A DNA stretch of 64,000 bases from Stigmatella aurantiaca DW4/3-1 (lineage in GTDB: Bacteria; Myxococcota; Myxococcia; Myxococcales; Myxococcaceae), in the NCBI RefSeq assembly GCF_000165485.1, contig NC_014623.1:1693501-1757500 (forward strand), read 5' to 3'. The notes below the pieces were generated by a model. It ran no database searches. It was not told the DNA's origin and worked only from the letters and a program-made list of their open reading frames with translations. Position 1 is the stretch's first letter. Every line of letters begins with the position of its first letter. Made by a program: the position numbers and the translations under genes. Below are positions 1-64,000 of the stretch, in pieces.

Positions 1-1
1 G

Positions 2-166
2 ATTCCGGCCCGGATCGGCGAGGGGATGTTCCTGCACAGGTTGGAGGACGTGCCCCGGGACGCGCTGGCGCGGGCCATCCGGCGCATGTCCGTGCTGTCC
101 CAGCGGCACGCCGTGGCGGCGCTCGGCTCCGCGGGGGAACCCTTGGAGCGCGCTTCGGGCGCGTAG
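2..166 (+). CDS. C-terminal fragment of an unidentified protein (5' end outside window)
   Basis: An open reading frame enters from the left edge and stops at TAG 164-166, giving 54 residues that begin [14 protein letters not shown] and end PLERASGA. Codon use (strong G/C third positions) fits a real gene. The residues visible contain no motif I recognise, so no function is assigned. It lies about 30 bp before a candidate operator and 106 bp before the alternative L28 gene, so it could belong to the same metal-responsive neighbourhood, but that is only positional inference. Confidence 0.45.
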
Positions 167-196
167 CGGTCTTCGTCCTCATTTGACATGCAGATG

Positions 197-222
197 CAAC
201 CTGGTTACAAAAGCCAGGTTAC
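197..222 (+). promoter_or_regulatory. candidate metal-responsive (Zur-like) operator upstream of rpmB
   Basis: AACCTGG (198-204) and CCAGGTT (214-220) form a perfect 7-bp inverted repeat around TTACAAAAG, about 50 bp before the rpmB start. The core GTTACAAAAGC (204-214) matches GTTGCAAAAAC on the minus strand in front of rpsR (GTTRCAAAARC). Two similar sites before two alternative ribosomal protein genes suggest one shared regulator. Zur is the natural candidate because such paralogues are Zur-controlled elsewhere. A terminator stem for the upstream gene is an alternative reading. Confidence 0.4.
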
Positions 223-272
223 GTCATTACTTCGCCGTGGCGCGCTCGGGCTGCCGCGGGCAGGAGCAGCGC

Positions 273-509
273 ATGTCGAAGGTCTGTCAGGTCACCGGCA
301 AGCGGCCGCTTGTCGGAAACAACGTGTCGCACTCCAACAACAAGACCAAGCGCCGCTCGTTGCCCAATCTGCAATGGAAGCGCTTCTGGGTGGAGAAGGA
401 GAACCGCTTTGTGCGGCTCCGGGTGAGTGCTCACGGTATCCGAATCATCAACAAGCAAGGAATCGAGCGCGTCCTGAGCGCGATTCGCGAGCGCGGCGAG
501 AAGGTCTGA
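273..509 (+). CDS. rpmB: alternative (cysteine-poor) 50S ribosomal protein L28
   Basis: This 78-residue protein is a full-length L28: it starts [12 protein letters not shown], carries [10 protein letters not shown] and LPNL, and ends with an RERGEKV tail like the E. coli protein. It has a single Cys and lacks the paired CxxC motifs of the zinc-binding form, so it is a C-minus type that does not need zinc. The ATG at 273 follows an AGGAGCAGC ribosome site; longer upstream frames are not L28. It is 28 bp upstream of rpsN, with rpsR convergent beyond. A set of zinc-free L28/S14/S18 copies away from the main ribosomal operons is characteristic of zinc-starvation regulons, where they replace zinc-loaded copies and free the metal. 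Confidence 0.93.
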
Positions 510-537
510 AAGCCGCAGCGAGGGAAAGGGAGCGGTT

Positions 538-840
538 GTGGCGAAGAAGAGCAAGGTGGCGAAGAACGAGCAGCGCAAGCAGTTGGCCGCGCGGTACGCA
601 GCGCGGCGCGAGGCCCTGAAAGAGACCATCCGCACGGCTGCGTCCTTGGAAGAGCGCATGGCGGCGCAAAGCGCGCTGGCGAAGTTGCCGCGCGATTCCA
701 ATCGCAACCGGATCGTCAACCGGTGCGCGCTCACCGGCCGTCCCCGGGGTTTCCTGCGCCGCTTCGGTCTGTCCCGGATTGCGTTCCGGGAGAAGGCGCT
801 GTCCGGGGAGATTGCCGGCGTCATCAAGTCGAGTTGGTGA
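538..840 (+). CDS. rpsN: alternative (zinc-free, long form) 30S ribosomal protein S14
   Basis: The 100-residue product has the long-form S14 pattern: [13 protein letters not shown] at the start, [12 protein letters not shown] in the middle, then [15 protein letters not shown] and [13 protein letters not shown]. Zinc-type S14 is short (about 61 residues) with a CxxC-x12-CxxC site; here only one Cys is present, so it is the zinc-independent form. Translation begins at GTG 538 after GGGAAAGGGAGCGG. It lies 28 bp after rpmB and is almost certainly co-transcribed. The pair is terminated by the hairpin at 865-915. Inferred role: 30S assembly under zinc limitation. Confidence 0.93.
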
Positions 841-864
841 GCGCCGCTCTGCTGGCCATTGCTT

Positions 865-915
865 CACGAGGGAGAGGAGCGCTTGGGCTCCCTCTCCCGT
901 GGGGCTGCGCTTTTT
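865..915. terminator. bidirectional terminator between rpsN and rpsR
   Basis: CACGAGGGAGAGGAGC and GCTCCCTCTCCCGTG pair in a long GC-rich stem (one mismatch) around GCTTGG, followed within 10 bases by TTTTT (911-915). It sits between the convergent rpsN (+) and rpsR (-) genes and extends to the last codons of rpsR. Confidence 0.7.
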
Positions 916-1243
916 AGCCGCCGTGCTGGAGAAAGGGCAGCAGTCCCAGCAGCCGGGCCCGTTTCACGGCCTTGGCGATCTGCCGCTGTTGCTGGGCTGT
1001 CACTCCCGTGAGACGGCGCGGAATGAGGCGGCCTCGCTCGGTGACGAAGTACTTCAAGAGCTGAACGTCCTTGAAATCCAAGGTCCGCACATTGCCCAGT
1101 GGATTGGGTTTCCGGCGGCCCACCCCACTCCGGAAGGGGCGGCGGTCATCTTCGGAACCCCTGACAGGGGGCCGGCCATCATCGGCTCTCAAGGGCGGAC
1201 GGGGGGCGCGTCTCGGTTGGCTGTCTTTTGTTTCTGGTGCCAT
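914..1243 (-). CDS. rpsR: alternative 30S ribosomal protein S18
   Basis: The protein (109 residues) has an extended basic/Pro-rich N-terminus of about 45 residues and then the S18 core: RKPNPLGNVRTLDFKD, LLKYFVTERGRLIPRRLTG and QRQIAKAVKRARLLGLLPF. No cysteine is present, unlike zinc-binding S18. It is convergent with rpmB-rpsN and separated from the usual rpsF-rpsR-rplI context, so it is a paralogue belonging to the zinc-sparing set. Its promoter region contains AGTTGCAAAAACAACT (minus strand), resembling the site before rpmB. The ATG at 1243 is the only sensible start in the frame. Confidence 0.92.
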   Translation of the reverse strand: MAPETKDSQPRRAPRPPLRADDGRPPVRGSEDDRRPFRSGVGRRKPNPLGNVRTLDFKDVQLLKYFVTERGRLIPRRLTGVTAQQQRQIAKAVKRARLLGLLPFLQHGG

Positions 1244-1264
1244 GGAATTTCATTATCCAGATGG

Positions 1265-1280
1265 AGTTGTTTTTGCAACT
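1265..1280 (-). promoter_or_regulatory. candidate Zur-like operator upstream of rpsR
   Basis: AGTTG and CAACT form a perfect inverted repeat around TTTTTG, 22-37 bp before the rpsR start. Read on the minus strand it gives GTTGCAAAAAC, which matches the rpmB site at 9 of 11 positions (GTTRCAAAARC). The site also lies about 40 bp before the divergent small reading frame at 1319. Confidence 0.4.
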
Positions 1281-1318
1281 TGATTGCACTATTGGGTGGT
1301 ATGGTCTGGGAGGCCGTC

Positions 1319-1537
1319 ATGAACCGGCGTGAGCTGCTGGCGCGGAGGAGGCCGGCCTTGCGTATCTCGTCGGCGCGCCTGCGGTGCCACTTCCGGGAAT
1401 ATGCCCCCCCTGAGCTCATCGACATGGTGGGGGAAGAGGAACTGGAAGCCGAGGAGGCTCCATCGGACGGTCCTCCGAGACACCTGAGCGTGGTGCCACT
1501 TGGCGAATCACCCGCGGGGCATTCTCCTGGTGTGTAA
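1319..1537 (+). CDS. small hypothetical protein
   Basis: A 72-codon frame starts at ATG 1319, seven bases after a good GGGAGG ribosome site. The product begins MNRRELLARRRPALR, is basic in its first half and acidic in the middle (GEEELEAEE). I recognise no family. It is divergent from rpsR and would share its promoter region. It could be a small gene of the same stress locus or a chance frame; the ribosome site is the main argument for it. Confidence 0.35.
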   Translation: MNRRELLARRRPALRISSARLRCHFREYAPPELIDMVGEEELEAEEAPSDGPPRHLSVVPLGESPAGHSPGV

Positions 1538-1698
1538 GAGGCGCCAGAGGCTCTCCCTGAAGGCCGAGGTCATGCAGGCGAGCCAACACCCGCGCACGGG
1601 CCGCTTGCCCATGCTCGATTCGATCCGAGGTAGCCTCTCTCTCTGGTCCGGCTCTTCAAGGGAGGGACCTGTTCACATCGCCGTTGGGGGGAGAAGCC

Positions 1699-2052
1699 AT
1701 GAGACACGGAAGCCATCATCACGATGCACATGAGCACCAGCACGCGGGTGGGTGTGGCCATACCGCCATCCAGCATGGGGACCATGTGGACTATCTGCAT
1801 GAGGGGCACCTGCACCGGAAGACAGGCTCGCGGTACGAGGAGTGCCGCATCGAGGCAGGGGCCGCGAACCTCGACCAGTGTACGCCGCACCACCAGTGCA
1901 GTGACCACGTGAAGGACCACCTGCACGGCCCGGCCTGTGGCCATGAGGCGGTGCCTCACGGGGAACACGTGGACTACCTCGTCGGCGGCCACCTGCACCA
2001 CCCGCATGGCAGCCACTGCGATGATCACGGCAGCCTGCGCATCGTGAAGTAG
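1699..2052 (+). CDS. histidine-rich metal-binding protein
   Basis: The 117-residue protein is about one-fifth His and has two related halves with the motif HGxHVDYLxxGHLH (about residues 29-42 and 92-105), plus Cys in GGCGH and PACGH. Proteins with this HVDYL-GHLHH pattern occur near zinc-uptake and Zur-regulated genes, where they are often misannotated as permeases or dehydratases; there is no membrane segment here. The likely role is cytoplasmic binding or delivery of zinc or another transition metal. The ATG at 1699 follows GGGGGGAGAAG. It is close to the zinc-free ribosomal protein genes and is followed by a strong hairpin. Confidence 0.75.
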   Translation: MRHGSHHHDAHEHQHAGGCGHTAIQHGDHVDYLHEGHLHRKTGSRYEECRIEAGAANLDQCTPHHQCSDHVKDHLHGPACGHEAVPHGEHVDYLVGGHLHHPHGSHCDDHGSLRIVK

Positions 2053-2058
2053 GCCGCC

Positions 2059-2086
2059 GGGGGCTGCTCCAGGGCAGCCCCCGTTC
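2059..2086. terminator. hairpin terminator between convergent genes
   Basis: GGGGGCTGC (2059-2067) and GCAGCCCCC (2074-2082) form a perfect 9-bp GC stem with a six-base loop, followed by GTTCTT. It lies between the His-rich gene (+) and the end of the oxygenase gene (-). Confidence 0.7.
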
Positions 2087-2087
2087 T

Positions 2088-3137
2088 TCACAGTACTTCG
2101 GACTTCAAGTCCGGGAAGACCTTGCCCACCTTGCCGAGCAGGTAGTCGCCATAGGTCCCCTGGAAGGCATGGACGTTCTGTTTGTCCCAGCGCTCGGAAG
2201 CGTCATCCGCCGTGGCGCCTTCGAGGGCCGGTGCGTCGATGGGATGGATCGCCGCCGTCCATCCCGGGTCGAAGAAGAACGGCAAGGACAGGCGATCGCG
2301 CCCGGCCCGGTTCCGCACCCGGTGCGGCGTCGAGCGGTAGACGCCCCGGGTCATGCGGTCGAGCATGTCCCCGATGTTGCACACGAACGAGTCCGGCACG
2401 GGCGGTGCTTCGATCCAGCATACCTGCCCGCCTTGGCGGGATTTGACCTGGAGTCCTCCCGCGTCGTCCTGCTTGAGGAGGGTGAGGACGCCGTAGTCCG
2501 TGTGCTCGCCCACGCCCCAGATGGGCTGGCCATCCTCGGCGGTGTCCTCTCCAGGGGGATAATTGAAGATGCGGAAGAGGACGAGGGGGTCGGCGGTGTA
2601 GCGCGCGGCGAAGTAGTCCTCGGCCAGGCCCAGGCTGAGCGCGATGCCCGACATGAGGGCATGGCCCAGTTGGGTGAGCGCGGCCATGTACTCCAGGACC
2701 GCGTCGCGCAGTCCAGGAGGCTCGCTGGGGAACAGATTGGCGCCGTGGAGGGGCGTTCCAGCCCGGACGAGCGGGTGGTCAGGGCCCAGTTCCGCGCCGA
2801 GGTAGAGGCCTTCCTTGCGGTCTGGACGGCCGGAGGTCAGCTCACCCCCGACGGGGAAGTACCCGCGCCAGGCACGGCCACCGAGGGCCATGCGGATGGC
2901 CATCTTCTCCTCGGCCGGGAGCGCGAAGAAGCGGCGGCTCAAGCGCTCCAGGTGGGATTGAAGTCCCGCGTCAACGCCATGGCCGACGGCATAGAAGAAG
3001 CCGCTCTCCCGGCAGGCCGCGCCCATCCGCTCGGCGACGGATTTCCGGGCGGCGGTGCTCGACGAAGGGTCCGTGAGGGCACGGACATCAATCACGGGAA
3101 GACGGTCGAACCCATCTGCGGCGAAGGCGGTGCTCAT
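2088..3137 (-). CDS. isopenicillin-N-synthase-like Fe(II)/2-oxoglutarate-dependent oxygenase
   Basis: The 349-residue cytosolic protein has the N-terminal DIOX_N region (LPVIDVRAL, then GFFYAVGHGV about residues 47-56) and a C-terminal jelly-roll catalytic domain. The iron-binding facial triad is visible as HTD in GEHTDYGVL and the distal His in STPHRV; the 2-oxoglutarate/substrate-anchoring RLS follows in RDRLSLPFFF. The substrate is not deducible; the family covers amino-acid, flavonoid-like and antibiotic precursors. The start MSTAFAADG is taken at ATG 3137; a longer upstream frame is only a shadow of the SDR gene. It lies 32 bp after the SDR gene, so the two redox enzymes are likely one operon. 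Confidence 0.85.
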   Translation of the reverse strand: MSTAFAADGFDRLPVIDVRALTDPSSSTAARKSVAERMGAACRESGFFYAVGHGVDAGLQSHLERLSRRFFALPAEEKMAIRMALGGRAWRGYFPVGGELTSGRPDRKEGLYLGAELGPDHPLVRAGTPLHGANLFPSEPPGLRDAVLEYMAALTQLGHALMSGIALSLGLAEDYFAARYTADPLVLFRIFNYPPGEDTAEDGQPIWGVGEHTDYGVLTLLKQDDAGGLQVKSRQGGQVCWIEAPPVPDSFVCNIGDMLDRMTRGVYRSTPHRVRNRAGRDRLSLPFFFDPGWTAAIHPIDAPALEGATADDASERWDKQNVHAFQGTYGDYLLGKVGKVFPDLKSEVL

Positions 3138-3169
3138 GGGGAAGGCTCCTCGCGGTCCATCCGCGTCCG

Positions 3170-3931
3170 TCAGTGGCGCTTGATGGCAAAAGTGCCGAAG
3201 GCCTGATCCGCCGGCATGACCTCGACCACGTTGATGTTCACGTGGGCGGGCCGTGTGGCACACCAGAGGACGATGTCCGCGATATCGGCCGCCTTGAGCG
3301 CCTCCATCCCCTCGTAGTGCTTGCTCGCGCGCTGGGCGTCCCCCTTGAGGCGCACAAGGGTGAACTCCGTTTCGACCATGCCCGGTTGCACGTCGGTCAC
3401 GCGCACGCGCGAGCCCACGAGGTCCGCCTTCAGGTTCTGCGAGAACTGGTGCAGGAAGGCCTTGGTCGCGCCATAGATGTTGCCGCCTGGATAGGGGTAG
3501 GTGGCGGCCACCGAGCCCAGGTTCACGATGTGTCCGCGGTTGCGCTGGACCATGCCGGGCAGGAGGGCGTGGGTGAGGTAGACGACCCCCTTGCAGTTGG
3601 TGTCGATCACCGTCTCCCAATCATCGAGGGAGGCCTCGTGCGCGAGCGAGGTGCCCAGCGCGAGCCCGGCGTTGTTGACGAGGATGTCCACGCTGGCGAA
3701 CTCCGGGGGCAAGGAGGCCACGGCGGCCTCGACATCGCTCCGGGAGCGCACATCCAGCAGAAGGATGTGGGAAGGGGCCGCGAGCTTCGATGCCAGTGCC
3801 TGGAGACGCTCTTCTCTCCGGCCTACCAGGACGAGGCGCGCGCCTGCCTGAGACAGGGCGATGGCGCAGGCCTCGCCGATTCCTGAGCTGGCCCCCGTGA
3901 CGAGGGCTGTCCATCCTTGAAGGGTGTGCAT
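3170..3931 (-). CDS. ydfG: YdfG-like NADP-dependent 3-hydroxy acid dehydrogenase (short-chain dehydrogenase)
   Basis: This 253-residue classical SDR has TGASSGIGE for cofactor binding (about residues 13-21), an Arg pair at GRREER favouring NADP(H), NNAGLALG, and the catalytic S...YGATK (Tyr and Lys in YGATKAF). The order of motifs, DILVNNAGLALG, VYLTHALLPGM and PAHVNIN, is very like E. coli YdfG, which oxidises L-allo-threonine/serine-type 3-hydroxy acids and reduces malonic semialdehyde. It is the first gene of a likely two-gene operon with the oxygenase. The region upstream, shared with the bestrophin gene, contains a 12-bp palindrome. Confidence 0.88.
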   Translation of the reverse strand: MHTLQGWTALVTGASSGIGEACAIALSQAGARLVLVGRREERLQALASKLAAPSHILLLDVRSRSDVEAAVASLPPEFASVDILVNNAGLALGTSLAHEASLDDWETVIDTNCKGVVYLTHALLPGMVQRNRGHIVNLGSVAATYPYPGGNIYGATKAFLHQFSQNLKADLVGSRVRVTDVQPGMVETEFTLVRLKGDAQRASKHYEGMEALKAADIADIVLWCATRPAHVNINVVEVMPADQAFGTFAIKRH

Positions 3932-3973
3932 GGGGACATCCTAGGCGAAGCTGCTCAGTCCTGAACGGCTTCG

Positions 3974-3985
3974 GAGGCATGCCTC
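3974..3985. promoter_or_regulatory. 12-bp palindrome in divergent promoter region
   Basis: GAGGCATGCCTC is a perfect palindrome lying 43 bp upstream of the SDR start and 134 bp upstream of the bestrophin start. It is the only notable symmetric element in this 187-bp intergenic stretch and may be an operator; no regulator is encoded next to it. Confidence 0.25.
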
Positions 3986-4118
3986 GGTGCCGGGGATCGC
4001 AGCTGAACTTCGTGGCTCGTCCAAGGTTCCTTATTTCAAGGGGCTGGCGTTGCCGTGCCACATCATCGGCCCTACATGCTGCCAGGGCGCCTCTTCTTTG
4101 CCCTGAAGGAACGTTGAG

Positions 4119-5273
4119 ATGATCGTGGGCCGGATGCTGTCCTGGCGTATCGTCATCCGGTACACGGGACGGCCTGTTGTCTTGCACGTGCTGTTCGCCC
4201 TGTGCATCGCCGCGGCGTATGAGCTGCTCGATGCGTCCTGGCTGGCGGTTCCCGCGCTTCCCGTCTCCGTGCTTGCCGCGGCCTTGGGCATCCTTCTGGC
4301 CTTTCGCAACAACTCCGCCTACGACCGGTGGTGGGAGGCCCGTACCCTGTGGGGAGGTTTGGTGAACACCTCGCGGTCCTTTGCCCGCCAGGTGCTCACC
4401 TTTCTGCCCGCTCCCTTGAACCGGACCGCCGACGGCGTGTCAGAGGTGTCCCCGGCCACTCCGAGGCTGATGCGGACGGCGGGAGAGCCCTCTTCTCCCG
4501 CGCGGGCCTCCCTCTGGTCTGGCGCCAGCGATGGTGCCGTGAGAGATTCGCTCGGCAAGGCGCGTGAGGCGTTTCCTCCGATGCCGCTGCCGACGCGCCT
4601 CGTTTCCCTGGACACGAAGCATGAGGAGCAAAAGAACTCCCGCGGCGTCATCACCGGGCTGTTCGAGGGCATCACGGAGGAGGCGCGCGAGTTGGTGTAT
4701 GCGCAGATCGGCTTCGTGAACGCGCTGCGCTGCCACCTGCGGCGCCAGGATCCGTTCCCAGAGATTGCGCCGTTCTTCAGGCCGTCCGTCATCGAGGCGC
4801 TGCGGGGTGAGCACAACGTGCCAGCGGCCATCCTTCTCTGGGTGTCGACGCGGCTTCGCCTCATCTTCGGCCAGGTTCATGAAGAAGAGAAGGTGTTCCT
4901 GCTGGTGGCGCTGAACAACACCCTCAATGAGTTGACGAACATTCTGGGGGCGTGTGAGCGCATCAAGAACACGCCCTTGCCGCGCCAGTACGACATCCTG
5001 CCCCGGGCCATGGTGCGTGCCTACCTGGTGATGTTGCCGCTCGGGGTGGTGAGTGACCTGGGGTGGCTCACCCCGTTTGTCACGGCGATCATCGCGTTCT
5101 TGTTCATCGCGATGGACGCGGTGGGGCACGATGTCGAGAACCCGTTCGAGAACAGCGTCAGCGACACGCCCATGACCGCGCTCTCCCGCACCATCGAGAT
5201 CAACCTGCGTCAGGCGCTGGGTGAGACGGAGTTGCCCCCTCCGGTGCAGCCCGTGAATGGGTTGCTCTACTGA
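4119..5273 (+). CDS. bestrophin family ion channel with a large insertion
   Basis: The protein has the bacterial bestrophin (RFP-TM/UPF0187) signature: two N-terminal membrane segments, the invariant AFRNNSAYDRWWEAR (about residues 60-75), WGGLVNTSRSFARQ, and the C-terminal part with DAVGHDVENPFE and a helix before NGLLY. Bestrophins form pentameric chloride or cation channels in the inner membrane. Length is 384 residues against about 290-310 in most bacterial members; the excess is a Pro/Ser/Arg-rich segment at roughly residues 100-170, before ARELVYAQIGFVNALRC. The ATG at 4119 has AAGGA nine bases upstream. It is a single gene convergent with the Omp85 gene. Confidence 0.88.
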   Translation: MIVGRMLSWRIVIRYTGRPVVLHVLFALCIAAAYELLDASWLAVPALPVSVLAAALGILLAFRNNSAYDRWWEARTLWGGLVNTSRSFARQVLTFLPAPLNRTADGVSEVSPATPRLMRTAGEPSSPARASLWSGASDGAVRDSLGKAREAFPPMPLPTRLVSLDTKHEEQKNSRGVITGLFEGITEEARELVYAQIGFVNALRCHLRRQDPFPEIAPFFRPSVIEALRGEHNVPAAILLWVSTRLRLIFGQVHEEEKVFLLVALNNTLNELTNILGACERIKNTPLPRQYDILPRAMVRAYLVMLPLGVVSDLGWLTPFVTAIIAFLFIAMDAVGHDVENPFENSVSDTPMTALSRTIEINLRQALGETELPPPVQPVNGLLY

Positions 5274-5306
5274 GGGCTGCTCTCCGGAGCTTTCTGGAGG
5301 GGGGGC

Positions 5307-6737
5307 TCACGAGGGGCCGACGCCGGCGACCAGGTAGAAACGGAACTCGCCCGAGTTCACGCCGTAGGCCACGTCCACGCCCAGCAGCGGCAGGACGACG
5401 CTGCGCAGGTACAGTCGCAGCCCCGCGCCCACGCCCTGTGCCACGGTGGCGTCGTCCAGCCCGCTCTTGGCCTCCGGCAGGTAACCCCGCACCACCCGGC
5501 CCGTGGCGTCGCGCAGCTTCCGGTCCTCCGGCAGCGAGCGCCACATCAGCAGCCCTGAGTCCGAGAAGCCGACGCCCCGGAAGGACAGGGACCGGACGGT
5601 GAACAGGGGAAAGTGGTACTCGGCCGTGAAGGACAGGCGCGTGTCCCCCCGGAACTGCCGGTACAGGAAGCCACGCAGGGAGCCGCCTCCCGCCACCAGC
5701 TCCTGGTGGAAGGGCAAGTCGTTGCCCGTGATGGCCTCGGCCCGCAGCACCAGGTTGTGCTCCTGGAAGAAGCGGATGCCATGCCGGTAGAGCACCCCGA
5801 CGCGCTGGTAGCGGAAGTCGCTCCACACGCTGGGCGAGGACATCTCCCAGGCCCCTTCGATGTTGAGGCCCTCCATGACGGCGTGGAGGTTCTGCCGCGT
5901 GTCGAGCCCCACCATCAGGCGCAGCGAGGTGTCCCGCTGCGTCGAGCCCGGCTCGAAGGCGGGTTCGCGCACCGTCGTGTCATCGGATGGGGGCCGGGCA
6001 TCGATGAGCATCAGCCGGTACTTGGCCGCCACGCGCACCCGCTCGGCGATCATCGCCGCCAGCTCCCCCGTGACCGAGGCGGAGTTGAGCCGGGTCCGGC
6101 GCAGCACTTCCGGGACGTCCTGGCTCGCGTCCAGGCGGTACTCCTCCACCCGGTCACTGCGAAGCTGTCCCTCCAGGCTCAGCCGGAGCGGGGGGAACCC
6201 GAAGAGGTTCGGGTCCAGGTACCCCACGAACAGTCCCGTCTCCGCCGTGCTCACCTGCGCGCCCGCCACGAATTTCTTGCTGCGGCCCCACAGGTTGCTC
6301 TCCGCGTACAGCGCGCCGCCGCCGATGTTCGAGTTGGACACCGAGAAGGTGGGGGCGATGACCCAGGATGCCTTGTCCTTGACCTCGAGCAGCACCCGCA
6401 CCTGTCCGTCCGCCATGGGCTGCGTGCTGACGCGGACTTCCTGGAAGAGGCCGGTGGCGACCAGCCGCCGCTCCACCCGGGTGAGCTCCTCGGGGGGCAG
6501 GGCATCGCCCGCATCCAGCCGGGAGTAGGCCTGCACCGTCTCGGGGCGCGTCTTCTCCACCCCCAGGACGACCACCTCTCCCACCACCTGCTCAGAGGTA
6601 GGTGTCGTTTGAACGGGGAGGTTCAGGTCCGGTGAGAAGGCTTCCTCGGAGGGGGGAGGGGCTTCCTGGGCGCTGGCCAGGGACGCCCACCCGCACCACA
6701 GCAGTATTCCGTATCGCCTCATCCGTCGTCCGTTCAT
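5307..6737 (-). CDS. Omp85-superfamily (BamA/TamA-like) outer-membrane protein with one POTRA domain
   Basis: The 476-residue protein has a signal peptide (MNGRRMRRYGILLW...ASAQ), one POTRA-like domain at about residues 50-120 (VVVLGVEKTRPETVQ; GLFQEVRVSTQPM) and a C-terminal 16-strand-type barrel. The diagnostic Omp85 loop motif RGF is present in GGGSLRGFLYRQFRGD. A single POTRA and short length are unlike BamA (five POTRAs) and suggest a minor assembly or secretion factor, or a lineage-specific surface antigen of the D15 type. It is transcribed divergently from the double-DsbA gene, so both products of this region act in the envelope. Confidence 0.83.
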   Translation of the reverse strand: MNGRRMRRYGILLWCGWASLASAQEAPPPSEEAFSPDLNLPVQTTPTSEQVVGEVVVLGVEKTRPETVQAYSRLDAGDALPPEELTRVERRLVATGLFQEVRVSTQPMADGQVRVLLEVKDKASWVIAPTFSVSNSNIGGGALYAESNLWGRSKKFVAGAQVSTAETGLFVGYLDPNLFGFPPLRLSLEGQLRSDRVEEYRLDASQDVPEVLRRTRLNSASVTGELAAMIAERVRVAAKYRLMLIDARPPSDDTTVREPAFEPGSTQRDTSLRLMVGLDTRQNLHAVMEGLNIEGAWEMSSPSVWSDFRYQRVGVLYRHGIRFFQEHNLVLRAEAITGNDLPFHQELVAGGGSLRGFLYRQFRGDTRLSFTAEYHFPLFTVRSLSFRGVGFSDSGLLMWRSLPEDRKLRDATGRVVRGYLPEAKSGLDDATVAQGVGAGLRLYLRSVVLPLLGVDVAYGVNSGEFRFYLVAGVGPS

Positions 6738-7008
6738 GGCTCGTCGTACGCGCGCAGCGTTTCACGGAGCACCGGCCTGTCCGTCCCGAGCGTCATAGCC
6801 CAATTCACCGGCGCGAGCGGGGCGGCGGAGGCCCGGTGCTTTTCTCATGGGGGGAGGAGTCCTACCTGGGGCTCCTCGCCGCCCCGGTTGGGGGGCAAAC
6901 GAGAAGTCCCTGAAACCCCGAAGCCTTTCACGTCACTCTCGCGTAGAGTTCCCAGGCTCGCGGGTCTCGGAAACCCGGGTGCCTCAAACCCCCTCGTGGA
7001 GTCGATTG

Positions 7009-8346
7009 ATGAAGACAGGTGTGTTGGGCCTGATCGTGGGCCTTTTGGTCGGAGTGGCAGTGGGAGGGGTCATGTGGAGCCGAAGCGCTCCCTCTGATGC
7101 CTCGAAGGCCCCGACCGCCCAGGCCGCGGCAGCGCCCGCGGCGCCTGCGGCCCCCGCGGCGCCTGCGGCGCCCCCGCAGCGGCAGCTCGTCTCCTCCACC
7201 GTCTTCAAGGTCCCCTTGGATGACTCGCCCACGAAGGGCCCCGCGGACGCGCTGGTGACGCTGGTGGAGTTCACCGACTTCCAGTGCCCGTTCTGCTCCC
7301 GGGCGAGTGCTTCCGTGAAGCAGGTGTTGGAGGACTACGACGGGCAGCTGCGCGTGGTCATCAAGCAGCACCCGCTGGCCTTCCACCCCCGTGCACGCCC
7401 CGCGGCCCTGGCGTCCCTGGCGGCGCACGAGCAGGGCAAGTTCTGGGAGTACCACGACAAGCTCTTCGCCAATCAGAAGGCCCTGGATGACGCCAGCCTG
7501 GAGACGTACGCGAAAGAGGTGGGCCTGGACATCAAGCGCTGGAAGAAGGACATGGCGGCCGCGAAGCTGGCCCAGGCGGTGGACCGGGACACGGCGCTGG
7601 CGGTGTCGCTGGGCGCGGGCGGTACCCCGGGCTTCTTCGTCAACGGCCGGTTCTTCTCGGGCGCTCAGCCCATCGAGGTCTTCCGGGCCGTCATCGAAGA
7701 GGAGCTGGGCAAGGCGGCGATGCTGGTGAAGGAGGGAATGAAGCCTTCGGAAGTTTATGCCTCGGTGCTGGCGCATGGCGCGAGCGCGCCGCCGCCGCCG
7801 CCCGAGCCGCCCGCGCAGAAGGTGGACCTGGGCTCCGCGCCGGCCAAGGGGCCGAGCGATGCTCCCGTCACGCTGGTGGCCTTCTCGGACTTCGAGTGCC
7901 CGTTCTGCTCGCGCGCGGCGAATACCGTGAAGCAGCTGGAGGGGGAATACCAGGGCAAGCTGCGCGTGGCCTTCAAGCACCAGCCGCTGCCCCGGCACAC
8001 GAATGCGAAGCTGGCCGCGACCGCCTCGCTGGCGGCGCACGAGCAGGGCAAGTTCTGGGAGTACCACGACAAGCTCTTCGCCAATCAGACGGCGCTGGAC
8101 CGGCCCGCGCTGGAGCGTTACGCCGAGGAGCTGAAGCTGGACATGGGCAAGTTCAAGGCGGCGCTCGACTCCAACAAGTTCGACGCGCAGATCTCCGCGG
8201 ACTCCGCCCAGGGCCAGCAGATTGGCGCGGCCGGTACCCCGACGTTCTTCGTGAACGGCCGGCCCATCGTGGGCGCCAAGCCCATCGAGAACTTCCGCCG
8301 CGTCATCGATGACGAACTGCGCAAGGCGGGCGTGGCCGCGCGCTAG
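7009..8346 (+). CDS. tandem double-domain DsbA/thioredoxin-like protein
   Basis: The product (445 residues) starts with a single membrane/signal helix (LGLIVGLLVGVAVGGV), an Ala-Pro-rich linker at about residues 30-55, and two complete DsbA-like thioredoxin domains. Each has a CPFC active site (Cys93/Cys96 and Cys297/Cys300) and a cis-proline loop (GTPGFF and GTPTFF). It is therefore a periplasmic, membrane-tethered dithiol oxidoreductase with two active sites. The two domains share a 61-bp stretch identical in DNA (7417-7477 and 8029-8089), which points to recent duplication or gene conversion. The ATG at 7009 after GGAG is chosen; the upstream extension is not signal-like. Confidence 0.9.
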   Translation: MKTGVLGLIVGLLVGVAVGGVMWSRSAPSDASKAPTAQAAAAPAAPAAPAAPAAPPQRQLVSSTVFKVPLDDSPTKGPADALVTLVEFTDFQCPFCSRASASVKQVLEDYDGQLRVVIKQHPLAFHPRARPAALASLAAHEQGKFWEYHDKLFANQKALDDASLETYAKEVGLDIKRWKKDMAAAKLAQAVDRDTALAVSLGAGGTPGFFVNGRFFSGAQPIEVFRAVIEEELGKAAMLVKEGMKPSEVYASVLAHGASAPPPPPEPPAQKVDLGSAPAKGPSDAPVTLVAFSDFECPFCSRAANTVKQLEGEYQGKLRVAFKHQPLPRHTNAKLAATASLAAHEQGKFWEYHDKLFANQTALDRPALERYAEELKLDMGKFKAALDSNKFDAQISADSAQGQQIGAAGTPTFFVNGRPIVGAKPIENFRRVIDDELRKAGVAAR

Positions 8347-8360
8347 GCGCGTGAAGTGTG

Positions 8361-8410
8361 GGAAGCGGCCACGGCCGCGGGCTTAGCCCGCCTGCCTGCT
8401 GGCCGCTTCC
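8361..8410. terminator. large nested hairpin after the double-DsbA gene
   Basis: GGAAGCGGCC (8361-8370) pairs perfectly with GGCCGCTTCC (8401-8410), and an inner stem GCGGGC-TTA-GCCCGC lies at 8377-8391. It begins 15 bp after the stop codon. It has no clear T-run, so it may be a terminator or an mRNA-stabilising element. Confidence 0.5.
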
Positions 8411-8477
8411 AGGTCGCCGAGGTCTTCTTATAGGGTTGCTCCTGGTTCAGCGGTGAACATCCTCATCGGGGAGCCCT

Positions 8478-11348
8478 ATGAGCCACCAGCCCCCAGAGGA
8501 CACCCGCCAGGAGGTGCCGCCGCCGCGGAAATCGGGCTCTCGCGCCACGAAGCTGTTGCCGGACCTCCTGGATGCGAGCCAGCCGGAGTTCATCCAGCAG
8601 TGGGTGCGGCAGGTCCGCACGCTGGAGGGGGCCCAGGCCCTGTCGAACGAAGAGCTCATCGACTCGTTGCCGCGCTTCCTGGAAGAGATGACGGGGGCCT
8701 TGAGACAGGAGGCAGGGCAGCCCAGCGGCTCGCCGCTGCCCGGGCACAGCAACGTGGCCGCGGCGCATGGCCGTCAGCGGGTCCGTCTGGGGTTTGACGC
8801 GGCACTGGTGGTCCGCGAGTACGCGCTTCTGCGCGACAGTCTCTTTGGCTGGATTCAGCAGAATGGCCTTTCACCCGCCATGGAGCAGGTGCACTTGCTC
8901 TCGCGCTGCATCGATACCGGGACGCGGGAGGCCCTGGCCCAGTTCAGCTCGGCGACGCAGTCCTCGGGTGTGGATGGAGCGCTTCTCACCGAGGCGCGCT
9001 ACCGCCTGGTGATGACGGCCACCAATGACGTGGTGTGGGATTGGGATCTCATCTCGAACGAGGTGCTGTGGAACGAGGCGTTGCGCTCGGTTCTCGGCCA
9101 CGAGCTTCAGGTCCTCGGAGAGAGGATGTACCTGACGTCCGCTGCCTGGTGGCTGGACCACATTCATCCCGAGGAGCGTCAGCGGATCTCGGAGAGCATC
9201 CACGGCATCATCGACGGGGGGCACCCCTTCTGGTTGGAGCAGTACCGCTTCCGTCGCGGGGATGGCTCCTACGCGGTCATCTATGACCGTGGCTACTTGG
9301 TGAGGAATGGAGAGGGGCGGGCGCTGCGCATGGTGGGGGCGATGCAGGATGTGACTGCCCGCCAAGCCGCCGAGGAGGCTTTGCGCCAGAGTGAGTCCCG
9401 CTACCGGCGCCTGATCGATGCGGGCATTTTCGGCATGTTGGAGTGGAAGGCGGACGGGTTGGTCACCGCCATCAATGACGCCTTGCTGGGCTTGCTGGGG
9501 CTCACGCGCGAGGCCGCGCTGAAGCCTGGCTTCACCTTCTGGCGCCTGCTGTCGCCCGAGAATCCGGAGGCGATGAAGGGACTGAAGGAGACGGGGGTGC
9601 TTCCGCCCTTCGAAGCACAGTACCTGCGTCCGGATGGCGGCCAGGTGGATCTGCTCATCAGCGGCTTTACCCTCGACGAGGGGCGTGAGCGCGGCCTGGC
9701 GCTGGTGCTCGATACCACCCGGTTGAAGGCGGTCCAGGCCGAGCGCGAGCGGCTGATGGTGAAGCTTCAGGAGAGCGAGACGCGCTTCCGCAACATGGCG
9801 GATCACGCCCCGGTCATGCTGTGGGTGACGGATGCCTCCGCCTACTGCTCCTACCTCAGCAAGGGGTGGTACGACTTCACCGGACAGACGGAAGAGACGG
9901 GGTTGGGGTTCGGGTGGCTCTCGGTCGTGCATCCGGATGATGCGAAGCGCTCCAGCGATGCTTTTCTCGCCGCCAATGCGAAGCGTGTGCCGTTCCGGAT
10001 CGACTACCGGCTGCGGCGCAGGGATGGGGCATACCGGTGGCTCATCGACTCGGGCTCACCCCGGTTCGGTCCGGATGGCGAGTTCCTGGGCTACATTGGC
10101 AGCCTCCTCGACATCACCGAGCGCAAGCAGGCCGAGGACGAGCGTGAGGGGTTGCTGGCCCGCGAGAGCGCGGCCCGCCAGGAGGCCCAGGAGGCCAACC
10201 GGCTCAAGGATGAGTTCCTGGCCACCGTCAGCCATGAGCTGCGCACACCGCTTACGGCGATGCTGGGCTGGGTGCAGATGCTGCGCACGGGCAACCTTCC
10301 CGCCGGGAAACATGCCCGGGCCCTGGAGACGGTGGAGCGCAATGCCCGGGCCCAGAGCCAGCTCATCGAAGACCTGCTGGATGTCAGTCGAATCATGTCC
10401 GGCAAGCTCCGGCTGGATGTGGAGCCGGTGGAGGTGAGCGTCGTCGTGGAGCACGCGCTCGAATCGGTGCGGCCCGCCGCGGACGCCAAGCACATCCGCC
10501 TTCAGGCCGCGGTGGACTCCACCAGCCACGTCATGGGGGATGCGCAACGGCTTCAGCAAGTGGTCTGGAACCTGCTCTCGAACGCGGTGAAGTTCACCCC
10601 CAAGGGAGGGCGCGTTCAGGTGTTCGTCGAGCGGCGCGACTCCTCGGTGGACATCACCGTGGCCGACACGGGGCATGGCATTGCGGCGAAGTTCCTCCCC
10701 CATGTGTTCGACCGTTTCCGGCAAGCGGATGGAAGCACCACGCGCAGCGCGGGAGGGCTGGGGCTGGGGCTGTCCATTGTCCGGCAGCTCGTGGAGTTGC
10801 ATGGAGGCACCGTGAGCGCCTTCTCGGAGGGAGAAGGCAAAGGGGCCACCTTCACCGTGACCCTGCCGATGTCCGTGGCGCTGCGCCGGGAGGTGACCGT
10901 TCCTCGCTCCTTGACTCCGGCGGTGTCCAGGGGGCTCCCGTGCCCACCAGAGCTGGCGCGCCTGCGCGTCCTCATCGTGGACGATGAGGAGGATACGCGG
11001 GAGTTGCTCCGCGTGTTGCTCGAGGGGTGCCAGGTGACGGTCTTTACCGCCGCCTCGGCCGGGGAAGGGCTCGCATTGATTGTCTCGGAGCGGCCCGACC
11101 TGCTGATCTCCGACATCGGCATGCCAGGGGAGGATGGCTATGCCCTCATTGCCCAAGTGCGGGCCCTGAGCCCTGAGCAGGGGGGACGGACGCCCGCCGT
11201 GGCGCTCACCGCCTATGCGCGCGTGGAGGACAGGGCGCGGGTGTTGCTGGCGGGCTTTCACAGCCACGTGCCCAAGCCGGTGGAGCCGGTGGAACTGCTC
11301 GCGGTCCTGACCTCTTTGTCCAGCCGGTTCGCTAGCGGCGGGGGGTGA
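8478..11348 (+). CDS. multi-PAS hybrid sensor histidine kinase with C-terminal receiver
   Basis: The 956-residue protein has no membrane segment. Order: an RsbR-N-like helical domain (about 25-160), three PAS/PAC units (about 170-300, 305-425, 430-555), a HisKA helix pair with the phospho-acceptor His586 in SHELRTPL, an HATPase domain (NLLSNAVKF N-box; DTGHG; GLGLGLS), and a receiver (about 830-955) with DDEEDT and the phospho-acceptor Asp879 in SDIGMPG, Lys in PKPVEP. The stimulus is unknown; the globin/RsbR-like N-terminus and PAS units suggest cytoplasmic redox or metabolic sensing. It is 3 bp ahead of a methyltransferase gene. No DNA-binding partner is adjacent. Confidence 0.9.
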   Translation: MSHQPPEDTRQEVPPPRKSGSRATKLLPDLLDASQPEFIQQWVRQVRTLEGAQALSNEELIDSLPRFLEEMTGALRQEAGQPSGSPLPGHSNVAAAHGRQRVRLGFDAALVVREYALLRDSLFGWIQQNGLSPAMEQVHLLSRCIDTGTREALAQFSSATQSSGVDGALLTEARYRLVMTATNDVVWDWDLISNEVLWNEALRSVLGHELQVLGERMYLTSAAWWLDHIHPEERQRISESIHGIIDGGHPFWLEQYRFRRGDGSYAVIYDRGYLVRNGEGRALRMVGAMQDVTARQAAEEALRQSESRYRRLIDAGIFGMLEWKADGLVTAINDALLGLLGLTREAALKPGFTFWRLLSPENPEAMKGLKETGVLPPFEAQYLRPDGGQVDLLISGFTLDEGRERGLALVLDTTRLKAVQAERERLMVKLQESETRFRNMADHAPVMLWVTDASAYCSYLSKGWYDFTGQTEETGLGFGWLSVVHPDDAKRSSDAFLAANAKRVPFRIDYRLRRRDGAYRWLIDSGSPRFGPDGEFLGYIGSLLDITERKQAEDEREGLLARESAARQEAQEANRLKDEFLATVSHELRTPLTAMLGWVQMLRTGNLPAGKHARALETVERNARAQSQLIEDLLDVSRIMSGKLRLDVEPVEVSVVVEHALESVRPAADAKHIRLQAAVDSTSHVMGDAQRLQQVVWNLLSNAVKFTPKGGRVQVFVERRDSSVDITVADTGHGIAAKFLPHVFDRFRQADGSTTRSAGGLGLGLSIVRQLVELHGGTVSAFSEGEGKGATFTVTLPMSVALRREVTVPRSLTPAVSRGLPCPPELARLRVLIVDDEEDTRELLRVLLEGCQVTVFTAASAGEGLALIVSERPDLLISDIGMPGEDGYALIAQVRALSPEQGGRTPAVALTAYARVEDRARVLLAGFHSHVPKPVEPVELLAVLTSLSSRFASGGG

Positions 11349-11351
11349 GCC

Positions 11352-11933
11352 ATGTCCGAGGACGATCGCCAGAAGTGGAACCAGCGCTACCGGGAGCAGG
11401 AGGGGAGCCGGGAGCCCTCGAGGTTCCTCCAATCGCTTGAGGCCCGGCTGCCGGCCCAAGGGCGGGCCCTCGATGTGGCGGGCGGGAGTGGGCATGACGC
11501 GCTCTGGCTCGCGCGGCGGGGGCTGGACGTCACCTTGGTGGACATCTCGGAGGTCGCCTTGGCGCGCGCCGAGGCGGCTGCGCGCAAAGCGGGCGTGGGC
11601 CTTCGGACGCAGCAGGTGGATCTGGAGGCCGGGACGCTCCCGCCGGGTCCATTTGACGTCGTGCTTTGCTTGAACTTCCTCCTCCGGCCGTTGTTCGCCG
11701 CCCTTCCCGAGCGGCTCTCGCCCGGGGGGCTGTTCATCTTCGCCCAGCCGACCCTGGCCAACCTGCAGCGCCACCGGCATCCGTCCGCGCGGTTTCTTCT
11801 GGAAGAAGGGGAACTGCCCCAGTTGCTCCAGGGGCTCGAAGCCGTCTCGTACAGCGAGGGGTGGACCGAGGAGGGGACCCACGAGGCACGGCTGGCTGCA
11901 ATCCGTTTGGCAGGTGGCGTGACGTTTCCTTGA
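11352..11933 (+). CDS. class I SAM-dependent methyltransferase (TehB/thiopurine-methyltransferase type)
   Basis: The 193-residue protein begins WNQRYREQ, has the SAM motif I LDVAGGSGHDALWLARRG (about residues 39-56), motif II acidic residue in VTLVDIS, and a post-motif FDVVLCLNFLL. This layout matches small cytosolic methyltransferases related to tellurite resistance protein TehB. The substrate is unknown. Its ATG lies three bases after the histidine kinase stop codon, so the two are translationally linked, although a functional connection is not evident. Confidence 0.82.
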   Translation: MSEDDRQKWNQRYREQEGSREPSRFLQSLEARLPAQGRALDVAGGSGHDALWLARRGLDVTLVDISEVALARAEAAARKAGVGLRTQQVDLEAGTLPPGPFDVVLCLNFLLRPLFAALPERLSPGGLFIFAQPTLANLQRHRHPSARFLLEEGELPQLLQGLEAVSYSEGWTEEGTHEARLAAIRLAGGVTFP

Positions 11934-11977
11934 GCCCGTTCCGGCTCGGAACGCTTGGTAGTAGGCTGCCGAGCAGC

Positions 11978-12460
11978 ATGGCCCGCCGCAAGAAGACGGA
12001 CGACGAGACCGCCCACCGCGTCCGCAACCTGATTGCCCTGGATGCGGCGCTCATCATGCGGCGGCTGGAGGCGCGCCGGGATGAGATGTTCGTCCTGTTC
12101 TCGCGCTTGCGGAGCCGCGAGCCGATGCTCACCACCCTCGCCACCCGCTTCACCAGCGCCACGTTTCATGACCTGGTCCACCTGCCCGAGCGGGAACAGG
12201 CCGTGGTGCATGGCTTTCACGAGCGCCTGGACGAGATGCGCTGGTACTTCACTTACACCGAGGACATGCCCAGCACCGTCCAGCAGACGTTCGGCGTCCT
12301 GTACCGGCGGCTCGAGGAAGCCTACCGGCAGTTGGTGGTGGCGCTGGGTCCCCCCGTCTCCTCCCAGGGCACGGTGGTGGTGGAGGCCGAGCCCGTGCGC
12401 CGCGAGGCTCCCGCGCCGGACACCCTCACGGCCCGTCCACGCCTGCCCCGCCGGGAATGA
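11978..12460 (+). CDS. conserved hypothetical protein (helical)
   Basis: A 160-residue, charged, soluble protein beginning MARRKKTDDETAHRVRN; it is predicted all-helical to about residue 130 and then has a Pro-rich tail. I recognise no family. The ATG at 11978 is preferred because the upstream part of the frame is a shadow of the methyltransferase. Its 3' end overlaps the convergent membrane protein gene by 35 bp. Confidence 0.55.
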   Translation: MARRKKTDDETAHRVRNLIALDAALIMRRLEARRDEMFVLFSRLRSREPMLTTLATRFTSATFHDLVHLPEREQAVVHGFHERLDEMRWYFTYTEDMPSTVQQTFGVLYRRLEEAYRQLVVALGPPVSSQGTVVVEAEPVRREAPAPDTLTARPRLPRRE

Positions 12461-13409
12461 CGTTCAGGCGCACAAGGCCGCGTCTGGCGCGGTACAGCCC
12501 CAGCGCGTAGAGGCCTCCGAGCACGGCCAGGCAGGTCCAGGCCAGGTTCATGTACCGGGCGACCATCGTGTTGACGCTCCAGCCAAAGGTATCGGAGAGG
12601 ACGGAGGGATCGCTCGCTCCGCTTCCCTCGTTCTGGCCGAAGGGAATGGAGCCGAAGTTGTTCCGGGCGTCCCTCCAGACCATGAAGATGTCCACGAAGG
12701 AGGCCGCGCCGATGACGAGGAAGCCCCAGCGCAGCCACCCTTCGTGCAGGGAACTTCCCTTTTGCGAGTAGAGGGTGGCCATCAGCAGGGTGCCCAGGAT
12801 CATCCCTCCGCCATCGCCGCCGAAGGTGATGAGGGCGCGCGCCCCGTGCGAGCGCACCACGACGGTTCCGATGAACTGCAGGCACAGCAGCACGAGGCCC
12901 GCGATGAGCATGGGCCGGTGCGAGCGCTTCCAGCCGCGGTAGGCCAACAGCCCGAATGCGCCCGCCAGGAGCACCGAGAAGAATGGCGAGCGCGCCGGGG
13001 AGACGGAGGTGAACCAGGGCATGGGAAAGGCGGTGTAGCCGCAGAGCCAGGCGGTGGCGGCGTGCCCGAGCTCATGGAGCCACATCGAGAGGAAGGTGCG
13101 CACCAGCATGCGGCCCACTCCCGATGAGCAGATGAGCCACATCAGGAGCAGCGCGGTGGGGAGGGCGAATGCCCGGATGATCACCTCCCGGAGGGCGTCC
13201 TCGGCGTCTCCCTTCCAGACCCAGGGCTGAGTGGTGGGGAAGGCAGGGGTCTCCATCAGGGGAGCGGGTTCCTCTGTCTGAGCCGCCCGGTGCACCGGGG
13301 CGGCGCGTGCCTCCGCCTTGAAGTAGTAGACGCCACATTGGGGGCACTCGGGGGCCGGCGCCCGGGGCGCGCCGCAGCGAGGGCAGGAGCGAGAGGCAGG
13401 AGACTCCAT
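12426..13409 (-). CDS. zinc-ribbon membrane protein with an M50-like HELGHA motif
   Basis: The 327-residue protein opens with a zinc ribbon (CPRCG at 10-14 and CPQCG at 22-26), a linker to about residue 65, and then seven or so hydrophobic segments. HELGHA within the second segment (about residues 111-116) is the HExxH metal-binding signature seen in intramembrane M50 peptidases. A convincing second motif (NPDG or similar) is not clear, so activity is uncertain: it may be a degenerate site-2-protease-like protein. Convergent overlap with the preceding gene is 35 bp. Confidence 0.65.
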   Translation of the reverse strand: MESPASRSCPRCGAPRAPAPECPQCGVYYFKAEARAAPVHRAAQTEEPAPLMETPAFPTTQPWVWKGDAEDALREVIIRAFALPTALLLMWLICSSGVGRMLVRTFLSMWLHELGHAATAWLCGYTAFPMPWFTSVSPARSPFFSVLLAGAFGLLAYRGWKRSHRPMLIAGLVLLCLQFIGTVVVRSHGARALITFGGDGGGMILGTLLMATLYSQKGSSLHEGWLRWGFLVIGAASFVDIFMVWRDARNNFGSIPFGQNEGSGASDPSVLSDTFGWSVNTMVARYMNLAWTCLAVLGGLYALGLYRARRGLVRLNVIPGGAGVDGP

Positions 13410-13556
13410 GGGGGCAATCCTACAGAAGTTCTTCTCAGAGTGTGGGAACCGAACGCTTCACCGGAAAAGCCCTCCCTCTTGCAGGCGGTTTGGCTACAAC
13501 GCGCTCCGCGTACCGGGGTTGTCCCGGACTGGCACTGAATTGAAGGAGTGCTTGTG

Positions 13557-14111
13557 ATGAAGTCGAATGGAATGCAGTGGTCGGCATGGGTGCTCGTGGC
13601 CGGGCTCATCTTCACCGTGGAGGCGTCCGCTCAGGAGGTGCGCCGCAGCGGGGGCGGACGCTTCGGCTCGACTGGAGAGATCGTCCTCAGCTCGGATCTG
13701 TCGGGCGCCATCGGCTACCGGAGCGCGGGGGATGGACAGTTCTTCATCTCCCTCCGGCCGGCGGGGGACTACTTCCTCAAGGAGAACCTCTCGCTGGGCG
13801 GTTACCTGACGCTGGCCACGGTCTTCCAGGAAGGGCCCAACCAGGTCGAGGTCGGTCTGGGCGTGCGCGGCGGCTACAACATCTGGCTGAACGAGACGGT
13901 GTCGGTGTGGCCGCGGTTGGGGCTTGGCCTGAACCACCAGGACTACGGTTTCGGCGACCGCACCTTCCTGGCGATCAGCCTCGATGCTCCCTTCCTCGTC
14001 CACCTGACGTCGAGCTTCTTCATCGGCGCGGGTCCAGGGCTCATCACCGAGCTGGGCGATGACACCTCCGCGACGCTCCAGGTGTCCACGCTCCTGGGTG
14101 GCCACTTCTAA
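13557..14111 (+). CDS. small outer-membrane beta-barrel protein
   Basis: The 184-residue product has a signal peptide ending VEASA and then alternating amphipathic strands (LSLGGYLTLATVF, VEVGLGVRGGYNIW, SVWPRLGLGLNH) ending with a C-terminal aromatic Phe, as barrels recognised by the Bam complex do. Function is unknown. ATG 13557 is chosen because GGAG lies eight bases before it; GTG 13548 is an alternative. A perfect hairpin follows. Confidence 0.65.
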   Translation: MKSNGMQWSAWVLVAGLIFTVEASAQEVRRSGGGRFGSTGEIVLSSDLSGAIGYRSAGDGQFFISLRPAGDYFLKENLSLGGYLTLATVFQEGPNQVEVGLGVRGGYNIWLNETVSVWPRLGLGLNHQDYGFGDRTFLAISLDAPFLVHLTSSFFIGAGPGLITELGDDTSATLQVSTLLGGHF

Positions 14112-14127
14112 GCAAGTCCGAAGTGGT

Positions 14128-14152
14128 GCGCCAAGCCAGGTGAGCTTGGCGC
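14128..14152. terminator. hairpin between convergent genes
   Basis: GCGCCAAGC (14128-14136) and GCTTGGCGC (14144-14152) form a perfect 9-bp stem with a seven-base loop, between the barrel gene (+) and the DUF3592 gene (-). No T-run follows. Confidence 0.5.
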
Positions 14153-14176
14153 GCGGCTTCATGGGCCCCTCTCCCC

Positions 14177-14653
14177 CTATTGGGTGGTGAGGGGAGCCCT
14201 GGGCCTGCCGAGGCCAGATGGGCGCCGCAGGAGGCCTTCGCTCTTGAAGAAGAAGCCCAGTCCCAGCAGGGTCGCGAGTCCAAAGAACGCGAGCATCAGA
14301 GGGCCTATCCAGATCCCAATGCCCGCGAAGTACACGGTCCCCGTCCGGGGATCCACGCTCAACTCCACCGCCTTGCCCACCTCACTGTCATTGGAGGTGC
14401 GATCCTGCTCGACGAGGGATTCCCGTGAGGTGCCTTGCAGCTCGTAGCGCACGCGGTACTGGTAGCAGGTGTAGGAATACTGCCGCTTGTTCTTGTCCGT
14501 GGACGTGCACCGCTCGGTTTTGTAGCCGCTGACCACCCCGGGAACGCCCACGGCGTGGGCACTGAATTCGACGGCGTTCACGGTGAGGTGGATGGCCAGG
14601 GCGAAGAGGCCGAGGGACGTGAGTCCGAGAAGGAAAATGCCAATCCAGCGCAT
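14177..14653 (-). CDS. DUF3592-like membrane protein
   Basis: This 158-residue protein has an N-terminal membrane helix (GIFLLGLTSLGLFALAI), an extracytoplasmic beta-rich region with three Cys (RCTSTDKNKR...YTCYQYRVRYEL) and a second helix near residue 120 (LMLAFFGLATLLGLGFF). The GVVSGYKTER...YRVRYELQG...VDPRTGTVYF layout fits DUF3592 proteins, whose function is unknown. The start MRWIGIF at 14653 is preferred; the longer frame to 14836 lacks signal-like character. Confidence 0.6.
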   Translation of the reverse strand: MRWIGIFLLGLTSLGLFALAIHLTVNAVEFSAHAVGVPGVVSGYKTERCTSTDKNKRQYSYTCYQYRVRYELQGTSRESLVEQDRTSNDSEVGKAVELSVDPRTGTVYFAGIGIWIGPLMLAFFGLATLLGLGFFFKSEGLLRRPSGLGRPRAPLTTQ

Positions 14654-14838
14654 GTGAGGCCCTTGGGGAATCCCCGCCCGTCCCTGTTCATCGGCGCGCG
14701 GAAGCCACACCATAGCCCACAGGCCCTTGGCCAGGAGGTGACAGCGCGTAGGTGTCACGCCCACCCAGGAGGGGGGGCACCCTGGCCGTGGGGATTCTGG
14801 AGTAGGCTCTGCGCCAACCCCCTCGCCTCGGGCCACGC

Positions 14839-15540
14839 ATGGTCGCTCCGCTCGTTCTCCCCGTCCCCTGGAAGGCCCTCCTGGGCATGATGTTGCTGCT
14901 CTGTGCGCTGCCCGTTCAGGCGCAGCCGCGCATCGGCTTCGGCTTGGACCTGTTTACCGAGAACTCGCACCTGACGGGCGAGCAGGCCATCAACCTCTCC
15001 CGGAGGGATGAGTCCTTCGACTACGGCAGCACCAGCATCCTGTCGGCCACGCTCACCATGACCGTGCCAGCCCCCATTGCACCAGAGCGGGCGCGCGTGG
15101 GCGCCGGGGTGCGCCTGTTCGGCAATTACGGCACCGAGAACGAGGGCCGGTTGTTCGGCCTCGGCCTGCTCAACCAGGCCTTCGTCAGCGGCGAGTACGG
15201 ACTGCCCGTGGCGGACCGGATGGAGGCCGTGGGGGGGCTCCGGGGCGGGCTGGCGCTGCTGTTTCCCGGCCGCGAGTTCAGCCAGGAGATCGACCGGCTC
15301 CAGGATGATGGGGTGAGCGTGTGGAGCTTGCCGCGCGTGGGCTGGTTGCTGGGGCTGTCGTTGGGCGCCCGGCGGCGGATGAGCGAGAAGATCTTCCTGC
15401 GCGCCGACCTGTCCGGGCAGCTCGAGAAGCTCTACCTGTTCTCCACGAGCCAGAAAATCGATGGCGTCCAGTTCGACAAGAACTGGGACACCTTTGGGCT
15501 GCGCCTGGGTTTGGCGTTCGCTGCCGAGTTCTCCCTGTGA
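14839..15540 (+). CDS. outer-membrane beta-barrel hypothetical protein
   Basis: The 233-residue protein has a signal peptide (ALLGMMLLLCALPVQA|QPRIGFG) and a barrel-like remainder ending in FAAEFSL, with strand pairs around EGRLFGLGLLNQAFVSGEYGL and LLGLSLGARRRM. No family is recognised. It lies 38 bp before the lipoprotein operon and on the same strand, so it may be its first gene. Confidence 0.6.
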   Translation: MVAPLVLPVPWKALLGMMLLLCALPVQAQPRIGFGLDLFTENSHLTGEQAINLSRRDESFDYGSTSILSATLTMTVPAPIAPERARVGAGVRLFGNYGTENEGRLFGLGLLNQAFVSGEYGLPVADRMEAVGGLRGGLALLFPGREFSQEIDRLQDDGVSVWSLPRVGWLLGLSLGARRRMSEKIFLRADLSGQLEKLYLFSTSQKIDGVQFDKNWDTFGLRLGLAFAAEFSL

Positions 15541-15578
15541 CCCTGCTGATTCTTCCCTCGTTCTCCCGGGAGCCGTGA

Positions 15579-17375
15579 ATGGCTCGACCCCTCACGCTGG
15601 TTCTCACCGCCCTGGTTGTGCTGCTGGCCGCCTGTTCGCGCGACAAGGGCTTTGATCCGGAACGCCTCGCCGTCGGCCCCGGTGGGTTGGTGGGCAATGG
15701 CCCGCCCATCACCTCGGGTGACTTCGCGGGCGGAAACGACGCGCTGCCCACGGCGCGTCAGGCGCCTCTGCCGGATGACACCCGTCCCCCGGATTGCGAT
15801 GGCGAGTGCGTCTCCTATTGCAACGCGGCGAACCTGCACAACCCGGTCAACCGGGGGCTGTGCCGCAGCATGTGGGGGGTGGGCCTGTCCCCCCGTCCCA
15901 TTCAGCGCGCCGAGGCGTGCCGTCGGCTCTTCGTGGACATGACGGGGCGGGTGCCCACGGCCGAAGAGGCCGAGGCCACGTGCTCCGGCGACTGGGGCGC
16001 CACGGTGAAGAGCTTGATGGACAGCGATGAGTTCATCTTCGTCAACCAGCGCCGCGCCGCCGACCGGTTCCTCTACAGCAACGAGGTGGTGAACCTTCAG
16101 GCCATCTACGACATGGATCGGCTGGTGGAGAAGCTCTACCGGGGCAAGGTGCCGTACGACCAGTTCGCCGCGGTGGTCAGTGCCCACCCGGTGCTCACCC
16201 GCCGCCACGCCGCACCCGGGGACAAGGTGGAGGCGCTCTTCCGCCTGTTCCTGGGACGGCCTCCGTTCGAGCACGAGAAGGCGGACATGTCGCGGCTCTA
16301 TTGGCTGTGGCACTCGGGCTACTACGACCACCCGCAGCTGGGCTCGCGCCTGCCAGACGCGTTCATCCGGTTCCGCTGTCTGACGGAGGAGGGCGAGGTG
16401 GACCCGGTGAAGAAGGGCGAGTGCACCAGCGTGCTCTGGGGTTACCACGAGCTGGTGATTACCCCTGATCTGCGGTCTACCCAGGACCGGCAGATCAACG
16501 AGCTGACGCTGTGGAATGGCCTGCTCACCGTGGAGGAGTGGGGCCAGCTTCAGATGCCGGGCCGCGTGCTGTCCCAGGAGGTGGCCTTCTGGGAGCGCGC
16601 CGTGGACGACGTGCTGGAGCTGTACCTGGGCTATGACCTGTCCGCCCAGGTTCCGGAGGTCCGCTCCGAGCTGGTGCGCTGGCTGCTGGATAACCAGGGC
16701 GATATTCGCTCCGTGCACTACGCGGTGCTCACCTCCGCCGCCTACCTCCAGTCAAACGAAGGCGAGACGCCCACTTCGTACCGCTGGACCTACGGGCCGC
16801 TGAAGCAGCTGGATGCCGAGGTGTGGATCGACTCCATGGCCCGCAACACCGGGTATGCCACCACGGGGTGCGACCACCGCCTCAGCCAGCCGGAGAGCTT
16901 GCTGCGCGCTGGCAGCCTCTCCACGTACCGGGTGCTAGAGACCTCCCGCTGGAGCCTCGATGCCCAGGGCAAGGTGGACACCCGCTACGCCAACCTGGCC
17001 CGCACCCTGGGCGGCTGTCCCGAGAACATCGTGGGCGGGCGCTTCAAGGTGGTGAGCATCCTCACGACGGGCACGCAGCTGTCGTTCGTGAACGAGCTGT
17101 GCAACCCCATGCTGGAGCCCTCGAAGCAGGCCGCCCCCATCGCGCGCTTGCTGCCCGAAGGCGTGGAGGGCGCACGCGCGCTGACGGCGGAGCTGGCCAA
17201 CGAGGTGGCCTCGCATCAGTACCGCGTGTTGCTGGGCCGCTCGCCCACCGCCGAGGAACTGGCCGATATCCAGACATCCAGCAGCCAGTGCACCGCCACC
17301 CGTTGTTCGGCCGAGGAGTTCGCCCGGCCGCTGTGCTTCGCGCTGCTCTCGGGCGCGGAGCGCCTCTTCTACTGA
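15579..17375 (+). CDS. lipoprotein related to DUF1549/DUF1553-type surface proteins
   Basis: The 598-residue product has a lipoprotein signal with lipobox LLAAC (Cys19). Conserved helical blocks such as AEACRRLFVDMTGRVPTAEEA and EALFRLFLGRPPFEHE resemble DUF1549/DUF1553 proteins, in which 'LFLDMTGRxPT' and 'LFLGRPPT' motifs recur; in planctomycetes and myxobacteria they accompany DUF1501 and cytochrome-like proteins. Function is unknown. Several Cys pairs suggest disulphides. It is the first of three tightly packed genes (19 bp to the DUF1501 gene). GGGAG precedes the ATG at 15579. Confidence 0.65.
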   Translation: MARPLTLVLTALVVLLAACSRDKGFDPERLAVGPGGLVGNGPPITSGDFAGGNDALPTARQAPLPDDTRPPDCDGECVSYCNAANLHNPVNRGLCRSMWGVGLSPRPIQRAEACRRLFVDMTGRVPTAEEAEATCSGDWGATVKSLMDSDEFIFVNQRRAADRFLYSNEVVNLQAIYDMDRLVEKLYRGKVPYDQFAAVVSAHPVLTRRHAAPGDKVEALFRLFLGRPPFEHEKADMSRLYWLWHSGYYDHPQLGSRLPDAFIRFRCLTEEGEVDPVKKGECTSVLWGYHELVITPDLRSTQDRQINELTLWNGLLTVEEWGQLQMPGRVLSQEVAFWERAVDDVLELYLGYDLSAQVPEVRSELVRWLLDNQGDIRSVHYAVLTSAAYLQSNEGETPTSYRWTYGPLKQLDAEVWIDSMARNTGYATTGCDHRLSQPESLLRAGSLSTYRVLETSRWSLDAQGKVDTRYANLARTLGGCPENIVGGRFKVVSILTTGTQLSFVNELCNPMLEPSKQAAPIARLLPEGVEGARALTAELANEVASHQYRVLLGRSPTAEELADIQTSSSQCTATRCSAEEFARPLCFALLSGAERLFY

Positions 17376-17394
17376 GTTCACGGGAACCTTGCCC

Positions 17395-18807
17395 ATGTCC
17401 GACGATACGAAGAAGTCCCTCACGTTCGGCCGCCGCGGGTTGCTCAAGGGTCTGGGCGCGAGCGCCACTGCCCTGGCCCTCCCAACCCTGTGGCTGCCCC
17501 GCTCCGCCTATGCCCAGACCTCCGGGCACAACAGCGTGCAGCACCTCATCTACATCCGTCTCTCGGGCGGCTTCCGCTTCACCACCGCCTTCAATGGAGA
17601 CGTGGCCGAGGAGTTCAATCCCTTCGGACGCTCCAGCCAGCGGGCCCCCGGCACCGAGTGGGGCGTGGGCAAGCTGCTGGAGCGCGCCTCCTGGCTGGAA
17701 GAGGAGGCGGGGGGCAAGGCCCGGGCCGACTTGGGCATGGAGCGGGTGAGCGCCTTCTCCAACGACATCTGCGTGCTGCCGTGCGTGGACCACGAGCCCT
17801 TCTCCGCGCGTGCCGATGGCAACCATGGCACCGGGCTGGAGCGCTTCCTCACCGGGTTCGTGGGGGGCACCACCAGCTTCTTCACCCTCATCAACTATGG
17901 GTTGCGCGAGCGCGTGGCCGAGGAGACGGCCGCGGGCCGGACGGTGCTGCCCGCCTTCAGCTTGGGCGAGGCGGGCATGGCGCTGGGCGCGGGCGCGTAC
18001 GCCGGGTACCGGCCGCCGGTGCTGGATGGCAGCGGCTTCGAGCGCTTCAGCTTCGATCCCGACTCCGGGGTGCCGGAGTGGGCCCGCACCCTGTCGGGCA
18101 AGATGGACAACCGCATGCGCGACCGGCTCCACCTGCGGCTGCGCAACAACGTGGAGGTCTACCAGCAGACGCGCGAGGCCACGCGCTCCTACGGGAAGAT
18201 CTTCCGGGATCCCCTGCTCCGGATCGGGCCCTACTCCCAGGATGCGGCGGACGGCATCAGCAACCAGGAGCTGGTGACCCTGCTGGGGGACACCCCCACC
18301 GGCCGTCAGGCGGCGCTCGCCCTGCGCCTGTTCCACTTCGGGTGCCCGGCCGTCTTCCTCAACCAGGGCTTCTATGACTTCCACTCCGATGAGGAGGAGG
18401 GGTTGTCGGGGGAGATCGACCAGGCCAACCAGCTGCTGAGCGGCCTGCGCGCGGCCCTCAAGCGCATGAAGGACTCCTCGGGCCAGTCCTACTGGGACAA
18501 GACGCTGGTGGTGGTGGGCAGCGAGTTCGGCCGCACCACCGGGGGCAAAAAGTTCAACTCCGCCAAGGGCAGCGACCACAACAGCGATCTGGCCACGCGC
18601 TGGATGTCCATGCCGATGATGGGCGGGGTCATCTCCTCGGCGGGCAAGGGCGGCAAGCTGCTGGGCTCCACCCGGGGCTCGGATCTCAAGGCCGATGGCA
18701 AGGTGTACTCCTACCGCTCGGTGATGAAGACGATGCTGGATCTGCTGGGCGCGGACCACAGCGGCATCTTCCCGGCGGACAACCCCATCGAGGATCTCTT
18801 CACATGA
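17395..18807 (+). CDS. Tat-exported DUF1501-family protein
   Basis: The 470-residue protein has a twin-arginine signal (GRRGLLKGLGASATALALP, cleavage near AYAQ) and the DUF1501 fold, an alkaline-phosphatase-like domain: IRLSGGF near the start, DHEPFSARADGNHGTG, and VVGSEFGRTTGGKKFN...GSDHN near residue 375. DUF1501 proteins are exported folded, usually with a metal, and pair with DUF1549/1553 proteins; their reaction is not known. ATG 17395 is preferred to TTG 17389. The stop codon overlaps the next start (ATGA), so the three genes form one operon. Confidence 0.75.
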   Translation: MSDDTKKSLTFGRRGLLKGLGASATALALPTLWLPRSAYAQTSGHNSVQHLIYIRLSGGFRFTTAFNGDVAEEFNPFGRSSQRAPGTEWGVGKLLERASWLEEEAGGKARADLGMERVSAFSNDICVLPCVDHEPFSARADGNHGTGLERFLTGFVGGTTSFFTLINYGLRERVAEETAAGRTVLPAFSLGEAGMALGAGAYAGYRPPVLDGSGFERFSFDPDSGVPEWARTLSGKMDNRMRDRLHLRLRNNVEVYQQTREATRSYGKIFRDPLLRIGPYSQDAADGISNQELVTLLGDTPTGRQAALALRLFHFGCPAVFLNQGFYDFHSDEEEGLSGEIDQANQLLSGLRAALKRMKDSSGQSYWDKTLVVVGSEFGRTTGGKKFNSAKGSDHNSDLATRWMSMPMMGGVISSAGKGGKLLGSTRGSDLKADGKVYSYRSVMKTMLDLLGADHSGIFPADNPIEDLFT

Positions 18808-20165
18808 TGCGCTCGTCGCTCGCGGGTGTGCTGGCCGTGCTGCTGGCCGGGTGTGGCGGTTCCAACTCCTACACGGGGCCCGAGGGGAACATCCCCTTCG
18901 AGCCTCTGCGCCCCACGCCGGGAGAGCCGGCGGTGGTGTCACCCTACACGGGGTCGGACCCGCTGGTGCTGGAGGCCCAGTCCCGGCTGAGCACGGGCGC
19001 GGACCTGCAACGCAAGGTGGTGCTGCGCACCTGCGGCCCCACCAATGGCGTGTGCCACAACCAGAAGGAGTATCCGGACCTGCACACCGCGGGCACCTTC
19101 GCCGCCGCCATCAACGCGCCCTGCAACGTGCAAGCGGGCAGCTACGAGGGGGTGTACGACCGGTGCGAGCGGCTCGGGGACCGCTTCAAGTTCAAGGAGC
19201 AGTCCTTCCGTGAAATCGAGATCGGCTGGTATGCCGTCGTCCTCGGGGCGTACGTGGAGTACCCCGACAATTCCGTGCCTCCCTCGGATGCGGCCGGCTT
19301 CCACATTCACCTGAGGGACCCGGTGCCCCTGGCGCAGGGAAGGGCGCACTGGGGAACGGGGACCTTCATCCGCAACTTCGTCAACGCCCAGGGCAACGTG
19401 GAGGCGCTGTCCTTCGCCAGCTACAACACGCGCTGGTGGGTGCTGGACGATGGGCGCCACCTCTTCGGTGAGGTGCGCGACTACCAGCGGGATGCGGTGG
19501 ATGCGCTGCTCTCCGTGGGCATCCTCCAGGGGGACCAGAACCGCAACGGCGTCTTCGGCGCGCGCGAGGGCAAGGCCGTGCCGCTCATCAACCCGGGCAA
19601 GCCCGAGGAGAGCTACCTGGTGGCCCGCATGCGCGGGCACATGCAGGGAGAGCCCATTCCCGGCTCGCGCATGCCGCTGGCCAACCAGCCGCCGTCCATT
19701 CCCGACATGCTGGCGCTGATGTGTTTCATCGAGGGGCTGGACCCCAATGCCTCTCAGTGGAACCTGTCCTCCTCCATCGACTACGCGCGGTGCTCCTACA
19801 TCGCCAACCCGCAGGCGCTGAGCCTGGTGGGCACGGGGGTCACGTGGCGGGGCCGCGTGCAGCCCATCCTCCAGTCGAGCTGCGGTGGTTGCCATGGCGG
19901 CGCCAGCCCGCAGGGGGGGCTGGATTTGCTCTCCGCGAATGCGTGGACGCGCCTGCGTCAGGCCTCCGCGCAGAACGCCAACCTCAAGCTCATTGACTCG
20001 GGCCGTCCGGAGACGAGCTACCTGTGGCTCAAGCTCTCGGGGGACGGCAGCATCCTCGGCAACCGCATGCCGGTGGATCCCCTCAATGGCACCCGCACGT
20101 TGCCTCCAGAGCAGCTCGCCGACATCGAAGCCTGGATTCTCGCCGGAGCCCTGGAAGACGGGTAA
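18804..20165 (+). CDS. c-type cytochrome-like lipoprotein
   Basis: The 453-residue protein has lipobox LLAGC (Cys17). Two candidate haem sites occur: VCH preceded by Cys in CGPTNGVCHNQ (about residue 73-81) and a canonical CxxCH in SSCGGCHGG (about residue 358). The second is in a PSCyt-like module followed by SYLWLKLSG and NRMPVDP, and the first half repeats SYLVARMRGH and SRMPLANQP. This duplicated pattern is typical of planctomycete-type cytochrome C domains. It overlaps the DUF1501 gene by four bases. With its neighbours it may form a surface redox or polymer-processing complex, which is inference. Confidence 0.7.
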   Translation: MMRSSLAGVLAVLLAGCGGSNSYTGPEGNIPFEPLRPTPGEPAVVSPYTGSDPLVLEAQSRLSTGADLQRKVVLRTCGPTNGVCHNQKEYPDLHTAGTFAAAINAPCNVQAGSYEGVYDRCERLGDRFKFKEQSFREIEIGWYAVVLGAYVEYPDNSVPPSDAAGFHIHLRDPVPLAQGRAHWGTGTFIRNFVNAQGNVEALSFASYNTRWWVLDDGRHLFGEVRDYQRDAVDALLSVGILQGDQNRNGVFGAREGKAVPLINPGKPEESYLVARMRGHMQGEPIPGSRMPLANQPPSIPDMLALMCFIEGLDPNASQWNLSSSIDYARCSYIANPQALSLVGTGVTWRGRVQPILQSSCGGCHGGASPQGGLDLLSANAWTRLRQASAQNANLKLIDSGRPETSYLWLKLSGDGSILGNRMPVDPLNGTRTLPPEQLADIEAWILAGALEDG

Positions 20166-20264
20166 AAGCCGCGAGTTTTCGACAATTGTGGAACTTCACA
20201 CTCTGGGTGAAGCAAAAATTCTTGCCCTCGTAGATAGTTCGCGCCTAGGTGCGCACGCACCCCC

Positions 20265-20286
20265 CCAGGGGTCTTCCAGACCCTGG
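20265..20286. terminator. hairpin downstream of the three-gene lipoprotein operon
   Basis: CCAGGGGTCT (20265-20274) and AGACCCTGG (20278-20286) pair with one bulged G around TCC, 100 bp after the operon stop and 67 bp before the next start. It could be a terminator or a leader structure for the next gene. Confidence 0.35.
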
Positions 20287-20352
20287 CGTGTGCACCTGGT
20301 GCAACGCTCCCCGCCCAATGTCTGAGCGGGGTTTCACGAGGTCAAGACATCC

Positions 20353-23300
20353 ATGAAGGCTGTACACATCCCCACTGAACCCCAGCCCCGCAGGCGCGAA
20401 CCCCCCCAGCGCAGGTCAGACACCGGAGGCCGCGCTGTGCTGTCGGGCCTCCTCACCCTGTGGGCCTGCGTGGCCGCCTGCAGCCCAGCGCCCGCCGGAG
20501 CGCCTCAGGAGCAAGCGCCTGCCACGGAGGCCTCGGCGCTGGCCTCCACGCCCGTGTTGTCTCCCGCGGTGCCCTTGAATGCCGCGAACCCAGGCCCGCA
20601 GCCGTCTCAGCAGCAGTCCTTCACGACCGCGGCGGGCCATGGTGTCTACCTGGCGGTGTGGTGGGAGGTCATCGGGAACGGCCCGAAGATCTTCGCGGCT
20701 CGCGTGAGGGCTTCGGATGGTGTCCAGCTGGACGCCAGTCCCCTCCTGGTCGGCGGAACCACGGGCGTCCCGTTCAATCCCGCCGTGGCCTTCGACGGCA
20801 CGAACTTCCTGGTGGTCTGGACTGATTACGGCGCCCGTCCCCAGGTGCTCGGAGCCCGGGTGCGTGCCTCGGATGGCGCGCTGCTGGACGCCACGCCGCT
20901 GGTCCTCAGCCGTTCGGCCTCGGGAGCGCCTCCCAATAACGCCGTCTTCATGGGCGCTCACCCCGCGGTGGCGTTCGATGGGAGGAACTACCTGGTGACC
21001 TGGGATGGCCAATGGTTCACGGGCCAGGGCTATGCCTACGGCCTCATGGGCATCCGCGTGAATCCCGCGGACGGTTCGTGCATCGAGTCCACCGGCATCC
21101 CGATCGCTCCATTCGGCACGGGCCTGGGCTTGGGCGACAGCAAGGCCCGGGTGGCCTATACGGGGGGCAATTACCTGGTGGCCTGGGAGCAGGGGGGGGA
21201 CGTCAAGGCCGCGCGTGTCACCTCTTCGGGACAAGTGTTGGACACGACGCCCTTGTCCTTGGCGGTCTCGACTGGCAATGAGCGCAGCCCGGCCGTGGCG
21301 GCACGGGACGGCGAGTTCCTGGCGGTCTGGATCGGCGCGGATAACCACCTCTGGGGCAGAAGGGTGAGGGCTTCGGATGGCGTCAAGCTGGGCTCCTCGG
21401 ACCTCTTCCTGGGCTCGGCCGCCGTGGCACCTCCGGAGATCACCTTTGATGTCGCGGACTACTGGGTGGCCTGGCAAGGCACTCGCGGGGGGGCTCGCAA
21501 GGCGTTGATCACCCGCGTGACGTCCGAGGGTGCGGTCTCGGGGGCGGAGCTGGTCACGGCCGATGTGGCCTCCGATATCTCCGCGGAGCGTGGAGCCATC
21601 GCCTCGGTGGGCTCGGGCCTCGTCCTGACGGCCTACCTGGCGAAGGATCCCGCGGGAACGACGCGTGGGTGGCTGCGGCTCGTGACGGCCGGGCAGTTGC
21701 ACGTCTCGCAGGAACGCTCCCCGGCCCTCCCTACCCTGTATGGGGGGCATAATGGCCACGCGGTCGCCGAGGGAAACGGCATCTACTTCGTGGCCTGGTC
21801 GCGACTCCGCAGCACGCCTCCCGTGCACCCGGAGATCGTCGGTGTCCGCGTGAGGGTCTCGGACGGCGCGGTGCTGGACCCCAGCCCGGTGAGCCTCAGC
21901 GGCTCGAGGGACACCGCGTTCGATCCTGCCGTGGCCTTCGACGGCACGAACTTCCTGGTGGTCTGGTCGAACGCGGATCTCTTGCGCATTGACGGGGCCC
22001 GGGTGAGAGCCTCGGATGGCGTGCTGTTGGACACCTCTCCGCTCATCATCGATCGCGCCTTCGACGGTTTTTCCTTCAGCGTGCAAGGCGTCAACCCCTC
22101 CGTGGCGTTCGATGGAACGAACTACCTGGTGGTCTGGGGCGGGGGCCGAGGCTACAACGCTCCTGGGTTCGTGAACGGCATCATGGGCATCCGTGTGCGG
22201 CCCTCGGACGGAACGCGCGTCGAGTCCGACAGCTTTGCGGTGGCCAGGGTGGGCATCGAGACGAGTGGAACCAGCTTCGTGCCTCAGGTCACCCATGCGG
22301 CCGGTCACTACCTGGTGGCCTGGGTGCAGGGGGGCCAGGTCAAGGCCGCCCGTGTCAGTGCCTCCTCGGGACAAGTGCTGGACACCTCGCCCCTGTCGCT
22401 GGGGACCACGGGCAGTGGACGTGTTCCCTCCGTGGCCGCCCAGGCGGACACGTTCCTGGTGGTCTGGAGCGGCGCGGACCAGGGCCTGTGGGGCCGGCGG
22501 TTGAGGGCCTCGGATGGCGTCAAGCTGGGCACCGCGGACCTCTTCGTGGGGGCCGGAGCCCAGGGCTCGCCCCGGGTGGCCTTCGATGGGGCGGACTACC
22601 GTGTCACCTGGCCGGCCCTGCGGGCTGGGACAACCCAGTTGGTGGCGAACCGGATCTCTTCATCGGGAGTGATCGCGGCGGGGGCAGAGTTCGTGCTCTC
22701 CCCCGTGTCCACCGGCTCGACGGATCTCTGGCGAGGAGGAACCCTCGCCGCGGCCGGGCCGGGCCGGTTCCTGGTCGTCTATGCCCGGAGCGAGGCGACG
22801 TCCGGGCTCACCGCCCGGATGCGGTTCGTGAGCGATGACACGGTCCAGTCATGTGGCTCGGAGGCGCCTTCCATCGTGCTCGGGGGCGGCGCTGAATTGA
22901 CGCTGGAGTGCGGTTCAGGCGTGTACAGCGATCCAGGGGCTCAGGCGTTCGACGCCTGCGGCCATGCCCTGCCGGTGCATGCGTACAACACGGGCACGGA
23001 TTCGAGCGGGCCGGGTCCCAATCTGGGCGCCGAAGGGACCTACTATGTCTCGTATACCGCGCAGGATGCGAACGGGAGCATGTCCACGGCTGTCCGGAAG
23101 GTGATCGTGGATGACCGGACGGCCCCCACGCTCACGCTCCAGGGGGCCGCGCAGATGACGCACACGTGCGGCAGCCAGTGGGTGGACCCCGGCGTGCAAG
23201 CCACGGACGCGTGCTACGGCAACCTCACGGCCCAGGTGTGGCGTGACGGTTATGTGAATGGCTGGGCGGTGGGCACGTACACGGTGACGTACTCCCTGAC

Positions 23301-23367
23301 AGACAGCGGGGGGAACAGCGCCCCGTCTGTCACGCGCACCGTGAACGTCGTCAACTGCCCCTGGTAG
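20353..23367 (+). CDS. large surface lipoprotein: two-fold repeated beta-propeller-like region plus two C-terminal Ig-like (DUF5011-type) domains
   Basis: The 1004-residue protein has an unusually long Arg-rich n-region, a hydrophobic stretch and lipobox VAAC. Residues of about 75-820 hold repeats of the type AFDGTNFLVVW and VRASDGVxLDxSPL, organised as two homologous halves about 380 residues apart; a 39-bp stretch is identical at 20782-20820 and 21928-21966. The C-terminus (about 830-1004) has two Ig-like units with ECGSGVYSDPGAQAFDACG and TCGSQWVDPGVQATDAC, the DUF5011/HYR pattern. It is likely an exposed adhesive or sensing protein; no catalytic motif is seen. Confidence 0.75.
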   Translation: MKAVHIPTEPQPRRREPPQRRSDTGGRAVLSGLLTLWACVAACSPAPAGAPQEQAPATEASALASTPVLSPAVPLNAANPGPQPSQQQSFTTAAGHGVYLAVWWEVIGNGPKIFAARVRASDGVQLDASPLLVGGTTGVPFNPAVAFDGTNFLVVWTDYGARPQVLGARVRASDGALLDATPLVLSRSASGAPPNNAVFMGAHPAVAFDGRNYLVTWDGQWFTGQGYAYGLMGIRVNPADGSCIESTGIPIAPFGTGLGLGDSKARVAYTGGNYLVAWEQGGDVKAARVTSSGQVLDTTPLSLAVSTGNERSPAVAARDGEFLAVWIGADNHLWGRRVRASDGVKLGSSDLFLGSAAVAPPEITFDVADYWVAWQGTRGGARKALITRVTSEGAVSGAELVTADVASDISAERGAIASVGSGLVLTAYLAKDPAGTTRGWLRLVTAGQLHVSQERSPALPTLYGGHNGHAVAEGNGIYFVAWSRLRSTPPVHPEIVGVRVRVSDGAVLDPSPVSLSGSRDTAFDPAVAFDGTNFLVVWSNADLLRIDGARVRASDGVLLDTSPLIIDRAFDGFSFSVQGVNPSVAFDGTNYLVVWGGGRGYNAPGFVNGIMGIRVRPSDGTRVESDSFAVARVGIETSGTSFVPQVTHAAGHYLVAWVQGGQVKAARVSASSGQVLDTSPLSLGTTGSGRVPSVAAQADTFLVVWSGADQGLWGRRLRASDGVKLGTADLFVGAGAQGSPRVAFDGADYRVTWPALRAGTTQLVANRISSSGVIAAGAEFVLSPVSTGSTDLWRGGTLAAAGPGRFLVVYARSEATSGLTARMRFVSDDTVQSCGSEAPSIVLGGGAELTLECGSGVYSDPGAQAFDACGHALPVHAYNTGTDSSGPGPNLGAEGTYYVSYTAQDANGSMSTAVRKVIVDDRTAPTLTLQGAAQMTHTCGSQWVDPGVQATDACYGNLTAQVWRDGYVNGWAVGTYTVTYSLTDSGGNSAPSVTRTVNVVNCPW

Positions 23368-23387
23368 AGACAGCCTTGGCGGTGGCT

Positions 23388-23418
23388 TGCCCCCTTTCGC
23401 CCACAGCGAGAGGGGGCA
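23388..23418. terminator. strong bidirectional terminator hairpin
   Basis: TGCCCCCTTTCGC (23388-23400) and GCGAGAGGGGGCA (23406-23418) form a 13-bp stem with one G-T wobble and loop CCACA. It lies between the convergent repeat lipoprotein and cysteine-rich lipoprotein genes. Confidence 0.7.
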
Positions 23419-23431
23419 GGTCGTTTCTGTC

Positions 23432-25774
23432 CTAACGGGCCGTGCGGGTAACGCCCGCGTCAGGGGTTCCCGCGTCAGGGGTTCCCGCGTCGGGAGTACC
23501 GGCATCCGCGGCTCCAGCATCGGAGGGGCCTGCGTCCGATTCTCCTGCGTCGGGAGTACCCGCGTCCGGAGTGCCTGAGTCCGGAGTGCCCGCGTCGGGA
23601 GGAAGGGGCGCTTCGGCGCAGAGTTCGGCCTGACAGATCAACCCAGGTTTGCAGTCTTCGTTTTTCGTGCACCGGATGTTCTCGTCGCAGCTGGCGCCCA
23701 AACCGCCTGACATCCCTTCCAGGTGCAAATGAGAGTCTCTGATGTAGGAGGTGATCCTCTGGTTGCCGAATGACCCGATGAGCGTGTGGGTGAGGGTCAC
23801 CGTGTCCCCGTTCCGGGTGGCCGTGATGTCGAGCGGAACGCTCATGTTGTCGAAGGCGCTCTTGATGTTCCTGGCGGTGTTGCTGCTGCTCCCTTTGTCC
23901 AACTCAACAGGGGTGTTGTCTTCGGACCAGATGTCGTTGGTGTCGAACTCGAAGGTGACTGGGAGGTGGGTGCCGTCGTTGACGATGAAGGTGTTCCCGT
24001 CATTGAGGTTGAACGCGCTTCTGACGACGATGCGTCCCGTGGCCTTTGCGGACTGCTCCTTCGTGCAAGTGGCGTTGCAGGTTCCGCAGGAGTCGCTGTT
24101 TCCATCATCGCAAGCCTCCCCGCTGTTGCGGACACCATCTCCACAGTAGGCGCCCTCCAGGGGCAGCACTTTCTGGCAGTCCGCCTGGCAGGCGGTACAG
24201 GTGGGCGTGCCGTAGGGGCAGGACGTTTCGGTCTCTTTGTTGCCGTCGTCGCAGACTTCCTCGGGAAGGTTCCGGACGCCGTCCCCACAGAAGGCGCCCG
24301 TGAGGTTCTTCACTTCCTGGCAGTCCGCCCGGCAGCGCTGACAGGTTTCCTCGCCATACGCACACGTGGTCTCGGTGGTGGTGTTGCCATCATCACAGAC
24401 CTCCTTGCCGGGGTTGATGAAGCCGTCACCACAGCGGTTGAGCTTGCACGTGGTGAGGCAATTATCCGCATTGCTGCCGTTCTGATCGTCACACTCCTCG
24501 CTGGTGGCCGGGTTGGTGTGCCCGTCCCCGCAGGAGGGGCGGGTGCAGTCACTGTCGCAGTTGGGGGTATTGATCCGCTCGTCGCACACCTCGTTGGCTT
24601 GGAGGTTGAGGAACCCATCCCCGCAGACAGCGGGGGTGCAGTCCGCGTCACAGGTCAGAGAGTTTCCTCGGGTGTCACATTGCTCATTGGCGTTCGGGTT
24701 GACGAAGCCATCGCCGCAGACGGCCTGCGTGCAGTCCGCGTCACAGGCCAGGGTGTTGCCCTGGGTGTCGCACTGCTCGCCGGCCTGGTTGTTGGCGAAG
24801 CCATCACCACAGAGGGCAGGGGTGCAATCGGCGTCGCACGTGGCGGAATTGCCTGCCGTGTCACATTGCTCGCCCCGGGTGGTGTTCGTGTCGCCGTCGC
24901 CACAGAAGGCAATCGTGCAGTTGAGATCGCAGACGGAGGTCTCCACCTTCCCCAGGGTGTCGCACTGCTCCCCGGCGCTGGTGTTCACGATGCCGTCACC
25001 ACAGGAAGCCAAGGTGCAGTTGCTGTTACAGGTGGCCGACTCGCCTTGGGTGTCGCAGGCCTCCACGCGAGGCTCCTGGGCATCCACGAAGCCATCCCCG
25101 CATCGGGCCAGCATGCACTGGAGGTTGACCTCGACGCAGTTGTCCTCGTTGCTGTGGTTGCCGTCGTCGCACTCCTCGTCGGAGTCCCGCGTCCCGTTGC
25201 CACAGCCCTCGCCCGAGCGGCAGTCCGCGCTGCAACCGTCGCCGTCCACGGTGTTGCCGTCGTCGCACACCTCGCCCCGGATGAGATCGGTGACGCGGTT
25301 GCCACAGCGCTCGTTGGAGCGGCAGTTGGCGCTGCAGCCATCCCCATCCTCGAGGTTCTTGTCGTCACACACCTCGCCCACGCTGGTGTCGGTGACGCCA
25401 TTGCCACATAGCTCGCTCGACTTGCAGTCGGCGCTGCAACCGTCCTCCGCGGTGGTGTTGCCGTCGTCGCACACTTCACCGATGCTGAGATCGGTGATCC
25501 GGTTGCCGCAGGACTCGTCCGACGAGCAGTCCCGGCTACAGCCGTCCCCGTCCAGGATGTTGCCGTCGTCACAGGTCTCGTCCGACTGGAGGATGCCGTC
25601 ACCGCAGGGGGTTTTGATGCAGACCGCCTGGTTGGCGGCGCAGGCCTGCCCCTCGGGGCAGACGAGTCCCGAGGAGCAGAGCACGCTCGCGGGTTCGAAG
25701 CAGGATGAGAGCGGAACGGCCAGGAGCATCCACAACGCGAGGCTTCGGCCGGCAGAAAGGGCGTTTCGGTGCAT
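23432..25774 (-). CDS. Myxococcus cysteine-rich repeat (DUF4215) lipoprotein
   Basis: The 780-residue protein has a lipoprotein signal (lipobox LSSC, Cys25) and about 15 copies of a roughly 30-35 residue unit of the form CGNGxxD...[19 protein letters not shown], the 'Myxococcus cysteine-rich repeat'. Later copies change to [19 protein letters not shown]. After about residue 585 comes a non-repeat beta domain and a spacer of [10 protein letters not shown] repeats at the very C-terminus (23442-23600). Such proteins are exposed on myxobacterial envelopes, disulphide-rich and possibly calcium-binding. It is the third gene of an operon with a kinase and a PEGA protein (8-bp gap). Confidence 0.9.
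23442..23600 (-). repeat. TPDAG-type 15-bp tandem repeat
   Basis: The DNA shows repeated 15-bp blocks of the type GGGGTTCCCGCGTCA, which encode TPDAG and variants ([15 protein letters not shown]) at the C-terminus of the cysteine-rich lipoprotein. It is a coding low-complexity repeat likely to vary in copy number between strains, and probably a flexible wall or surface spacer. Confidence 0.7.
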
Positions 25775-25782
25775 CGAAGACC

Positions 25783-26793
25783 TCAGAAGCGGAACGTTGC
25801 CTGGATGCCGCGTTCCCGGCCGCCGAACAGGGGGGCAAGGTTCACGGCCTGGGATTCACTTTCGGCCGAGCCAGGGTTGATGCGGTAGGGCTGGGACCGG
25901 TTGATGTAGACGAGCACGGCGCCGGTGATCACCGCCGCGCCGCCCAGGGCATAGGTGCCGAGCGCGACCCTTTGCAGGTTGTCTCCCCGGATGCGCAGAT
26001 CGGTGACGGTCTGCGGGGGGACACAGCCACCGCACGAGGCGACCTGCGTGTCGAAGTCGCGGTAGCTGCTGCGGGACTGCAGGTGGAGGGCGCCTCCTCC
26101 CAGCGCCACCGCGACCCCGGCTCCCATCAGTGCCCAGGGCTTCCACGCGGCCCAGTGGCGGCGGTACCGCGTGAGTTCCTCGGTGGTGTACAGCTTGAGG
26201 GCCAGGGGGGTGGTTTCACCGGGCAGCAGGGTGCGGCTCATGTCGGTGGTGGGATGGCCTTCCTGGGTGGCCAGGAGGGTGTGTTGCCCTGGGCGGACCA
26301 GCCCTTCGTACCGGCCCGGGGCCACGAACAGCACCCGGCCATCCAGGCTGACGGAAGCGCCGGGGGAGTCACAGGTGATGATGACCCGGGAGAGCTGCTT
26401 TTCGACGAGCGTCTTGTAGGCACGGGCGTTCTCGAACTTCTCGGAGTCCAGTGGGGCGGCGCCGTAGCGCATCGCTGACTCCAGGTGTTCGTGGACCTCG
26501 ACGGGTTGGTCGAGGTTCAGCAGCGCCAGCGCCATGTTGTAGTGGATGGCGGGGTGATCCCAGAGCGCGAGCGCCTGACGGTATTTCTCGGCGGCCTGCA
26601 CGAAGATGGATTCCTTCAGCAAGGCATTGCCCGCGCGGAACAACTCCAGGGCTGTCTTCTGTTTCTCCTGGGAGACCCCCTTGGCCCAGGGGCGCTCCGT
26701 CCCCGTCGAGAGTTGCTGGGCGGACACGGGCGCGGCCCATGCCAGCAGCAGAAACACCAGGGCCAGGGCCGTTGAAGGCCTGCTCTTCAGCAT
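25783..26793 (-). CDS. TPR and PEGA-domain envelope protein
   Basis: The 336-residue product has a signal peptide (cleavage near VSAQ), one or two TPR units (about 45-125, with KYRQALALWDHPAIHYNMALAL), a PEGA domain (about 135-205, SPGASVSLDGRVLFVAPGRYEGLV) and two membrane helices at about 220-240 and 285-305. PEGA domains are surface-carbohydrate or wall-associated modules. It starts 13 bp after the kinase stop codon and ends 8 bp before the DUF4215 gene; the three form an operon in which the kinase could signal to or from an envelope complex. Confidence 0.82.
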   Translation of the reverse strand: MLKSRPSTALALVFLLLAWAAPVSAQQLSTGTERPWAKGVSQEKQKTALELFRAGNALLKESIFVQAAEKYRQALALWDHPAIHYNMALALLNLDQPVEVHEHLESAMRYGAAPLDSEKFENARAYKTLVEKQLSRVIITCDSPGASVSLDGRVLFVAPGRYEGLVRPGQHTLLATQEGHPTTDMSRTLLPGETTPLALKLYTTEELTRYRRHWAAWKPWALMGAGVAVALGGGALHLQSRSSYRDFDTQVASCGGCVPPQTVTDLRIRGDNLQRVALGTYALGGAAVITGAVLVYINRSQPYRINPGSAESESQAVNLAPLFGGRERGIQATFRF

Positions 26794-26806
26794 CCTCGCA
26801 TTCTCC

Positions 26807-29818
<3,012 letters not shown>

Positions 29819-29939
29819 AGATTCCGAAGCGTTCCTGTCAGCCCCCTCGCAAGGCATTCTGGTGCGACGGAAGGGAACTCCACAAGTTAATGGGCAGACG
29901 GCGTGGAAGGTTGGCCGCAAGCCCAGGCTTCGAGGTGTC

Positions 29940-31637
29940 TCAAGGACTCTCAAAGAGGAGCAAGCGATTGTTCCCGTAATCCGAGACTACCAGGTAAGGC
30001 GCGGCGAGGAGGATGCCACTCGGCTGGTACAGGCTTCGGGCGCTGGGAAGTGTTCCATTGGGAGGATCAAAGCGCCTGTTGGAGGTGAAGTCAGGTTGTC
30101 CCAGAACGGCATCGGCGGGAGCCCCTTGGGCTGACGGGAACTGATTCCAGAGCAGCACTCGGTTGTTCTGGTATTCGGCGACGAAGATCTGTTGCCCGGT
30201 GGAGTTGACGATGTAGGGCGCGCTCAGCTTGTTTGCCGCGACGCCCGAGGTGCGGGTGGTGAAGTCCGTTTGGCCAAGGACGCCATCCGCGGGTTGTCCG
30301 TTCGTGGTGGGGAACTGATTCCAGATCAACACCCGGTTGTTGCCTGTATCGGCCACCAGCAGGCGTGTCCCATCCGTCCAGAGCCCCGCGGGGGACAAGA
30401 GCGTCGAGGCGGTGGCGGTCAGGTCCCTGACGCCATCGCCATCGACGTCATTGCCGGCGCAGGTGGTGAATGACGCCTGGCCGAGCACCCGGTCCGCGGG
30501 CTGCCCGTTCGTGGTGGGCAAGGTGTTCCAAATCAAGATCCGGTTGTTCGCGCTGTCCGCCACGAGCAGTTTTCCATGGCCAATGAAGACATCCTCCGGC
30601 AATCCCAGCGAGCTTGCGCCACATTGCAGGGGGGTGGTGTCGAAGTCCGGCTGTCCGATGACGAGATCGGGCCTGGCGTTCGAATCCGTGGGGAGGGTGT
30701 TGTAGAGCAGGACGCGGTTGTTGCCTTTGTCCGCCACGGCCAGGTGGGTGCCCTCCGACGAGGTTCCCTCCATGCTCGACAGGCCTCCGCGTCCGGCGCT
30801 CGCCGTGGTGCTGGTGAAGCCGGGCTGTCCCAGCACGAAGTTCGCGGGGGCCCCGTTCTGCGTGGGCAAGCCGTTGAAGCCCAGGATGCGGTTCGAGTCC
30901 AGGTCCGAGACGTAGAGCTTACCCCCCACGAACGAGGGGTTGCCCCAGGGGCCATTCAGGGTGCTGGGACCTGCCGCGCCGCCCTGGTTCGCACTGTTGC
31001 TGGTGAAGTCGTTCTGGCCGATGACCCGGCTGGCATTCTGGAAGGAGGTGAAGGCAAACCACGGGGTGCAGCGGACCTGGACCGTGGTCACGTTGTCCGA
31101 CACGGTTCCGCCTTCGCCCGTGAGGGTGCAGCGGTGGGCCCGGGGCTGGGTTTCGATCGTCACCGAATAAGAGGCGCCCTTGGCGTGTCGCTTCTGGAAG
31201 ACGAAGGGCCCATTCGCGGTGAGGGAAAGGCTCTCCTCTCCGCTCAGCCGGAGCTGAAGCGTTCCCGTCAGCCCTTCCACCGTGCCTCCGACGGTGTAGG
31301 TCCTCGCCGTGCAATTCACTTGCACGGAGGTGACGTCCGCGCCGTTCACCTGGCCCGTGTCGCCCTGAAGGGTGCATTCCTGATCCTCGGGCGAAGCGGT
31401 GACGCTCACCCGATAGTTGCTCTTGTCCGCGATGGGAGCCGCGAAGGTGAAAGGGCCGTTCTCGTTTCGGGAGAGGTTTTGCACCCCGTTGAGCTGGAGG
31501 GTGAGGTTCCCGGCGAGCCCCGAAATGGCTCCGCCGACCTTGAAGGACTGGGGCCCTGGAGGGGGCGGCTCCGGATCGTCTCCGCATGCCATGGCCCATG
31601 CCGCCAGCCCCACGAATCCGAGACCTTTGATGCGCAT
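29940..31637 (-). CDS. NHL-repeat beta-propeller lipoprotein
   Basis: The 565-residue protein has lipobox AMAC (Cys18), two Ig/Reg-like beta domains (about 30-190, with SGLAGNLTLQLNG and EGLTGTLQLRLSG as homologous units), and a propeller of NHL-like blades with VADSANNRILIWNTLPT and VADTGNNRVLIWNQFPT recurring every 60-70 residues. It is a surface-anchored ligand-binding propeller; the ligand is unknown. It lies 121 bp upstream of the kinase operon on the same strand and could be co-regulated with it. Confidence 0.8.
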   Translation of the reverse strand: MRIKGLGFVGLAAWAMACGDDPEPPPPGPQSFKVGGAISGLAGNLTLQLNGVQNLSRNENGPFTFAAPIADKSNYRVSVTASPEDQECTLQGDTGQVNGADVTSVQVNCTARTYTVGGTVEGLTGTLQLRLSGEESLSLTANGPFVFQKRHAKGASYSVTIETQPRAHRCTLTGEGGTVSDNVTTVQVRCTPWFAFTSFQNASRVIGQNDFTSNSANQGGAAGPSTLNGPWGNPSFVGGKLYVSDLDSNRILGFNGLPTQNGAPANFVLGQPGFTSTTASAGRGGLSSMEGTSSEGTHLAVADKGNNRVLLYNTLPTDSNARPDLVIGQPDFDTTPLQCGASSLGLPEDVFIGHGKLLVADSANNRILIWNTLPTTNGQPADRVLGQASFTTCAGNDVDGDGVRDLTATASTLLSPAGLWTDGTRLLVADTGNNRVLIWNQFPTTNGQPADGVLGQTDFTTRTSGVAANKLSAPYIVNSTGQQIFVAEYQNNRVLLWNQFPSAQGAPADAVLGQPDFTSNRRFDPPNGTLPSARSLYQPSGILLAAPYLVVSDYGNNRLLLFESP

Positions 31638-31702
31638 TCGAATGTTCCCCTTGGGTGTTGAGCGACCATGCCATGGGCACCCAAGCAGGAGAAGCCGCTG
31701 CG

Positions 31703-33595
31703 CTACTCCGCCAAGGCAAACTCGATGCGGCCGAGCACCTCATCGGTGGAGACCACCTTGGCCATCAGGGGCATGCCGACGGTGAAGCTCCGCTCCTTGC
31801 CGACGAGCGATGTCTCCCGCGCGTCCGGACGGAAGGGGCCGCCCGGCAGCGAGTCCATGGGCACCACCCCTTCCACGAGCATTCCGTCGAGCTGGATGAG
31901 CAAGCCAAAGGGCTTCACGCGGGTGATGCGGGCCGGGTAGCTCTTGCCCACGTGGCTGGCCATGAGCCGCGCTTCGAGCACCCGGTGCCGGTCCTGCTCG
32001 GCGCGAGAGGATGCCTTCGCCCGGGCGTTGAGCCGCACCGCGAGCTGCTCCACGGCTGGATCCTGGTGTGCGAAGTCCCGGCGCCCGCGGAGGTATTGCT
32101 TCAGGGTCCGGTGGACGGCCAGGTCCGCATACCGGCGGATGGGGGAGGTGAAGTGCAGGTACCTCCGGGCCGCCAGCCCGAAGTGGCCCGAGGGCACCAC
32201 CGTGTAGCGCGCGAAGCCCAGGGAGCGCCGCAGCACCGAGCGCAGGGCGGGCTCCGCCGCACAGCCGGTGATTTGCCGGTCGAACGCCGCCAGCGCCAGG
32301 GGCGTGAGCCGGCCTCCGAAGCCCGCCTCGAAGCCCGAGTGGTGCGCGAAGGCGGACAGGTCCGCCACCCGCTGCCGGTCTGGCTCGTCCTGCACGCGGA
32401 AGACGGCGGGCAGGCCCCGGTCCTCCATCCAGGAGGCGATGGCCTCGTTGGCGGCCACCATGAAGCGTTCAATCAACTGGTGCGCCGTGGTGGGGGGCGT
32501 GTTCTCGATGCCGGAGACCTGGCCGGTGCCCGCGTCGAACGTGAAGCGCGCCTCCTCGCGCGCCAGCTCCATGCCGCCCCGGCCCGCCCGCGCCACCGCC
32601 AGCCGGGCCGAGGCCGCGCGGAACCACGGCATGGCCTCTCGCACCGGCTCCATGGCGGCCGACACGGCGCCCCGGTCCAGGTAGGCCGCCACCTCGTCAT
32701 AATTCAGCCGGGCCCAGGAGCGGATGAGGCTCTCGGACACGTCCGCCGCGGTGACGTGCCCCTCGGCGTCGATGCGAAGTTCCACCGAGAGGCAGCGCCG
32801 CTCCTCGCCGGGGACCAGGCTCAGCCAGTGCGAGGACAGCTCCTCGGGGAGCATGGGCAGCACGTGGCCGGCCAGGTACACGCTCGTGCCCCGCTCCCGC
32901 GCCGCCCGGTCCAGCGCCGAGCCCTCGGTGACGAACTCCGCCACGTCCGCGATGGAGACCAGCAGGCGCAGCGCCCCGTCCTCTCCGGCGGGAAGCACCG
33001 AGATGGCGTCATCGATGTCCCGCGTGGAGGGCGCATCCACCGTGACGGTGGGCAGGGCGCGCAAGTCTCTCCGGGCCCCCAGCGCGTGGGGCACGCCGCG
33101 CACCGCGCGCGCCTCCTCTAGCACCTCGGGCGGGAAGTCTCGGCGCAGGTCGTGGCGGGCGATGATTCGCGCCACCGAGCGATCCACCCCGGGCTCCAGC
33201 CGGTGCAGCAGGACGGCCTTGCCCTCCACGATGCGCGCCACCACCGCGTCCCCGGTTTGGACCGCCGTGCCCGTCTCCAGGGGCCAGTCGCTGCTGGCCA
33301 CCTCCCGGTCGATGCGCAAGAAGGGAGTGCCCTTGCGCAGCACCACCTCGCCATAGACCTGTTCGCGCGGACGCTGGAGCAAGGAGAGCCCACTGGCCGT
33401 CCACCGGCCATCCGCGCCCTGGCTGACCGTGGCCGAGACGGTGTCGTCGGCGAGGAAGGAGGCCAGCTCGGGGGGGGGGATGAACGCGGAGAGCACCTCT
33501 CCGGACGGTGGAGGTTGCACGACGAGGAAGCCGAATCCACGGGGGTGGACGTCGATGCGGCCGGTGACAGGGCGGGGGCGGGCGGAAGAGTCCAT
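31703..33595 (-). CDS. rnr: RNase R/RNase II family 3'-5' exoribonuclease
   Basis: The 630-residue protein has an OB-fold cold-shock-like N-terminus (about 10-125), the RNB catalytic domain (about 180-490) and a C-terminal S1 domain (about 545-625). The catalytic acid cluster is visible in DAPSTRDIDDAIS and the diagnostic HFTSPIRRYADLAVHR is intact, so exonuclease activity is expected. At 630 residues it is the size of RNase II rather than of E. coli RNase R (813), lacking the Lys-rich tail. It degrades structured or terminal mRNA in the cytosol. It is flanked by a lipoprotein gene on the same strand 65 bp downstream. Confidence 0.9.
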   Translation of the reverse strand: MDSSARPRPVTGRIDVHPRGFGFLVVQPPPSGEVLSAFIPPPELASFLADDTVSATVSQGADGRWTASGLSLLQRPREQVYGEVVLRKGTPFLRIDREVASSDWPLETGTAVQTGDAVVARIVEGKAVLLHRLEPGVDRSVARIIARHDLRRDFPPEVLEEARAVRGVPHALGARRDLRALPTVTVDAPSTRDIDDAISVLPAGEDGALRLLVSIADVAEFVTEGSALDRAARERGTSVYLAGHVLPMLPEELSSHWLSLVPGEERRCLSVELRIDAEGHVTAADVSESLIRSWARLNYDEVAAYLDRGAVSAAMEPVREAMPWFRAASARLAVARAGRGGMELAREEARFTFDAGTGQVSGIENTPPTTAHQLIERFMVAANEAIASWMEDRGLPAVFRVQDEPDRQRVADLSAFAHHSGFEAGFGGRLTPLALAAFDRQITGCAAEPALRSVLRRSLGFARYTVVPSGHFGLAARRYLHFTSPIRRYADLAVHRTLKQYLRGRRDFAHQDPAVEQLAVRLNARAKASSRAEQDRHRVLEARLMASHVGKSYPARITRVKPFGLLIQLDGMLVEGVVPMDSLPGGPFRPDARETSLVGKERSFTVGMPLMAKVVSTDEVLGRIEFALAE

Positions 33596-33845
33596 AGGGA
33601 GGTGATCGCGGCGCGGATGCTACCCGCTCCGTGAAACCCGGCCGCACCCTTCCGTCTGCCAGGGCCTCTTTCAGGAGGGCCACCGCTGGCGGGGCCGCAC
33701 GGCCTTGTGGAGAGCGGGGGAGTCTCAAGAATCAGGAACTTGCGGGACACTTGCTTGACGGGTCTTCGAGGCGGCAGGTTGGACGTATTTCATTGCTGTT
33801 CAAAATAGGAATGAGGTTCGCGCCGTCCCCGTTGGGCGCGCCGCG

Positions 33846-35663
33846 ATGCGTAAACACCTTGTTCTCTCTTCGATTTTGCTCTCGGTCCTGCTCACCGTGG
33901 CCTGTGAGGGGGCTTCCTCCAAACCGCCGTCGTCCGACGCCCCTGCTCAGGACGTGCAAGACACCTCCCAGGCCCTCACGGCGGCAGGCTGCGCAGTCCT
34001 CACCACCGCTCAAGTGAATGCCAGTGGCGATGATGGCGCCGGCAGCGTGGCGGCCAACAGCCAGGATGACGACCTCGCCACGCGCTGGAGCGGCGCGGGC
34101 AAGGGGGCCTGGCTCACGATGGATCTCGGCAGCTCTCAATCCCTCACGGGCGTGGCCGTGGCGTGGCACCAGGGCGCCTCGCGCCAGAACCACTTCACGC
34201 TCTCCACTTCCGAGGATGGCGCCACCTTCACCCAGGCCTACGCGGGCGACAGCGCACTGTCGGCGGCCGTGCAGACGTATGCCTTCAGCGCCCCGCGCCC
34301 CGGGCGTTACGTGCGCGTCACCGTGAATGGCAACACGGTCAACGACTGGGCCTCCATCGCCGAGGCGCGCACCTGCGGTGTGCCACCGGCCTCCGCGGTG
34401 GATTCAGGGCTGGTGCTGCCGCGTTTGCCCTACTTGCAGAGCGTGGGCCCCACGAGCGCGCTGGTGGCTTTCCGCTCCGGTGTCTCTTGCACGCCCTATG
34501 TGCGCTTCGGTCCAGGCTCGGACCTGTCCCGCACGGCCACGGCCACGGCGGCGGGCTGGCGGCACATGGTGAAGCTGGACAACCTCAGCCCCGGGCAGAC
34601 GTACAGCTATGTCGTCGAGGCGTGTGGCTCGACGACGGGCGTGCGGCAGTTTCGCACCGCCTCCGCCGCGGGCACGCCGCGCGTTCACTTCACCGCCATG
34701 GGTGATTTCGGCACGGGGGGCAGCTTGCAGTCCCAGGTGCTGACCCGGCTCGCCCAGGCGGGACGTGCCGGTGAGCTGCTCCTGGCGCTGGGCGACAACG
34801 CTTACTCCTCGGGAACCGAGCAGGAGTTTCAGGACCGGATGTTCAAGCCGATGGCGGCCTTGCTGCGCCAGGTGCCCCTGTTCTCTACCCCGGGCAACCA
34901 CGAGTATGTGACGGACCAGGGGCAGCCCTACCTCGACAACCTTTATATGCCGGCCAACAACCCCGCGGGCTCGGAGCGCTACTACTCGTTCGATTGGGGC
35001 CCCGTGCACTTCGTCTCGCTGGATTCCAACTGCGCCATCGGTCTCGCCTCGGCCGACCGGTGCACCCTGGCCGCCCAGAAGAGCTGGGTCACGCAGGATC
35101 TGGCCTCCACGGGTCGGCCCTGGAAGGTGGTCTTTTTCCACCACCCCGCCTGGTCCAGCGGAGAGCATGGCTCGCAGCTTCAGATGCGGCGCGAGTTCGC
35201 TCCCCTCTTCGAGCAGTACGGCGTCGACTTGGTCCTCACCGGGCACGACCACAACTACGAGCGCTCCAAGCCGATGAAGGGCGATGCGGTGGCGGCCTCG
35301 GGCACCCGCGGCATCCCCTATGTGGTGGTGGGCAGTGGGGGCGCCACCCTGCGCTCCTTCCCGGGCTCGCAGCCGAGCTGGACGGCCTACCGCAACAACA
35401 CCGATGCGGGGTACCTGAGCGTGGTGGTGGACGGGGGCACGTTGAGCGCCCAGTTCATCAACCCCTCGGGCACCGTGCGTGACAGCTTCTCGCTGACGAA
35501 GCAGGTACCGGCCTCCTCGGTGCTCCTGGTTCCGTCGTCCTCCTCGCTGGAGACGCCCCCAGGGCCTGTGGATGACCCGAACCACCCGCCCGCCTCGCTG
35601 CGCTTCGAGCGCGAGCTGCCGCCCGCGGACCGCCTGGAGGACGTGGCGGACCTGGGAGAGTAG
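33846..35663 (+). CDS. purple-acid-phosphatase-like metallophosphoesterase lipoprotein with discoidin-type domain
   Basis: The 605-residue protein has lipobox LTVAC (Cys20), an F5/8 type C (discoidin)-like domain at about 45-180 (DLATRWSG, GAWLTMDLGSS, RYVRVTVNGNT), a fibronectin-III-like linker with Y-x-V-E-A, and a binuclear metallophosphatase domain (about 280-550). Metal ligands are in GDFGTGG, GDNAY, GNHEY, FHHPAW and GHDHNYER, all intact. It is an extracellular or outer-surface phosphatase; the discoidin domain probably binds carbohydrate. The last 50 residues are Pro-rich without clear function. Confidence 0.88.
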   Translation: MRKHLVLSSILLSVLLTVACEGASSKPPSSDAPAQDVQDTSQALTAAGCAVLTTAQVNASGDDGAGSVAANSQDDDLATRWSGAGKGAWLTMDLGSSQSLTGVAVAWHQGASRQNHFTLSTSEDGATFTQAYAGDSALSAAVQTYAFSAPRPGRYVRVTVNGNTVNDWASIAEARTCGVPPASAVDSGLVLPRLPYLQSVGPTSALVAFRSGVSCTPYVRFGPGSDLSRTATATAAGWRHMVKLDNLSPGQTYSYVVEACGSTTGVRQFRTASAAGTPRVHFTAMGDFGTGGSLQSQVLTRLAQAGRAGELLLALGDNAYSSGTEQEFQDRMFKPMAALLRQVPLFSTPGNHEYVTDQGQPYLDNLYMPANNPAGSERYYSFDWGPVHFVSLDSNCAIGLASADRCTLAAQKSWVTQDLASTGRPWKVVFFHHPAWSSGEHGSQLQMRREFAPLFEQYGVDLVLTGHDHNYERSKPMKGDAVAASGTRGIPYVVVGSGGATLRSFPGSQPSWTAYRNNTDAGYLSVVVDGGTLSAQFINPSGTVRDSFSLTKQVPASSVLLVPSSSSLETPPGPVDDPNHPPASLRFERELPPADRLEDVADLGE

Positions 35664-35671
35664 GGCTTTGC

Positions 35672-36442
35672 CTACCGGCGCGGCTCCTGGCCGCGCCGCA
35701 CCTGGATGAGCTCCGCCACGATGGACACGGCGATCTCTTCCGGTGTCAGCGCGCCGATGGGCAGCCCCATGGGCGAGCGGATGCGGTCCAGCGCCTCCGG
35801 GGACGCACCCGCCGCCTGGAGCCGCATCCGGAAGCGCTCCGCCTTGCGCCGGCTGCCGATGACGCCCAGGTACGCCGCGGGCTTGGGCAGGAGCGCCTCC
35901 ACCACCGCCTGGTCCAGCGGGTGGTCGTGCGTGGTGACGCAAAAGTAGTCGAGCGCGCCGCCGGTCAGCCCGCGCGCGTGGTCCGCCGGGTCCTCGAGCC
36001 GCACCTCGCAGCCCGGGAAGCGCGCGGCATTGGCCCACTCGCTCCGCTCGTCCACCACCCGGACGCGGAAGCCCGCCTGGAGCGCCAGGGCCGCCAGCGC
36101 CTTCGCCACGTGGCCCGCGCCGAACACGGTGAGCTGAGGTGGAGCCCCCTGTTTCTCCAGGAAGACCTTCATCCGCCCGCCACAGCACATCCCCAACTCG
36201 TGGGTGAGGTGCGTCTCGAGGATGCGCGTCTGCCCTGGCGATGCCAGCAGAGCCCGCGCGGCCTCGATGATCTGATACTCGATGGCGCCTCCGCCCACCG
36301 TGCCTCGCAGGGAGCCATCCGCCAGCACCACCATCTTCGAGCCGGGCTTCTGGGGCGTGCTGCCCGCGCTCTCGATGACGGTGGCGAGGACGAAAGGCTC
36401 TCCCTTGGCTACCAGCGCGGCGAGCTCTGCGTAGAGGTCCAT
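35672..36442 (-). CDS. XdhC/CoxI family protein
   Basis: The 256-residue protein has the N-terminal XdhC region (FVLATVIESAGSTPQKPGSKM, GTVGGGAIE) with the conserved CCGG motif (MCCGGRMKVF), then a Rossmann domain (TVFGAGHVAKAL) and the C-terminal YLGVIGSRRKAERF. XdhC proteins insert molybdenum cofactor, in its sulphurated form, into xanthine dehydrogenase-type enzymes. No molybdoenzyme gene is in the window, so its client must be elsewhere. ATG 36442 is used in preference to TTG 36448. It lies 27 bp after the phosphofructokinase gene. Confidence 0.85.
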   Translation of the reverse strand: MDLYAELAALVAKGEPFVLATVIESAGSTPQKPGSKMVVLADGSLRGTVGGGAIEYQIIEAARALLASPGQTRILETHLTHELGMCCGGRMKVFLEKQGAPPQLTVFGAGHVAKALAALALQAGFRVRVVDERSEWANAARFPGCEVRLEDPADHARGLTGGALDYFCVTTHDHPLDQAVVEALLPKPAAYLGVIGSRRKAERFRMRLQAAGASPEALDRIRSPMGLPIGALTPEEIAVSIVAELIQVRRGQEPRR

Positions 36443-36469
36443 CGGCAAGGCGGGCCGGGGAAGTGCGGC

Positions 36470-37507
36470 CTACCCGAAGAACACCTGGGCGACCTTGAAG
36501 AACTCCTCGGGCACCCGCTTGAGCTCCTTGGTGGCCAGGGCCAGGTCCACGCTCACGATGTCATTGCCGCGCAGCGCCGCCATCTGCCCGAACTCGTTGC
36601 GGGCGACCATGTCGCACGCGTGAACGCCGTAGCGCGTGGCGAGCACCCGGTCGTGCGCGGTGGGCACGCCGCCGCGCTGGATGTGGCCCAGTACCGACAC
36701 GCGCGTCTCGAAGCCCGTGCGCCGCTCGATTTCGTGCGCCACCATGCTGCCCACGCCGCCCAGCCGGGGCCTGCCCGCCTCGTCCAGCGCCCCCGAGGTG
36801 ATGAGCTGCTCGTCCTGGTCCGGGAACACCTTCACCCGCGTGCCCTCGGCCACCACCACGATGGAGAACGAGCGCCCCGAGGCATGCCGCCGCTGGATGT
36901 GCTCGGCCACCTTCTTCAGGTCCGCGGGAATCTCGGGCACCAGGATGACGTCCGCCCCGCCGGCGATGCCCGCGTAGGTGGCAATCCATCCCACATGGCG
37001 TCCCATCACCTCACAGACGATGACGCGCTTGTGGGACTCGGCGGTGGAGTGCAGCCGGTCGATGGCGTCGGTGGCGATGGTGACCGCTGTGTCGAAGCCG
37101 AAGGTGAAGTCGGTGCCGTTCAGGTCATTGTCGATCGTCTTGGGCACGCCGACGATGCGCAGGCCTTCCTGGGACATGCGCGTGGCGGCCGACAGCGTCC
37201 CCTCACCGCCAATGGCGATGATGGCATGGATGCCGTTGCGCTCCACGGCGCGCTTCACCTTCTCCAGGCCATTTTCCACCTTGAAGGGGTTGACGCGGGA
37301 GGTGCCCAGGATGGTGCCGCCCCGGTGGAGGATGCCGGAGGTGGTCTCGCGGGTGAGGCGGAAGTGGTTGTCCTCCAGGAGGCCCTTCCAGCCATCTCTC
37401 AGGCCCATCATTTCAAAGCCGTGCTCGGTGGCACGGCGCACAACGGCGCGGATGACCGCGTTGAGGCCGGGGCAATCACCCCCGCCCGTCAGAACGGCGA
37501 CTTTCAT
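36470..37507 (-). CDS. pfkA: 6-phosphofructokinase, probably ATP-dependent
   Basis: The 345-residue enzyme phosphorylates fructose 6-phosphate in glycolysis. Motifs: TGGGDCPGLN (7-16), GGEGT (100-104), PKTIDND (122-128; catalytic Asp126) and GHIQRGG. The pair Gly103/Lys123 equals the Gly104/Lys124 combination of actinobacterial ATP-PFKs; PPi-dependent enzymes have Asp at the first site. In Myxococcus a Pfk lies next to the kinase gene pkn4; here the follower is xdhC instead. The ATG at 37507 overlaps the stop of a short upstream frame by ATGA. Confidence 0.92.
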   Translation of the reverse strand: MKVAVLTGGGDCPGLNAVIRAVVRRATEHGFEMMGLRDGWKGLLEDNHFRLTRETTSGILHRGGTILGTSRVNPFKVENGLEKVKRAVERNGIHAIIAIGGEGTLSAATRMSQEGLRIVGVPKTIDNDLNGTDFTFGFDTAVTIATDAIDRLHSTAESHKRVIVCEVMGRHVGWIATYAGIAGGADVILVPEIPADLKKVAEHIQRRHASGRSFSIVVVAEGTRVKVFPDQDEQLITSGALDEAGRPRLGGVGSMVAHEIERRTGFETRVSVLGHIQRGGVPTAHDRVLATRYGVHACDMVARNEFGQMAALRGNDIVSVDLALATKELKRVPEEFFKVAQVFFG

Positions 37508-37707
37508 ATTGGGTGCGTTCTAGCGCGAGCGACCGGGTTCGGTCTCATGCAAAGAGGGAGGGATGGCGGGAGCCCTCGGGGACGGGCGGTTTCCAGCTGG
37601 GCAGCCAGCCGTAAAAAGGTGGCTTCGTCCCCAAAGCGGCCCACGAACAGGCTGCCCTCCACCACGGTGGGTCCCAGCTCCGTGAGCGGCCGCAGGGTGC
37701 GCTCCAC
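37504..37707 (-). CDS. short hypothetical reading frame overlapping pfkA
   Basis: The 67-codon frame begins at GTG and ends with TGA overlapping the pfkA ATG (ATGA). The residues LGPTVVEGSLFVGRFGDEA look protein-like and the overlap is typical of translational coupling, but I recognise no family and the start lacks a good ribosome site. It may be a leader, a gene remnant, or chance. Confidence 0.3.
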   Translation of the reverse strand: MERTLRPLTELGPTVVEGSLFVGRFGDEATFLRLAAQLETARPRGLPPSLPLCMRPNPVARARTHPI

Positions 37708-37799
37708 CGCCCCCTGTCACTTGGGTTAATGGGGACGCCCATGTGGGAGTGTGTGGCATAATCGGTGCGCAGCTTGCCGGGGGAGGTTCCTACCTCCTG

Positions 37800-38110
37800 G
37801 GTATACGGCGGCGACCGCGCCGCCGCTGGCGCCGCCCGGGGTTCACTCTGGATTCCACGGATCGCGGGCGGGGCCGAAGAGGCGCGGCTCGGGGGTGCAG
37901 AGGATGCCGAACGGGGCGAGGTTCGTCTTGCCGGGGCCGATCAGGCCCGCGCGCTTGTCGCGGGTGACGAACGCGCGGCCGTGGGGCGGGACGAACCCCG
38001 CGAGGGAGCGGGAGCCCGAGGTGAAGGGCATGCCCGCGAGCGAGGCCAATGGCGCGGTGGCACCGAGGGAGGCGGATGCGTCCACGGTGGGCAGGGACCA
38101 TACCGGAAGA
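37800..38110 (-). pseudogene. remnant of an amidase-signature-family gene
   Basis: The minus strand reads LASLAGMPFTSGS, then GPGKTNLAPFG, ARDPWNPE, a TGA stop (37843-37845), then TPGGASGGAVAAV in the same frame. This is the amidase-family order PLAGxPF...TSGS...GKTN...NPW..RTPGGSSGG. The segment that should hold the catalytic Lys of the PxxxKD motif is missing between PF and TSGS, and the Arg codon before TPGG is TGA. No amidase C-terminus follows: homology ends about 37800. It is therefore a decayed fragment between pfkA and nagB. Confidence 0.75.
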
Positions 38111-38188
38111 GTCCTTTTCTGGGGTGTCTTCTCGCGATAAGTGACAAGCCCCCTCTCTTGGCCTCGTTGGGCCAAACCTTGGCGCTCC

Positions 38189-38926
38189 GTGAACGTTCGC
38201 GTCTTCTCCTCCGAGCAGGAAGCCACCGCCGCGTGCGCTGCTCACATCGCCGCCGAGCTGCGCACCAAGCCAGAGTTGGTCCTGGGGCTGCCCACGGGCC
38301 GCTCCCCGCTCAATGTCTACCGGGAACTGGTGCTCCTGCGCGCCCGGGGAGAGCTGGACCTGTCCCGGGCGACGTCCTTCAACCTGGACGAGTTCCTCGG
38401 AATGCCCCCGGACGATCCGAGCAGCTTCCGGTCCTATATGGAGCGGCACTTCTTCCAGCACGTGAACCTGTCGCCCGAGCGCATCCACTTTCTGGACGGG
38501 AGCGCCCCGGAGGCCGAGTCAGAGTGCTCGCGCTACGACGCGGCCGTGGAGGAGGTGGGGGGCCTGGACGTGGTGATGCTGGGCATTGGCGCGAACGGCC
38601 ACATCGCCTTCAACGAGCCGGGAGACGCCTTGGTGGCGCCGTGCCACCGGGCGCTGCTGTCTCGTGAGACACGCCAGGGGCTGGCGGCGTTGTTCGGGGA
38701 TGACGCCTCGCGTGTGCCGCTGGCGGCCCTGACGATGGGGATGGCGGCCTTGATGCAGGCCCGGCAGGTGTTGCTGCTGGCGTTCGGGGCGAGCAAGGCG
38801 GCGGCGGTGACGGCCATGATGCATGGCCCCATCAGCCCGCAGTGCCCGGCGTCCTTTCTCCAGCTTCACCGGGACGTGCGGGTGTGGCTGGACAGCGGCG
38901 CCGCCAGCGGCTTGCAGCAGCGCTGA
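38189..38926 (+). CDS. nagB: glucosamine-6-phosphate deaminase
   Basis: The 245-residue enzyme deaminates and isomerises glucosamine 6-phosphate to fructose 6-phosphate plus ammonia. Features: LGLPTGRSPLNVY (phosphate loop), SFNLDEFLGM with the catalytic Asp, and IGANGHIAFNEPG with His and Glu of the catalytic relay; Asp of the E. coli GNDGH is Asn here, as in many Gram-positive enzymes. No other nag gene is adjacent, although the phosphofructokinase gene next door would use its product. GTG 38189 (VNVRVFSS) fits the family N-terminus; earlier starts add non-homologous residues. Confidence 0.88.
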   Translation: MNVRVFSSEQEATAACAAHIAAELRTKPELVLGLPTGRSPLNVYRELVLLRARGELDLSRATSFNLDEFLGMPPDDPSSFRSYMERHFFQHVNLSPERIHFLDGSAPEAESECSRYDAAVEEVGGLDVVMLGIGANGHIAFNEPGDALVAPCHRALLSRETRQGLAALFGDDASRVPLAALTMGMAALMQARQVLLLAFGASKAAAVTAMMHGPISPQCPASFLQLHRDVRVWLDSGAASGLQQR

Positions 38927-38939
38927 GCAGCGCCTCGCC

Positions 38940-39728
38940 TTACCGGGGCTTGGGACGCGCCGGATCGGCCAGAGGCGCCGGTTCCGTCTTCGTGGGAGCC
39001 CGGGCCACGGCGGGAGGTGTTGGCCGGCGGTGGGGCGCTTGGGGACTCGAGGGAGGACGGGGCCCGGGGCGGCCCAGGGCAGGCGGCGGGGCGCTGTGGC
39101 TGGGACGGGCCGCCACGGCGGGCCTGGCCGCGGGCGCGGGCGGAGGGCGCAGGCGCGCATAGGCGGTGAGCACCTTGGCCACGTAGAACTCCGTCTCCCC
39201 GTTGCGCGGTACCCGATCCTCCACGGCGCCGGGCCCCGCGTTGTAGGCGGCCACCGCCAGGCGCACGTCGTCGAAGCGCGCGAGCTGCCGCGCCAGGTAT
39301 CGCGCGCTGCCGTCGAGGGCGGTGACGGGCTCGAAGGGGTCCTCCACCTTCAACATCCGCGCGGTGCCGGGCATGAGCTGGCCGGGCCCCATGGCCCCGG
39401 CGGGCGAGATGCGGTGCACCCGCGCCTCGGATTCCACTTGCACCAGGGCCTGGAGCAGACCGGGCGGCAGGCGGTGCCGGCGCTCGGCGTCCGCGACGAG
39501 GGGCTCCAACGGTGGGTGTCCTTCCAGAAAGCACGCCGCGCGATGCTGGGTGTACGCGCCCAGGGCATGTGCCTTCTCCGGCAGGAAGGAGAGGGACAGC
39601 AGCGGCACCTGGGTCTCCCCCAGAAAGGCGATGGCCCCGTTGAGCAGAACCAGCGGCGCGAGGACGCACAGCACCAGCCACGCCCACCCTGGAACCCGCA
39701 CCCCGGCCTGGATCCGCTTGCGCGCCAC
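38940..39728 (-). CDS. lytic transglycosylase (SLT domain), membrane anchored
   Basis: The 262-residue protein has an N-terminal membrane helix (WAWLVLCVLAPLVLLNG), then an SLT domain at about 75-195: catalytic Glu in ALVQVESEARVHRISP, GAMGPGQLMPGTA, and AVAAYNAGPGAV. The C-terminal 60 residues are a Pro/Ala/Arg-rich tail. It cleaves the glycan backbone of peptidoglycan from the periplasmic side. GTG 39728 is chosen for the AAGGGTAGGG ribosome site; the longer frame is a shadow of the TetR gene. It follows the TetR gene by 10 bp and may be regulated by it. Confidence 0.83.
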   Translation of the reverse strand: MARKRIQAGVRVPGWAWLVLCVLAPLVLLNGAIAFLGETQVPLLSLSFLPEKAHALGAYTQHRAACFLEGHPPLEPLVADAERRHRLPPGLLQALVQVESEARVHRISPAGAMGPGQLMPGTARMLKVEDPFEPVTALDGSARYLARQLARFDDVRLAVAAYNAGPGAVEDRVPRNGETEFYVAKVLTAYARLRPPPAPAARPAVAARPSHSAPPPALGRPGPRPPSSPQAPHRRPTPPAVARAPTKTEPAPLADPARPKPR

Positions 39729-39738
39729 GGCCCTACCC

Positions 39739-40473
39739 TTAAGGGCGTCCGGGCTTCCCGTCCATCTTCCGGCGGGCCGCCGAAGGGGGCAGCCGCAACC
39801 CATCCAGCACCAGCGTGGTGAGCGCATCGGGCAGCTCCAGGGGGTTGCCGATGGGCTCCTCGCTCAGCACCGCCAGCAGCAGCCGCTCCACCGCGCCCAC
39901 CACGGCCAGCCCGCTGACGGCGGGGCGGATGGGCCGCAGCAGGCCGTGGGTGTGGGCCTTCTCGGTGATGCTCACCGCGTGCTGGGACACGAGCCGGGCC
40001 AGCTCCACCACCTTCACCCGGGCCCCCACGGAGGGCCCCCGGCACTCCTGGAGGTAGAGGCGCACCACCCCAGGGTGCTGGAGCAGGGCGCTGGCGATGA
40101 CCGCCGACATGGCCCGGTACGCATCGAACATGGCCTCCACCTCACGGGCCTCGGAGAGGGCCCGGCCACAGGCTTCCAGCCCATCGAGCAACTCGCGCCG
40201 CACCGGCTCCAGCAGGGCATCCACCAGGGCCGCCTTGTCCTCGAAGTACCGGTAGAAGGTGCCCTTGGCCACCTCCGAGGCCTGGGTGATGTCATCGATG
40301 GTGACCCCATCCAGCCCACGCTCCAGGAACAGGCGCAGGGCCGCCTCGCTCAGCCCCTTCGTGCGCTCCCGCCGGTTGGTGTCTCGCGCCCCTCCCAGGC
40401 GGCCCGGGCGGCGCTGAGGGGGGGGAGGGGCAGGCGCCGGGGGAGGGGGGGGCGAGCGGGGCTTGGGGCTCAT
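39739..40473 (-). CDS. TetR-family transcriptional regulator with Pro-rich N-terminus
   Basis: The 244-residue protein has a TetR N-terminal helix-turn-helix (about 37-85: LSEAALRLFLERGLDGVTIDDIT, EVAKGTFYRYFEDKAALVDAL) and an all-helical ligand-binding part. The first 25 residues are Pro/Ala rich and unusual. It faces the hydroxylase-ferritin pair across about 90 bp that contain a strong inverted repeat, and is followed 10 bp later by the lytic transglycosylase gene. The likely role is repressor of both units, with a fatty or hydrophobic ligand as guess from the hydroxylase context. Confidence 0.85.
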   Translation of the reverse strand: MSPKPRSPPPPPAPAPPPPQRRPGRLGGARDTNRRERTKGLSEAALRLFLERGLDGVTIDDITQASEVAKGTFYRYFEDKAALVDALLEPVRRELLDGLEACGRALSEAREVEAMFDAYRAMSAVIASALLQHPGVVRLYLQECRGPSVGARVKVVELARLVSQHAVSITEKAHTHGLLRPIRPAVSGLAVVGAVERLLLAVLSEEPIGNPLELPDALTTLVLDGLRLPPSAARRKMDGKPGRP

Positions 40474-40496
40474 TGAGTTGCGATCTCTTTAAAAAG

Positions 40497-40510
40497 TGAC
40501 CAAATAGTCA
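40497..40510. promoter_or_regulatory. TetR operator in divergent promoter region
   Basis: TGACCAAATAGTCA has inverted ends TGAC/GTCA around CAAATA and lies between the divergent TetR gene (start 40473) and hydroxylase gene (start 40561). The TGAC-N6-GTCA pattern is typical for TetR-family operators (TGACYAxxTRGTCA type). An A/T-rich run before it (TTTAAAAAG) may be the -10 region of one promoter. Confidence 0.6.
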
Positions 40511-40560
40511 TTGTTTGATCCGGTCGAGAATGAGGCCGGAGGCACCGCCGGAGACGGACG

Positions 40561-41106
40561 ATGATCGGTATTCCGCTAGGGCTTGCGTACTGCAACTTCG
40601 GGGAGTGGTTTCTGCACAAGTACGTGCTGCACGGGCTGGGGAAGAACCCGAAGAGTTTCTGGAGCTTCCACTGGCACGAGCACCACCAGAAATCCCGGCG
40701 CAACCAGATGGTGGACGACCAGTACACGCATCCACGGTGGCGCCAGACCGCCCGGACCCGGGAGATGCTGGGGCTGGCGGCGGTCGTGGTCGGGCACCTG
40801 CCGCTGCTTCCCTGGGCCCCCTTCTTCACGGCCACGGTGTGGTACTCGACGGTGCGCTACTACTTCGTCCACCGCCGGGCCCACCTGGACTCGGAGTGGG
40901 CGCGGGTTCACCTGCCGTGGCACTACGACCACCACATGGGGCGGGACCAGAACGCCAACTGGTGTGTGACGCACCCGTTGTTTGATCTCCTGCTGGGGAC
41001 CCGCAAGGAGTTCGTGGGCGCCCAACCCCCAGCCCGTCTGGCCAAGGAGCAGGCAGCCGTACCGAGCCCGGTCGACTCGGGAACAATGCATAGCTTGGCA
41101 TCATGA
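40561..41106 (+). CDS. fatty-acid-hydroxylase/sterol-desaturase-type di-iron protein
   Basis: The 181-residue protein shows the His-cluster set of the family: EWFLHKYVLHG, HWHEHHQKSRRNQ, YYFVHRRAHLDSEW, and HLPWHYDHHMG followed by NANWCVTHPLFD. Such enzymes hydroxylate acyl chains or carotenoids at membranes with a di-iron centre. It is short and has one hydrophobic patch (LGLAAVVVGHLPLLPW), so it may lack some family helices. ATG 40561 has GGAG six bases upstream. It is translationally coupled (ATGA) to the ferritin-like gene and lies next to a TetR operator. Confidence 0.78.
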   Translation: MIGIPLGLAYCNFGEWFLHKYVLHGLGKNPKSFWSFHWHEHHQKSRRNQMVDDQYTHPRWRQTARTREMLGLAAVVVGHLPLLPWAPFFTATVWYSTVRYYFVHRRAHLDSEWARVHLPWHYDHHMGRDQNANWCVTHPLFDLLLGTRKEFVGAQPPARLAKEQAAVPSPVDSGTMHSLAS

Positions 41107-41642
41107 GGAAGCTGGCGGAGAAGAACCCGGAGAAGCTGGTGGACCTGCTCCAGGAGCGGCTCACGTTCGAGCGCACGAGCGTGAGGCTTTACGACCGTGT
41201 CCTGTCGTTGATGGCCTCCTCGGGTGAGGCGCAGGTTCACGCCATGCTGAACACGATGCGGGCGCACCGGGACGAGGAAGCCGAGCACCAGGAGTGGCTG
41301 GAGGAGCAGATCCGCGCCCTGGGCGGAGACGTGAACGGAGAGACGGAGCTGTCGCGGCTGGTGACGGCGGAGGCGCAGGGCATCGAGCAGGTCATCCTGG
41401 CGCAGGCGCCCCAGCTGCCCCACCTGTTCCACGCGCTGATGGCGGCGGAGCTGGTGGACAACGCGGGGTGGGACTTGCTGGTCTCCCTGGCCGAGGACGC
41501 CGACGACGACGAGGCGCTGGACACCTTCGGGCTGCGCCTGGCCGAGGAGGAGGATCACCTCGAGTTCCTCCGGCAGACGCTCACGCGCTACGCGGAGAAC
41601 CGGGTGCTCGGGGGCGCGCTGCACCTGCCCTCCGAGCTCTGA
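41103..41642 (+). CDS. ferritin-like four-helix protein
   Basis: The 179-residue protein is predicted as a four-helix bundle with likely di-iron ligands: Glu in QERLTFERTS, DEEAEHQEWLEEQ (ExxH), the AAELVDNAGWDLL helix, and AEEEDHLEFL (ExxH). The pattern resembles DUF892/YciF- or rubrerythrin-like ferritin-superfamily proteins. It overlaps the hydroxylase stop by four bases. A role in iron storage, peroxide detoxification or protecting the hydroxylase is inferred from the fold and coupling. Confidence 0.75.
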   Translation: MRKLAEKNPEKLVDLLQERLTFERTSVRLYDRVLSLMASSGEAQVHAMLNTMRAHRDEEAEHQEWLEEQIRALGGDVNGETELSRLVTAEAQGIEQVILAQAPQLPHLFHALMAAELVDNAGWDLLVSLAEDADDDEALDTFGLRLAEEEDHLEFLRQTLTRYAENRVLGGALHLPSEL

Positions 41643-41656
41643 GCGCGGCCCTTCGC

Positions 41657-42205
41657 TCAGAACACCACGTCGAGGTAGTCCACCTTGACCTTCAGGCCCG
41701 CGCAGGCGCGGAAGTCCGCCTTCCACTCCTGCGGGGGCAGCGAGCCGCGCGCGTCGAGCACCAGCTCCAGCTCCTCTTCACGGATCTGATCCACCAGGTC
41801 CACCGATTCGATGCCGGTGGCGGCGATCTTCTGGGGGACGGTGCCCGAAGCGGGACGCCGGTACTCCAGCAGTGGGGTGAGGGTGGTCTGCCCCGGCTTG
41901 CGCAACGACACGATGGCGCGCTCGATGCCACGCAGATCCGGGTTGCCCTGGGTGGCGGTCAGCTCGAAGCGCCGCAGGCGCAACGTGGCTTCCGTGTCCC
42001 CATCGGGGAGGGCATCGGCGAGATCCTCCAGGGGAAAGAAGAGGGTCTGCTGGAGGCTCACCGTGGTGGGCGCGGCGGCTGGGAAGGTGAGGTCGCGCTC
42101 GGTCTTGCAGACCTCCTCCACCTCCGCTTCGATGAAGAACAGGGGGCCACAGCCGGTGCCAAACAGCGCCAGGGACGTGAGCAGGACGCGGGAGGGGGGG
42201 CTCAT
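41657..42205 (-). CDS. hypothetical lipoprotein
   Basis: The 182-residue product has a lipoprotein signal with lipobox GTGC (Cys19) and a beta-rich remainder with charged spacers; RLRRFELTATQGNPDLRGIERAIVS suggests an outer-surface beta domain. No family is recognised. It lies 11 bp after the barrel gene and is co-transcribed with it. Confidence 0.6.
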   Translation of the reverse strand: MSPPSRVLLTSLALFGTGCGPLFFIEAEVEEVCKTERDLTFPAAAPTTVSLQQTLFFPLEDLADALPDGDTEATLRLRRFELTATQGNPDLRGIERAIVSLRKPGQTTLTPLLEYRRPASGTVPQKIAATGIESVDLVDQIREEELELVLDARGSLPPQEWKADFRACAGLKVKVDYLDVVF

Positions 42206-42216
42206 GGGCGGCTCAC

Positions 42217-42906
42217 TCAGAAGAAGTAAAGGAGGAACCCCAGCTTGACGGAGGGGCTGGTGAAGCGAAGGGACAAGGGCGTCGCGGTGACATCGGGGTC
42301 GTCCGTGACGTCCTGGAGCAGCGCTTCCGCGTCATCAATCGTGAGGGTGCTGTAGCTGAGGCCGACGCGCAGGAAGGCCGCGAAGCGGTTGGGGCTGCCG
42401 ATCTCCAGGCCCACGGTGGCACTCGCGTAGTCGTAGCCCACATCGTTGATGGGCGCGTCGGTCTGGAGGGGATTGCTGCCCAGCCGGTCGACGAGCTTGT
42501 TGTACTTGGCGCTGAAGTAATGGCCCACGTCCACGTTGAGGGAGGGGGAGACGAGGGTGGCCAGGGGCACCCAGCCCGCGCCCGCGCGCAGCCCGAGGCT
42601 CAGGGTATTCGACGTCACCCCGCCATGCAGCCGCAGCCACCGCACCGGCCGCACCACCGCGGAGACCCCCACGCCATCGGGAACGCCCGCATCCAGGGAG
42701 ATGCCGAGCATGGGCACGGAGGCCGTTGCGTCCGGCGAGGACGAGGCGTCCACGGATGGAGGGGGCAAGGCGTCCACGGCCGGATCGGGCGGGGGCAGGG
42801 TGTCCTGGGCCAGGGCGTCCCTGGCCATGCCCAGCATCAGCGCACAGGCCCAGGCCGGGCCGCGGCGAGACAGGGAGGGGGCGAGTCGGAGCATCAAGCG
42901 GGCCAT
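42217..42906 (-). CDS. outer-membrane beta-barrel hypothetical protein
   Basis: The 229-residue protein has a signal peptide (WACALMLGMARDALAQ), a Pro/Asp/Ala-rich spacer (about 35-65) and barrel strands such as VVRPVRWLRLHGGVTSNTLSLGLRAGA and SPSLNVDVGHYF, ending FLLYFF, a good C-terminal barrel signal. Function unknown. It heads a two-gene operon with the lipoprotein gene. Confidence 0.6.
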   Translation of the reverse strand: MARLMLRLAPSLSRRGPAWACALMLGMARDALAQDTLPPPDPAVDALPPPSVDASSSPDATASVPMLGISLDAGVPDGVGVSAVVRPVRWLRLHGGVTSNTLSLGLRAGAGWVPLATLVSPSLNVDVGHYFSAKYNKLVDRLGSNPLQTDAPINDVGYDYASATVGLEIGSPNRFAAFLRVGLSYSTLTIDDAEALLQDVTDDPDVTATPLSLRFTSPSVKLGFLLYFF

Positions 42907-43151
42907 TGCGCGAAGGGGGGCCCCATCATTCGTGGGCTCTCGCGGAAAGAGAAGTGGCTGCCGTCAAAAAAGGGCCGAGGGGTTCATCGGACGGTTCCGT
43001 TGCCAGGATGACGCGGCGTGGGCCCTCAGGGCAGGTGTTCCCGGCTGAGATTGATTGCAAGGTTGCCTGCCGTGTTTCACGTCTTCCTGGCGTTGCTGGA
43101 TGACGAAGGCCAGGGGGACTGGAGCGGCCTGTCATCGTCTGGAGGTGAGCA

Positions 43152-43625
43152 ATGGCTGAAGCCAAGGTCCTGAAGGTCCGGGACGAGGGCCCTCGCGCCG
43201 GAGCCCTGGCGGTTCCTTTTCGGGCATACAGTTTCAAGTTGCTCATGGGGGGCTCGGTGCAGGGGCACTTCGCCCAGTGCACGGGGCTGCGATCCCGGGT
43301 GGAGGTCATTCCACTCCGGGAGCAGGGGAGGACGGTGGTGCGCAAGCTCTCGGGCCCGTTGGGCTCGGGCTCCGTGTCGCTGAACTATGGCCTGAGCACC
43401 TCGTCCGAGCTGTGGGATTGGTTCCTGGCGTCGATGGAAGGACACGGCCAGAGCAAGACGGTCTCCATCCTGATGCTGGGGGTGGATGGCATCACCGAGG
43501 TGTTCCGTTACGAACTGCTGGAGTGTTGGCTTCGCGATTGGGAATGCGCGGCGGTCGATGCGCGCCGCCAGCAAGCTGCCCTCTCCCGGCTGGTCCTGTC
43601 CTTCGAGGCCATTCGCCGTGGGTGA
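43152..43625 (+). CDS. phage T4 gp19-like tail tube protein (contractile injection-type)
   Basis: The 157-residue protein matches the gp19/tail-tube family ('conserved hypothetical phage tail region', Hcp-like fold): GHFAQCTGLRSRVEVIPLREQG replaces the usual GxFxExSGLxxxxEvxxYREGG, followed by the RKLSG (RxLPG) turn and strand EVFRYELLECWLRDW. Tube proteins stack as hexamers forming the channel of contractile systems. ATG 43152 has a near-perfect GGAGGTGAG site. It heads a four-gene operon with baseplate-type genes but no sheath gene, so whether it makes a tube or another assembly is open. Confidence 0.8.
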   Translation: MAEAKVLKVRDEGPRAGALAVPFRAYSFKLLMGGSVQGHFAQCTGLRSRVEVIPLREQGRTVVRKLSGPLGSGSVSLNYGLSTSSELWDWFLASMEGHGQSKTVSILMLGVDGITEVFRYELLECWLRDWECAAVDARRQQAALSRLVLSFEAIRRG

Positions 43626-44250
43626 GCGCTTCAAGACCCCCTCGCGGAGTGTCCTGGTGCGCTCCATGGCGCTCAGGATGAAGGCGTGGGCGGAGGCCGT
43701 GCTCGAGGCCTCCACGCCGCCCGAGGAGGCCTCCCCCCAGGAGGCGAAGAGCCCTTCCCTCGCTCCCGTATCGCCCGCGCCGTCGCCGGCAGGCCCCCTC
43801 CGGGGAAGCGGGCCGCGGCTGTCCATGATGGAGGTGCCGGAACACTGGCTCCAGGATGTCCAGACGATGCAGGCGGGGGCGGCGAGGGTCTGGAGAGAGC
43901 GGGCCCGGAGCGCGAGGGAGGCCGCGGCCATGAAGTCCCGGCGCCCAACGTCCCTGGAGGGAGCGCCCCCCTTGCGCGATGTGACCCCCCCGCTTCGCCG
44001 GGGGCTGCGGACCGCGGCTTCCTCCGCGCCGGTGGGAACATCGTCGGTGCCCTGGCTGGAGGTGGTCTCCCACGGGGAGAACGGTGCCCAGGAGACGGCC
44101 CCGGCGGCCCGGAACGAGCGGTCCGCGGAGCCCATCTATCCCTGGCCCGAGCCGTCCGGGGAGGGCATTCCCGAGCCCCGGGACACGGTGGCCCTGCTTC
44201 ACCAGTGGGCGCGCTTGCGGTGGTTGGAACTGGAGCCGTGGGGCGAGTGA
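43618..44250 (+). CDS. hypothetical protein of tail-like operon
   Basis: The frame starts at GTG 43618, overlapping the tube gene by eight bases; ATG 43666 (MALRMKAWAEAV) is an alternative. The product has a disordered Pro/Ser-rich segment, a helical segment (VPEHWLQDVQTMQAGAARVWRE) and a C-terminal IYPWPEPSGEG ... LHQWARLRWLELEPWGE. The Trp/Pro motif followed by a basic-hydrophobic helix resembles the C-termini of small baseplate-associated proteins of injection systems, which I recall only loosely. Function is unknown; position suggests a tube-to-baseplate adaptor. Confidence 0.6.
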   Translation: MGERFKTPSRSVLVRSMALRMKAWAEAVLEASTPPEEASPQEAKSPSLAPVSPAPSPAGPLRGSGPRLSMMEVPEHWLQDVQTMQAGAARVWRERARSAREAAAMKSRRPTSLEGAPPLRDVTPPLRRGLRTAASSAPVGTSSVPWLEVVSHGENGAQETAPAARNERSAEPIYPWPEPSGEGIPEPRDTVALLHQWARLRWLELEPWGE

Positions 44251-44290
44251 CGGCCCGCGGTGGAATCTGAACCCGAGGAGAGTTTGCCCG

Positions 44291-46852
44291 ATGTCACTTC
44301 CGTCCCCCCATTTGGATGACCGCACCTTCAGGCAACTCCTGGAGGAGGCTCACCTGCGCATGGCCGGAAAGTGCCCGGAGTGGGCCTCGCTCGGCCCGCA
44401 TGATCCGGAGAAGGTGCTGTTGGAGGCCTTCGCCCACCTGACGGAGATGATGCTGCACCGGCTCAACCGTCTGCCGGAGAAGGCCTACGTGGAGTTTCTC
44501 CGGTTGCTGGGGGTGCGGCTTCAGCCACCCTCCGCCGCGGCGGTGGCGCTGCGCTTCAGCCTGGAGACTCCCGCCGAGTACCCGGTGGACATCCCTCGCG
44601 GCACGCGCGTCACCACGGCGCGGACGGAGGTGGGTGCCGAGCCGGTGGTGTTCACCACCGCCGAGGCAGGCCGCATCCTCCAGGGCGCCTCGGAGGTGAG
44701 GGTGCAGGCCTACCACTGCGAGCAGATCGACGCGGAGCGGGTGGGGTACGGCACGGGCCAGCCAGGGCTCACCGTGAAGGTCGCGCGGCCCCCGCTGATT
44801 GCCCCCACGGGAGATGGGCTGGATGTGGTGGTGGGCGTGGAGGCGGAACCCCACGAGTTGGATGGCCGCGCGCCGGCACGAAGGCACGAGGGCCGCCTCT
44901 ACCGCGTGTGGTGGGAGGTGGACGACTTCGCCTACCTGGCGCCCAACGAGCCCGCGTACCGGGTGGACCGGGCCACGGGCACCATCACCTTCGCGCCCGC
45001 GGCGCGAACCCTGGGGGACGAGGGAGGGCTGGGCGAGGCCCGGGCCCTGGCGGGCGTTCCTCCCGCGGGCCGGGCCATCCTCGTCTGGTACCGGCGCGGC
45101 GGGGGGACGTTGGGCAACGTCATCGCCCACAGCTTGGAGGTGCTCGAGGAGCCCATTGCCAGCGTGAAGGTGACCAATCCCCGTCCGGCCACGGGAGGCC
45201 GGGCCGCGGAGACGCTGGAGAATGCGCTGGTGCGCGGGCCTCAGGAGCGGCACTCCCTGCGGCGGGCCATCACCGCGGGGGACTTCGAGTTGCTGGCACA
45301 GCGCGCGTCGAGCGCGGTGGCGCGCGCCAAGGCGTTCACGTTGGCGCAGGCCTGGGCGCATGCGCCCGCCGGAACGGTGCAGGTGATGTTGGTGCCGCAC
45401 CTGCCCCCGGAGCTGCAAGGCTGTCATGGCGAAGGGGTAACGGCGGGGCGGCTGCGCAGGCACCAGGGCGAGGAGGTGCGGGCCCGGGTCCAACGGGAGC
45501 TGGAGGCGCGCCGCCCGTTGGGCACCGTGTGCCAGGTGGCCTGGGCCCGCTACAAGACCGTGAGCGTGGTGGCGCGCGTGGTGGCGCAGCCCACGGAGGA
45601 TGCGGAAGCCCTGAAGCTCCGCCTCCTGGAGCGGCTCTACCGGACGCTCTCGCCGCTGCCCTCGATGCTGCACCCGGGCGGGTGGGGCTTCGGGCAGCCG
45701 CTTCGCACGTCGCAACTCCGGGACCTCTTTCTGGCCGAACCCGGCGTCCGCGCGGTGGAGCGGGTGCGGGTGCGGGTGGACGAGGTGCCTCGCGAGGTCC
45801 GCGCGCTGGCGGCGGACGCCTCGCAACCCCGCACCTTTTATGCGGGGGGGGACGAGACGCTCTTCCGCTCCGGAAACGCGGGGGAGGGCTGGGAGCCCGT
45901 GGGGCGCTTCTCGGGGGAGCAGGTGGAGGTGGTGGAGGCGCATCCGTCCCGCGCGGGGTGGGTGGCGGTGGCGTCGCGGCTGCGGGGAGAGACGCCCACG
46001 CGCTCGCGCGTGTCCCTGTCACGCGACTGCTGTGAAACGTGGGAGCCGGCCACCGCCACATTGGACGAGGTGAAGGACCTGGCCTGGACGGTGCGGGAGG
46101 GCACGCCCGTGCTGTTCATCGCCACGGTGGCCGGGCTTTTCGAGTGGGTGCTCAAGCCGGGGACGGCGCCCCGTGCGGTGCTGGTGGACCCGGCGCAACC
46201 GGGGATGGGGTTTTGCGCGGTGGCCACGGCCTCCGACGTGGGCGGAGGGGTGTGCGTCGCGGTGGCGGCGATGGAGCAAGGGGGGGTCCTCTTGTCCGAT
46301 CAGGAGGGCCGTGCGGGCACCTTCTGGCACATCGGGCTGCGGGGACAGGGCGTGCGCGTGCTGGAGGTGCAGCGCGAGGGTCCGAACGCCTTCCTCTGGG
46401 CGGGGCTGGGGACGTTCCACGAGGAGGAGACCGGAGCGGGGTGCATGCGGTGGGAGCTGTCGGGGGGAGAGCCGCCTCCAGGCGGATGGCGTGCCTTCAA
46501 CGTGGGATGGGAGGGGGGGAGCTGCTTGTCCCTCGCCTTCGCCGGGGCCACGGTGCACGCGGGCACGCAATGGGCGGGGGTGCTGTCCCAGGAGGGGGGG
46601 CCAGGCCCCTCCGTGTGGCGGCGGCCGGAGGAGCATTCCCGCTCGCCCGTGTACGCCCTGGCGTCCCAAGGCGGTGGCTTCCCGGTGCTGTCGGGGCGTC
46701 CGAAGGGGGTGTTCCGCCGGTCCCGGGGCAGCGAATGCGACGAGCCCTGCTCGCAGTGGGAGTTCTCGGAGGAGGTGACGGTGCCGCCCACCTGGCTGCT
46801 GTGCTCCGGCTTCCATGAACTGGAAGTGGGAGGGGAAGATGAGGAGTGCTGA
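44291..46852 (+). CDS. baseplate J-like protein with C-terminal beta-propeller extension
   Basis: The 853-residue protein has the N-terminal pattern LDDRTFRQLLEEA, CPEWASLGPHDPEKVLLEAFAHLTEMMLHRLNRLPEKAYVEFL, diagnostic for the gp47/baseplate-J-type ('putative baseplate assembly') family, through about residue 535. From about 540 to 840 it continues with BNR/sortilin-like units (PRTFYAGGDETLFRSGNAGEGW, HPSRAGWVAV, TPVLFIATVAGLFEW), predicted as a beta-propeller. In phage and CIS, J-proteins make the baseplate wedge; the propeller may bind a surface partner or cap the complex. ATG 44291 follows GAGGAGAG. It overlaps the next gene by 14 bp. Confidence 0.78.
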   Translation: MSLPSPHLDDRTFRQLLEEAHLRMAGKCPEWASLGPHDPEKVLLEAFAHLTEMMLHRLNRLPEKAYVEFLRLLGVRLQPPSAAAVALRFSLETPAEYPVDIPRGTRVTTARTEVGAEPVVFTTAEAGRILQGASEVRVQAYHCEQIDAERVGYGTGQPGLTVKVARPPLIAPTGDGLDVVVGVEAEPHELDGRAPARRHEGRLYRVWWEVDDFAYLAPNEPAYRVDRATGTITFAPAARTLGDEGGLGEARALAGVPPAGRAILVWYRRGGGTLGNVIAHSLEVLEEPIASVKVTNPRPATGGRAAETLENALVRGPQERHSLRRAITAGDFELLAQRASSAVARAKAFTLAQAWAHAPAGTVQVMLVPHLPPELQGCHGEGVTAGRLRRHQGEEVRARVQRELEARRPLGTVCQVAWARYKTVSVVARVVAQPTEDAEALKLRLLERLYRTLSPLPSMLHPGGWGFGQPLRTSQLRDLFLAEPGVRAVERVRVRVDEVPREVRALAADASQPRTFYAGGDETLFRSGNAGEGWEPVGRFSGEQVEVVEAHPSRAGWVAVASRLRGETPTRSRVSLSRDCCETWEPATATLDEVKDLAWTVREGTPVLFIATVAGLFEWVLKPGTAPRAVLVDPAQPGMGFCAVATASDVGGGVCVAVAAMEQGGVLLSDQEGRAGTFWHIGLRGQGVRVLEVQREGPNAFLWAGLGTFHEEETGAGCMRWELSGGEPPPGGWRAFNVGWEGGSCLSLAFAGATVHAGTQWAGVLSQEGGPGPSVWRRPEEHSRSPVYALASQGGGFPVLSGRPKGVFRRSRGSECDEPCSQWEFSEEVTVPPTWLLCSGFHELEVGGEDEEC

Positions 46853-47363
46853 GCTGGTCCAGTTGCTGCCGGGGGTCTTCCAACAGGCCCCCCAGATGGG
46901 CCTCCGGCTGAAGGCGCTGCTGGATGCGATGGAGGGGTTCCACGCTCCCTCGGAAGCGGCGCTGGCGGAGGTGGATGCGCTCTTTGATCCACGCAGGACG
47001 CCGGATGGCTTCGTGTCCTTCCTGGCGCGCTGGATGGACCTGGAGTTGCCGGTGACGACGGGGCTGGGGCGGCTCAGGGAGCTGGTGGCGGCCGGGGCGG
47101 AGCTGTCCCAGTGGCGGGGGACGGCACGGGGCCTGCTGCTCTTCCTGTCCACGGCCACGGGCCGCCGGGACTTCGAGCTGGACGAGTGCGTCCTGGGGCC
47201 GGATGGGATTCCCCGGGCCTTTCACATCTGCCTTCGTGCCCCCGAGGAGCTGATGCCCCACCGCGCGCTGCTCGAGCAAATCATCCACCGCGAGAAGCCA
47301 GCCTACGTCACCTATGAGCTGCACTTCACGGCGACCGAGGCGGCCGGGCCGAGCGCCCCGTAA
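46839..47363 (+). CDS. phage tail protein I-like (gpI) protein
   Basis: The 174-residue protein starts LLPGVFQQA and carries the family signature LLDAMEGFHAPSEAALAEVDALFDPRRTPDGFVSFLARWMDL, then WRGTARGLLLFLSTATG. This is the short 'phage tail protein domain' partner that follows J-like proteins in contractile injection clusters. It would join the tube end to the baseplate. ATG 46839 has the ribosome site GGGAGGGGAAG; an upstream ATG at 46815 is less likely. Confidence 0.78.
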   Translation: MRSAELVQLLPGVFQQAPQMGLRLKALLDAMEGFHAPSEAALAEVDALFDPRRTPDGFVSFLARWMDLELPVTTGLGRLRELVAAGAELSQWRGTARGLLLFLSTATGRRDFELDECVLGPDGIPRAFHICLRAPEELMPHRALLEQIIHREKPAYVTYELHFTATEAAGPSAP

Positions 47364-47416
47364 GCTTCGGAAGGGCGAGCGGCCGGCCGGGGCAGCCTCT
47401 TGTCAGAGGGAGGCGT

Positions 47417-48838
47417 GTGAAATACGCCTGGAGCATGTCCACCGCCGCGCTGCCCGACGCCTTCCTTCGAGCCATCTCCGAGGGCTTTCCCTCCGACTTC
47501 CTCACCCGTGAGCCAGGAGAACTGGCGGAGTACGGCAGGGACTGGACGCGTGTGCACACACCCGCGCCCGCGGCGGTGGCCCTGCCGCGCACCACGGACG
47601 AGGTGTCCCGGCTTCTGGCTTTGTGCCATGCGCATCAGGTGGCCGTGGTGCCCTCGGGCGGACGGACGGGGCTGGCGGCGGGCGCGGTGGCGGCCCGGGG
47701 CGAACTGGTGCTCTCTCTGCAGCGGATGAACCACATGGGCCCGGTGGATGTGCTGGGCAACACGGTGCGGGTGCAGGCGGGAGCGGTGACGGAGGCGGTG
47801 CACCAGCACTGCGCCCCGTATGGGCTGACGTGGCCGGTGGACTTCGCCTCCAAGGGGTCCAGCCATGTGGGCGGCAACATCGCCACCAACGCCGGGGGGG
47901 TGAAGGTCATCCGGTATGGGCTGACGCGCCAGTGGGTGCTGGGGCTCCAGGTGGTGACGGCGCAGGGGCAGGTGCTGGAGCTCAACGGCGCGCTGGAGAA
48001 GAACAACACGGGCATGGACTTGCGCCAGCTCTTCATCGGCAGCGAGGGCACGCTGGGGGTGATCACCGAGGCCACGCTCAAGCTGACGCGGCTGCCGGGC
48101 AAGCAGGAGGTGTTCCTCTTCGCGGTGCCGGACGTGGCGGCCGTGCTGAAGCTGTTCCGGGATGCGCGCCAGGCACCGCTGTTGATCTCCGCTTACGAGT
48201 TCTTCACGGACAAGTGCCTGGCGCGGGTGCAGCGCCACCGCAAGCTGCGCTCTCCCTTCGAGGCCCCCAGCGGGTGCTATGTGCTGCTGGAGGCGGAGGC
48301 CTCGGATGCGGCGGGCGTGGAGGCGTGGCTGGGCTCGCTCTTCGAGCGGGGGCTGGTGACGGACGGCACCCAGGCGCAAGGCGCCTCGCAGGCCGCGGAG
48401 CTATGGGCTCTGCGCGAGAGCATCAGCGAGAGCCTGTCGGCCACGGGCCTGCCGCACAAGAACGACATTTCGCTGCCCATCGCCGCGCTGGAGGCGTTCT
48501 GCGGGGAACTGGATGCGTTCTTCCTGGCGCGCTACCCGGACTGGGAGATCTGCCTCTTCGGACACATTGGCGACGGCAACCTGCACGTCAACGTGATGAA
48601 GCCAGACGCGATGGACAAGGGCGAGTTCCTGGCGCACACGAAGCCGGCGGACCACGACATCTTCGCGCTGGTGCGCAAGCACGCCGGCAGCATCTCCGCC
48701 GAGCACGGCATTGGCCTGCTGAAGAAGGACTACCTCTCGTATACGCGCGCCCCCGCGGAGCTGGAGTTGCTCCGGGCGCTCAAGCGGACGATGGATCCCG
48801 CCAACATCCTCAACCCGGGAAAGATCCTCGACCCGTGA
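47417..48838 (+). CDS. FAD-linked oxidase (GlcD/D-2-hydroxyglutarate dehydrogenase type)
   Basis: The 473-residue flavoprotein has the FAD-binding 4 domain (about 40-225: VVPSGGRTGLAAGAV, GSSHVGGNIATNAGG for FAD) and the FAD-oxidase C domain (HIGDGNLHVN with metal-binding His; EHGIGLLKKDY with His). It oxidises D-2-hydroxyacids (D-lactate, glycolate or D-2-hydroxyglutarate) at the inner membrane, passing electrons to quinone or an electron carrier. No iron-sulfur partner (GlcF) is adjacent, which fits the single-subunit D-2-hydroxyglutarate type. GTG 47417 and ATG 47435 are both possible starts. Confidence 0.88.
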   Translation: MKYAWSMSTAALPDAFLRAISEGFPSDFLTREPGELAEYGRDWTRVHTPAPAAVALPRTTDEVSRLLALCHAHQVAVVPSGGRTGLAAGAVAARGELVLSLQRMNHMGPVDVLGNTVRVQAGAVTEAVHQHCAPYGLTWPVDFASKGSSHVGGNIATNAGGVKVIRYGLTRQWVLGLQVVTAQGQVLELNGALEKNNTGMDLRQLFIGSEGTLGVITEATLKLTRLPGKQEVFLFAVPDVAAVLKLFRDARQAPLLISAYEFFTDKCLARVQRHRKLRSPFEAPSGCYVLLEAEASDAAGVEAWLGSLFERGLVTDGTQAQGASQAAELWALRESISESLSATGLPHKNDISLPIAALEAFCGELDAFFLARYPDWEICLFGHIGDGNLHVNVMKPDAMDKGEFLAHTKPADHDIFALVRKHAGSISAEHGIGLLKKDYLSYTRAPAELELLRALKRTMDPANILNPGKILDP

Positions 48839-49022
48839 GGGGACATCAGAAAAACAGAAGAGCCGAGGAAGAACGCGTGCATGTGGCGGGGCAGGACTCG
48901 ACGGTGATGAGGGCGCCGGTCATCGAAGCCCAGAGAATCCGCGCGCAATTGGCACAGTCCCGACACGCTGGGGCCACGGGGCCTCCAAGGAACCGTCATG
49001 AGGGGGCGCTACACCTTCTCTC

Positions 49023-49847
49023 GTGAAGGTCTTCATGTTTGGAAGTGAGGCTCGATCGGGTTCCGTGCAGTTCCGAGCGCCTGCCCATCACCCTTTGCGG
49101 GGGGCGCTCCGCGCATGCGCCGTGCTCTCGACGTTCTTGGTCTTTCTGTGTGGGTTCTCCGTGTTCACGCGCTTGGCGATGCTGTTCGTCTCCCCCTTCG
49201 GGGAGATGCGGCGCCTGCGGTTCGGCCAAGCCGTGATGCACAGGTTCTTCAAGGCGGCCGCGTGGCTGTTCGGCATCCAAATCACCCACGAGGGTCCCCT
49301 TCCTGCTCCCGGCAGCATGGTGGTCGCCAACCATCACTCCTACATGGACATCGTGGCATTGGGTGCGATGGTGCCGTGCTTCTTCCTGTCCAAGGCCGAG
49401 GTGAGCCGGTGGCCGTTGTTGGGCCCGGGGGCTGCCGCGGCGGGGATCGCCTTCGTGAAGCGGGACTCACCCCGCAGCCGCAAGGCCGCCCTCGAAACCC
49501 TCTTGCGGCGGGTCCAGGCGGGTTTCACCGTGGTGAACTTCCCCTCTGGCACGACGTGTCGCCAGGGGGAGACGGTTCGCTTTCGCACGGGGCTGTTCAG
49601 GGTCATTGCGGGCACGCCCGTGTGTCTGGTGCCGACCTCCCTGCGCTACGAAGACGGCGCCGCGGACTGGGTCGGAGACGCGACTTTCGTGGGTCACCTC
49701 GTCCGGCTGGCGGCCAAGCCCCGTCTCCGCGTCCACGTGGCGTTTCACAGGCCGCTGAATGCCAGGGACTCGGGGGGCGATGCCCTGCGCGACGCGTGTG
49801 AAGGGCTGGTCAACGCCTCGATTTCTTCAAGCACGAAGGAGGGCTGA
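49023..49847 (+). CDS. plsC: 1-acyl-sn-glycerol-3-phosphate acyltransferase (PlsC-type)
   Basis: The 274-residue membrane protein has one N-terminal hydrophobic helix (VLSTFLVFLCGFSVF) and the four acyltransferase blocks: NHHSYMD (H-x4-D catalytic), AAGIAFVKRD, FPSGTTCRQG (block III FPEGT, with Ser for Glu) and PVCLVPTSLRYED. It acylates lysophosphatidic acid or another lysolipid at the inner membrane. The Glu-to-Ser change in FPEGTT is unusual and may alter acceptor choice. GTG 49023 or ATG 49035 could be the start. It lies 1 kb before the PlsC-GNAT gene on the same strand. Confidence 0.85.
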   Translation: MKVFMFGSEARSGSVQFRAPAHHPLRGALRACAVLSTFLVFLCGFSVFTRLAMLFVSPFGEMRRLRFGQAVMHRFFKAAAWLFGIQITHEGPLPAPGSMVVANHHSYMDIVALGAMVPCFFLSKAEVSRWPLLGPGAAAAGIAFVKRDSPRSRKAALETLLRRVQAGFTVVNFPSGTTCRQGETVRFRTGLFRVIAGTPVCLVPTSLRYEDGAADWVGDATFVGHLVRLAAKPRLRVHVAFHRPLNARDSGGDALRDACEGLVNASISSSTKEG

Positions 49848-50022
49848 ACCGGCGACTTCTGCCCCATCCCCCTGTTCGCACGCTTGCTCGGCAGGCAGGT
49901 GAGCAGGCAAGCAGGCGCTCCTGAAGGATCGCCCTCGGGTCTGCGGGACCAAGCACTCCTCCAGGGAGATGCGTATTTTCTGAGTTCTCTGTTTAGTGGG
50001 CCTTTTACGGCCTGGGACTCGG

Positions 50023-50676
50023 ATGCGCTCTTCCCGGATGGGAATCCTCATGGCGTGGGTCGGGTGCCTCGTCACCTTGGTTCCCCGTGTGTCCATCTCA
50101 GGCTGGGAGGGGCGGGGCATTGCCTGGCGCGGCGGTGCCGAGACCGAGGTGGGTCAGGTCATGGCCGCAATGGTCGGCCGGCTCCGGAGCGCGGACGCCG
50201 GACTGGACTTCTTGCTCGCGGGGGACTCCCTGGAGACCCTCTTCAGGCGGGCCATCCTGGAGAACCGGCGTGTGACGAACGCGCAACTCACGGCCATCTC
50301 CCAGGTGACGTTGGAGCAGTTGGCCACGCCCCCGGAGCAGCGGGCGGTGGTGCTGCGGCGGGTACCCGAGGCTCGGAAACTCCGCGTCCACCGGTTCACG
50401 GTCGCCCTGTTGGCCGCGGCCACGGGCGTGGAGGCCGCACAGCTCTCCGAGCTTGCGCCCGATCTGGGCCTGACAGGCTCGCCAGACACACCGTTTCTCT
50501 GGGCCGCCCGCTCCGAACGCGCGCAGCACGCCACGGCACTCCACGACTTCACGGATTACCTGAGGGCCACGGGCCTGACGGGCCTCAATGAAGCGGTGTG
50601 GGGGGTGGAAGGCCGGGAGTGGTCCGCGCTGGCGAGCTGGTTGGGATGGGGCCCCGAGGCCTCCAGGCCCCCGTGA
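50023..50676 (+). CDS. hypothetical secreted protein
   Basis: The 217-residue frame beginning MRSSRMGILMAWVGCLVTLV has a weak signal-like start, then a helical remainder (AMVGRLRSADAGLDFLLAGDSLETLFRRA, LTGLNEAVWGVEGREWSALASWLGWG) without motif. I recognise no family. It lies between two acyltransferase genes; 49996 is a possible upstream start. Confidence 0.5.
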   Translation: MRSSRMGILMAWVGCLVTLVPRVSISGWEGRGIAWRGGAETEVGQVMAAMVGRLRSADAGLDFLLAGDSLETLFRRAILENRRVTNAQLTAISQVTLEQLATPPEQRAVVLRRVPEARKLRVHRFTVALLAAATGVEAAQLSELAPDLGLTGSPDTPFLWAARSERAQHATALHDFTDYLRATGLTGLNEAVWGVEGREWSALASWLGWGPEASRPP

Positions 50677-50800
50677 GGGGTTGCCTGCTTTCCGGGTGTT
50701 AGGAAACCCAGACGCGCTTGTTGTCTTCCTGGCACAAGGCCGTCGCGTTGTTGGCGCGGTCGCTGGGCACCGTGTGCAAAACCTTCGCCGAGGTGTCTGC

Positions 50801-52606
50801 ATGCGGAACCAGGACATTTCCCCGCGGCTCATTGATCTCAAGCATTCGATAGAGCACCCCATGGTGCGGACGCTGTTCCGGTGGGTCGAACAACCCGTCG
50901 AGCACGCCCTCTCGCTCTCGACGCTCAACCAACTCTATGCCCGCTTCCTCTCGCTCTACGATCAGGCGCATTACTTCCAAACCGTTCTGCGTGTCTTGAA
51001 TGTGGAGTACACGTGGACGAGCGAGGATCGCGCCAACATTCCCGTAAGCGGCCCCATCGTGGCGGTCGCCAATCAACCCTTCGGTTCCCTGGAAGGGGTG
51101 ATTCTGGGGGACATCCTCACGCGCATCCGCCCGGACGTGCGCCTGCTCGGGAACCACCTGTTCTGGAATGCCCCGGAAAGCCAGCAGTGGATCATTCCGA
51201 TGAAGCCAACCCGTGGCACCAACCCCCACCCAAGCCATGTGGCGCCCTTGAGGGCCTGCGTGCGGTGGCTGAAAGGGGGCGGGGCGCTGGGCATGTTTCC
51301 CGCGGGAGGAAAGCCTTACTTCCCACTGCCCGGGGGAGAGTTCTCGGATCCACCCTGGCACCCGCACGTGGCAAAGCTCATCCGGCGCACGGGGGCCACC
51401 GTGGTGCCGATCTTCTTCGAAGGCAGCAACAGCCTGCTTTTCCAGCTTGCCAGCCTCATCCATCCGGGTCTGGGCGCGGCGCTGCTGCCCTCGGAGTTTC
51501 TCAAGGGCCGCCACGCGAAAGCCGGGGTACGCATCGGGCGGCCGCTCCGGCCCGAGAAGCTGGCGCGCTACCCGGATGACGAAACACTGATCAGCTATCT
51601 GCGCTTCAAGACCTACCTGCTCGGGCGCCGCGAGAGCCCCATCCGCCCGCGTTTTCTGCCGCAGCTTCGCCACGCGAAGGTGACACCGGTGGAGCCCTTG
51701 GCGGAGACCGTCCCCACGGAGGTTCTGTCCACCGAGGTTTCACGGCTGCCGGCCGAAGCGCTGCTGGTCGAGCACGGTGACTTCCAAGTATTCATCGCCC
51801 GCGCGCCTCAGATTCCAGCGGTGCTCCGGGAGATCGGGCGTTTGAGGGAGAAGACGTTCCGGGAAGTCTCCGAAGGAACCGGCCGTGCGTTGGATCTCGA
51901 CGGCTACGATGAGGCGTACCACCACCTCTTCATGTGGAATCGCGCACGGACAGAGTTGGTGGGCAGCTATCGCCTGGGCCAGGTGGATGAGTTGCTCGCC
52001 CGCAGTGGCGTGGCGGGCCTTTATACCAGCAGCCTGTTCAAGTACGAGGAGCGGTTCCTCCAGCGGCTCGGACCGGCGCTCGAACTGGGGCGCTCCTTTA
52101 TCCGCGCGGAGTACCAACGGAAGCCCACCGCGCTCGCCCTCATTTGGCGGGGCATTGGCGAGCACCTCGTGCGCCACCCACGGTACAAGTTCCTCTTCGG
52201 GCCCGTGAGCATCAGCCGGGACTACCGGAGCCTATCGCGCCGCATCATGGTCGAGTTCCTCGGGCAGGAGCGCGGCGATAAAAAGTTCGCGGGGCTCGTG
52301 AAGGCCAGGAACCCGCTCAAGGAGCACCTCGGGCGCGAGGAGCGAGAAGTGCTCACCTCGTTGGTGAAGAGCGTGGATGACATCTCGGCGCTCATCTCGG
52401 AGATCGAGGAGGACAACAAGGACATGCCCGTGCTCCTTCGCCACTACCTGCGTCTCAACGCCCGGCTCCTCAGCTTCAGCGTGGATCCCAGCTTTGGCAA
52501 TTGCATCGACGGACTGGTGGTCGTCGACCTGCGCACGACGGACCCGAAGATCCTCAAGCGTTTCATGGGTGAAGAGGGATACAGCCGCTTCATCGCGGCT
52601 CGCTGA
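50801..52606 (+). CDS. two-domain lipid acyltransferase: PlsC-like domain plus GNAT/OlsB-like domain
   Basis: The 601-residue protein has an N-terminal acyltransferase (about 60-310: VANQPFGSLEGVILGDIL in place of NHxxxxD, and GMFPAGGKPYF) and a C-terminal OlsB/hemolysin-type N-acyltransferase (about 375-560: FREVSEGTGRALDLDGYD, YRLGQVDELLARSG, RSFIRAEYQRK). This arrangement matches bifunctional ornithine-lipid synthases of the OlsF type: one domain N-acylates ornithine and the other O-acylates it. The first motif has Gln-Pro in place of the catalytic His, so O-acylation activity is uncertain. ATG 50801 has GAGG eight bases upstream; earlier frames are shadows. Confidence 0.75.
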   Translation: MRNQDISPRLIDLKHSIEHPMVRTLFRWVEQPVEHALSLSTLNQLYARFLSLYDQAHYFQTVLRVLNVEYTWTSEDRANIPVSGPIVAVANQPFGSLEGVILGDILTRIRPDVRLLGNHLFWNAPESQQWIIPMKPTRGTNPHPSHVAPLRACVRWLKGGGALGMFPAGGKPYFPLPGGEFSDPPWHPHVAKLIRRTGATVVPIFFEGSNSLLFQLASLIHPGLGAALLPSEFLKGRHAKAGVRIGRPLRPEKLARYPDDETLISYLRFKTYLLGRRESPIRPRFLPQLRHAKVTPVEPLAETVPTEVLSTEVSRLPAEALLVEHGDFQVFIARAPQIPAVLREIGRLREKTFREVSEGTGRALDLDGYDEAYHHLFMWNRARTELVGSYRLGQVDELLARSGVAGLYTSSLFKYEERFLQRLGPALELGRSFIRAEYQRKPTALALIWRGIGEHLVRHPRYKFLFGPVSISRDYRSLSRRIMVEFLGQERGDKKFAGLVKARNPLKEHLGREEREVLTSLVKSVDDISALISEIEEDNKDMPVLLRHYLRLNARLLSFSVDPSFGNCIDGLVVVDLRTTDPKILKRFMGEEGYSRFIAAR

Positions 52607-52612
52607 AAGGTT

Positions 52613-55168
52613 TCAGGCCGCCCGAGCTTTCTCTTGGGAAGGTGTCACGGCCTCACTGTGCACGGCGGGCGGTTGTCCCTGCCCGCCGCTGCGCACGCGC
52701 CGGTCATGCAGAAGCTGCATCACCGCGGCAAGCACCGTGAAGGACACCACCAACGTGGTGATGAGGCCGATGCAGGCCACCAGGCCCATGGATTTCAGAC
52801 CATTGTGATGGGCTGCCAGCAACGATGCGAAGCCCGCCACCGCCGTCAGGGTGGCGGAGGCCACCGCTGCGCCCACGCTGCGCAAAGCCACCATGGGGGA
52901 AGTGCCCTCCAGGAAGCGGTGGAGCAGGTACAGGCCATGGCTCACCCCGAAACCGAGGAGGATGGGCAGGATGATGATGTTCATGAAGTTCAGCTGGAGA
53001 TCGAACAGAGACATGAGCCCCAGCATCATGGCCAAGCCCACCGTGAGAGGGATGACGGAGGCGAGCGCCAGTGGCACGCTCCGAAAGTCCGCGAAGTGCA
53101 TGATGAGGATCCCCAGGGCCACCAGCACCACGGTGAGCTGGCCATCCCGGAGGACGATGCGTGCCAGGCGCGCGTAGAGTTGTGTGGAGCCCGCGGAGCG
53201 GAACTCCTTGCCGGAAGCGGTCCGGATGACGCTTGTCTCATCCGCGAACTGAAGCAACAGCTTGCCATTCATTAAATCCACGTTCGGATAGATAAATGTC
53301 AGATACCCGCGATTTTCGGGTTTCGTTGTGGGCAGGTGACGGAATTGCTGAGCATAGATTTCTGGCACGCCGTCGATGCCGAAGGGCCGCGCCTCCAACA
53401 TTTTCAAAAAGAGGCTGGCCTTCTCCTGCAATCCGGGGGGAAGGGCCGCCACGTCAAGGTCCTTCAGCTCTTCTTGCCACTCGGCGAGAATCTTGGCATT
53501 CGCGCGAGCGGTCTCCGGGGGAGGGACGAAACTGTAGACGCTCACCACCTGCTCGATGGCCGGGTACTTGTGCGCGTTGCGCGTCAACTCCTCGTAGACC
53601 TCTTGCGCATCTTCGAGCGTCTTCGTGTAGACGGCGGTGGGGTCATAGGAAATCTTGAACCGCTGGGTGAGTTCGTCCTGGAGGCGCACCGAGGGCTGGC
53701 CCTCGGGAATCAGCGCACGCGTGTTGTAGTTGAAGCGCACGCCGTGCTGGAGGCGTTCAAAGAAGCCCAACTCTCGCCCGGTGGGAGGGGGCGCGCTGGT
53801 CCACGGCACTGCCGCGGAGCATACCAACACGGCCACCGCGGTGCTCACGCCCAGCAGCAGGCCGGGCTTGGGGAAACGGAGCTCCTTGCCCGAGGAAGCG
53901 TGAGCAGCCGGAGGTGTCATGGCGCCAATGAGCCGCCGTGGCAAGGCCGGGTTCATGCGGCCCATGAGCGCCAGCAGCGCCGGGCTCCAGGTGAAGAGGG
54001 TGAGGCCGAGGATGAGCGTGCCACAGCCCGCCAGGAAGCCGAATTGACTGAAGCCGCGAAACTCGCTGACCATGAGCGTGAAGAACGCGACGCTGGTGAC
54101 CACAGCGGATACCAACGCCGGCCGGCCCGCGTTGAGGATGGCGTCTTGGATGGCCACGTCATACGGTTTGCCAGCCCCCAGCTCCAGCCTCGTGCGGAAG
54201 ATGAAGTGGATGCCGAAGTCGATGCCAAACCCCATCAGGATCCCCCCCAGGATGCTGGTGATCATGTTGAGCTCCCCTACGGTGATGTAGGTGAAGCCCA
54301 TGGTGATGAAGGTGCCCATCACCATGCCACTCACCACGATGAGGGTCGGGGCCCACTTGCGGAAGAAAGCGATGGTGATGGCGAGGATGGCCAGGAACGC
54401 CAGGATCGCCACGGGCCCCAGCGATTCATCGATGGCATAAGAGTCGTCCACCAGGGTCTTGTAGGAGCCGGTGAAGCCATAGGCGACAGTCTTCGCATCA
54501 CCCATCCGCTCGTAGTCTTCCACCAGTTGCACACCGCCTGCGTTTGTCTGGGAATACTTCTCCAGAGCCTGGCGGAGTTTTTCGATGAAGGCCTTCGTCT
54601 TGCTGAGCTCGTTCGTGTCCCACATCGGCTTGATGAGGAGCAGGAGCATTTTGCGGTCGGGCGAGATGTAGTAGTCGTCGACGATGCTCTTCTTTCCAAC
54701 GGTGGAGTACTTGTCGATCAGGTCTTGCAGCTCCAGCTTGACCGGCTCGGTTTTCTTCAGCTCGATGTAGAAGGGATTGTTGCGGCGAATCTGGTCCTTC
54801 AGGAATGCGGAGATACGGCGCTTGGCTTCGGCCAGGTCCTCCGTTTTGAGGAAGAGGACCATGTTCTCCTGCACGAACTGGACAGGCATCTTGTAGTGGA
54901 GAAAGCGAACGTTCTGCGTGTCCGCGTGGAGCATGGCAGCCAGCTCGTCCGAAACACGCTTGAGGGTGGGCTCATCGGCGGAACGGAGGGCCAGCATGAG
55001 GTAGCCGCTCCCCCCCACCATGTCGATGACGCGCTTGACGGCCTTCACCTCGACCAGGTCCTGTGAGATGAGGTCGAGCTGGTTGGAGTTGATGGTGAGC
55101 CGGGACGTGGCCCACAGGGCGCCAGCGAACAGCAAGGTACTGCGATGCGCATCCTTCCCAAGCAACAC
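52613..55168 (-). CDS. MMPL/RND-family lipid exporter, N-terminus probably truncated
   Basis: The 851-residue protein (taking GTG 55168) has two copies of the RND membrane module: GPVAILAFLAILAITIAFFRK..., FGIDFGIHFIFRTRLELG with the GxxxD proton relay, and a second half with FADFRSVPLALASVIPLTVGL and FGVSHGLYLLHRFLEG. The N-terminal membrane helix expected before TINSNQLDLISQD is reduced to about a dozen hydrophobic residues and no ribosome site precedes the start, while the remaining 840 residues are intact. The neighbouring gene upstream is also truncated, so a deletion seems to have removed the 5' part. Likely original role: export of lipids, as suits the acyltransferases next to it. Confidence 0.8.
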   Translation of the reverse strand: MLLGKDAHRSTLLFAGALWATSRLTINSNQLDLISQDLVEVKAVKRVIDMVGGSGYLMLALRSADEPTLKRVSDELAAMLHADTQNVRFLHYKMPVQFVQENMVLFLKTEDLAEAKRRISAFLKDQIRRNNPFYIELKKTEPVKLELQDLIDKYSTVGKKSIVDDYYISPDRKMLLLLIKPMWDTNELSKTKAFIEKLRQALEKYSQTNAGGVQLVEDYERMGDAKTVAYGFTGSYKTLVDDSYAIDESLGPVAILAFLAILAITIAFFRKWAPTLIVVSGMVMGTFITMGFTYITVGELNMITSILGGILMGFGIDFGIHFIFRTRLELGAGKPYDVAIQDAILNAGRPALVSAVVTSVAFFTLMVSEFRGFSQFGFLAGCGTLILGLTLFTWSPALLALMGRMNPALPRRLIGAMTPPAAHASSGKELRFPKPGLLLGVSTAVAVLVCSAAVPWTSAPPPTGRELGFFERLQHGVRFNYNTRALIPEGQPSVRLQDELTQRFKISYDPTAVYTKTLEDAQEVYEELTRNAHKYPAIEQVVSVYSFVPPPETARANAKILAEWQEELKDLDVAALPPGLQEKASLFLKMLEARPFGIDGVPEIYAQQFRHLPTTKPENRGYLTFIYPNVDLMNGKLLLQFADETSVIRTASGKEFRSAGSTQLYARLARIVLRDGQLTVVLVALGILIMHFADFRSVPLALASVIPLTVGLAMMLGLMSLFDLQLNFMNIIILPILLGFGVSHGLYLLHRFLEGTSPMVALRSVGAAVASATLTAVAGFASLLAAHHNGLKSMGLVACIGLITTLVVSFTVLAAVMQLLHDRRVRSGGQGQPPAVHSEAVTPSQEKARAA

Positions 55169-55244
55169 CTCGGTGAAGGGACTGTCCAGCCGTGTGGGTG
55201 GCGTATCGGAGCAATAGAGGCCAAGGGCGGGTGGAGCTGCCCCG

Positions 55245-55508
55245 CTATTCCCGATGCGCCTGACCGCCAGCCTCCTGAACCTCGTAATGGTCAAGGAAGT
55301 CCTTGCGCACTTCAAACTGGGTGACGAAGCCGCTGCCGCTTGCAGGGACATTCCAGTCGCGGGCGATCTTGACCGCATAGTCCCTCGTGGTGACCGGATA
55401 GAAGATCGGCTGTTCCGGCAGACGGGGCGGAAAGGCGCGCATGTCCGCTTCGCGTATGAGCGCGAGTTCTTCCGGCCCTACCGGCCGCCACAGTGTCACG
55501 GTTTCCAT
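55245..55508 (-). pseudogene. N-terminal fragment of a DUF-type (ADP-ribosylation/crystallin J1-annotated) protein
   Basis: The reading frame VTLWRPVGPEELALIREADMRAFPPRLPEQPIFYPV ... DYAVKIARDWNVP ... GFVTQFEVRKDFLDHYEVQEAG matches the first half of a family annotated 'ADP-ribosylation/crystallin J1', usually about 150 residues. Here it ends after QAHRE at a TAG, where the family continues with a YWIPxxxLxxFN part. ATG 55508 has GAGGAG six bases upstream. The truncated 3' end abuts the truncated MMPL gene, so both were probably cut by one deletion. Confidence 0.55.
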
Positions 55509-55749
55509 GCTCATCTCCTCTATCCCCGCCACCGGGATCGTTTCGAAATGCCGGGGAAGCCGGCGATGACGGGCTGTGCCTTGGCGATCGCCGCACGGAC
55601 GGCGGGGGTTGGCGTACCTGAGTGATGCCGGGAGGCTGTCCATGAAGTCCATCCGGTCAAAGTCCTGAAGCGGTAGAAGGTCGAGCCGCAAAGCCCCGCG
55701 ATCAGCCTTGAAAATTCGCGCTCCCGCGGGCATCAAGGAACGAGCGCAC

Positions 55750-57258
55750 ATGAACCAGACCCGACCGAATATCCTCTTCATCATGGCCGATCAGCTCGCG
55801 CCGCAGTTTCTGCCAGTTTATGGGCATCGCGTGGTGAAGGCGCCCGCCATCGAGCGGCTCGCCGGCCAGGGCGTCGTCTTCGATGCCACCTACTGCAACG
55901 CCCCCCTCTGTGCTCCCGCACGCTACTCCCTCATGACCGGGCGGCTGCCATCCCGCATCGGAGCCTGGGACAACGCCACTGAACTCTCCGCCGAGATCCC
56001 GACCTTCGCGCACTATCTCTCGAGCCTCGGTTACCACACCTGCTTGAGTGGCAAGATGCACTTCTGCGGCCCTGATCAGCTCCACGGCTTCCAGGAGCGG
56101 ATCACCACGGACGTCTATCCCTCCGACTTCACCTGGACGCCCGACTGGGACGACCCCTCGCGCGTGCTCGACTGGTTCCACACCATGGATGTCGTGCGCA
56201 ACGCCGGCCCCTGCGTCCGTTCGAGCAACCTGGACTACGACGATGAGGTCGCCTTCACCTCGGCGCGCTACCTCTTCAACCATGCGCGGCAGGACACCGG
56301 ACGGCCCTTTTGCCTTGTCGCCTCCTTCATCCATCCGCACGACCCGTACACGATCCGCCCCGAGTACTGGTCGATGTATGATGCGGCGGAGATCGACATG
56401 CCGCAGGTCAGTGAGCAGGACGCTCCGTTCGATCCACACTCGGAGCGGTTGCGGCGCGCGATTGGAATGAACGATCCGGCACCGACCCCCAACCAGGTCC
56501 GCAACGCGCGGCACGCCTATTACGGTGCGGTCAGCTACATCGACGGGCAGGTCGGCGCGCTCCTGCGGGCGCTCGAGGAGTCCGGACAGGCCGGGAACAC
56601 GATCGTGATCTTCACAAGCGATCACGGTGACATGCTCGGAGAGCGCGGCCTCTGGTACAAGATGTGCTGGTTCGAGCACTCGGCCCGCGTCCCTCTGATT
56701 GTCTCTTTTCCCTCCGCGTTTTCGCCACGGCGCGTCGCGGCTGCCGCCTCGCATGTGGATCTGCTGCCGACGCTCATGGACCTGGCGAGCGGCGGGGGAG
56801 GGTTCGATTATCCAACCCCCCTGGAGGGCCGGTCCCTGCTGCCAGAGCTCTCGGGAAAGGAGGGCCGGGATGAGGCAATCGGCGAGTATTTCGCCGAGGG
56901 CACCCGCACGCCGCTCTTCATGATTCGGCGGGGCTCTCGGAAGTTCGTCATGTGTGACGGGGATCCGGATCAGCTCTACGCACTCGACGCCGATCCACAC
57001 GAGCTGCGCAACTTGGCAGACGTCCCCTCGCATGACTCCGAAGTGCACGCGTTTCGCGCCGAGGCGCGCGCTCGCTGGGACGTGGAGAGACTCCGAGGCC
57101 AGGTCCTGGAGAGCCAGAGGCGTCGGCGCTACCTCGCCGGGGTGATGCGCGGGACTGGCGTGAGCTGGGACCATCAGCCGCTCGTGGATGCCTCGAAGGC
57201 CTACATCCGCAACAACCTGCCCATCTACGAGCTCGAGCGCCGCTCCCGCTTCCCTTGA
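55750..57258 (+). CDS. betC: choline-sulfatase
   Basis: The 502-residue sulfatase has no signal peptide, so it acts in the cytoplasm. The formylglycine motif is C-A-P-A-R in NAPLCAPARYSLMTGRLP (Cys57 to be modified), with the metal site DQLAPQF and late SDHGDMLG and the BetC-specific C-terminal NLPIYELERRSR. It hydrolyses choline-O-sulfate to choline and sulfate. Cys-type sulfatases need formylglycine-generating enzyme (not in the window). The start MNQTRPNILFIMADQ fits family members; convergent with the ChoV gene after 1 bp. Its codon use is slightly less GC-rich than the neighbours. Confidence 0.92.
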   Translation: MNQTRPNILFIMADQLAPQFLPVYGHRVVKAPAIERLAGQGVVFDATYCNAPLCAPARYSLMTGRLPSRIGAWDNATELSAEIPTFAHYLSSLGYHTCLSGKMHFCGPDQLHGFQERITTDVYPSDFTWTPDWDDPSRVLDWFHTMDVVRNAGPCVRSSNLDYDDEVAFTSARYLFNHARQDTGRPFCLVASFIHPHDPYTIRPEYWSMYDAAEIDMPQVSEQDAPFDPHSERLRRAIGMNDPAPTPNQVRNARHAYYGAVSYIDGQVGALLRALEESGQAGNTIVIFTSDHGDMLGERGLWYKMCWFEHSARVPLIVSFPSAFSPRRVAAAASHVDLLPTLMDLASGGGGFDYPTPLEGRSLLPELSGKEGRDEAIGEYFAEGTRTPLFMIRRGSRKFVMCDGDPDQLYALDADPHELRNLADVPSHDSEVHAFRAEARARWDVERLRGQVLESQRRRRYLAGVMRGTGVSWDHQPLVDASKAYIRNNLPIYELERRSRFP

Positions 57259-57259
57259 T

Positions 57260-58489
57260 TCACACGGCGGTGCTCAGGGGTTCAACGCCCGGCTCAGCGC
57301 GCTTCCCCTCGCGCGCTCCCACCATCGCGCGCAAGATGTCCCATTCGCTGATGACCCCGCGCAACCTGCCGTCGCCATCCAGGAGCAGCATGGGCCGGCC
57401 CGTGGAATGGTTCACGGTGAGCGCGGTGCGCATGCTCGTCTCAAGAGGACCGGTGATGAGCACGTCCTCCGGGAGAGCCTCGAGCACCAGCGTCTCGTCG
57501 TAGGCCACCAGGCGCCCCGCTTTGCCACCAATCGAGAGCACCCCGGGCCGGCCCTCCGCGCTCAGCGTGCAGCGGCAATGCCCCGTCCTGTCCAGCAGGA
57601 GAACCCGCGCATCGGCCGGGTCGCGAGGAAGGCTCTCGAGGGGCTGCATCAGCGAGCCGCCGCGGAGGATGGCGAGCGGGTTGACGTTGGCCACGAACCT
57701 CTTCACGTACTCCGTCGCGGGCGAGGTGACGATCTCCGCGGGAGTCCCGAGCTGCACCACGCGCCCGGCTTCCATGAGGGCGATGCGGGAGCCGAGCCTC
57801 AACGCCTCGTCGAGATCATGGCTGACGAAGATCATCGTCTTCTGGAGCACTCGCTGAAGGGCCAGAAGCTCGTCCTGCATCCGCATGCGGATCAAGGGAT
57901 CGAGTGCGCTCAGGGGCTCGTCGAGCAGGAGGATGTCCGCATCCGTGGCCAGCGCCCTGGCCAGACCGACGCGCTGTTGCATTCCTCCGGACAGCTCCTC
58001 CGGATATTTGTCCTTCCAGTCGCCCAGGCCCACGAGTTCGAGTTTCTCGTCCACGATCGCGTTGATCTCGGCGCGGCCGAGGTCACGGAACTCAAGCCCC
58101 AGGGCGACGTTCTGGCGCAGCGTGCGCCAAGGCAGAAGCGAGTGCTGCTGAAAGACCATGGAGACCCGCGTCAGCCGGATCTGGCGCAGCGTCTCCGCGT
58201 CCGCCGCGGTAGGGTCAATCCGGGGGGCAGTGCCCTCGATGAGCACGCGCCCCCGCTCGGGCCGGACGAGGCCGTTCAGACAGCGCAGGAGCGTTGATTT
58301 CCCGGAGCCCGACAGCCCCATGAGCACGAGGATTTCTCCCCGCCTCACCTCGAGAGAGGCGTCCGCGAGCGCGATGATGTTCCCGGTGGCCTTGCGGATG
58401 GAGTCCCGATCTTCTCCTCGCTCCAGGCGGGCGAGCGCTTCCCGTGGAGAAGGGCCAAAGACCTTGTAGACATGCTCGACGCTGATCAT
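57260..58489 (-). CDS. choV: choline/betaine ABC transporter ATP-binding protein with CBS domains
   Basis: The 409-residue ATPase has Walker A GLSGSGKST, Q-loop, signature LSGGMQQR, Walker B ILLLDEPLSALDP and switch His in VSHDLDEAL. The C-terminal quarter has two CBS domains (about 285-400), as in OpuAA/ProV/ChoV where they sense ionic strength. It energises uptake of choline or betaine by the ChoX-W fusion encoded 40 bp upstream. ATG 58489 is taken instead of TTG 58507. The gene overlaps nothing but ends 1 bp from betC. Confidence 0.9.
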   Translation of the reverse strand: MISVEHVYKVFGPSPREALARLERGEDRDSIRKATGNIIALADASLEVRRGEILVLMGLSGSGKSTLLRCLNGLVRPERGRVLIEGTAPRIDPTAADAETLRQIRLTRVSMVFQQHSLLPWRTLRQNVALGLEFRDLGRAEINAIVDEKLELVGLGDWKDKYPEELSGGMQQRVGLARALATDADILLLDEPLSALDPLIRMRMQDELLALQRVLQKTMIFVSHDLDEALRLGSRIALMEAGRVVQLGTPAEIVTSPATEYVKRFVANVNPLAILRGGSLMQPLESLPRDPADARVLLLDRTGHCRCTLSAEGRPGVLSIGGKAGRLVAYDETLVLEALPEDVLITGPLETSMRTALTVNHSTGRPMLLLDGDGRLRGVISEWDILRAMVGAREGKRAEPGVEPLSTAV

Positions 58490-58529
58490 GATCCCCACAT
58501 CCTTCAAGCGCGGGCCCCCAAGGGGGAAG

Positions 58530-60359
58530 TCAGGAGAGGGGGCGTTGCGGCGCCGGGTGCTTGAACATCCGGTCCAACAGGATGGCCAGGATGACGATGA
58601 CCAGTCCCGCCTCGAACCCCTGACGGATGTCCACCGTATTGAGGGCGCGCACGACCCGCGAGCCCAGGCCGCCCGCGCCCACCAGCGCGGCGATCACCAC
58701 CATGGAGAGCGAGAGCATGAGCGCTTGGGTCACACCTTCCAGGATGGCCTTTCGCGCGTAGGGCAGCTCAATCTTCACGAGGAGTTGCAGGGGGCGGGCG
58801 CCAAATGCCTCTCCCGCCTCAATCATCTCCTTGGGCACGCTGGTGATGCCCAGATACGTCAGGCGAATCGGTGCCGGCAGGACGAATACCACGGTCGACA
58901 GGAGCCCTGGGACGACTCCCAGGCCGAACAGCATCAGCGTGGGAATCAGGTACACGAAGGTCGGGATGGTCTGCATGAGATCGAGCAGCAACCGCAGGAC
59001 CGCGTAGAACCTGGGGCGCCGGGCAGCGACGATGCCCAGGGGGACCCCCAGCAGCAGGGAGAGCGCGGTGGCCACCAGCACCAGCACCAGCGTCTCCATC
59101 GTCGGCTGCCAATAGCCCAGGTCCCAGATCAAGAGGCCCCCCGCGACAATGGCCACGGCCAGCGCGAGCCCGCGCCTGAGCGCATAGGTCACCAGGGCGG
59201 TGGCTCCAATCAAGACCAGTGGTGGTATGCGGAGCAGGAGGTTCACACTGCTCTCGAGGAGCCAGGTCACCGCTCGGGAGATGGCGCGGAGTTCCCCCGT
59301 GAAGTGAGCGGTGATGAACCGGATCACCCGCTCAAGCCAGTCACCGAGCGGAAGCTTGTGCGCGGGCTCTCCCGCGGGCTCTGTCACGTCGGCGCGTGGC
59401 GAGGCCTCTCCGGCCATGGCGCTCGCGGGCCGAACCCCCCGCGTCCATGCCGCGGCCTGATCGGCGTGGGCGCGGAGCCACTCCCGGGCAACCAGCCCAG
59501 GTGAGAGCTTCTCATCGAGGATGCGCCCCATCAGCTCACCCTCTATCGCGGTGGTGAACTTCATGTTCTGGAAGAGCTTCGCGAGGTTCGGGCAACGCTC
59601 CACGAACCCCTTGTTCGCCACCGTGTGGACCACGGACGCGCCGCCGCCTGGTCCCCACGTCTCCAGCGGATCGTCGAGGTATTGCATGGAGAGCTGGCTG
59701 TTCATCGGATGGGGTTTCCACCCGAAGAAGACGATCCACTCCCCACTCGCTACCGCCCGTCTCACCTCGCCGAGCATGCCCTGCTCGCTGGACTCCACGA
59801 GCGTCCAATCCTTGAGGCCATAGGTGTTTTGCTGGATCAGGCTGAGCACCATGCGGTTGGCGGCGCTCCCGGGCGCGATGCCATGGATGCGGCCCTTGAA
59901 TTCAGCCTGGTGTGCCGCCAGATCGGCCGCTGACTTGATGCCCGCCTCCGAAACATATGCGGGCACGGCGAACGTATAGAGCGCTCCCTCCAGGTTGACA
60001 CCCAAGTCCACCACCTCGCCGCTGTTCAGGTGCGGCTGGATGGCATCCGCCTGCGCGGGCATCCAGTTTCCGAGAAACACGTCGATGTCGCCGTTGCGCA
60101 GCCCCATGAACGTGACGGGAAGCGAGAGCAACTCGACGCGTCCTTTGTATCCCAGATCATGAAGCACCTCCCCGGCGAGCGCGGTCGTGGCGGTGACGTC
60201 TGTCCAACCGACGTCGGCGATGCGCACTTCGGTGCAGTCATCCGCCCAGGCAGATACCGGCAGCAGCCCCACCCAGATCGCCACGAGCATGCGTGCGAAG
60301 AGGTGAAGTCCGGGCACGCCCTCTCGGCGGCGTGAAGCAACGACCGGCGATGGAGGCAT
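58530..60359 (-). CDS. fused choline-binding protein and permease (ChoX-ChoW, binding domain first)
   Basis: The 609-residue protein has a signal peptide (about 18-39), a periplasmic binding domain like ChoX to about 310, a linker, and a six-helix permease with EAA-type loop (EAGEAFGARPLQLLVKIELP). The ChoX aromatic box is conserved with a constant offset of nine: Trp52, Asp54, Trp99, Tyr128, Trp214 against Trp43, Asp45, Trp90, Tyr119, Trp205 of S. meliloti; Asn156 is replaced by Ser165. So choline (and perhaps acetylcholine or choline sulfate) is the expected ligand. Fusions of OpuA type have the permease first; here the order is reversed. It is transcribed with choV from a promoter at 60421-60449. 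Confidence 0.88.
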   Translation of the reverse strand: MPPSPVVASRRREGVPGLHLFARMLVAIWVGLLPVSAWADDCTEVRIADVGWTDVTATTALAGEVLHDLGYKGRVELLSLPVTFMGLRNGDIDVFLGNWMPAQADAIQPHLNSGEVVDLGVNLEGALYTFAVPAYVSEAGIKSAADLAAHQAEFKGRIHGIAPGSAANRMVLSLIQQNTYGLKDWTLVESSEQGMLGEVRRAVASGEWIVFFGWKPHPMNSQLSMQYLDDPLETWGPGGGASVVHTVANKGFVERCPNLAKLFQNMKFTTAIEGELMGRILDEKLSPGLVAREWLRAHADQAAAWTRGVRPASAMAGEASPRADVTEPAGEPAHKLPLGDWLERVIRFITAHFTGELRAISRAVTWLLESSVNLLLRIPPLVLIGATALVTYALRRGLALAVAIVAGGLLIWDLGYWQPTMETLVLVLVATALSLLLGVPLGIVAARRPRFYAVLRLLLDLMQTIPTFVYLIPTLMLFGLGVVPGLLSTVVFVLPAPIRLTYLGITSVPKEMIEAGEAFGARPLQLLVKIELPYARKAILEGVTQALMLSLSMVVIAALVGAGGLGSRVVRALNTVDIRQGFEAGLVIVILAILLDRMFKHPAPQRPLS

Positions 60360-60679
60360 AGCTACGGAGAAATCCCAGGAAGAGGGCCACGCAGGGCCAT
60401 GTCGCGGAGGCTGGCGGAGGAATATCCGCTATAACGGACGGCTTGTCAATCCATGTATTCATCACCCAGCCGGCCCTCGTGCCGAGACCTGCGCGCGCTT
60501 GGCGTGCTGGCAGCAAATGAAAGGCATACGTGCGCGGGCTGCATTCGTGCGCTCGTCCTCCATTGTCGAAGGCCGCGGGTATCACAAACATTTGAGCTGT
60601 GTACCAGGTGAATCCATGATACGTGAAGCCTTCAGGCATTGTGTATTGAGGTGTCCTCCGCACGGGCCAGGAGCATGCA
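60360..60679. other. intergenic region between divergent choline-import genes and porin
   Basis: A 320-bp stretch without a convincing gene. It holds the minus-strand promoter described separately, the direct repeat AATCCATG (60448-60455 and 60611-60618), and the ribosome site AGGAG for the porin-type gene at 60669-60673. I see no BetI-like consensus. Confidence 0.6.
60421..60449 (-). promoter_or_regulatory. sigma-70-like promoter of choXW-choV with internal inverted repeat
   Basis: Read on the minus strand: TTGACA (-35, at 60449-60444), a 17-bp spacer, and GATATT (-10, at 60426-60421), 62 bp before the ChoX-W start. The spacer contains TCCG-CTATAA-CGGA (60425-60438), a perfect 4-bp inverted repeat, a position where a repressor would block RNA polymerase. 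No regulator gene is adjacent. Confidence 0.45.
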
Positions 60680-61877
60680 TTGCTGCCTCTCTCTCGCCGT
60701 TTCGTTTCGCCCGCCGCTGTTGCCGCGCTGATGTGTGTGCTGCATGGGGAGGCGCTTGCCCCAGGAGGAGCCAGAACCGGATGCGTTTCGCCTGGGAGGC
60801 TCGCTGCGCTTCAGCTACTTCATCAAGGGCTGGGAGGGGCAAGAGGCCAACCGCCGGCGTTGGGGCGACGTGGTCTTCGACATGTTCCAGGCCACCGCCA
60901 ACGGCCGTCTGTCCAAACTCCAGCTCTCGGCGGATTACCGCTTCTACGCGGGCTATTCGTTGCTGCACCACGGCTACATCGCCTACGCATTCTCCGAGGA
61001 CACCCAATTGCAAGCGGGAGTGCACCGCGCGCCCTTCGGCCTGTTGCCCTTCGCGTCGCACAACTGGTTCTTCGCTCTGCCCTATTACCTGGGCTTCGAG
61101 GACGACCATGACCTGGGGCTCAAGCTCATCCACGCCCGCGGTCCCTGGAACCTCCAACTCGCCTTCTACAAGAACGACGAGGGGAACTACACCGGCCACA
61201 GCACGGCCAGCGCGCGATACTCTTACGACGTCGTGCCGGTACGCTCGGCCAACCCCACCGAGGCCTCTCTGAACCTGGACCAGGCCAACTCGGAGACGAA
61301 CCAGCTCAACGCCCGGGCGGCCTATCTCTTCACGCACGGACCGTCATCCACCACCGAACTGGGTCTCTCCGCCCAGGCGGGGCAGTTGTACAACGCCTTC
61401 ACTGACCGCTCGGGTTCGCGTTGGGCCGCCGCTGCGCACTTGGAGGGCAACTACGGCCCCTGGAATGTAAAGATCGAGGCACTTCATTATGTCTTCCGGC
61501 CCGCCAACCCCGAGGGCTCGGACAACCGCTTCGTGACGATGGGCGCCTACGACGCCCCCTACAAGGTGGCCAGCGAGGGCACACTCGTGGTGGCGGGCGT
61601 GTCCTACGGATGGCCCATCAACTGGGGCATCCTCTCGCGCATCTCCTTCTACAACGACTTCAATCTGCTCAAGAAGGTGAAGGCCGGGTACGCGACCGTG
61701 TACCAGAACACGACCGGCGCCCTCATCCACACAGGCCCCGTCTTTACATACGTGGACCTGGCCACGGGCAAGAACCACCCTTGGCTCGGCACGAACTACA
61801 ACGACGCGCTGGCGACAGGCTCACCCAGCGCCCCCTGGGAGACACGGTTCAACATCAACACGGGTTACTACTTCTGA
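60680..61877 (+). CDS. outer-membrane porin-like protein with frameshift after its signal peptide
   Basis: From 60735 to 61877 a 380-codon frame encodes a barrel (FRLGGSLRFSYFIKGW, LSADYRFYAGYSLLHHGYIAYAF, final NINTGYYF) with porin-like strands, 14-18 in number. It lacks a signal peptide. One frame away, LPLSRRFVSPAAVAALMCVLHGEALA starts at TTG 60680 after AGGAG and is a good signal peptide with AxA site. Removing one C from the run CCCC at 60760-60763 joins them as EALA|QEEPEPDAF. The gene thus appears to carry a one-base insertion, or a sequencing error. It is divergent from the choline importer and may be its outer-membrane channel. Confidence 0.78.
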
Positions 61878-62160
61878 CAGCCCGTGCCTGGCACAAGGAG
61901 CGGTCGCGTCCGGAGCTCCGGCGGACCTCCACCCCCTGGTTGGCCTGGTTCCTCAAGGTCATCACATTCACCGCTCACCACAGGCACATTGCCCTCAATT
62001 CGAAACAAGATCAAACCATCCCCCAAGAGGTCATACCCGTTGTTGCCCCAAGTCCATTCGCGGCCGTCCCCGCTCACCGCCCTCGAATGTTCATTGCCAG
62101 CCACGACAGACATCACTCCGGGCCGCATGGTTTGTTCCTGCCGGGCATTGAATTGCGATG
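61868..62160 (-). pseudogene. RCC1-repeat remnant
   Basis: A minus-strand frame reads VVAGNEHSRAVSGDGREWTWGNNGYDLLGDG, matching one RCC1 blade (VAAGxxHSLAVxxDGTVWAWGxNxxGQLGDG). No second blade or start with ribosome site is found, and in-frame stops and frame breaks occur on both sides. It is a gene remnant. It fills most of the 390-bp gap between the porin-like gene and the LysR gene. Confidence 0.55.
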
Positions 62161-62267
62161 ACGCACGCCAGAGCTAAGCCTTTTTACTCAGCGTCACCTT
62201 CAATCTCACACTGTGACGCCAATGCCCACGGTCACGCCATCACCCAGTTCGATTGAACGTTCCGTCA

Positions 62268-63182
62268 TCAGCTCCACGGCTTCTGGCGCGCGATGTGCCG
62301 GTCCACCACGTCCAGGAAGGCCCGGACCTTGGGCGCGAGCTGCCGCGAGCTGGGGAACAGCAGCAACACCTCGAGCGGTCGCGTCCGAATCTCCGGCAGC
62401 ACCTGCACCAGTGAGCCCTCTGCCACCCGGGTGGCAGCCAGGAAGGACGGGATCAGGGCCAGGCCTGCTCCCGCGAGACACAGTTCCAGCACGAGCGCGG
62501 AGCTGTTGACCTCCACCCGCGGCTCGACCTTCACCTCGATCACCTCACCCTTCGCGTCGAGGAAGCGCCACGGCTCGTGTCCCGAGCCGATGCTGATGGT
62601 CGGGTGTGCTGGGAGCTCCGCCAGCGAGGCCGGTGTGCCATGGTCTCGCACGTACTGCGGGCTCGCGCAGAGCAGGCGTGTCGAGACGCCCAGCCGCCGT
62701 GCCATCAAGGAGGAGTCGTCGAGCGCTACCGCGACCCGCATGGCCAGATCGAAGCCCTCCTGGACGAGGTCCACGCGGCGCGAGTTGAGAGACAGCTCCA
62801 CCTTCATGTCCCGGTAGAGCTTCACATACTCGGCCAGGGGAGGGCCCAGGAACATCTCTCCCAGCACCGGGGGCGCTGACAGACGCAGCGTGCCTCGCGG
62901 CGTGAGCGAGAGCGCGCGCACCGTGGAGTCCGCATCCTCGACGTCTCGGGCAATCTGGCTACAGCGCTCGTAGTACAGCGCTCCGGCCTCCGTCAGCCGG
63001 AGCTTGCGCGTCGTCCGCTCGAGCAGCCGCAAGCCGATGCGCCGCTCCAGCGAGGCCACCTGGCGGCTGAGGGTCGAGGGGGGCACGTGGAGCTCGCGCG
63101 CCGCCACGCTGAAGCTTCCACGCGCGACCACCCGCGCGAAGGTCAGCATCTGGTTGAGATCCGCCGTGCTTCCATGACTCAT
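62268..63182 (-). CDS. LysR-family transcriptional regulator
   Basis: The 304-residue protein has the LysR winged helix at about 5-65 (MLTFARVVARGSFSVAARELHVPPSTLSRQVASLERRIGLRLLERTTR) and a periplasmic-binding-like effector domain to the end (GTLRLSAPPVLGEMFL; GAGLALIPSFLA). ATG 63182 (MSHGSTADLNQM) with GGGAG eight bases upstream is preferred over the longer frame at 63230. It is divergent from the lipoprotein gene (start 63308), so it may control that gene in the usual LysR manner; its ligand is not deducible. Confidence 0.88.
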   Translation of the reverse strand: MSHGSTADLNQMLTFARVVARGSFSVAARELHVPPSTLSRQVASLERRIGLRLLERTTRKLRLTEAGALYYERCSQIARDVEDADSTVRALSLTPRGTLRLSAPPVLGEMFLGPPLAEYVKLYRDMKVELSLNSRRVDLVQEGFDLAMRVAVALDDSSLMARRLGVSTRLLCASPQYVRDHGTPASLAELPAHPTISIGSGHEPWRFLDAKGEVIEVKVEPRVEVNSSALVLELCLAGAGLALIPSFLAATRVAEGSLVQVLPEIRTRPLEVLLLFPSSRQLAPKVRAFLDVVDRHIARQKPWS

Positions 63183-63307
63183 CCGGTGCTCTCCCTGGGG
63201 CTCCCTGGTCGATTGATGCTCTCTGCGCACAGATGCTTTGTCCCCGGCGCGGTTGTGGCTCGGAGCCCCCTCATTAGAAAAGGGCCATCCCTTCCACGAG
63301 GACCATC

Positions 63308-64000
63308 ATGACTCCAGTGCAACCCAGGACGCGGCTCCTTTTTCCCCTGAGACGGAGGGCCACGGCGCTGGCGGCCGTGCTCCTGACGGCCTGCGGCGAT
63401 TCTTCCACCGGCACCGGGCAGCCGAAGTCCACCCTGGACCAGGCCGTCCAAGCGATGGGCGGGGCCGAGGCGCTCCAGGCGGTGACCAACGAGGTGGTGG
63501 AGGCCTCTGGGTCACGCCAGTCGCCTGAGCAAGGCTCCTCCATCTCGACGCCTCGCCATCTGTCGAACTTCCGGTACATCCGGACCGATGAACTCGACGG
63601 GGACAAGCTCCACATCGAGCACGACCACGTCACCACCTATCTCAGCCCGGAGCGCTACCAGTTCACGGAGGTCGTCAATGGCGCGAGCGGCTTCGTGGAC
63701 GGGAAGGACACGGTCTTCACTCCGGCCCAGACGAGCGGGATGTTCACCTCGCGCGCGACCGCCGAGCTGGGGCACACGCGCCTGACGTCTCCGCTCCGCG
63801 TGCTGCGCAAGGCCCTGGCCAATCCCGCCATTGTCCAGGAGGAGCAGGATCTGGAGGTGGACCAGCACCGGTTCAAGGTCCTGGTCTTCCGGGAGGAGGG
63901 AGAGCCGGAACTCCGGCTGCTGATCGATCCGGAGACCTTCCTGCCAGCCGCGGCGCGCGTGCTCGAGGATCAACCGCCGCTCGGCGACACGGTGGTAGAG
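63308..64000 (+). CDS. lipoprotein, N-terminal part (3' end outside window)
   Basis: The frame runs off the right edge after 231 codons. It begins MTPVQPRTRLLFPL and has a lipobox TAC near residue 28 (LAAVLLTACGDSS). The visible part contains TLDQAVQAMGGAEALQAVTNEVVEASGS and FVDGKDTVFTPAQ, a beta-rich pattern seen before metallo-beta-lactamase-fold domains in secreted hydrolases; the catalytic part is not in the window. Divergent from the LysR gene by 125 bp. Confidence 0.65.
   Translation, partial: MTPVQPRTRLLFPLRRRATALAAVLLTACGDSSTGTGQPKSTLDQAVQAMGGAEALQAVTNEVVEASGSRQSPEQGSSISTPRHLSNFRYIRTDELDGDKLHIEHDHVTTYLSPERYQFTEVVNGASGFVDGKDTVFTPAQTSGMFTSRATAELGHTRLTSPLRVLRKALANPAIVQEEQDLEVDQHRFKVLVFREEGEPELRLLIDPETFLPAAARVLEDQPPLGDTVVE

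What the first reader, a model, noticed from the sequence alone, without database searches (positions are those of the whole stretch)
43152..47363. Orphan four-gene tail-like operon: tube, linker, J-propeller and gpI without sheath or spike
Tail tube, baseplate-J and gpI families normally sit in clusters of 10-20 genes with sheath, VgrG spike, LysM and AAA+ genes. Here both flanks are ordinary chromosomal genes and only four tightly packed genes are present (overlaps of 8 and 14 bp, perfect ribosome site at the head). This is either a decayed contractile injection system, a satellite locus completing one elsewhere, or a minimal non-contractile assembly using a tube with a propeller-tipped baseplate. 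All four frames are intact, which argues against simple decay.
Basis: partly seen in the sequence, partly recalled or inferred. Interest (0 to 1): 0.8.

Follow-up and report, generated by a model that had tools for sequence, protein, structure and literature searches.

The report
Stripped injection machine kept by selection
Four neighbouring genes are what remains of a twelve-gene phage-tail-like injection machine that lost its contractile sheath and spike in the ancestor of four myxobacterial species, yet the remaining parts have been kept intact by natural selection, which suggests they now do a different, unknown job.

Summary
The four genes are real and intact: tube (43152-43625), linker (43618-44250), baseplate-J with a propeller (44291-46852), gpI (46839-47363). 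They are a stripped remnant of a compact 12-gene contractile injection system (CIS). In 17 related genomes J and gpI orthologs sit in the full cluster (cap-like protein, sheath, tube, linker, LysM, VgrG, 113-aa, gp25, J, gpI, two further genes), and the flanking genes mark one orthologous site. The core genes recur together in 37 of 39 sufficiently long named loci from several phyla. The window species and three congeners share one reduced form with a homologous linker-J junction; another congener is gutted at the site. Codon models give omega 0.06-0.15 on the reduced lineages and reject neutrality; no nonsense change is seen where about 29 would be expected. Two of the four species have no phage/eCIS-type sheath; all seven genomes of the genus do have a type VI sheath. 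J and gpI keep most universally conserved residues; the tube and the inferred gp25-docking end of J changed. Best reading: a sheathless, spikeless CIS remnant kept for a non-injection role. The function is untested.

The parts
43016..43105 (.). Conserved upstream block, probable promoter or regulatory region of the reduced operon
   Evidence: 22-24 of 25 positions invariant in all four reduced genomes in five windows over 43028-43100, against 2, 1 and 10 of 25 in three windows over 42957-43004; next-best place in the genome E 0.45; no sigma-70 consensus; no Rfam family
43141..43145 (+). Shine-Dalgarno GGAGG
   Evidence: read in sequence
43152..43625 (+). Tube protein (gp19/Hcp-like fold), 157 aa
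   Evidence: PF06841, TIGR02241; AlphaFold mean pLDDT 86, best Foldseek hits are PVC/AFP/AlgoCIS tubes
43618..44250 (+). Linker, 210 aa: N-terminal motif VLVRSMALRMKAWAEAVLE, middle motif PEHWLQDVQTMQAGAA, C-terminal motif TVALLHQWARLRWLELEPWGE; the rest is variable
   Evidence: motifs read by eye; full-cluster counterparts in the same position mostly 340-450 aa
44251..44290 (+). Junction left by the loss of LysM, VgrG, 113-aa and gp25 genes; homologous in all four reduced genomes
44291..46852 (+). Baseplate-J (Afp11/gp6-like wedge protein) with C-terminal propeller, 853 aa
   Evidence: TIGR02243, PF04865; model; Foldseek top hit is a chain of the Streptomyces coelicolor CIS baseplate, 9gtp
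44291..44530 (+). N-terminal helices of J (residues 1-80), inferred 'core bundle' on which gp25 docks in other CIS; holds 4 of the 7 conserved residues changed in all four reduced proteins
   Evidence: core-bundle role from passages of PMC10457771 and PMC8894135; model confidence is modest here (blocks 39-76)
45785..46756 (+). Beta-propeller, J residues 499-822
46839..47363 (+). gpI-like wedge/adaptor protein, 174 aa
   Evidence: TIGR02242, PF09684 (run from 46815)
42217..42906 (-). Upstream flank (weak beta-barrel match); marks the orthologous site
47417..48838 (+). Downstream flank (FAD-linked oxidase); marks the orthologous site

Best explanation
The operon is a reduced contractile injection system. 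Its ancestor was a compact 12-gene CIS, probably cytoplasmic and docked to the membrane through a bitopic protein encoded just after gpI (inferred). In the ancestor of four species the cap-like protein, sheath, LysM adaptor, VgrG spike, 113-aa protein, gp25 and the two genes after gpI were lost; tube, linker, J-propeller and gpI stayed (shown by comparison). On its own, what remains cannot contract or puncture (follows from the missing parts). It has been kept by purifying selection since (shown). Most likely mechanism (inferred): J and gpI still join through their N-terminal helices into wedge or ring subcomplexes, carrying the propeller as a binding face; the altered tube protein forms rings or short tubes tied to them by the linker; the whole acts as a static cytosolic scaffold or binding platform rather than an injector. 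Which partner the propeller binds is unknown.
For: Same site, full cluster in relatives; all eight core genes in 37 of 39 long named loci. Homologous junction in all four reduced genomes. Zero nonsense changes against at least 28.9 (G000-G077) and 11.5 (G078-G079) expected under neutrality. Codon ML omega (full clusters / G000+G077 / G078+G079): J 0.083/0.077/0.144; tube 0.156/0.056/0.152; gpI 0.096/0.071/0.152. Fixing omega at 1 on the G000/G077 branches costs 190, 40 and 48 lnL units, on the G078/G079 branches 71, 13 and 13 (J, tube, gpI). Operon kept in G078 and G079 with no PF17482 sheath, and in G079 also no PF04717 spike domain. J keeps 203 of 217 and gpI 36 of 43 residues conserved in full clusters, tube only 21 of 35: the wedge is kept more strictly than the tube. 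Four of 7 J residues changed in all four species lie in residues 32-56, where gp25 docks in other CIS. Conserved upstream block. Linker keeps three short motifs while the rest turns over.
Against: No expression, assembly or phenotype was tested. The lineages without an eCIS-type sheath (G078/G079) evolve faster (J omega 0.144 against 0.077; NG86 0.47, propeller alone 0.70): above 6 of 7 flanking genes, which slow decay would also give. The J stem omega is raised (0.206); the stem covers time before and after the loss. Part of the tube's change may not be due to the loss: the full-cluster tube of G081 shares some of it, and tubes evolve fast in some full clusters (NG86 0.70 for G080-G081). A type VI sheath exists in all four genomes, so the proteins could have a contractile partner. 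The four proteins may act singly. Only seven genomes of the genus are held.
Confidence: 0.52

Rival explanations
1. A slowly decaying remnant: the machine is dead, and the four genes are still open by chance or because of leftover constraint.
For: Raised omega on the stem (J 0.206, tube 0.331) and in G078/G079 (J 0.144; NG86 propeller 0.70); linker evolves fast (NG86 0.43-0.99); a congener, G082, is gutted at the same site.
Against: Omega of 1 rejected for the G000/G077 and G078/G079 branches in J, tube and gpI; no stop in 1,395 codons against about 29 expected; conserved upstream block; G000/G077 are as constrained as full clusters.
Confidence: 0.2
2. A satellite that supplies alternative tube, baseplate or propeller parts to another contractile machine of the cell: the classical eCIS (G000, G077) or the type VI system (all four genomes).
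For: A 96%-identical eCIS sheath exists in G000 and G077, where constraint is tightest; a type VI sheath and nearby gp25-family gene exist in all four.
Against: G078 and G079 keep the operon with no PF17482 sheath at E 0.1; the eCIS of G000 encodes its own two tubes, LysM, VgrG, gp25, baseplate-J proteins, AAA+ and tape measure; the type VI locus is equally present in G080-G082, whatever the state of this site.
Confidence: 0.15
3. A dominant-negative or decoy remnant: wedge and tube subunits that poison assembly of sister CIS of the same compact family, or bind its effectors.
For: J and gpI are kept while sheath, spike and firing parts are gone; sister species G080, G081 carry the full machine.
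Against: If the ancestral machine fires from inside its own cell, subunits in another cell would not meet it; no direct evidence.
Confidence: 0.08
4. A new minimal non-contractile injector: tube plus propeller-tipped baseplate that works without sheath or spike.
For: Tube and wedge are precisely what is kept.
Against: No spike or membrane-protein gene of the ancestral set remains at the site and none of the four proteins has a hydrophobic segment; tube has changed 8 of 35 conserved residues in all four species; no energy source for injection.
Confidence: 0.05

Closest known systems
Compact 12-gene CIS in Archangium, Myxococcus, Pyxidicoccus and named loci of other phyla
   Same: Orthologous J-propeller, gpI, tube and linker; same relative order and overlaps; same chromosomal site in G080, G081, G083 and G048
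   Different: Eight of twelve genes absent, including sheath, spike, gp25 and the two genes after gpI
Streptomyces coelicolor CIS (CISSc, type IId eCIS) with membrane adaptor CisA
   Same: Best Foldseek match of J is its baseplate (9gtp); the ancestral cluster encodes a bitopic protein just after the baseplate genes, as CisA is (passages of PMC12237407)
   Different: Reduced operon has lost that gene, sheath and spike; J carries a propeller; homology of the bitopic protein to CisA was not tested
Classical eCIS (Afp, PVC, AlgoCIS) and the classical eCIS of this genome
   Same: Tube fold and wedge proteins
   Different: The eCIS of this genome has AAA+, tape measure and effectors; the operon has none
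Orphan hcp/vgrG/PAAR islands of type VI secretion (PMC13098142, seen only as search listing)
   Same: Partial sets of CIS parts away from a complete cluster
   Different: Here the kept parts are wedge, tube and linker, without a spike

Membership tests
Contractile injection system (complete) | Sheath protein encoded in the locus | tested here: not met
   tblastn of sheath against the reduced sites; in G000 PF17482 and PF04984 find only the distant eCIS above cut-off; PF17482 finds none in G078/G079
Contractile injection system (complete) | Spike (VgrG) and gp25 encoded in the locus | tested here: not met
Compact 12-gene CIS lineage (descent) | Orthologous J-propeller, gpI, tube and linker in the same relative order | tested here: met
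   linker similarity to full-cluster copies by BLAST is weak, and by end motifs elsewhere
Compact 12-gene CIS lineage (descent) | Same chromosomal site as full clusters | tested here: met
   flanks in G080, G081 (two contigs), G083 and, more weakly, G048
Compact 12-gene CIS lineage (descent) | Bitopic membrane protein after gpI | tested here: not met
   absent at the reduced sites; one hydrophobic segment in each of the 6 full-cluster copies checked
Pseudogene remnant | Neutral evolution, disabling mutations | tested here: not met
Satellite of the classical eCIS | Present only where an eCIS-type sheath is present | tested here: not met
   G078 and G079
Satellite of the type VI system | Occurrence linked to the type VI sheath | tested here: inconclusive
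   VipB in 7 of 7 genomes of the genus, so no contrast is available
Sheathless assembled particle | Physical complex of the four proteins | not testable with these tools
   needs purification or cryo-EM
Anti-phage defence system | Match to a PADLOC model | tested here: inconclusive
   0 of 4 proteins match; a missing match excludes nothing

The most novel reading that the evidence does not exclude
A contractile injection system stripped of sheath, spike and membrane anchor and exapted as a whole: the wedge (J-propeller, gpI), linker and a re-tuned tube form a static cytosolic ring or scaffold with a non-injection job, a kind of CIS derivative that I did not meet in the literature searches made here.
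Probability: 0.38. Interest if true: 0.75.

Novelty: new variant of a known kind. Interest (0 to 1): 0.57.

Why it matters
It is a natural experiment in which a phage-tail-like injector has lost the parts that make it inject, while selection has kept the rest. Within one small genus the same site is found full, stripped and gutted, so the question whether CIS baseplates and tubes can have duties apart from injection becomes directly testable by deleting four genes. It also points to a compact CIS lineage, found in several phyla, with a bitopic protein encoded where Streptomyces encodes CisA.

Tried and rejected
Rejected: tail remnant of a prophage. The two phage-tail-like regions of the genome are elsewhere (tape-measure, tube and J families and a below-cut-off sheath match in the first), and the full-cluster relatives carry a CIS gene set in a recurring order.

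Rejected: the propeller as an adaptation to being sheathless. The region aligns through in the 9 full-cluster rows and the 28 other rows.

Tested, not diagnostic: loss of the conserved Glu near the C-terminus of the tube. The full-cluster tube of G081 has lost it too.

Led nowhere: sigma-70 promoter scan (0 sites); Rfam (0); PADLOC (0 of 4); first genome-contig scan with the single protein (no relative); literature searches for sheathless or incomplete CIS and for TIGR02241-3. VIA-align rows concern the propeller only; the rest of J was judged from Foldseek.

Mended on re-check: I had first written that G078 and G079 have no sheath anywhere. One search shows a type VI (VipB) sheath in all seven genomes, so the statement is limited to phage/eCIS-type sheaths; the satellite reading went from 0.12 to 0.15, the best explanation from 0.55 to 0.52 and the novel case from 0.40 to 0.38.

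Weak spots. The J model with omega fixed at 1 on the stem did not finish (time limit), and J was fitted with at most 60 iterations; a 7-taxon refit gave similar values. In one search the gpI stem estimate ran to its bound and some control-gene stems are unreliable. One search mixed alignments between parallel jobs and is discarded; one search replaces it. In one search many myxobacterial clusters enter two or three times (seed loci, G handles, named records), so 75, 71 and 72 sequences are not independent genomes; A3 (29 rows) separately lists D33 and G40 among nearly invariant columns. Fisher P values ignore shared ancestry; tube against gpI gave P = 0.056. Gene order was read by eye, and several rows hold overlapping spurious frames. 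The linker search found a seed in 9 of 13 loci. Of the 59 genomes with a match, 37 have only more distant matches; I looked at part of these (20 stretches, HMMs) and did not search them all for a four-gene form.

Full report
What is there. The window is G000:C1:1693501-1757500 of a 10.26 Mb single-contig genome. AlphaFold gives the tube a gp19/Hcp-like fold closest to PVC, AFP and AlgoCIS tubes. J is a baseplate wedge protein whose best Foldseek match is the Streptomyces coelicolor CIS baseplate, followed by a propeller at residues 499-822 that matches seven-bladed WD40-type structures. The linker has no family; it has N-terminal, middle and C-terminal motifs and a variable rest.

Where it comes from. 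A search of 145 genomes of the order gave matches in 59 (E 1e-10): J-propeller orthologs in 22 (full length in 21; one, G102, cut by a contig end) and more distant matches in 37. Flanks of 20 of the orthologs were fetched, G102, and genes called. Seventeen of the 22 have the full cluster: cap-like 227 aa (weak Pvc16_N), sheath about 400 aa, tube, linker about 400 aa, LysM/CIS_tube, VgrG, 113 aa, gp25, J, gpI, a protein of about 350 aa and one of about 160 aa (domains). In G081 the last two genes lie on another contig. Four genomes, all in the window's genus (G000, G077, G078, G079), have only tube, linker, J and gpI. The flanking genes show one orthologous site: UP1 (42217-42906) and the FAD oxidase (47417-48838) flank the full cluster in G080, G081 (on two contigs), G083 and, with weaker UP1 similarity and extra genes, G048. 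In G082, of the same genus, the site holds only a piece of the cap-like gene, with exonuclease VII genes beside it. tblastn at E 0.01 with G080 proteins finds no piece of the eight missing genes at the four reduced sites. The linker-J junction is homologous in all four, so the loss there happened once, before they split.

A wider compact family. A scan with the J alignment gave 47 named loci, in records labelled Myxococcota members, Gemmatimonadetes, Gamma- and Alphaproteobacteria, Desulfobacteraceae/Desulfuromonadales, Chloroflexi, Actinomycetes, Planctomycetes and Nitrospiraceae. Of 39 loci with enough flanking DNA, 37 hold all eight core genes, in the same order as read by eye; the exceptions are L109 (gpI not found) and L136 (truncated J, no sheath found). 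None of the 37 shows the four-gene form. The protein after gpI has one transmembrane-like segment near residue 130 in the 6 copies checked; the part after it is Cys-rich in the 3 myxobacterial copies and has PASTA repeats in the Gemmatimonadetes record. The 160-aa protein has an N-terminal hydrophobic segment in the one copy checked. In S. [quoted passage not shown] I infer that the ancestral machine was cytoplasmic and membrane-docked; this is not shown.

Is the remnant dead? Between G000 and G077 there are 280 synonymous differences over the four genes; at the sequence's own ratio of stop-making to synonymous changes at least 28.9 nonsense changes would be expected if neutral, and none is seen. 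For G078-G079: 11.5 expected, none seen. Codon ML on 15 taxa: J omega is 0.083 in full clusters, 0.077 in G000/G077, 0.144 in G078/G079 and 0.206 on the stem of the reduced clade; four classes beat one by 20 lnL units. Fixing omega at 1 costs 190 lnL units for G000/G077 and 71 for G078/G079. Tube: 0.156, 0.056, 0.152, stem 0.331; gpI: 0.096, 0.071, 0.152, stem 0.169. Seven flanking genes give 0.02-0.12 in G000/G077 and 0.035-0.16 in G078/G079. So constraint was weaker on the stem, is full in G000/G077 and partly relaxed in G078/G079. Pairwise NG86 values say the same more coarsely, with the propeller of G078-G079 at 0.70 and the linker near 0.9-1.0. These results count against strict constraint in G078/G079. 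An upstream block at about 43028-43100 is almost invariant in the four genomes, which suggests kept regulation.

Does it serve another machine? G000 carries a classical eCIS with AAA+, tape measure, Ntox11 and eCIS_core proteins; G077 has a 96%-identical sheath with VgrG and gp25 hits close by. G078 and G079 (99% complete) have no PF17482 sheath at E 0.1; G079 also has no PF04717 spike domain. So the operon persists where no eCIS-type machine was found. But a type VI sheath (VipB) is present in all seven genomes of the genus, with a gp25-family gene about 3 kb away in the four reduced ones. As it is there whether this site is full, reduced or gutted, it neither supports nor excludes a link. 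That constraint is tighter where the eCIS is present is a weak hint for the satellite reading (two lineages only).

What has changed in it. Of columns at least 90% conserved in full clusters, all four reduced proteins keep 203 of 217 in J and 36 of 43 in gpI, but 21 of 35 in the tube; changed in all four are 7, 3 and 8 (tube against J, Fisher P = 0.0002; tube against gpI, P = 0.056). Four of the seven J changes (T32, D33, G40, Y56) fall in the N-terminal helices, 4 of 38 conserved columns against 3 of 179 in the rest (P = 0.019). In phage XM1 and AlgoCIS this kind of helical region forms the core bundle on which the gp25 protein sits (passages in PMC10457771 and PMC8894135). gp25 is one of the lost genes. 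The inference is that J and gpI still pair, that J no longer needs to hold gp25, and that the tube no longer meets its old sheath. Against the last point, the full-cluster tube of G081 shares part of the tube's changes.

How it most likely works. Shown: descent, loss, retention under selection, which residues are kept. Inferred: J and gpI assemble as wedges or a ring, with the propeller as the binding face; linker and tube associate with them; the product is static and cytosolic. Unknown: partner, condition, phenotype. I put 0.52 on exaptation as a non-injection scaffold or binding platform, 0.2 on slow decay, 0.15 on service to another contractile machine of the cell.

Known or new. Literature was seen only as search listings and passages (listings; passages). 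PMC12923769 (passages) describes eCIS types that use Tail_P2_I adaptors instead of Afp12, which fits the ancestral cluster; none of the listings showed a sheathless CIS remnant kept by selection. I rate it a new variant of a known kind.

Noticed in passing
L095-L141, L056, L068 and others: A compact CIS with recurring 12-gene order in several phyla has a bitopic protein after gpI whose outer part differs by lineage (Cys-rich in 3 myxobacterial copies, PASTA repeats in a Gemmatimonadetes record), placed where Streptomyces encodes CisA; a candidate family of envelope adaptors.
   Followed up: partly
G000:C1:1866239-1891763 (L002, L003): Classical eCIS with AAA+ ATPase, 1,456-aa tape measure, an Ntox11 protein and an eCIS_core protein; in the genus only G000 and G077 have its close sheath.
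   Followed up: partly
G000:C1:3066000-3098000 and 3168000-3200000 (L017-L020): Two similar phage-tail-like regions about 100 kb apart, many of whose called proteins start alike; the gene at the sheath position differs in length (289 aa with a weak sheath match, 738 aa with none).
   Followed up: partly
L155 (G082 C40:8000-27000): The same CIS site in a congener is gutted: a piece of the cap-like gene remains, with exonuclease VII large and small subunit genes next to it.
   Followed up: yes
L136 (Nitrospiraceae bin1476 chromosome): J is truncated to 334 aa with gp25 and the 113-aa protein upstream and no sheath found: a possible independent decay or an assembly fault.
   Followed up: no
L073-L078 (f2 and other families of the order): Long J proteins (about 975-1,169 aa in five of the six stretches) with gpI and gp25 homologs; the sheath HMM hit in only one of the six stretches (L077). 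Some contigs end early.
   Followed up: no
G000:C1:2238115-2241604, G077:C2:7971772, G078:C9:263310, G079:C5:326322: A type VI sheath with a gp25-family gene about 3 kb away in all four reduced genomes, yet G079 has no PF04717 spike-domain match at E 0.1: a type VI locus apparently without a standard VgrG.
   Followed up: no
window 43618-44250 and full-cluster linkers: The gene between tube and LysM is in many loci examined a Pro/Ala/Arg-rich protein with a C-terminal motif near EQRG; role unknown, perhaps a tape-measure substitute.
   Followed up: partly
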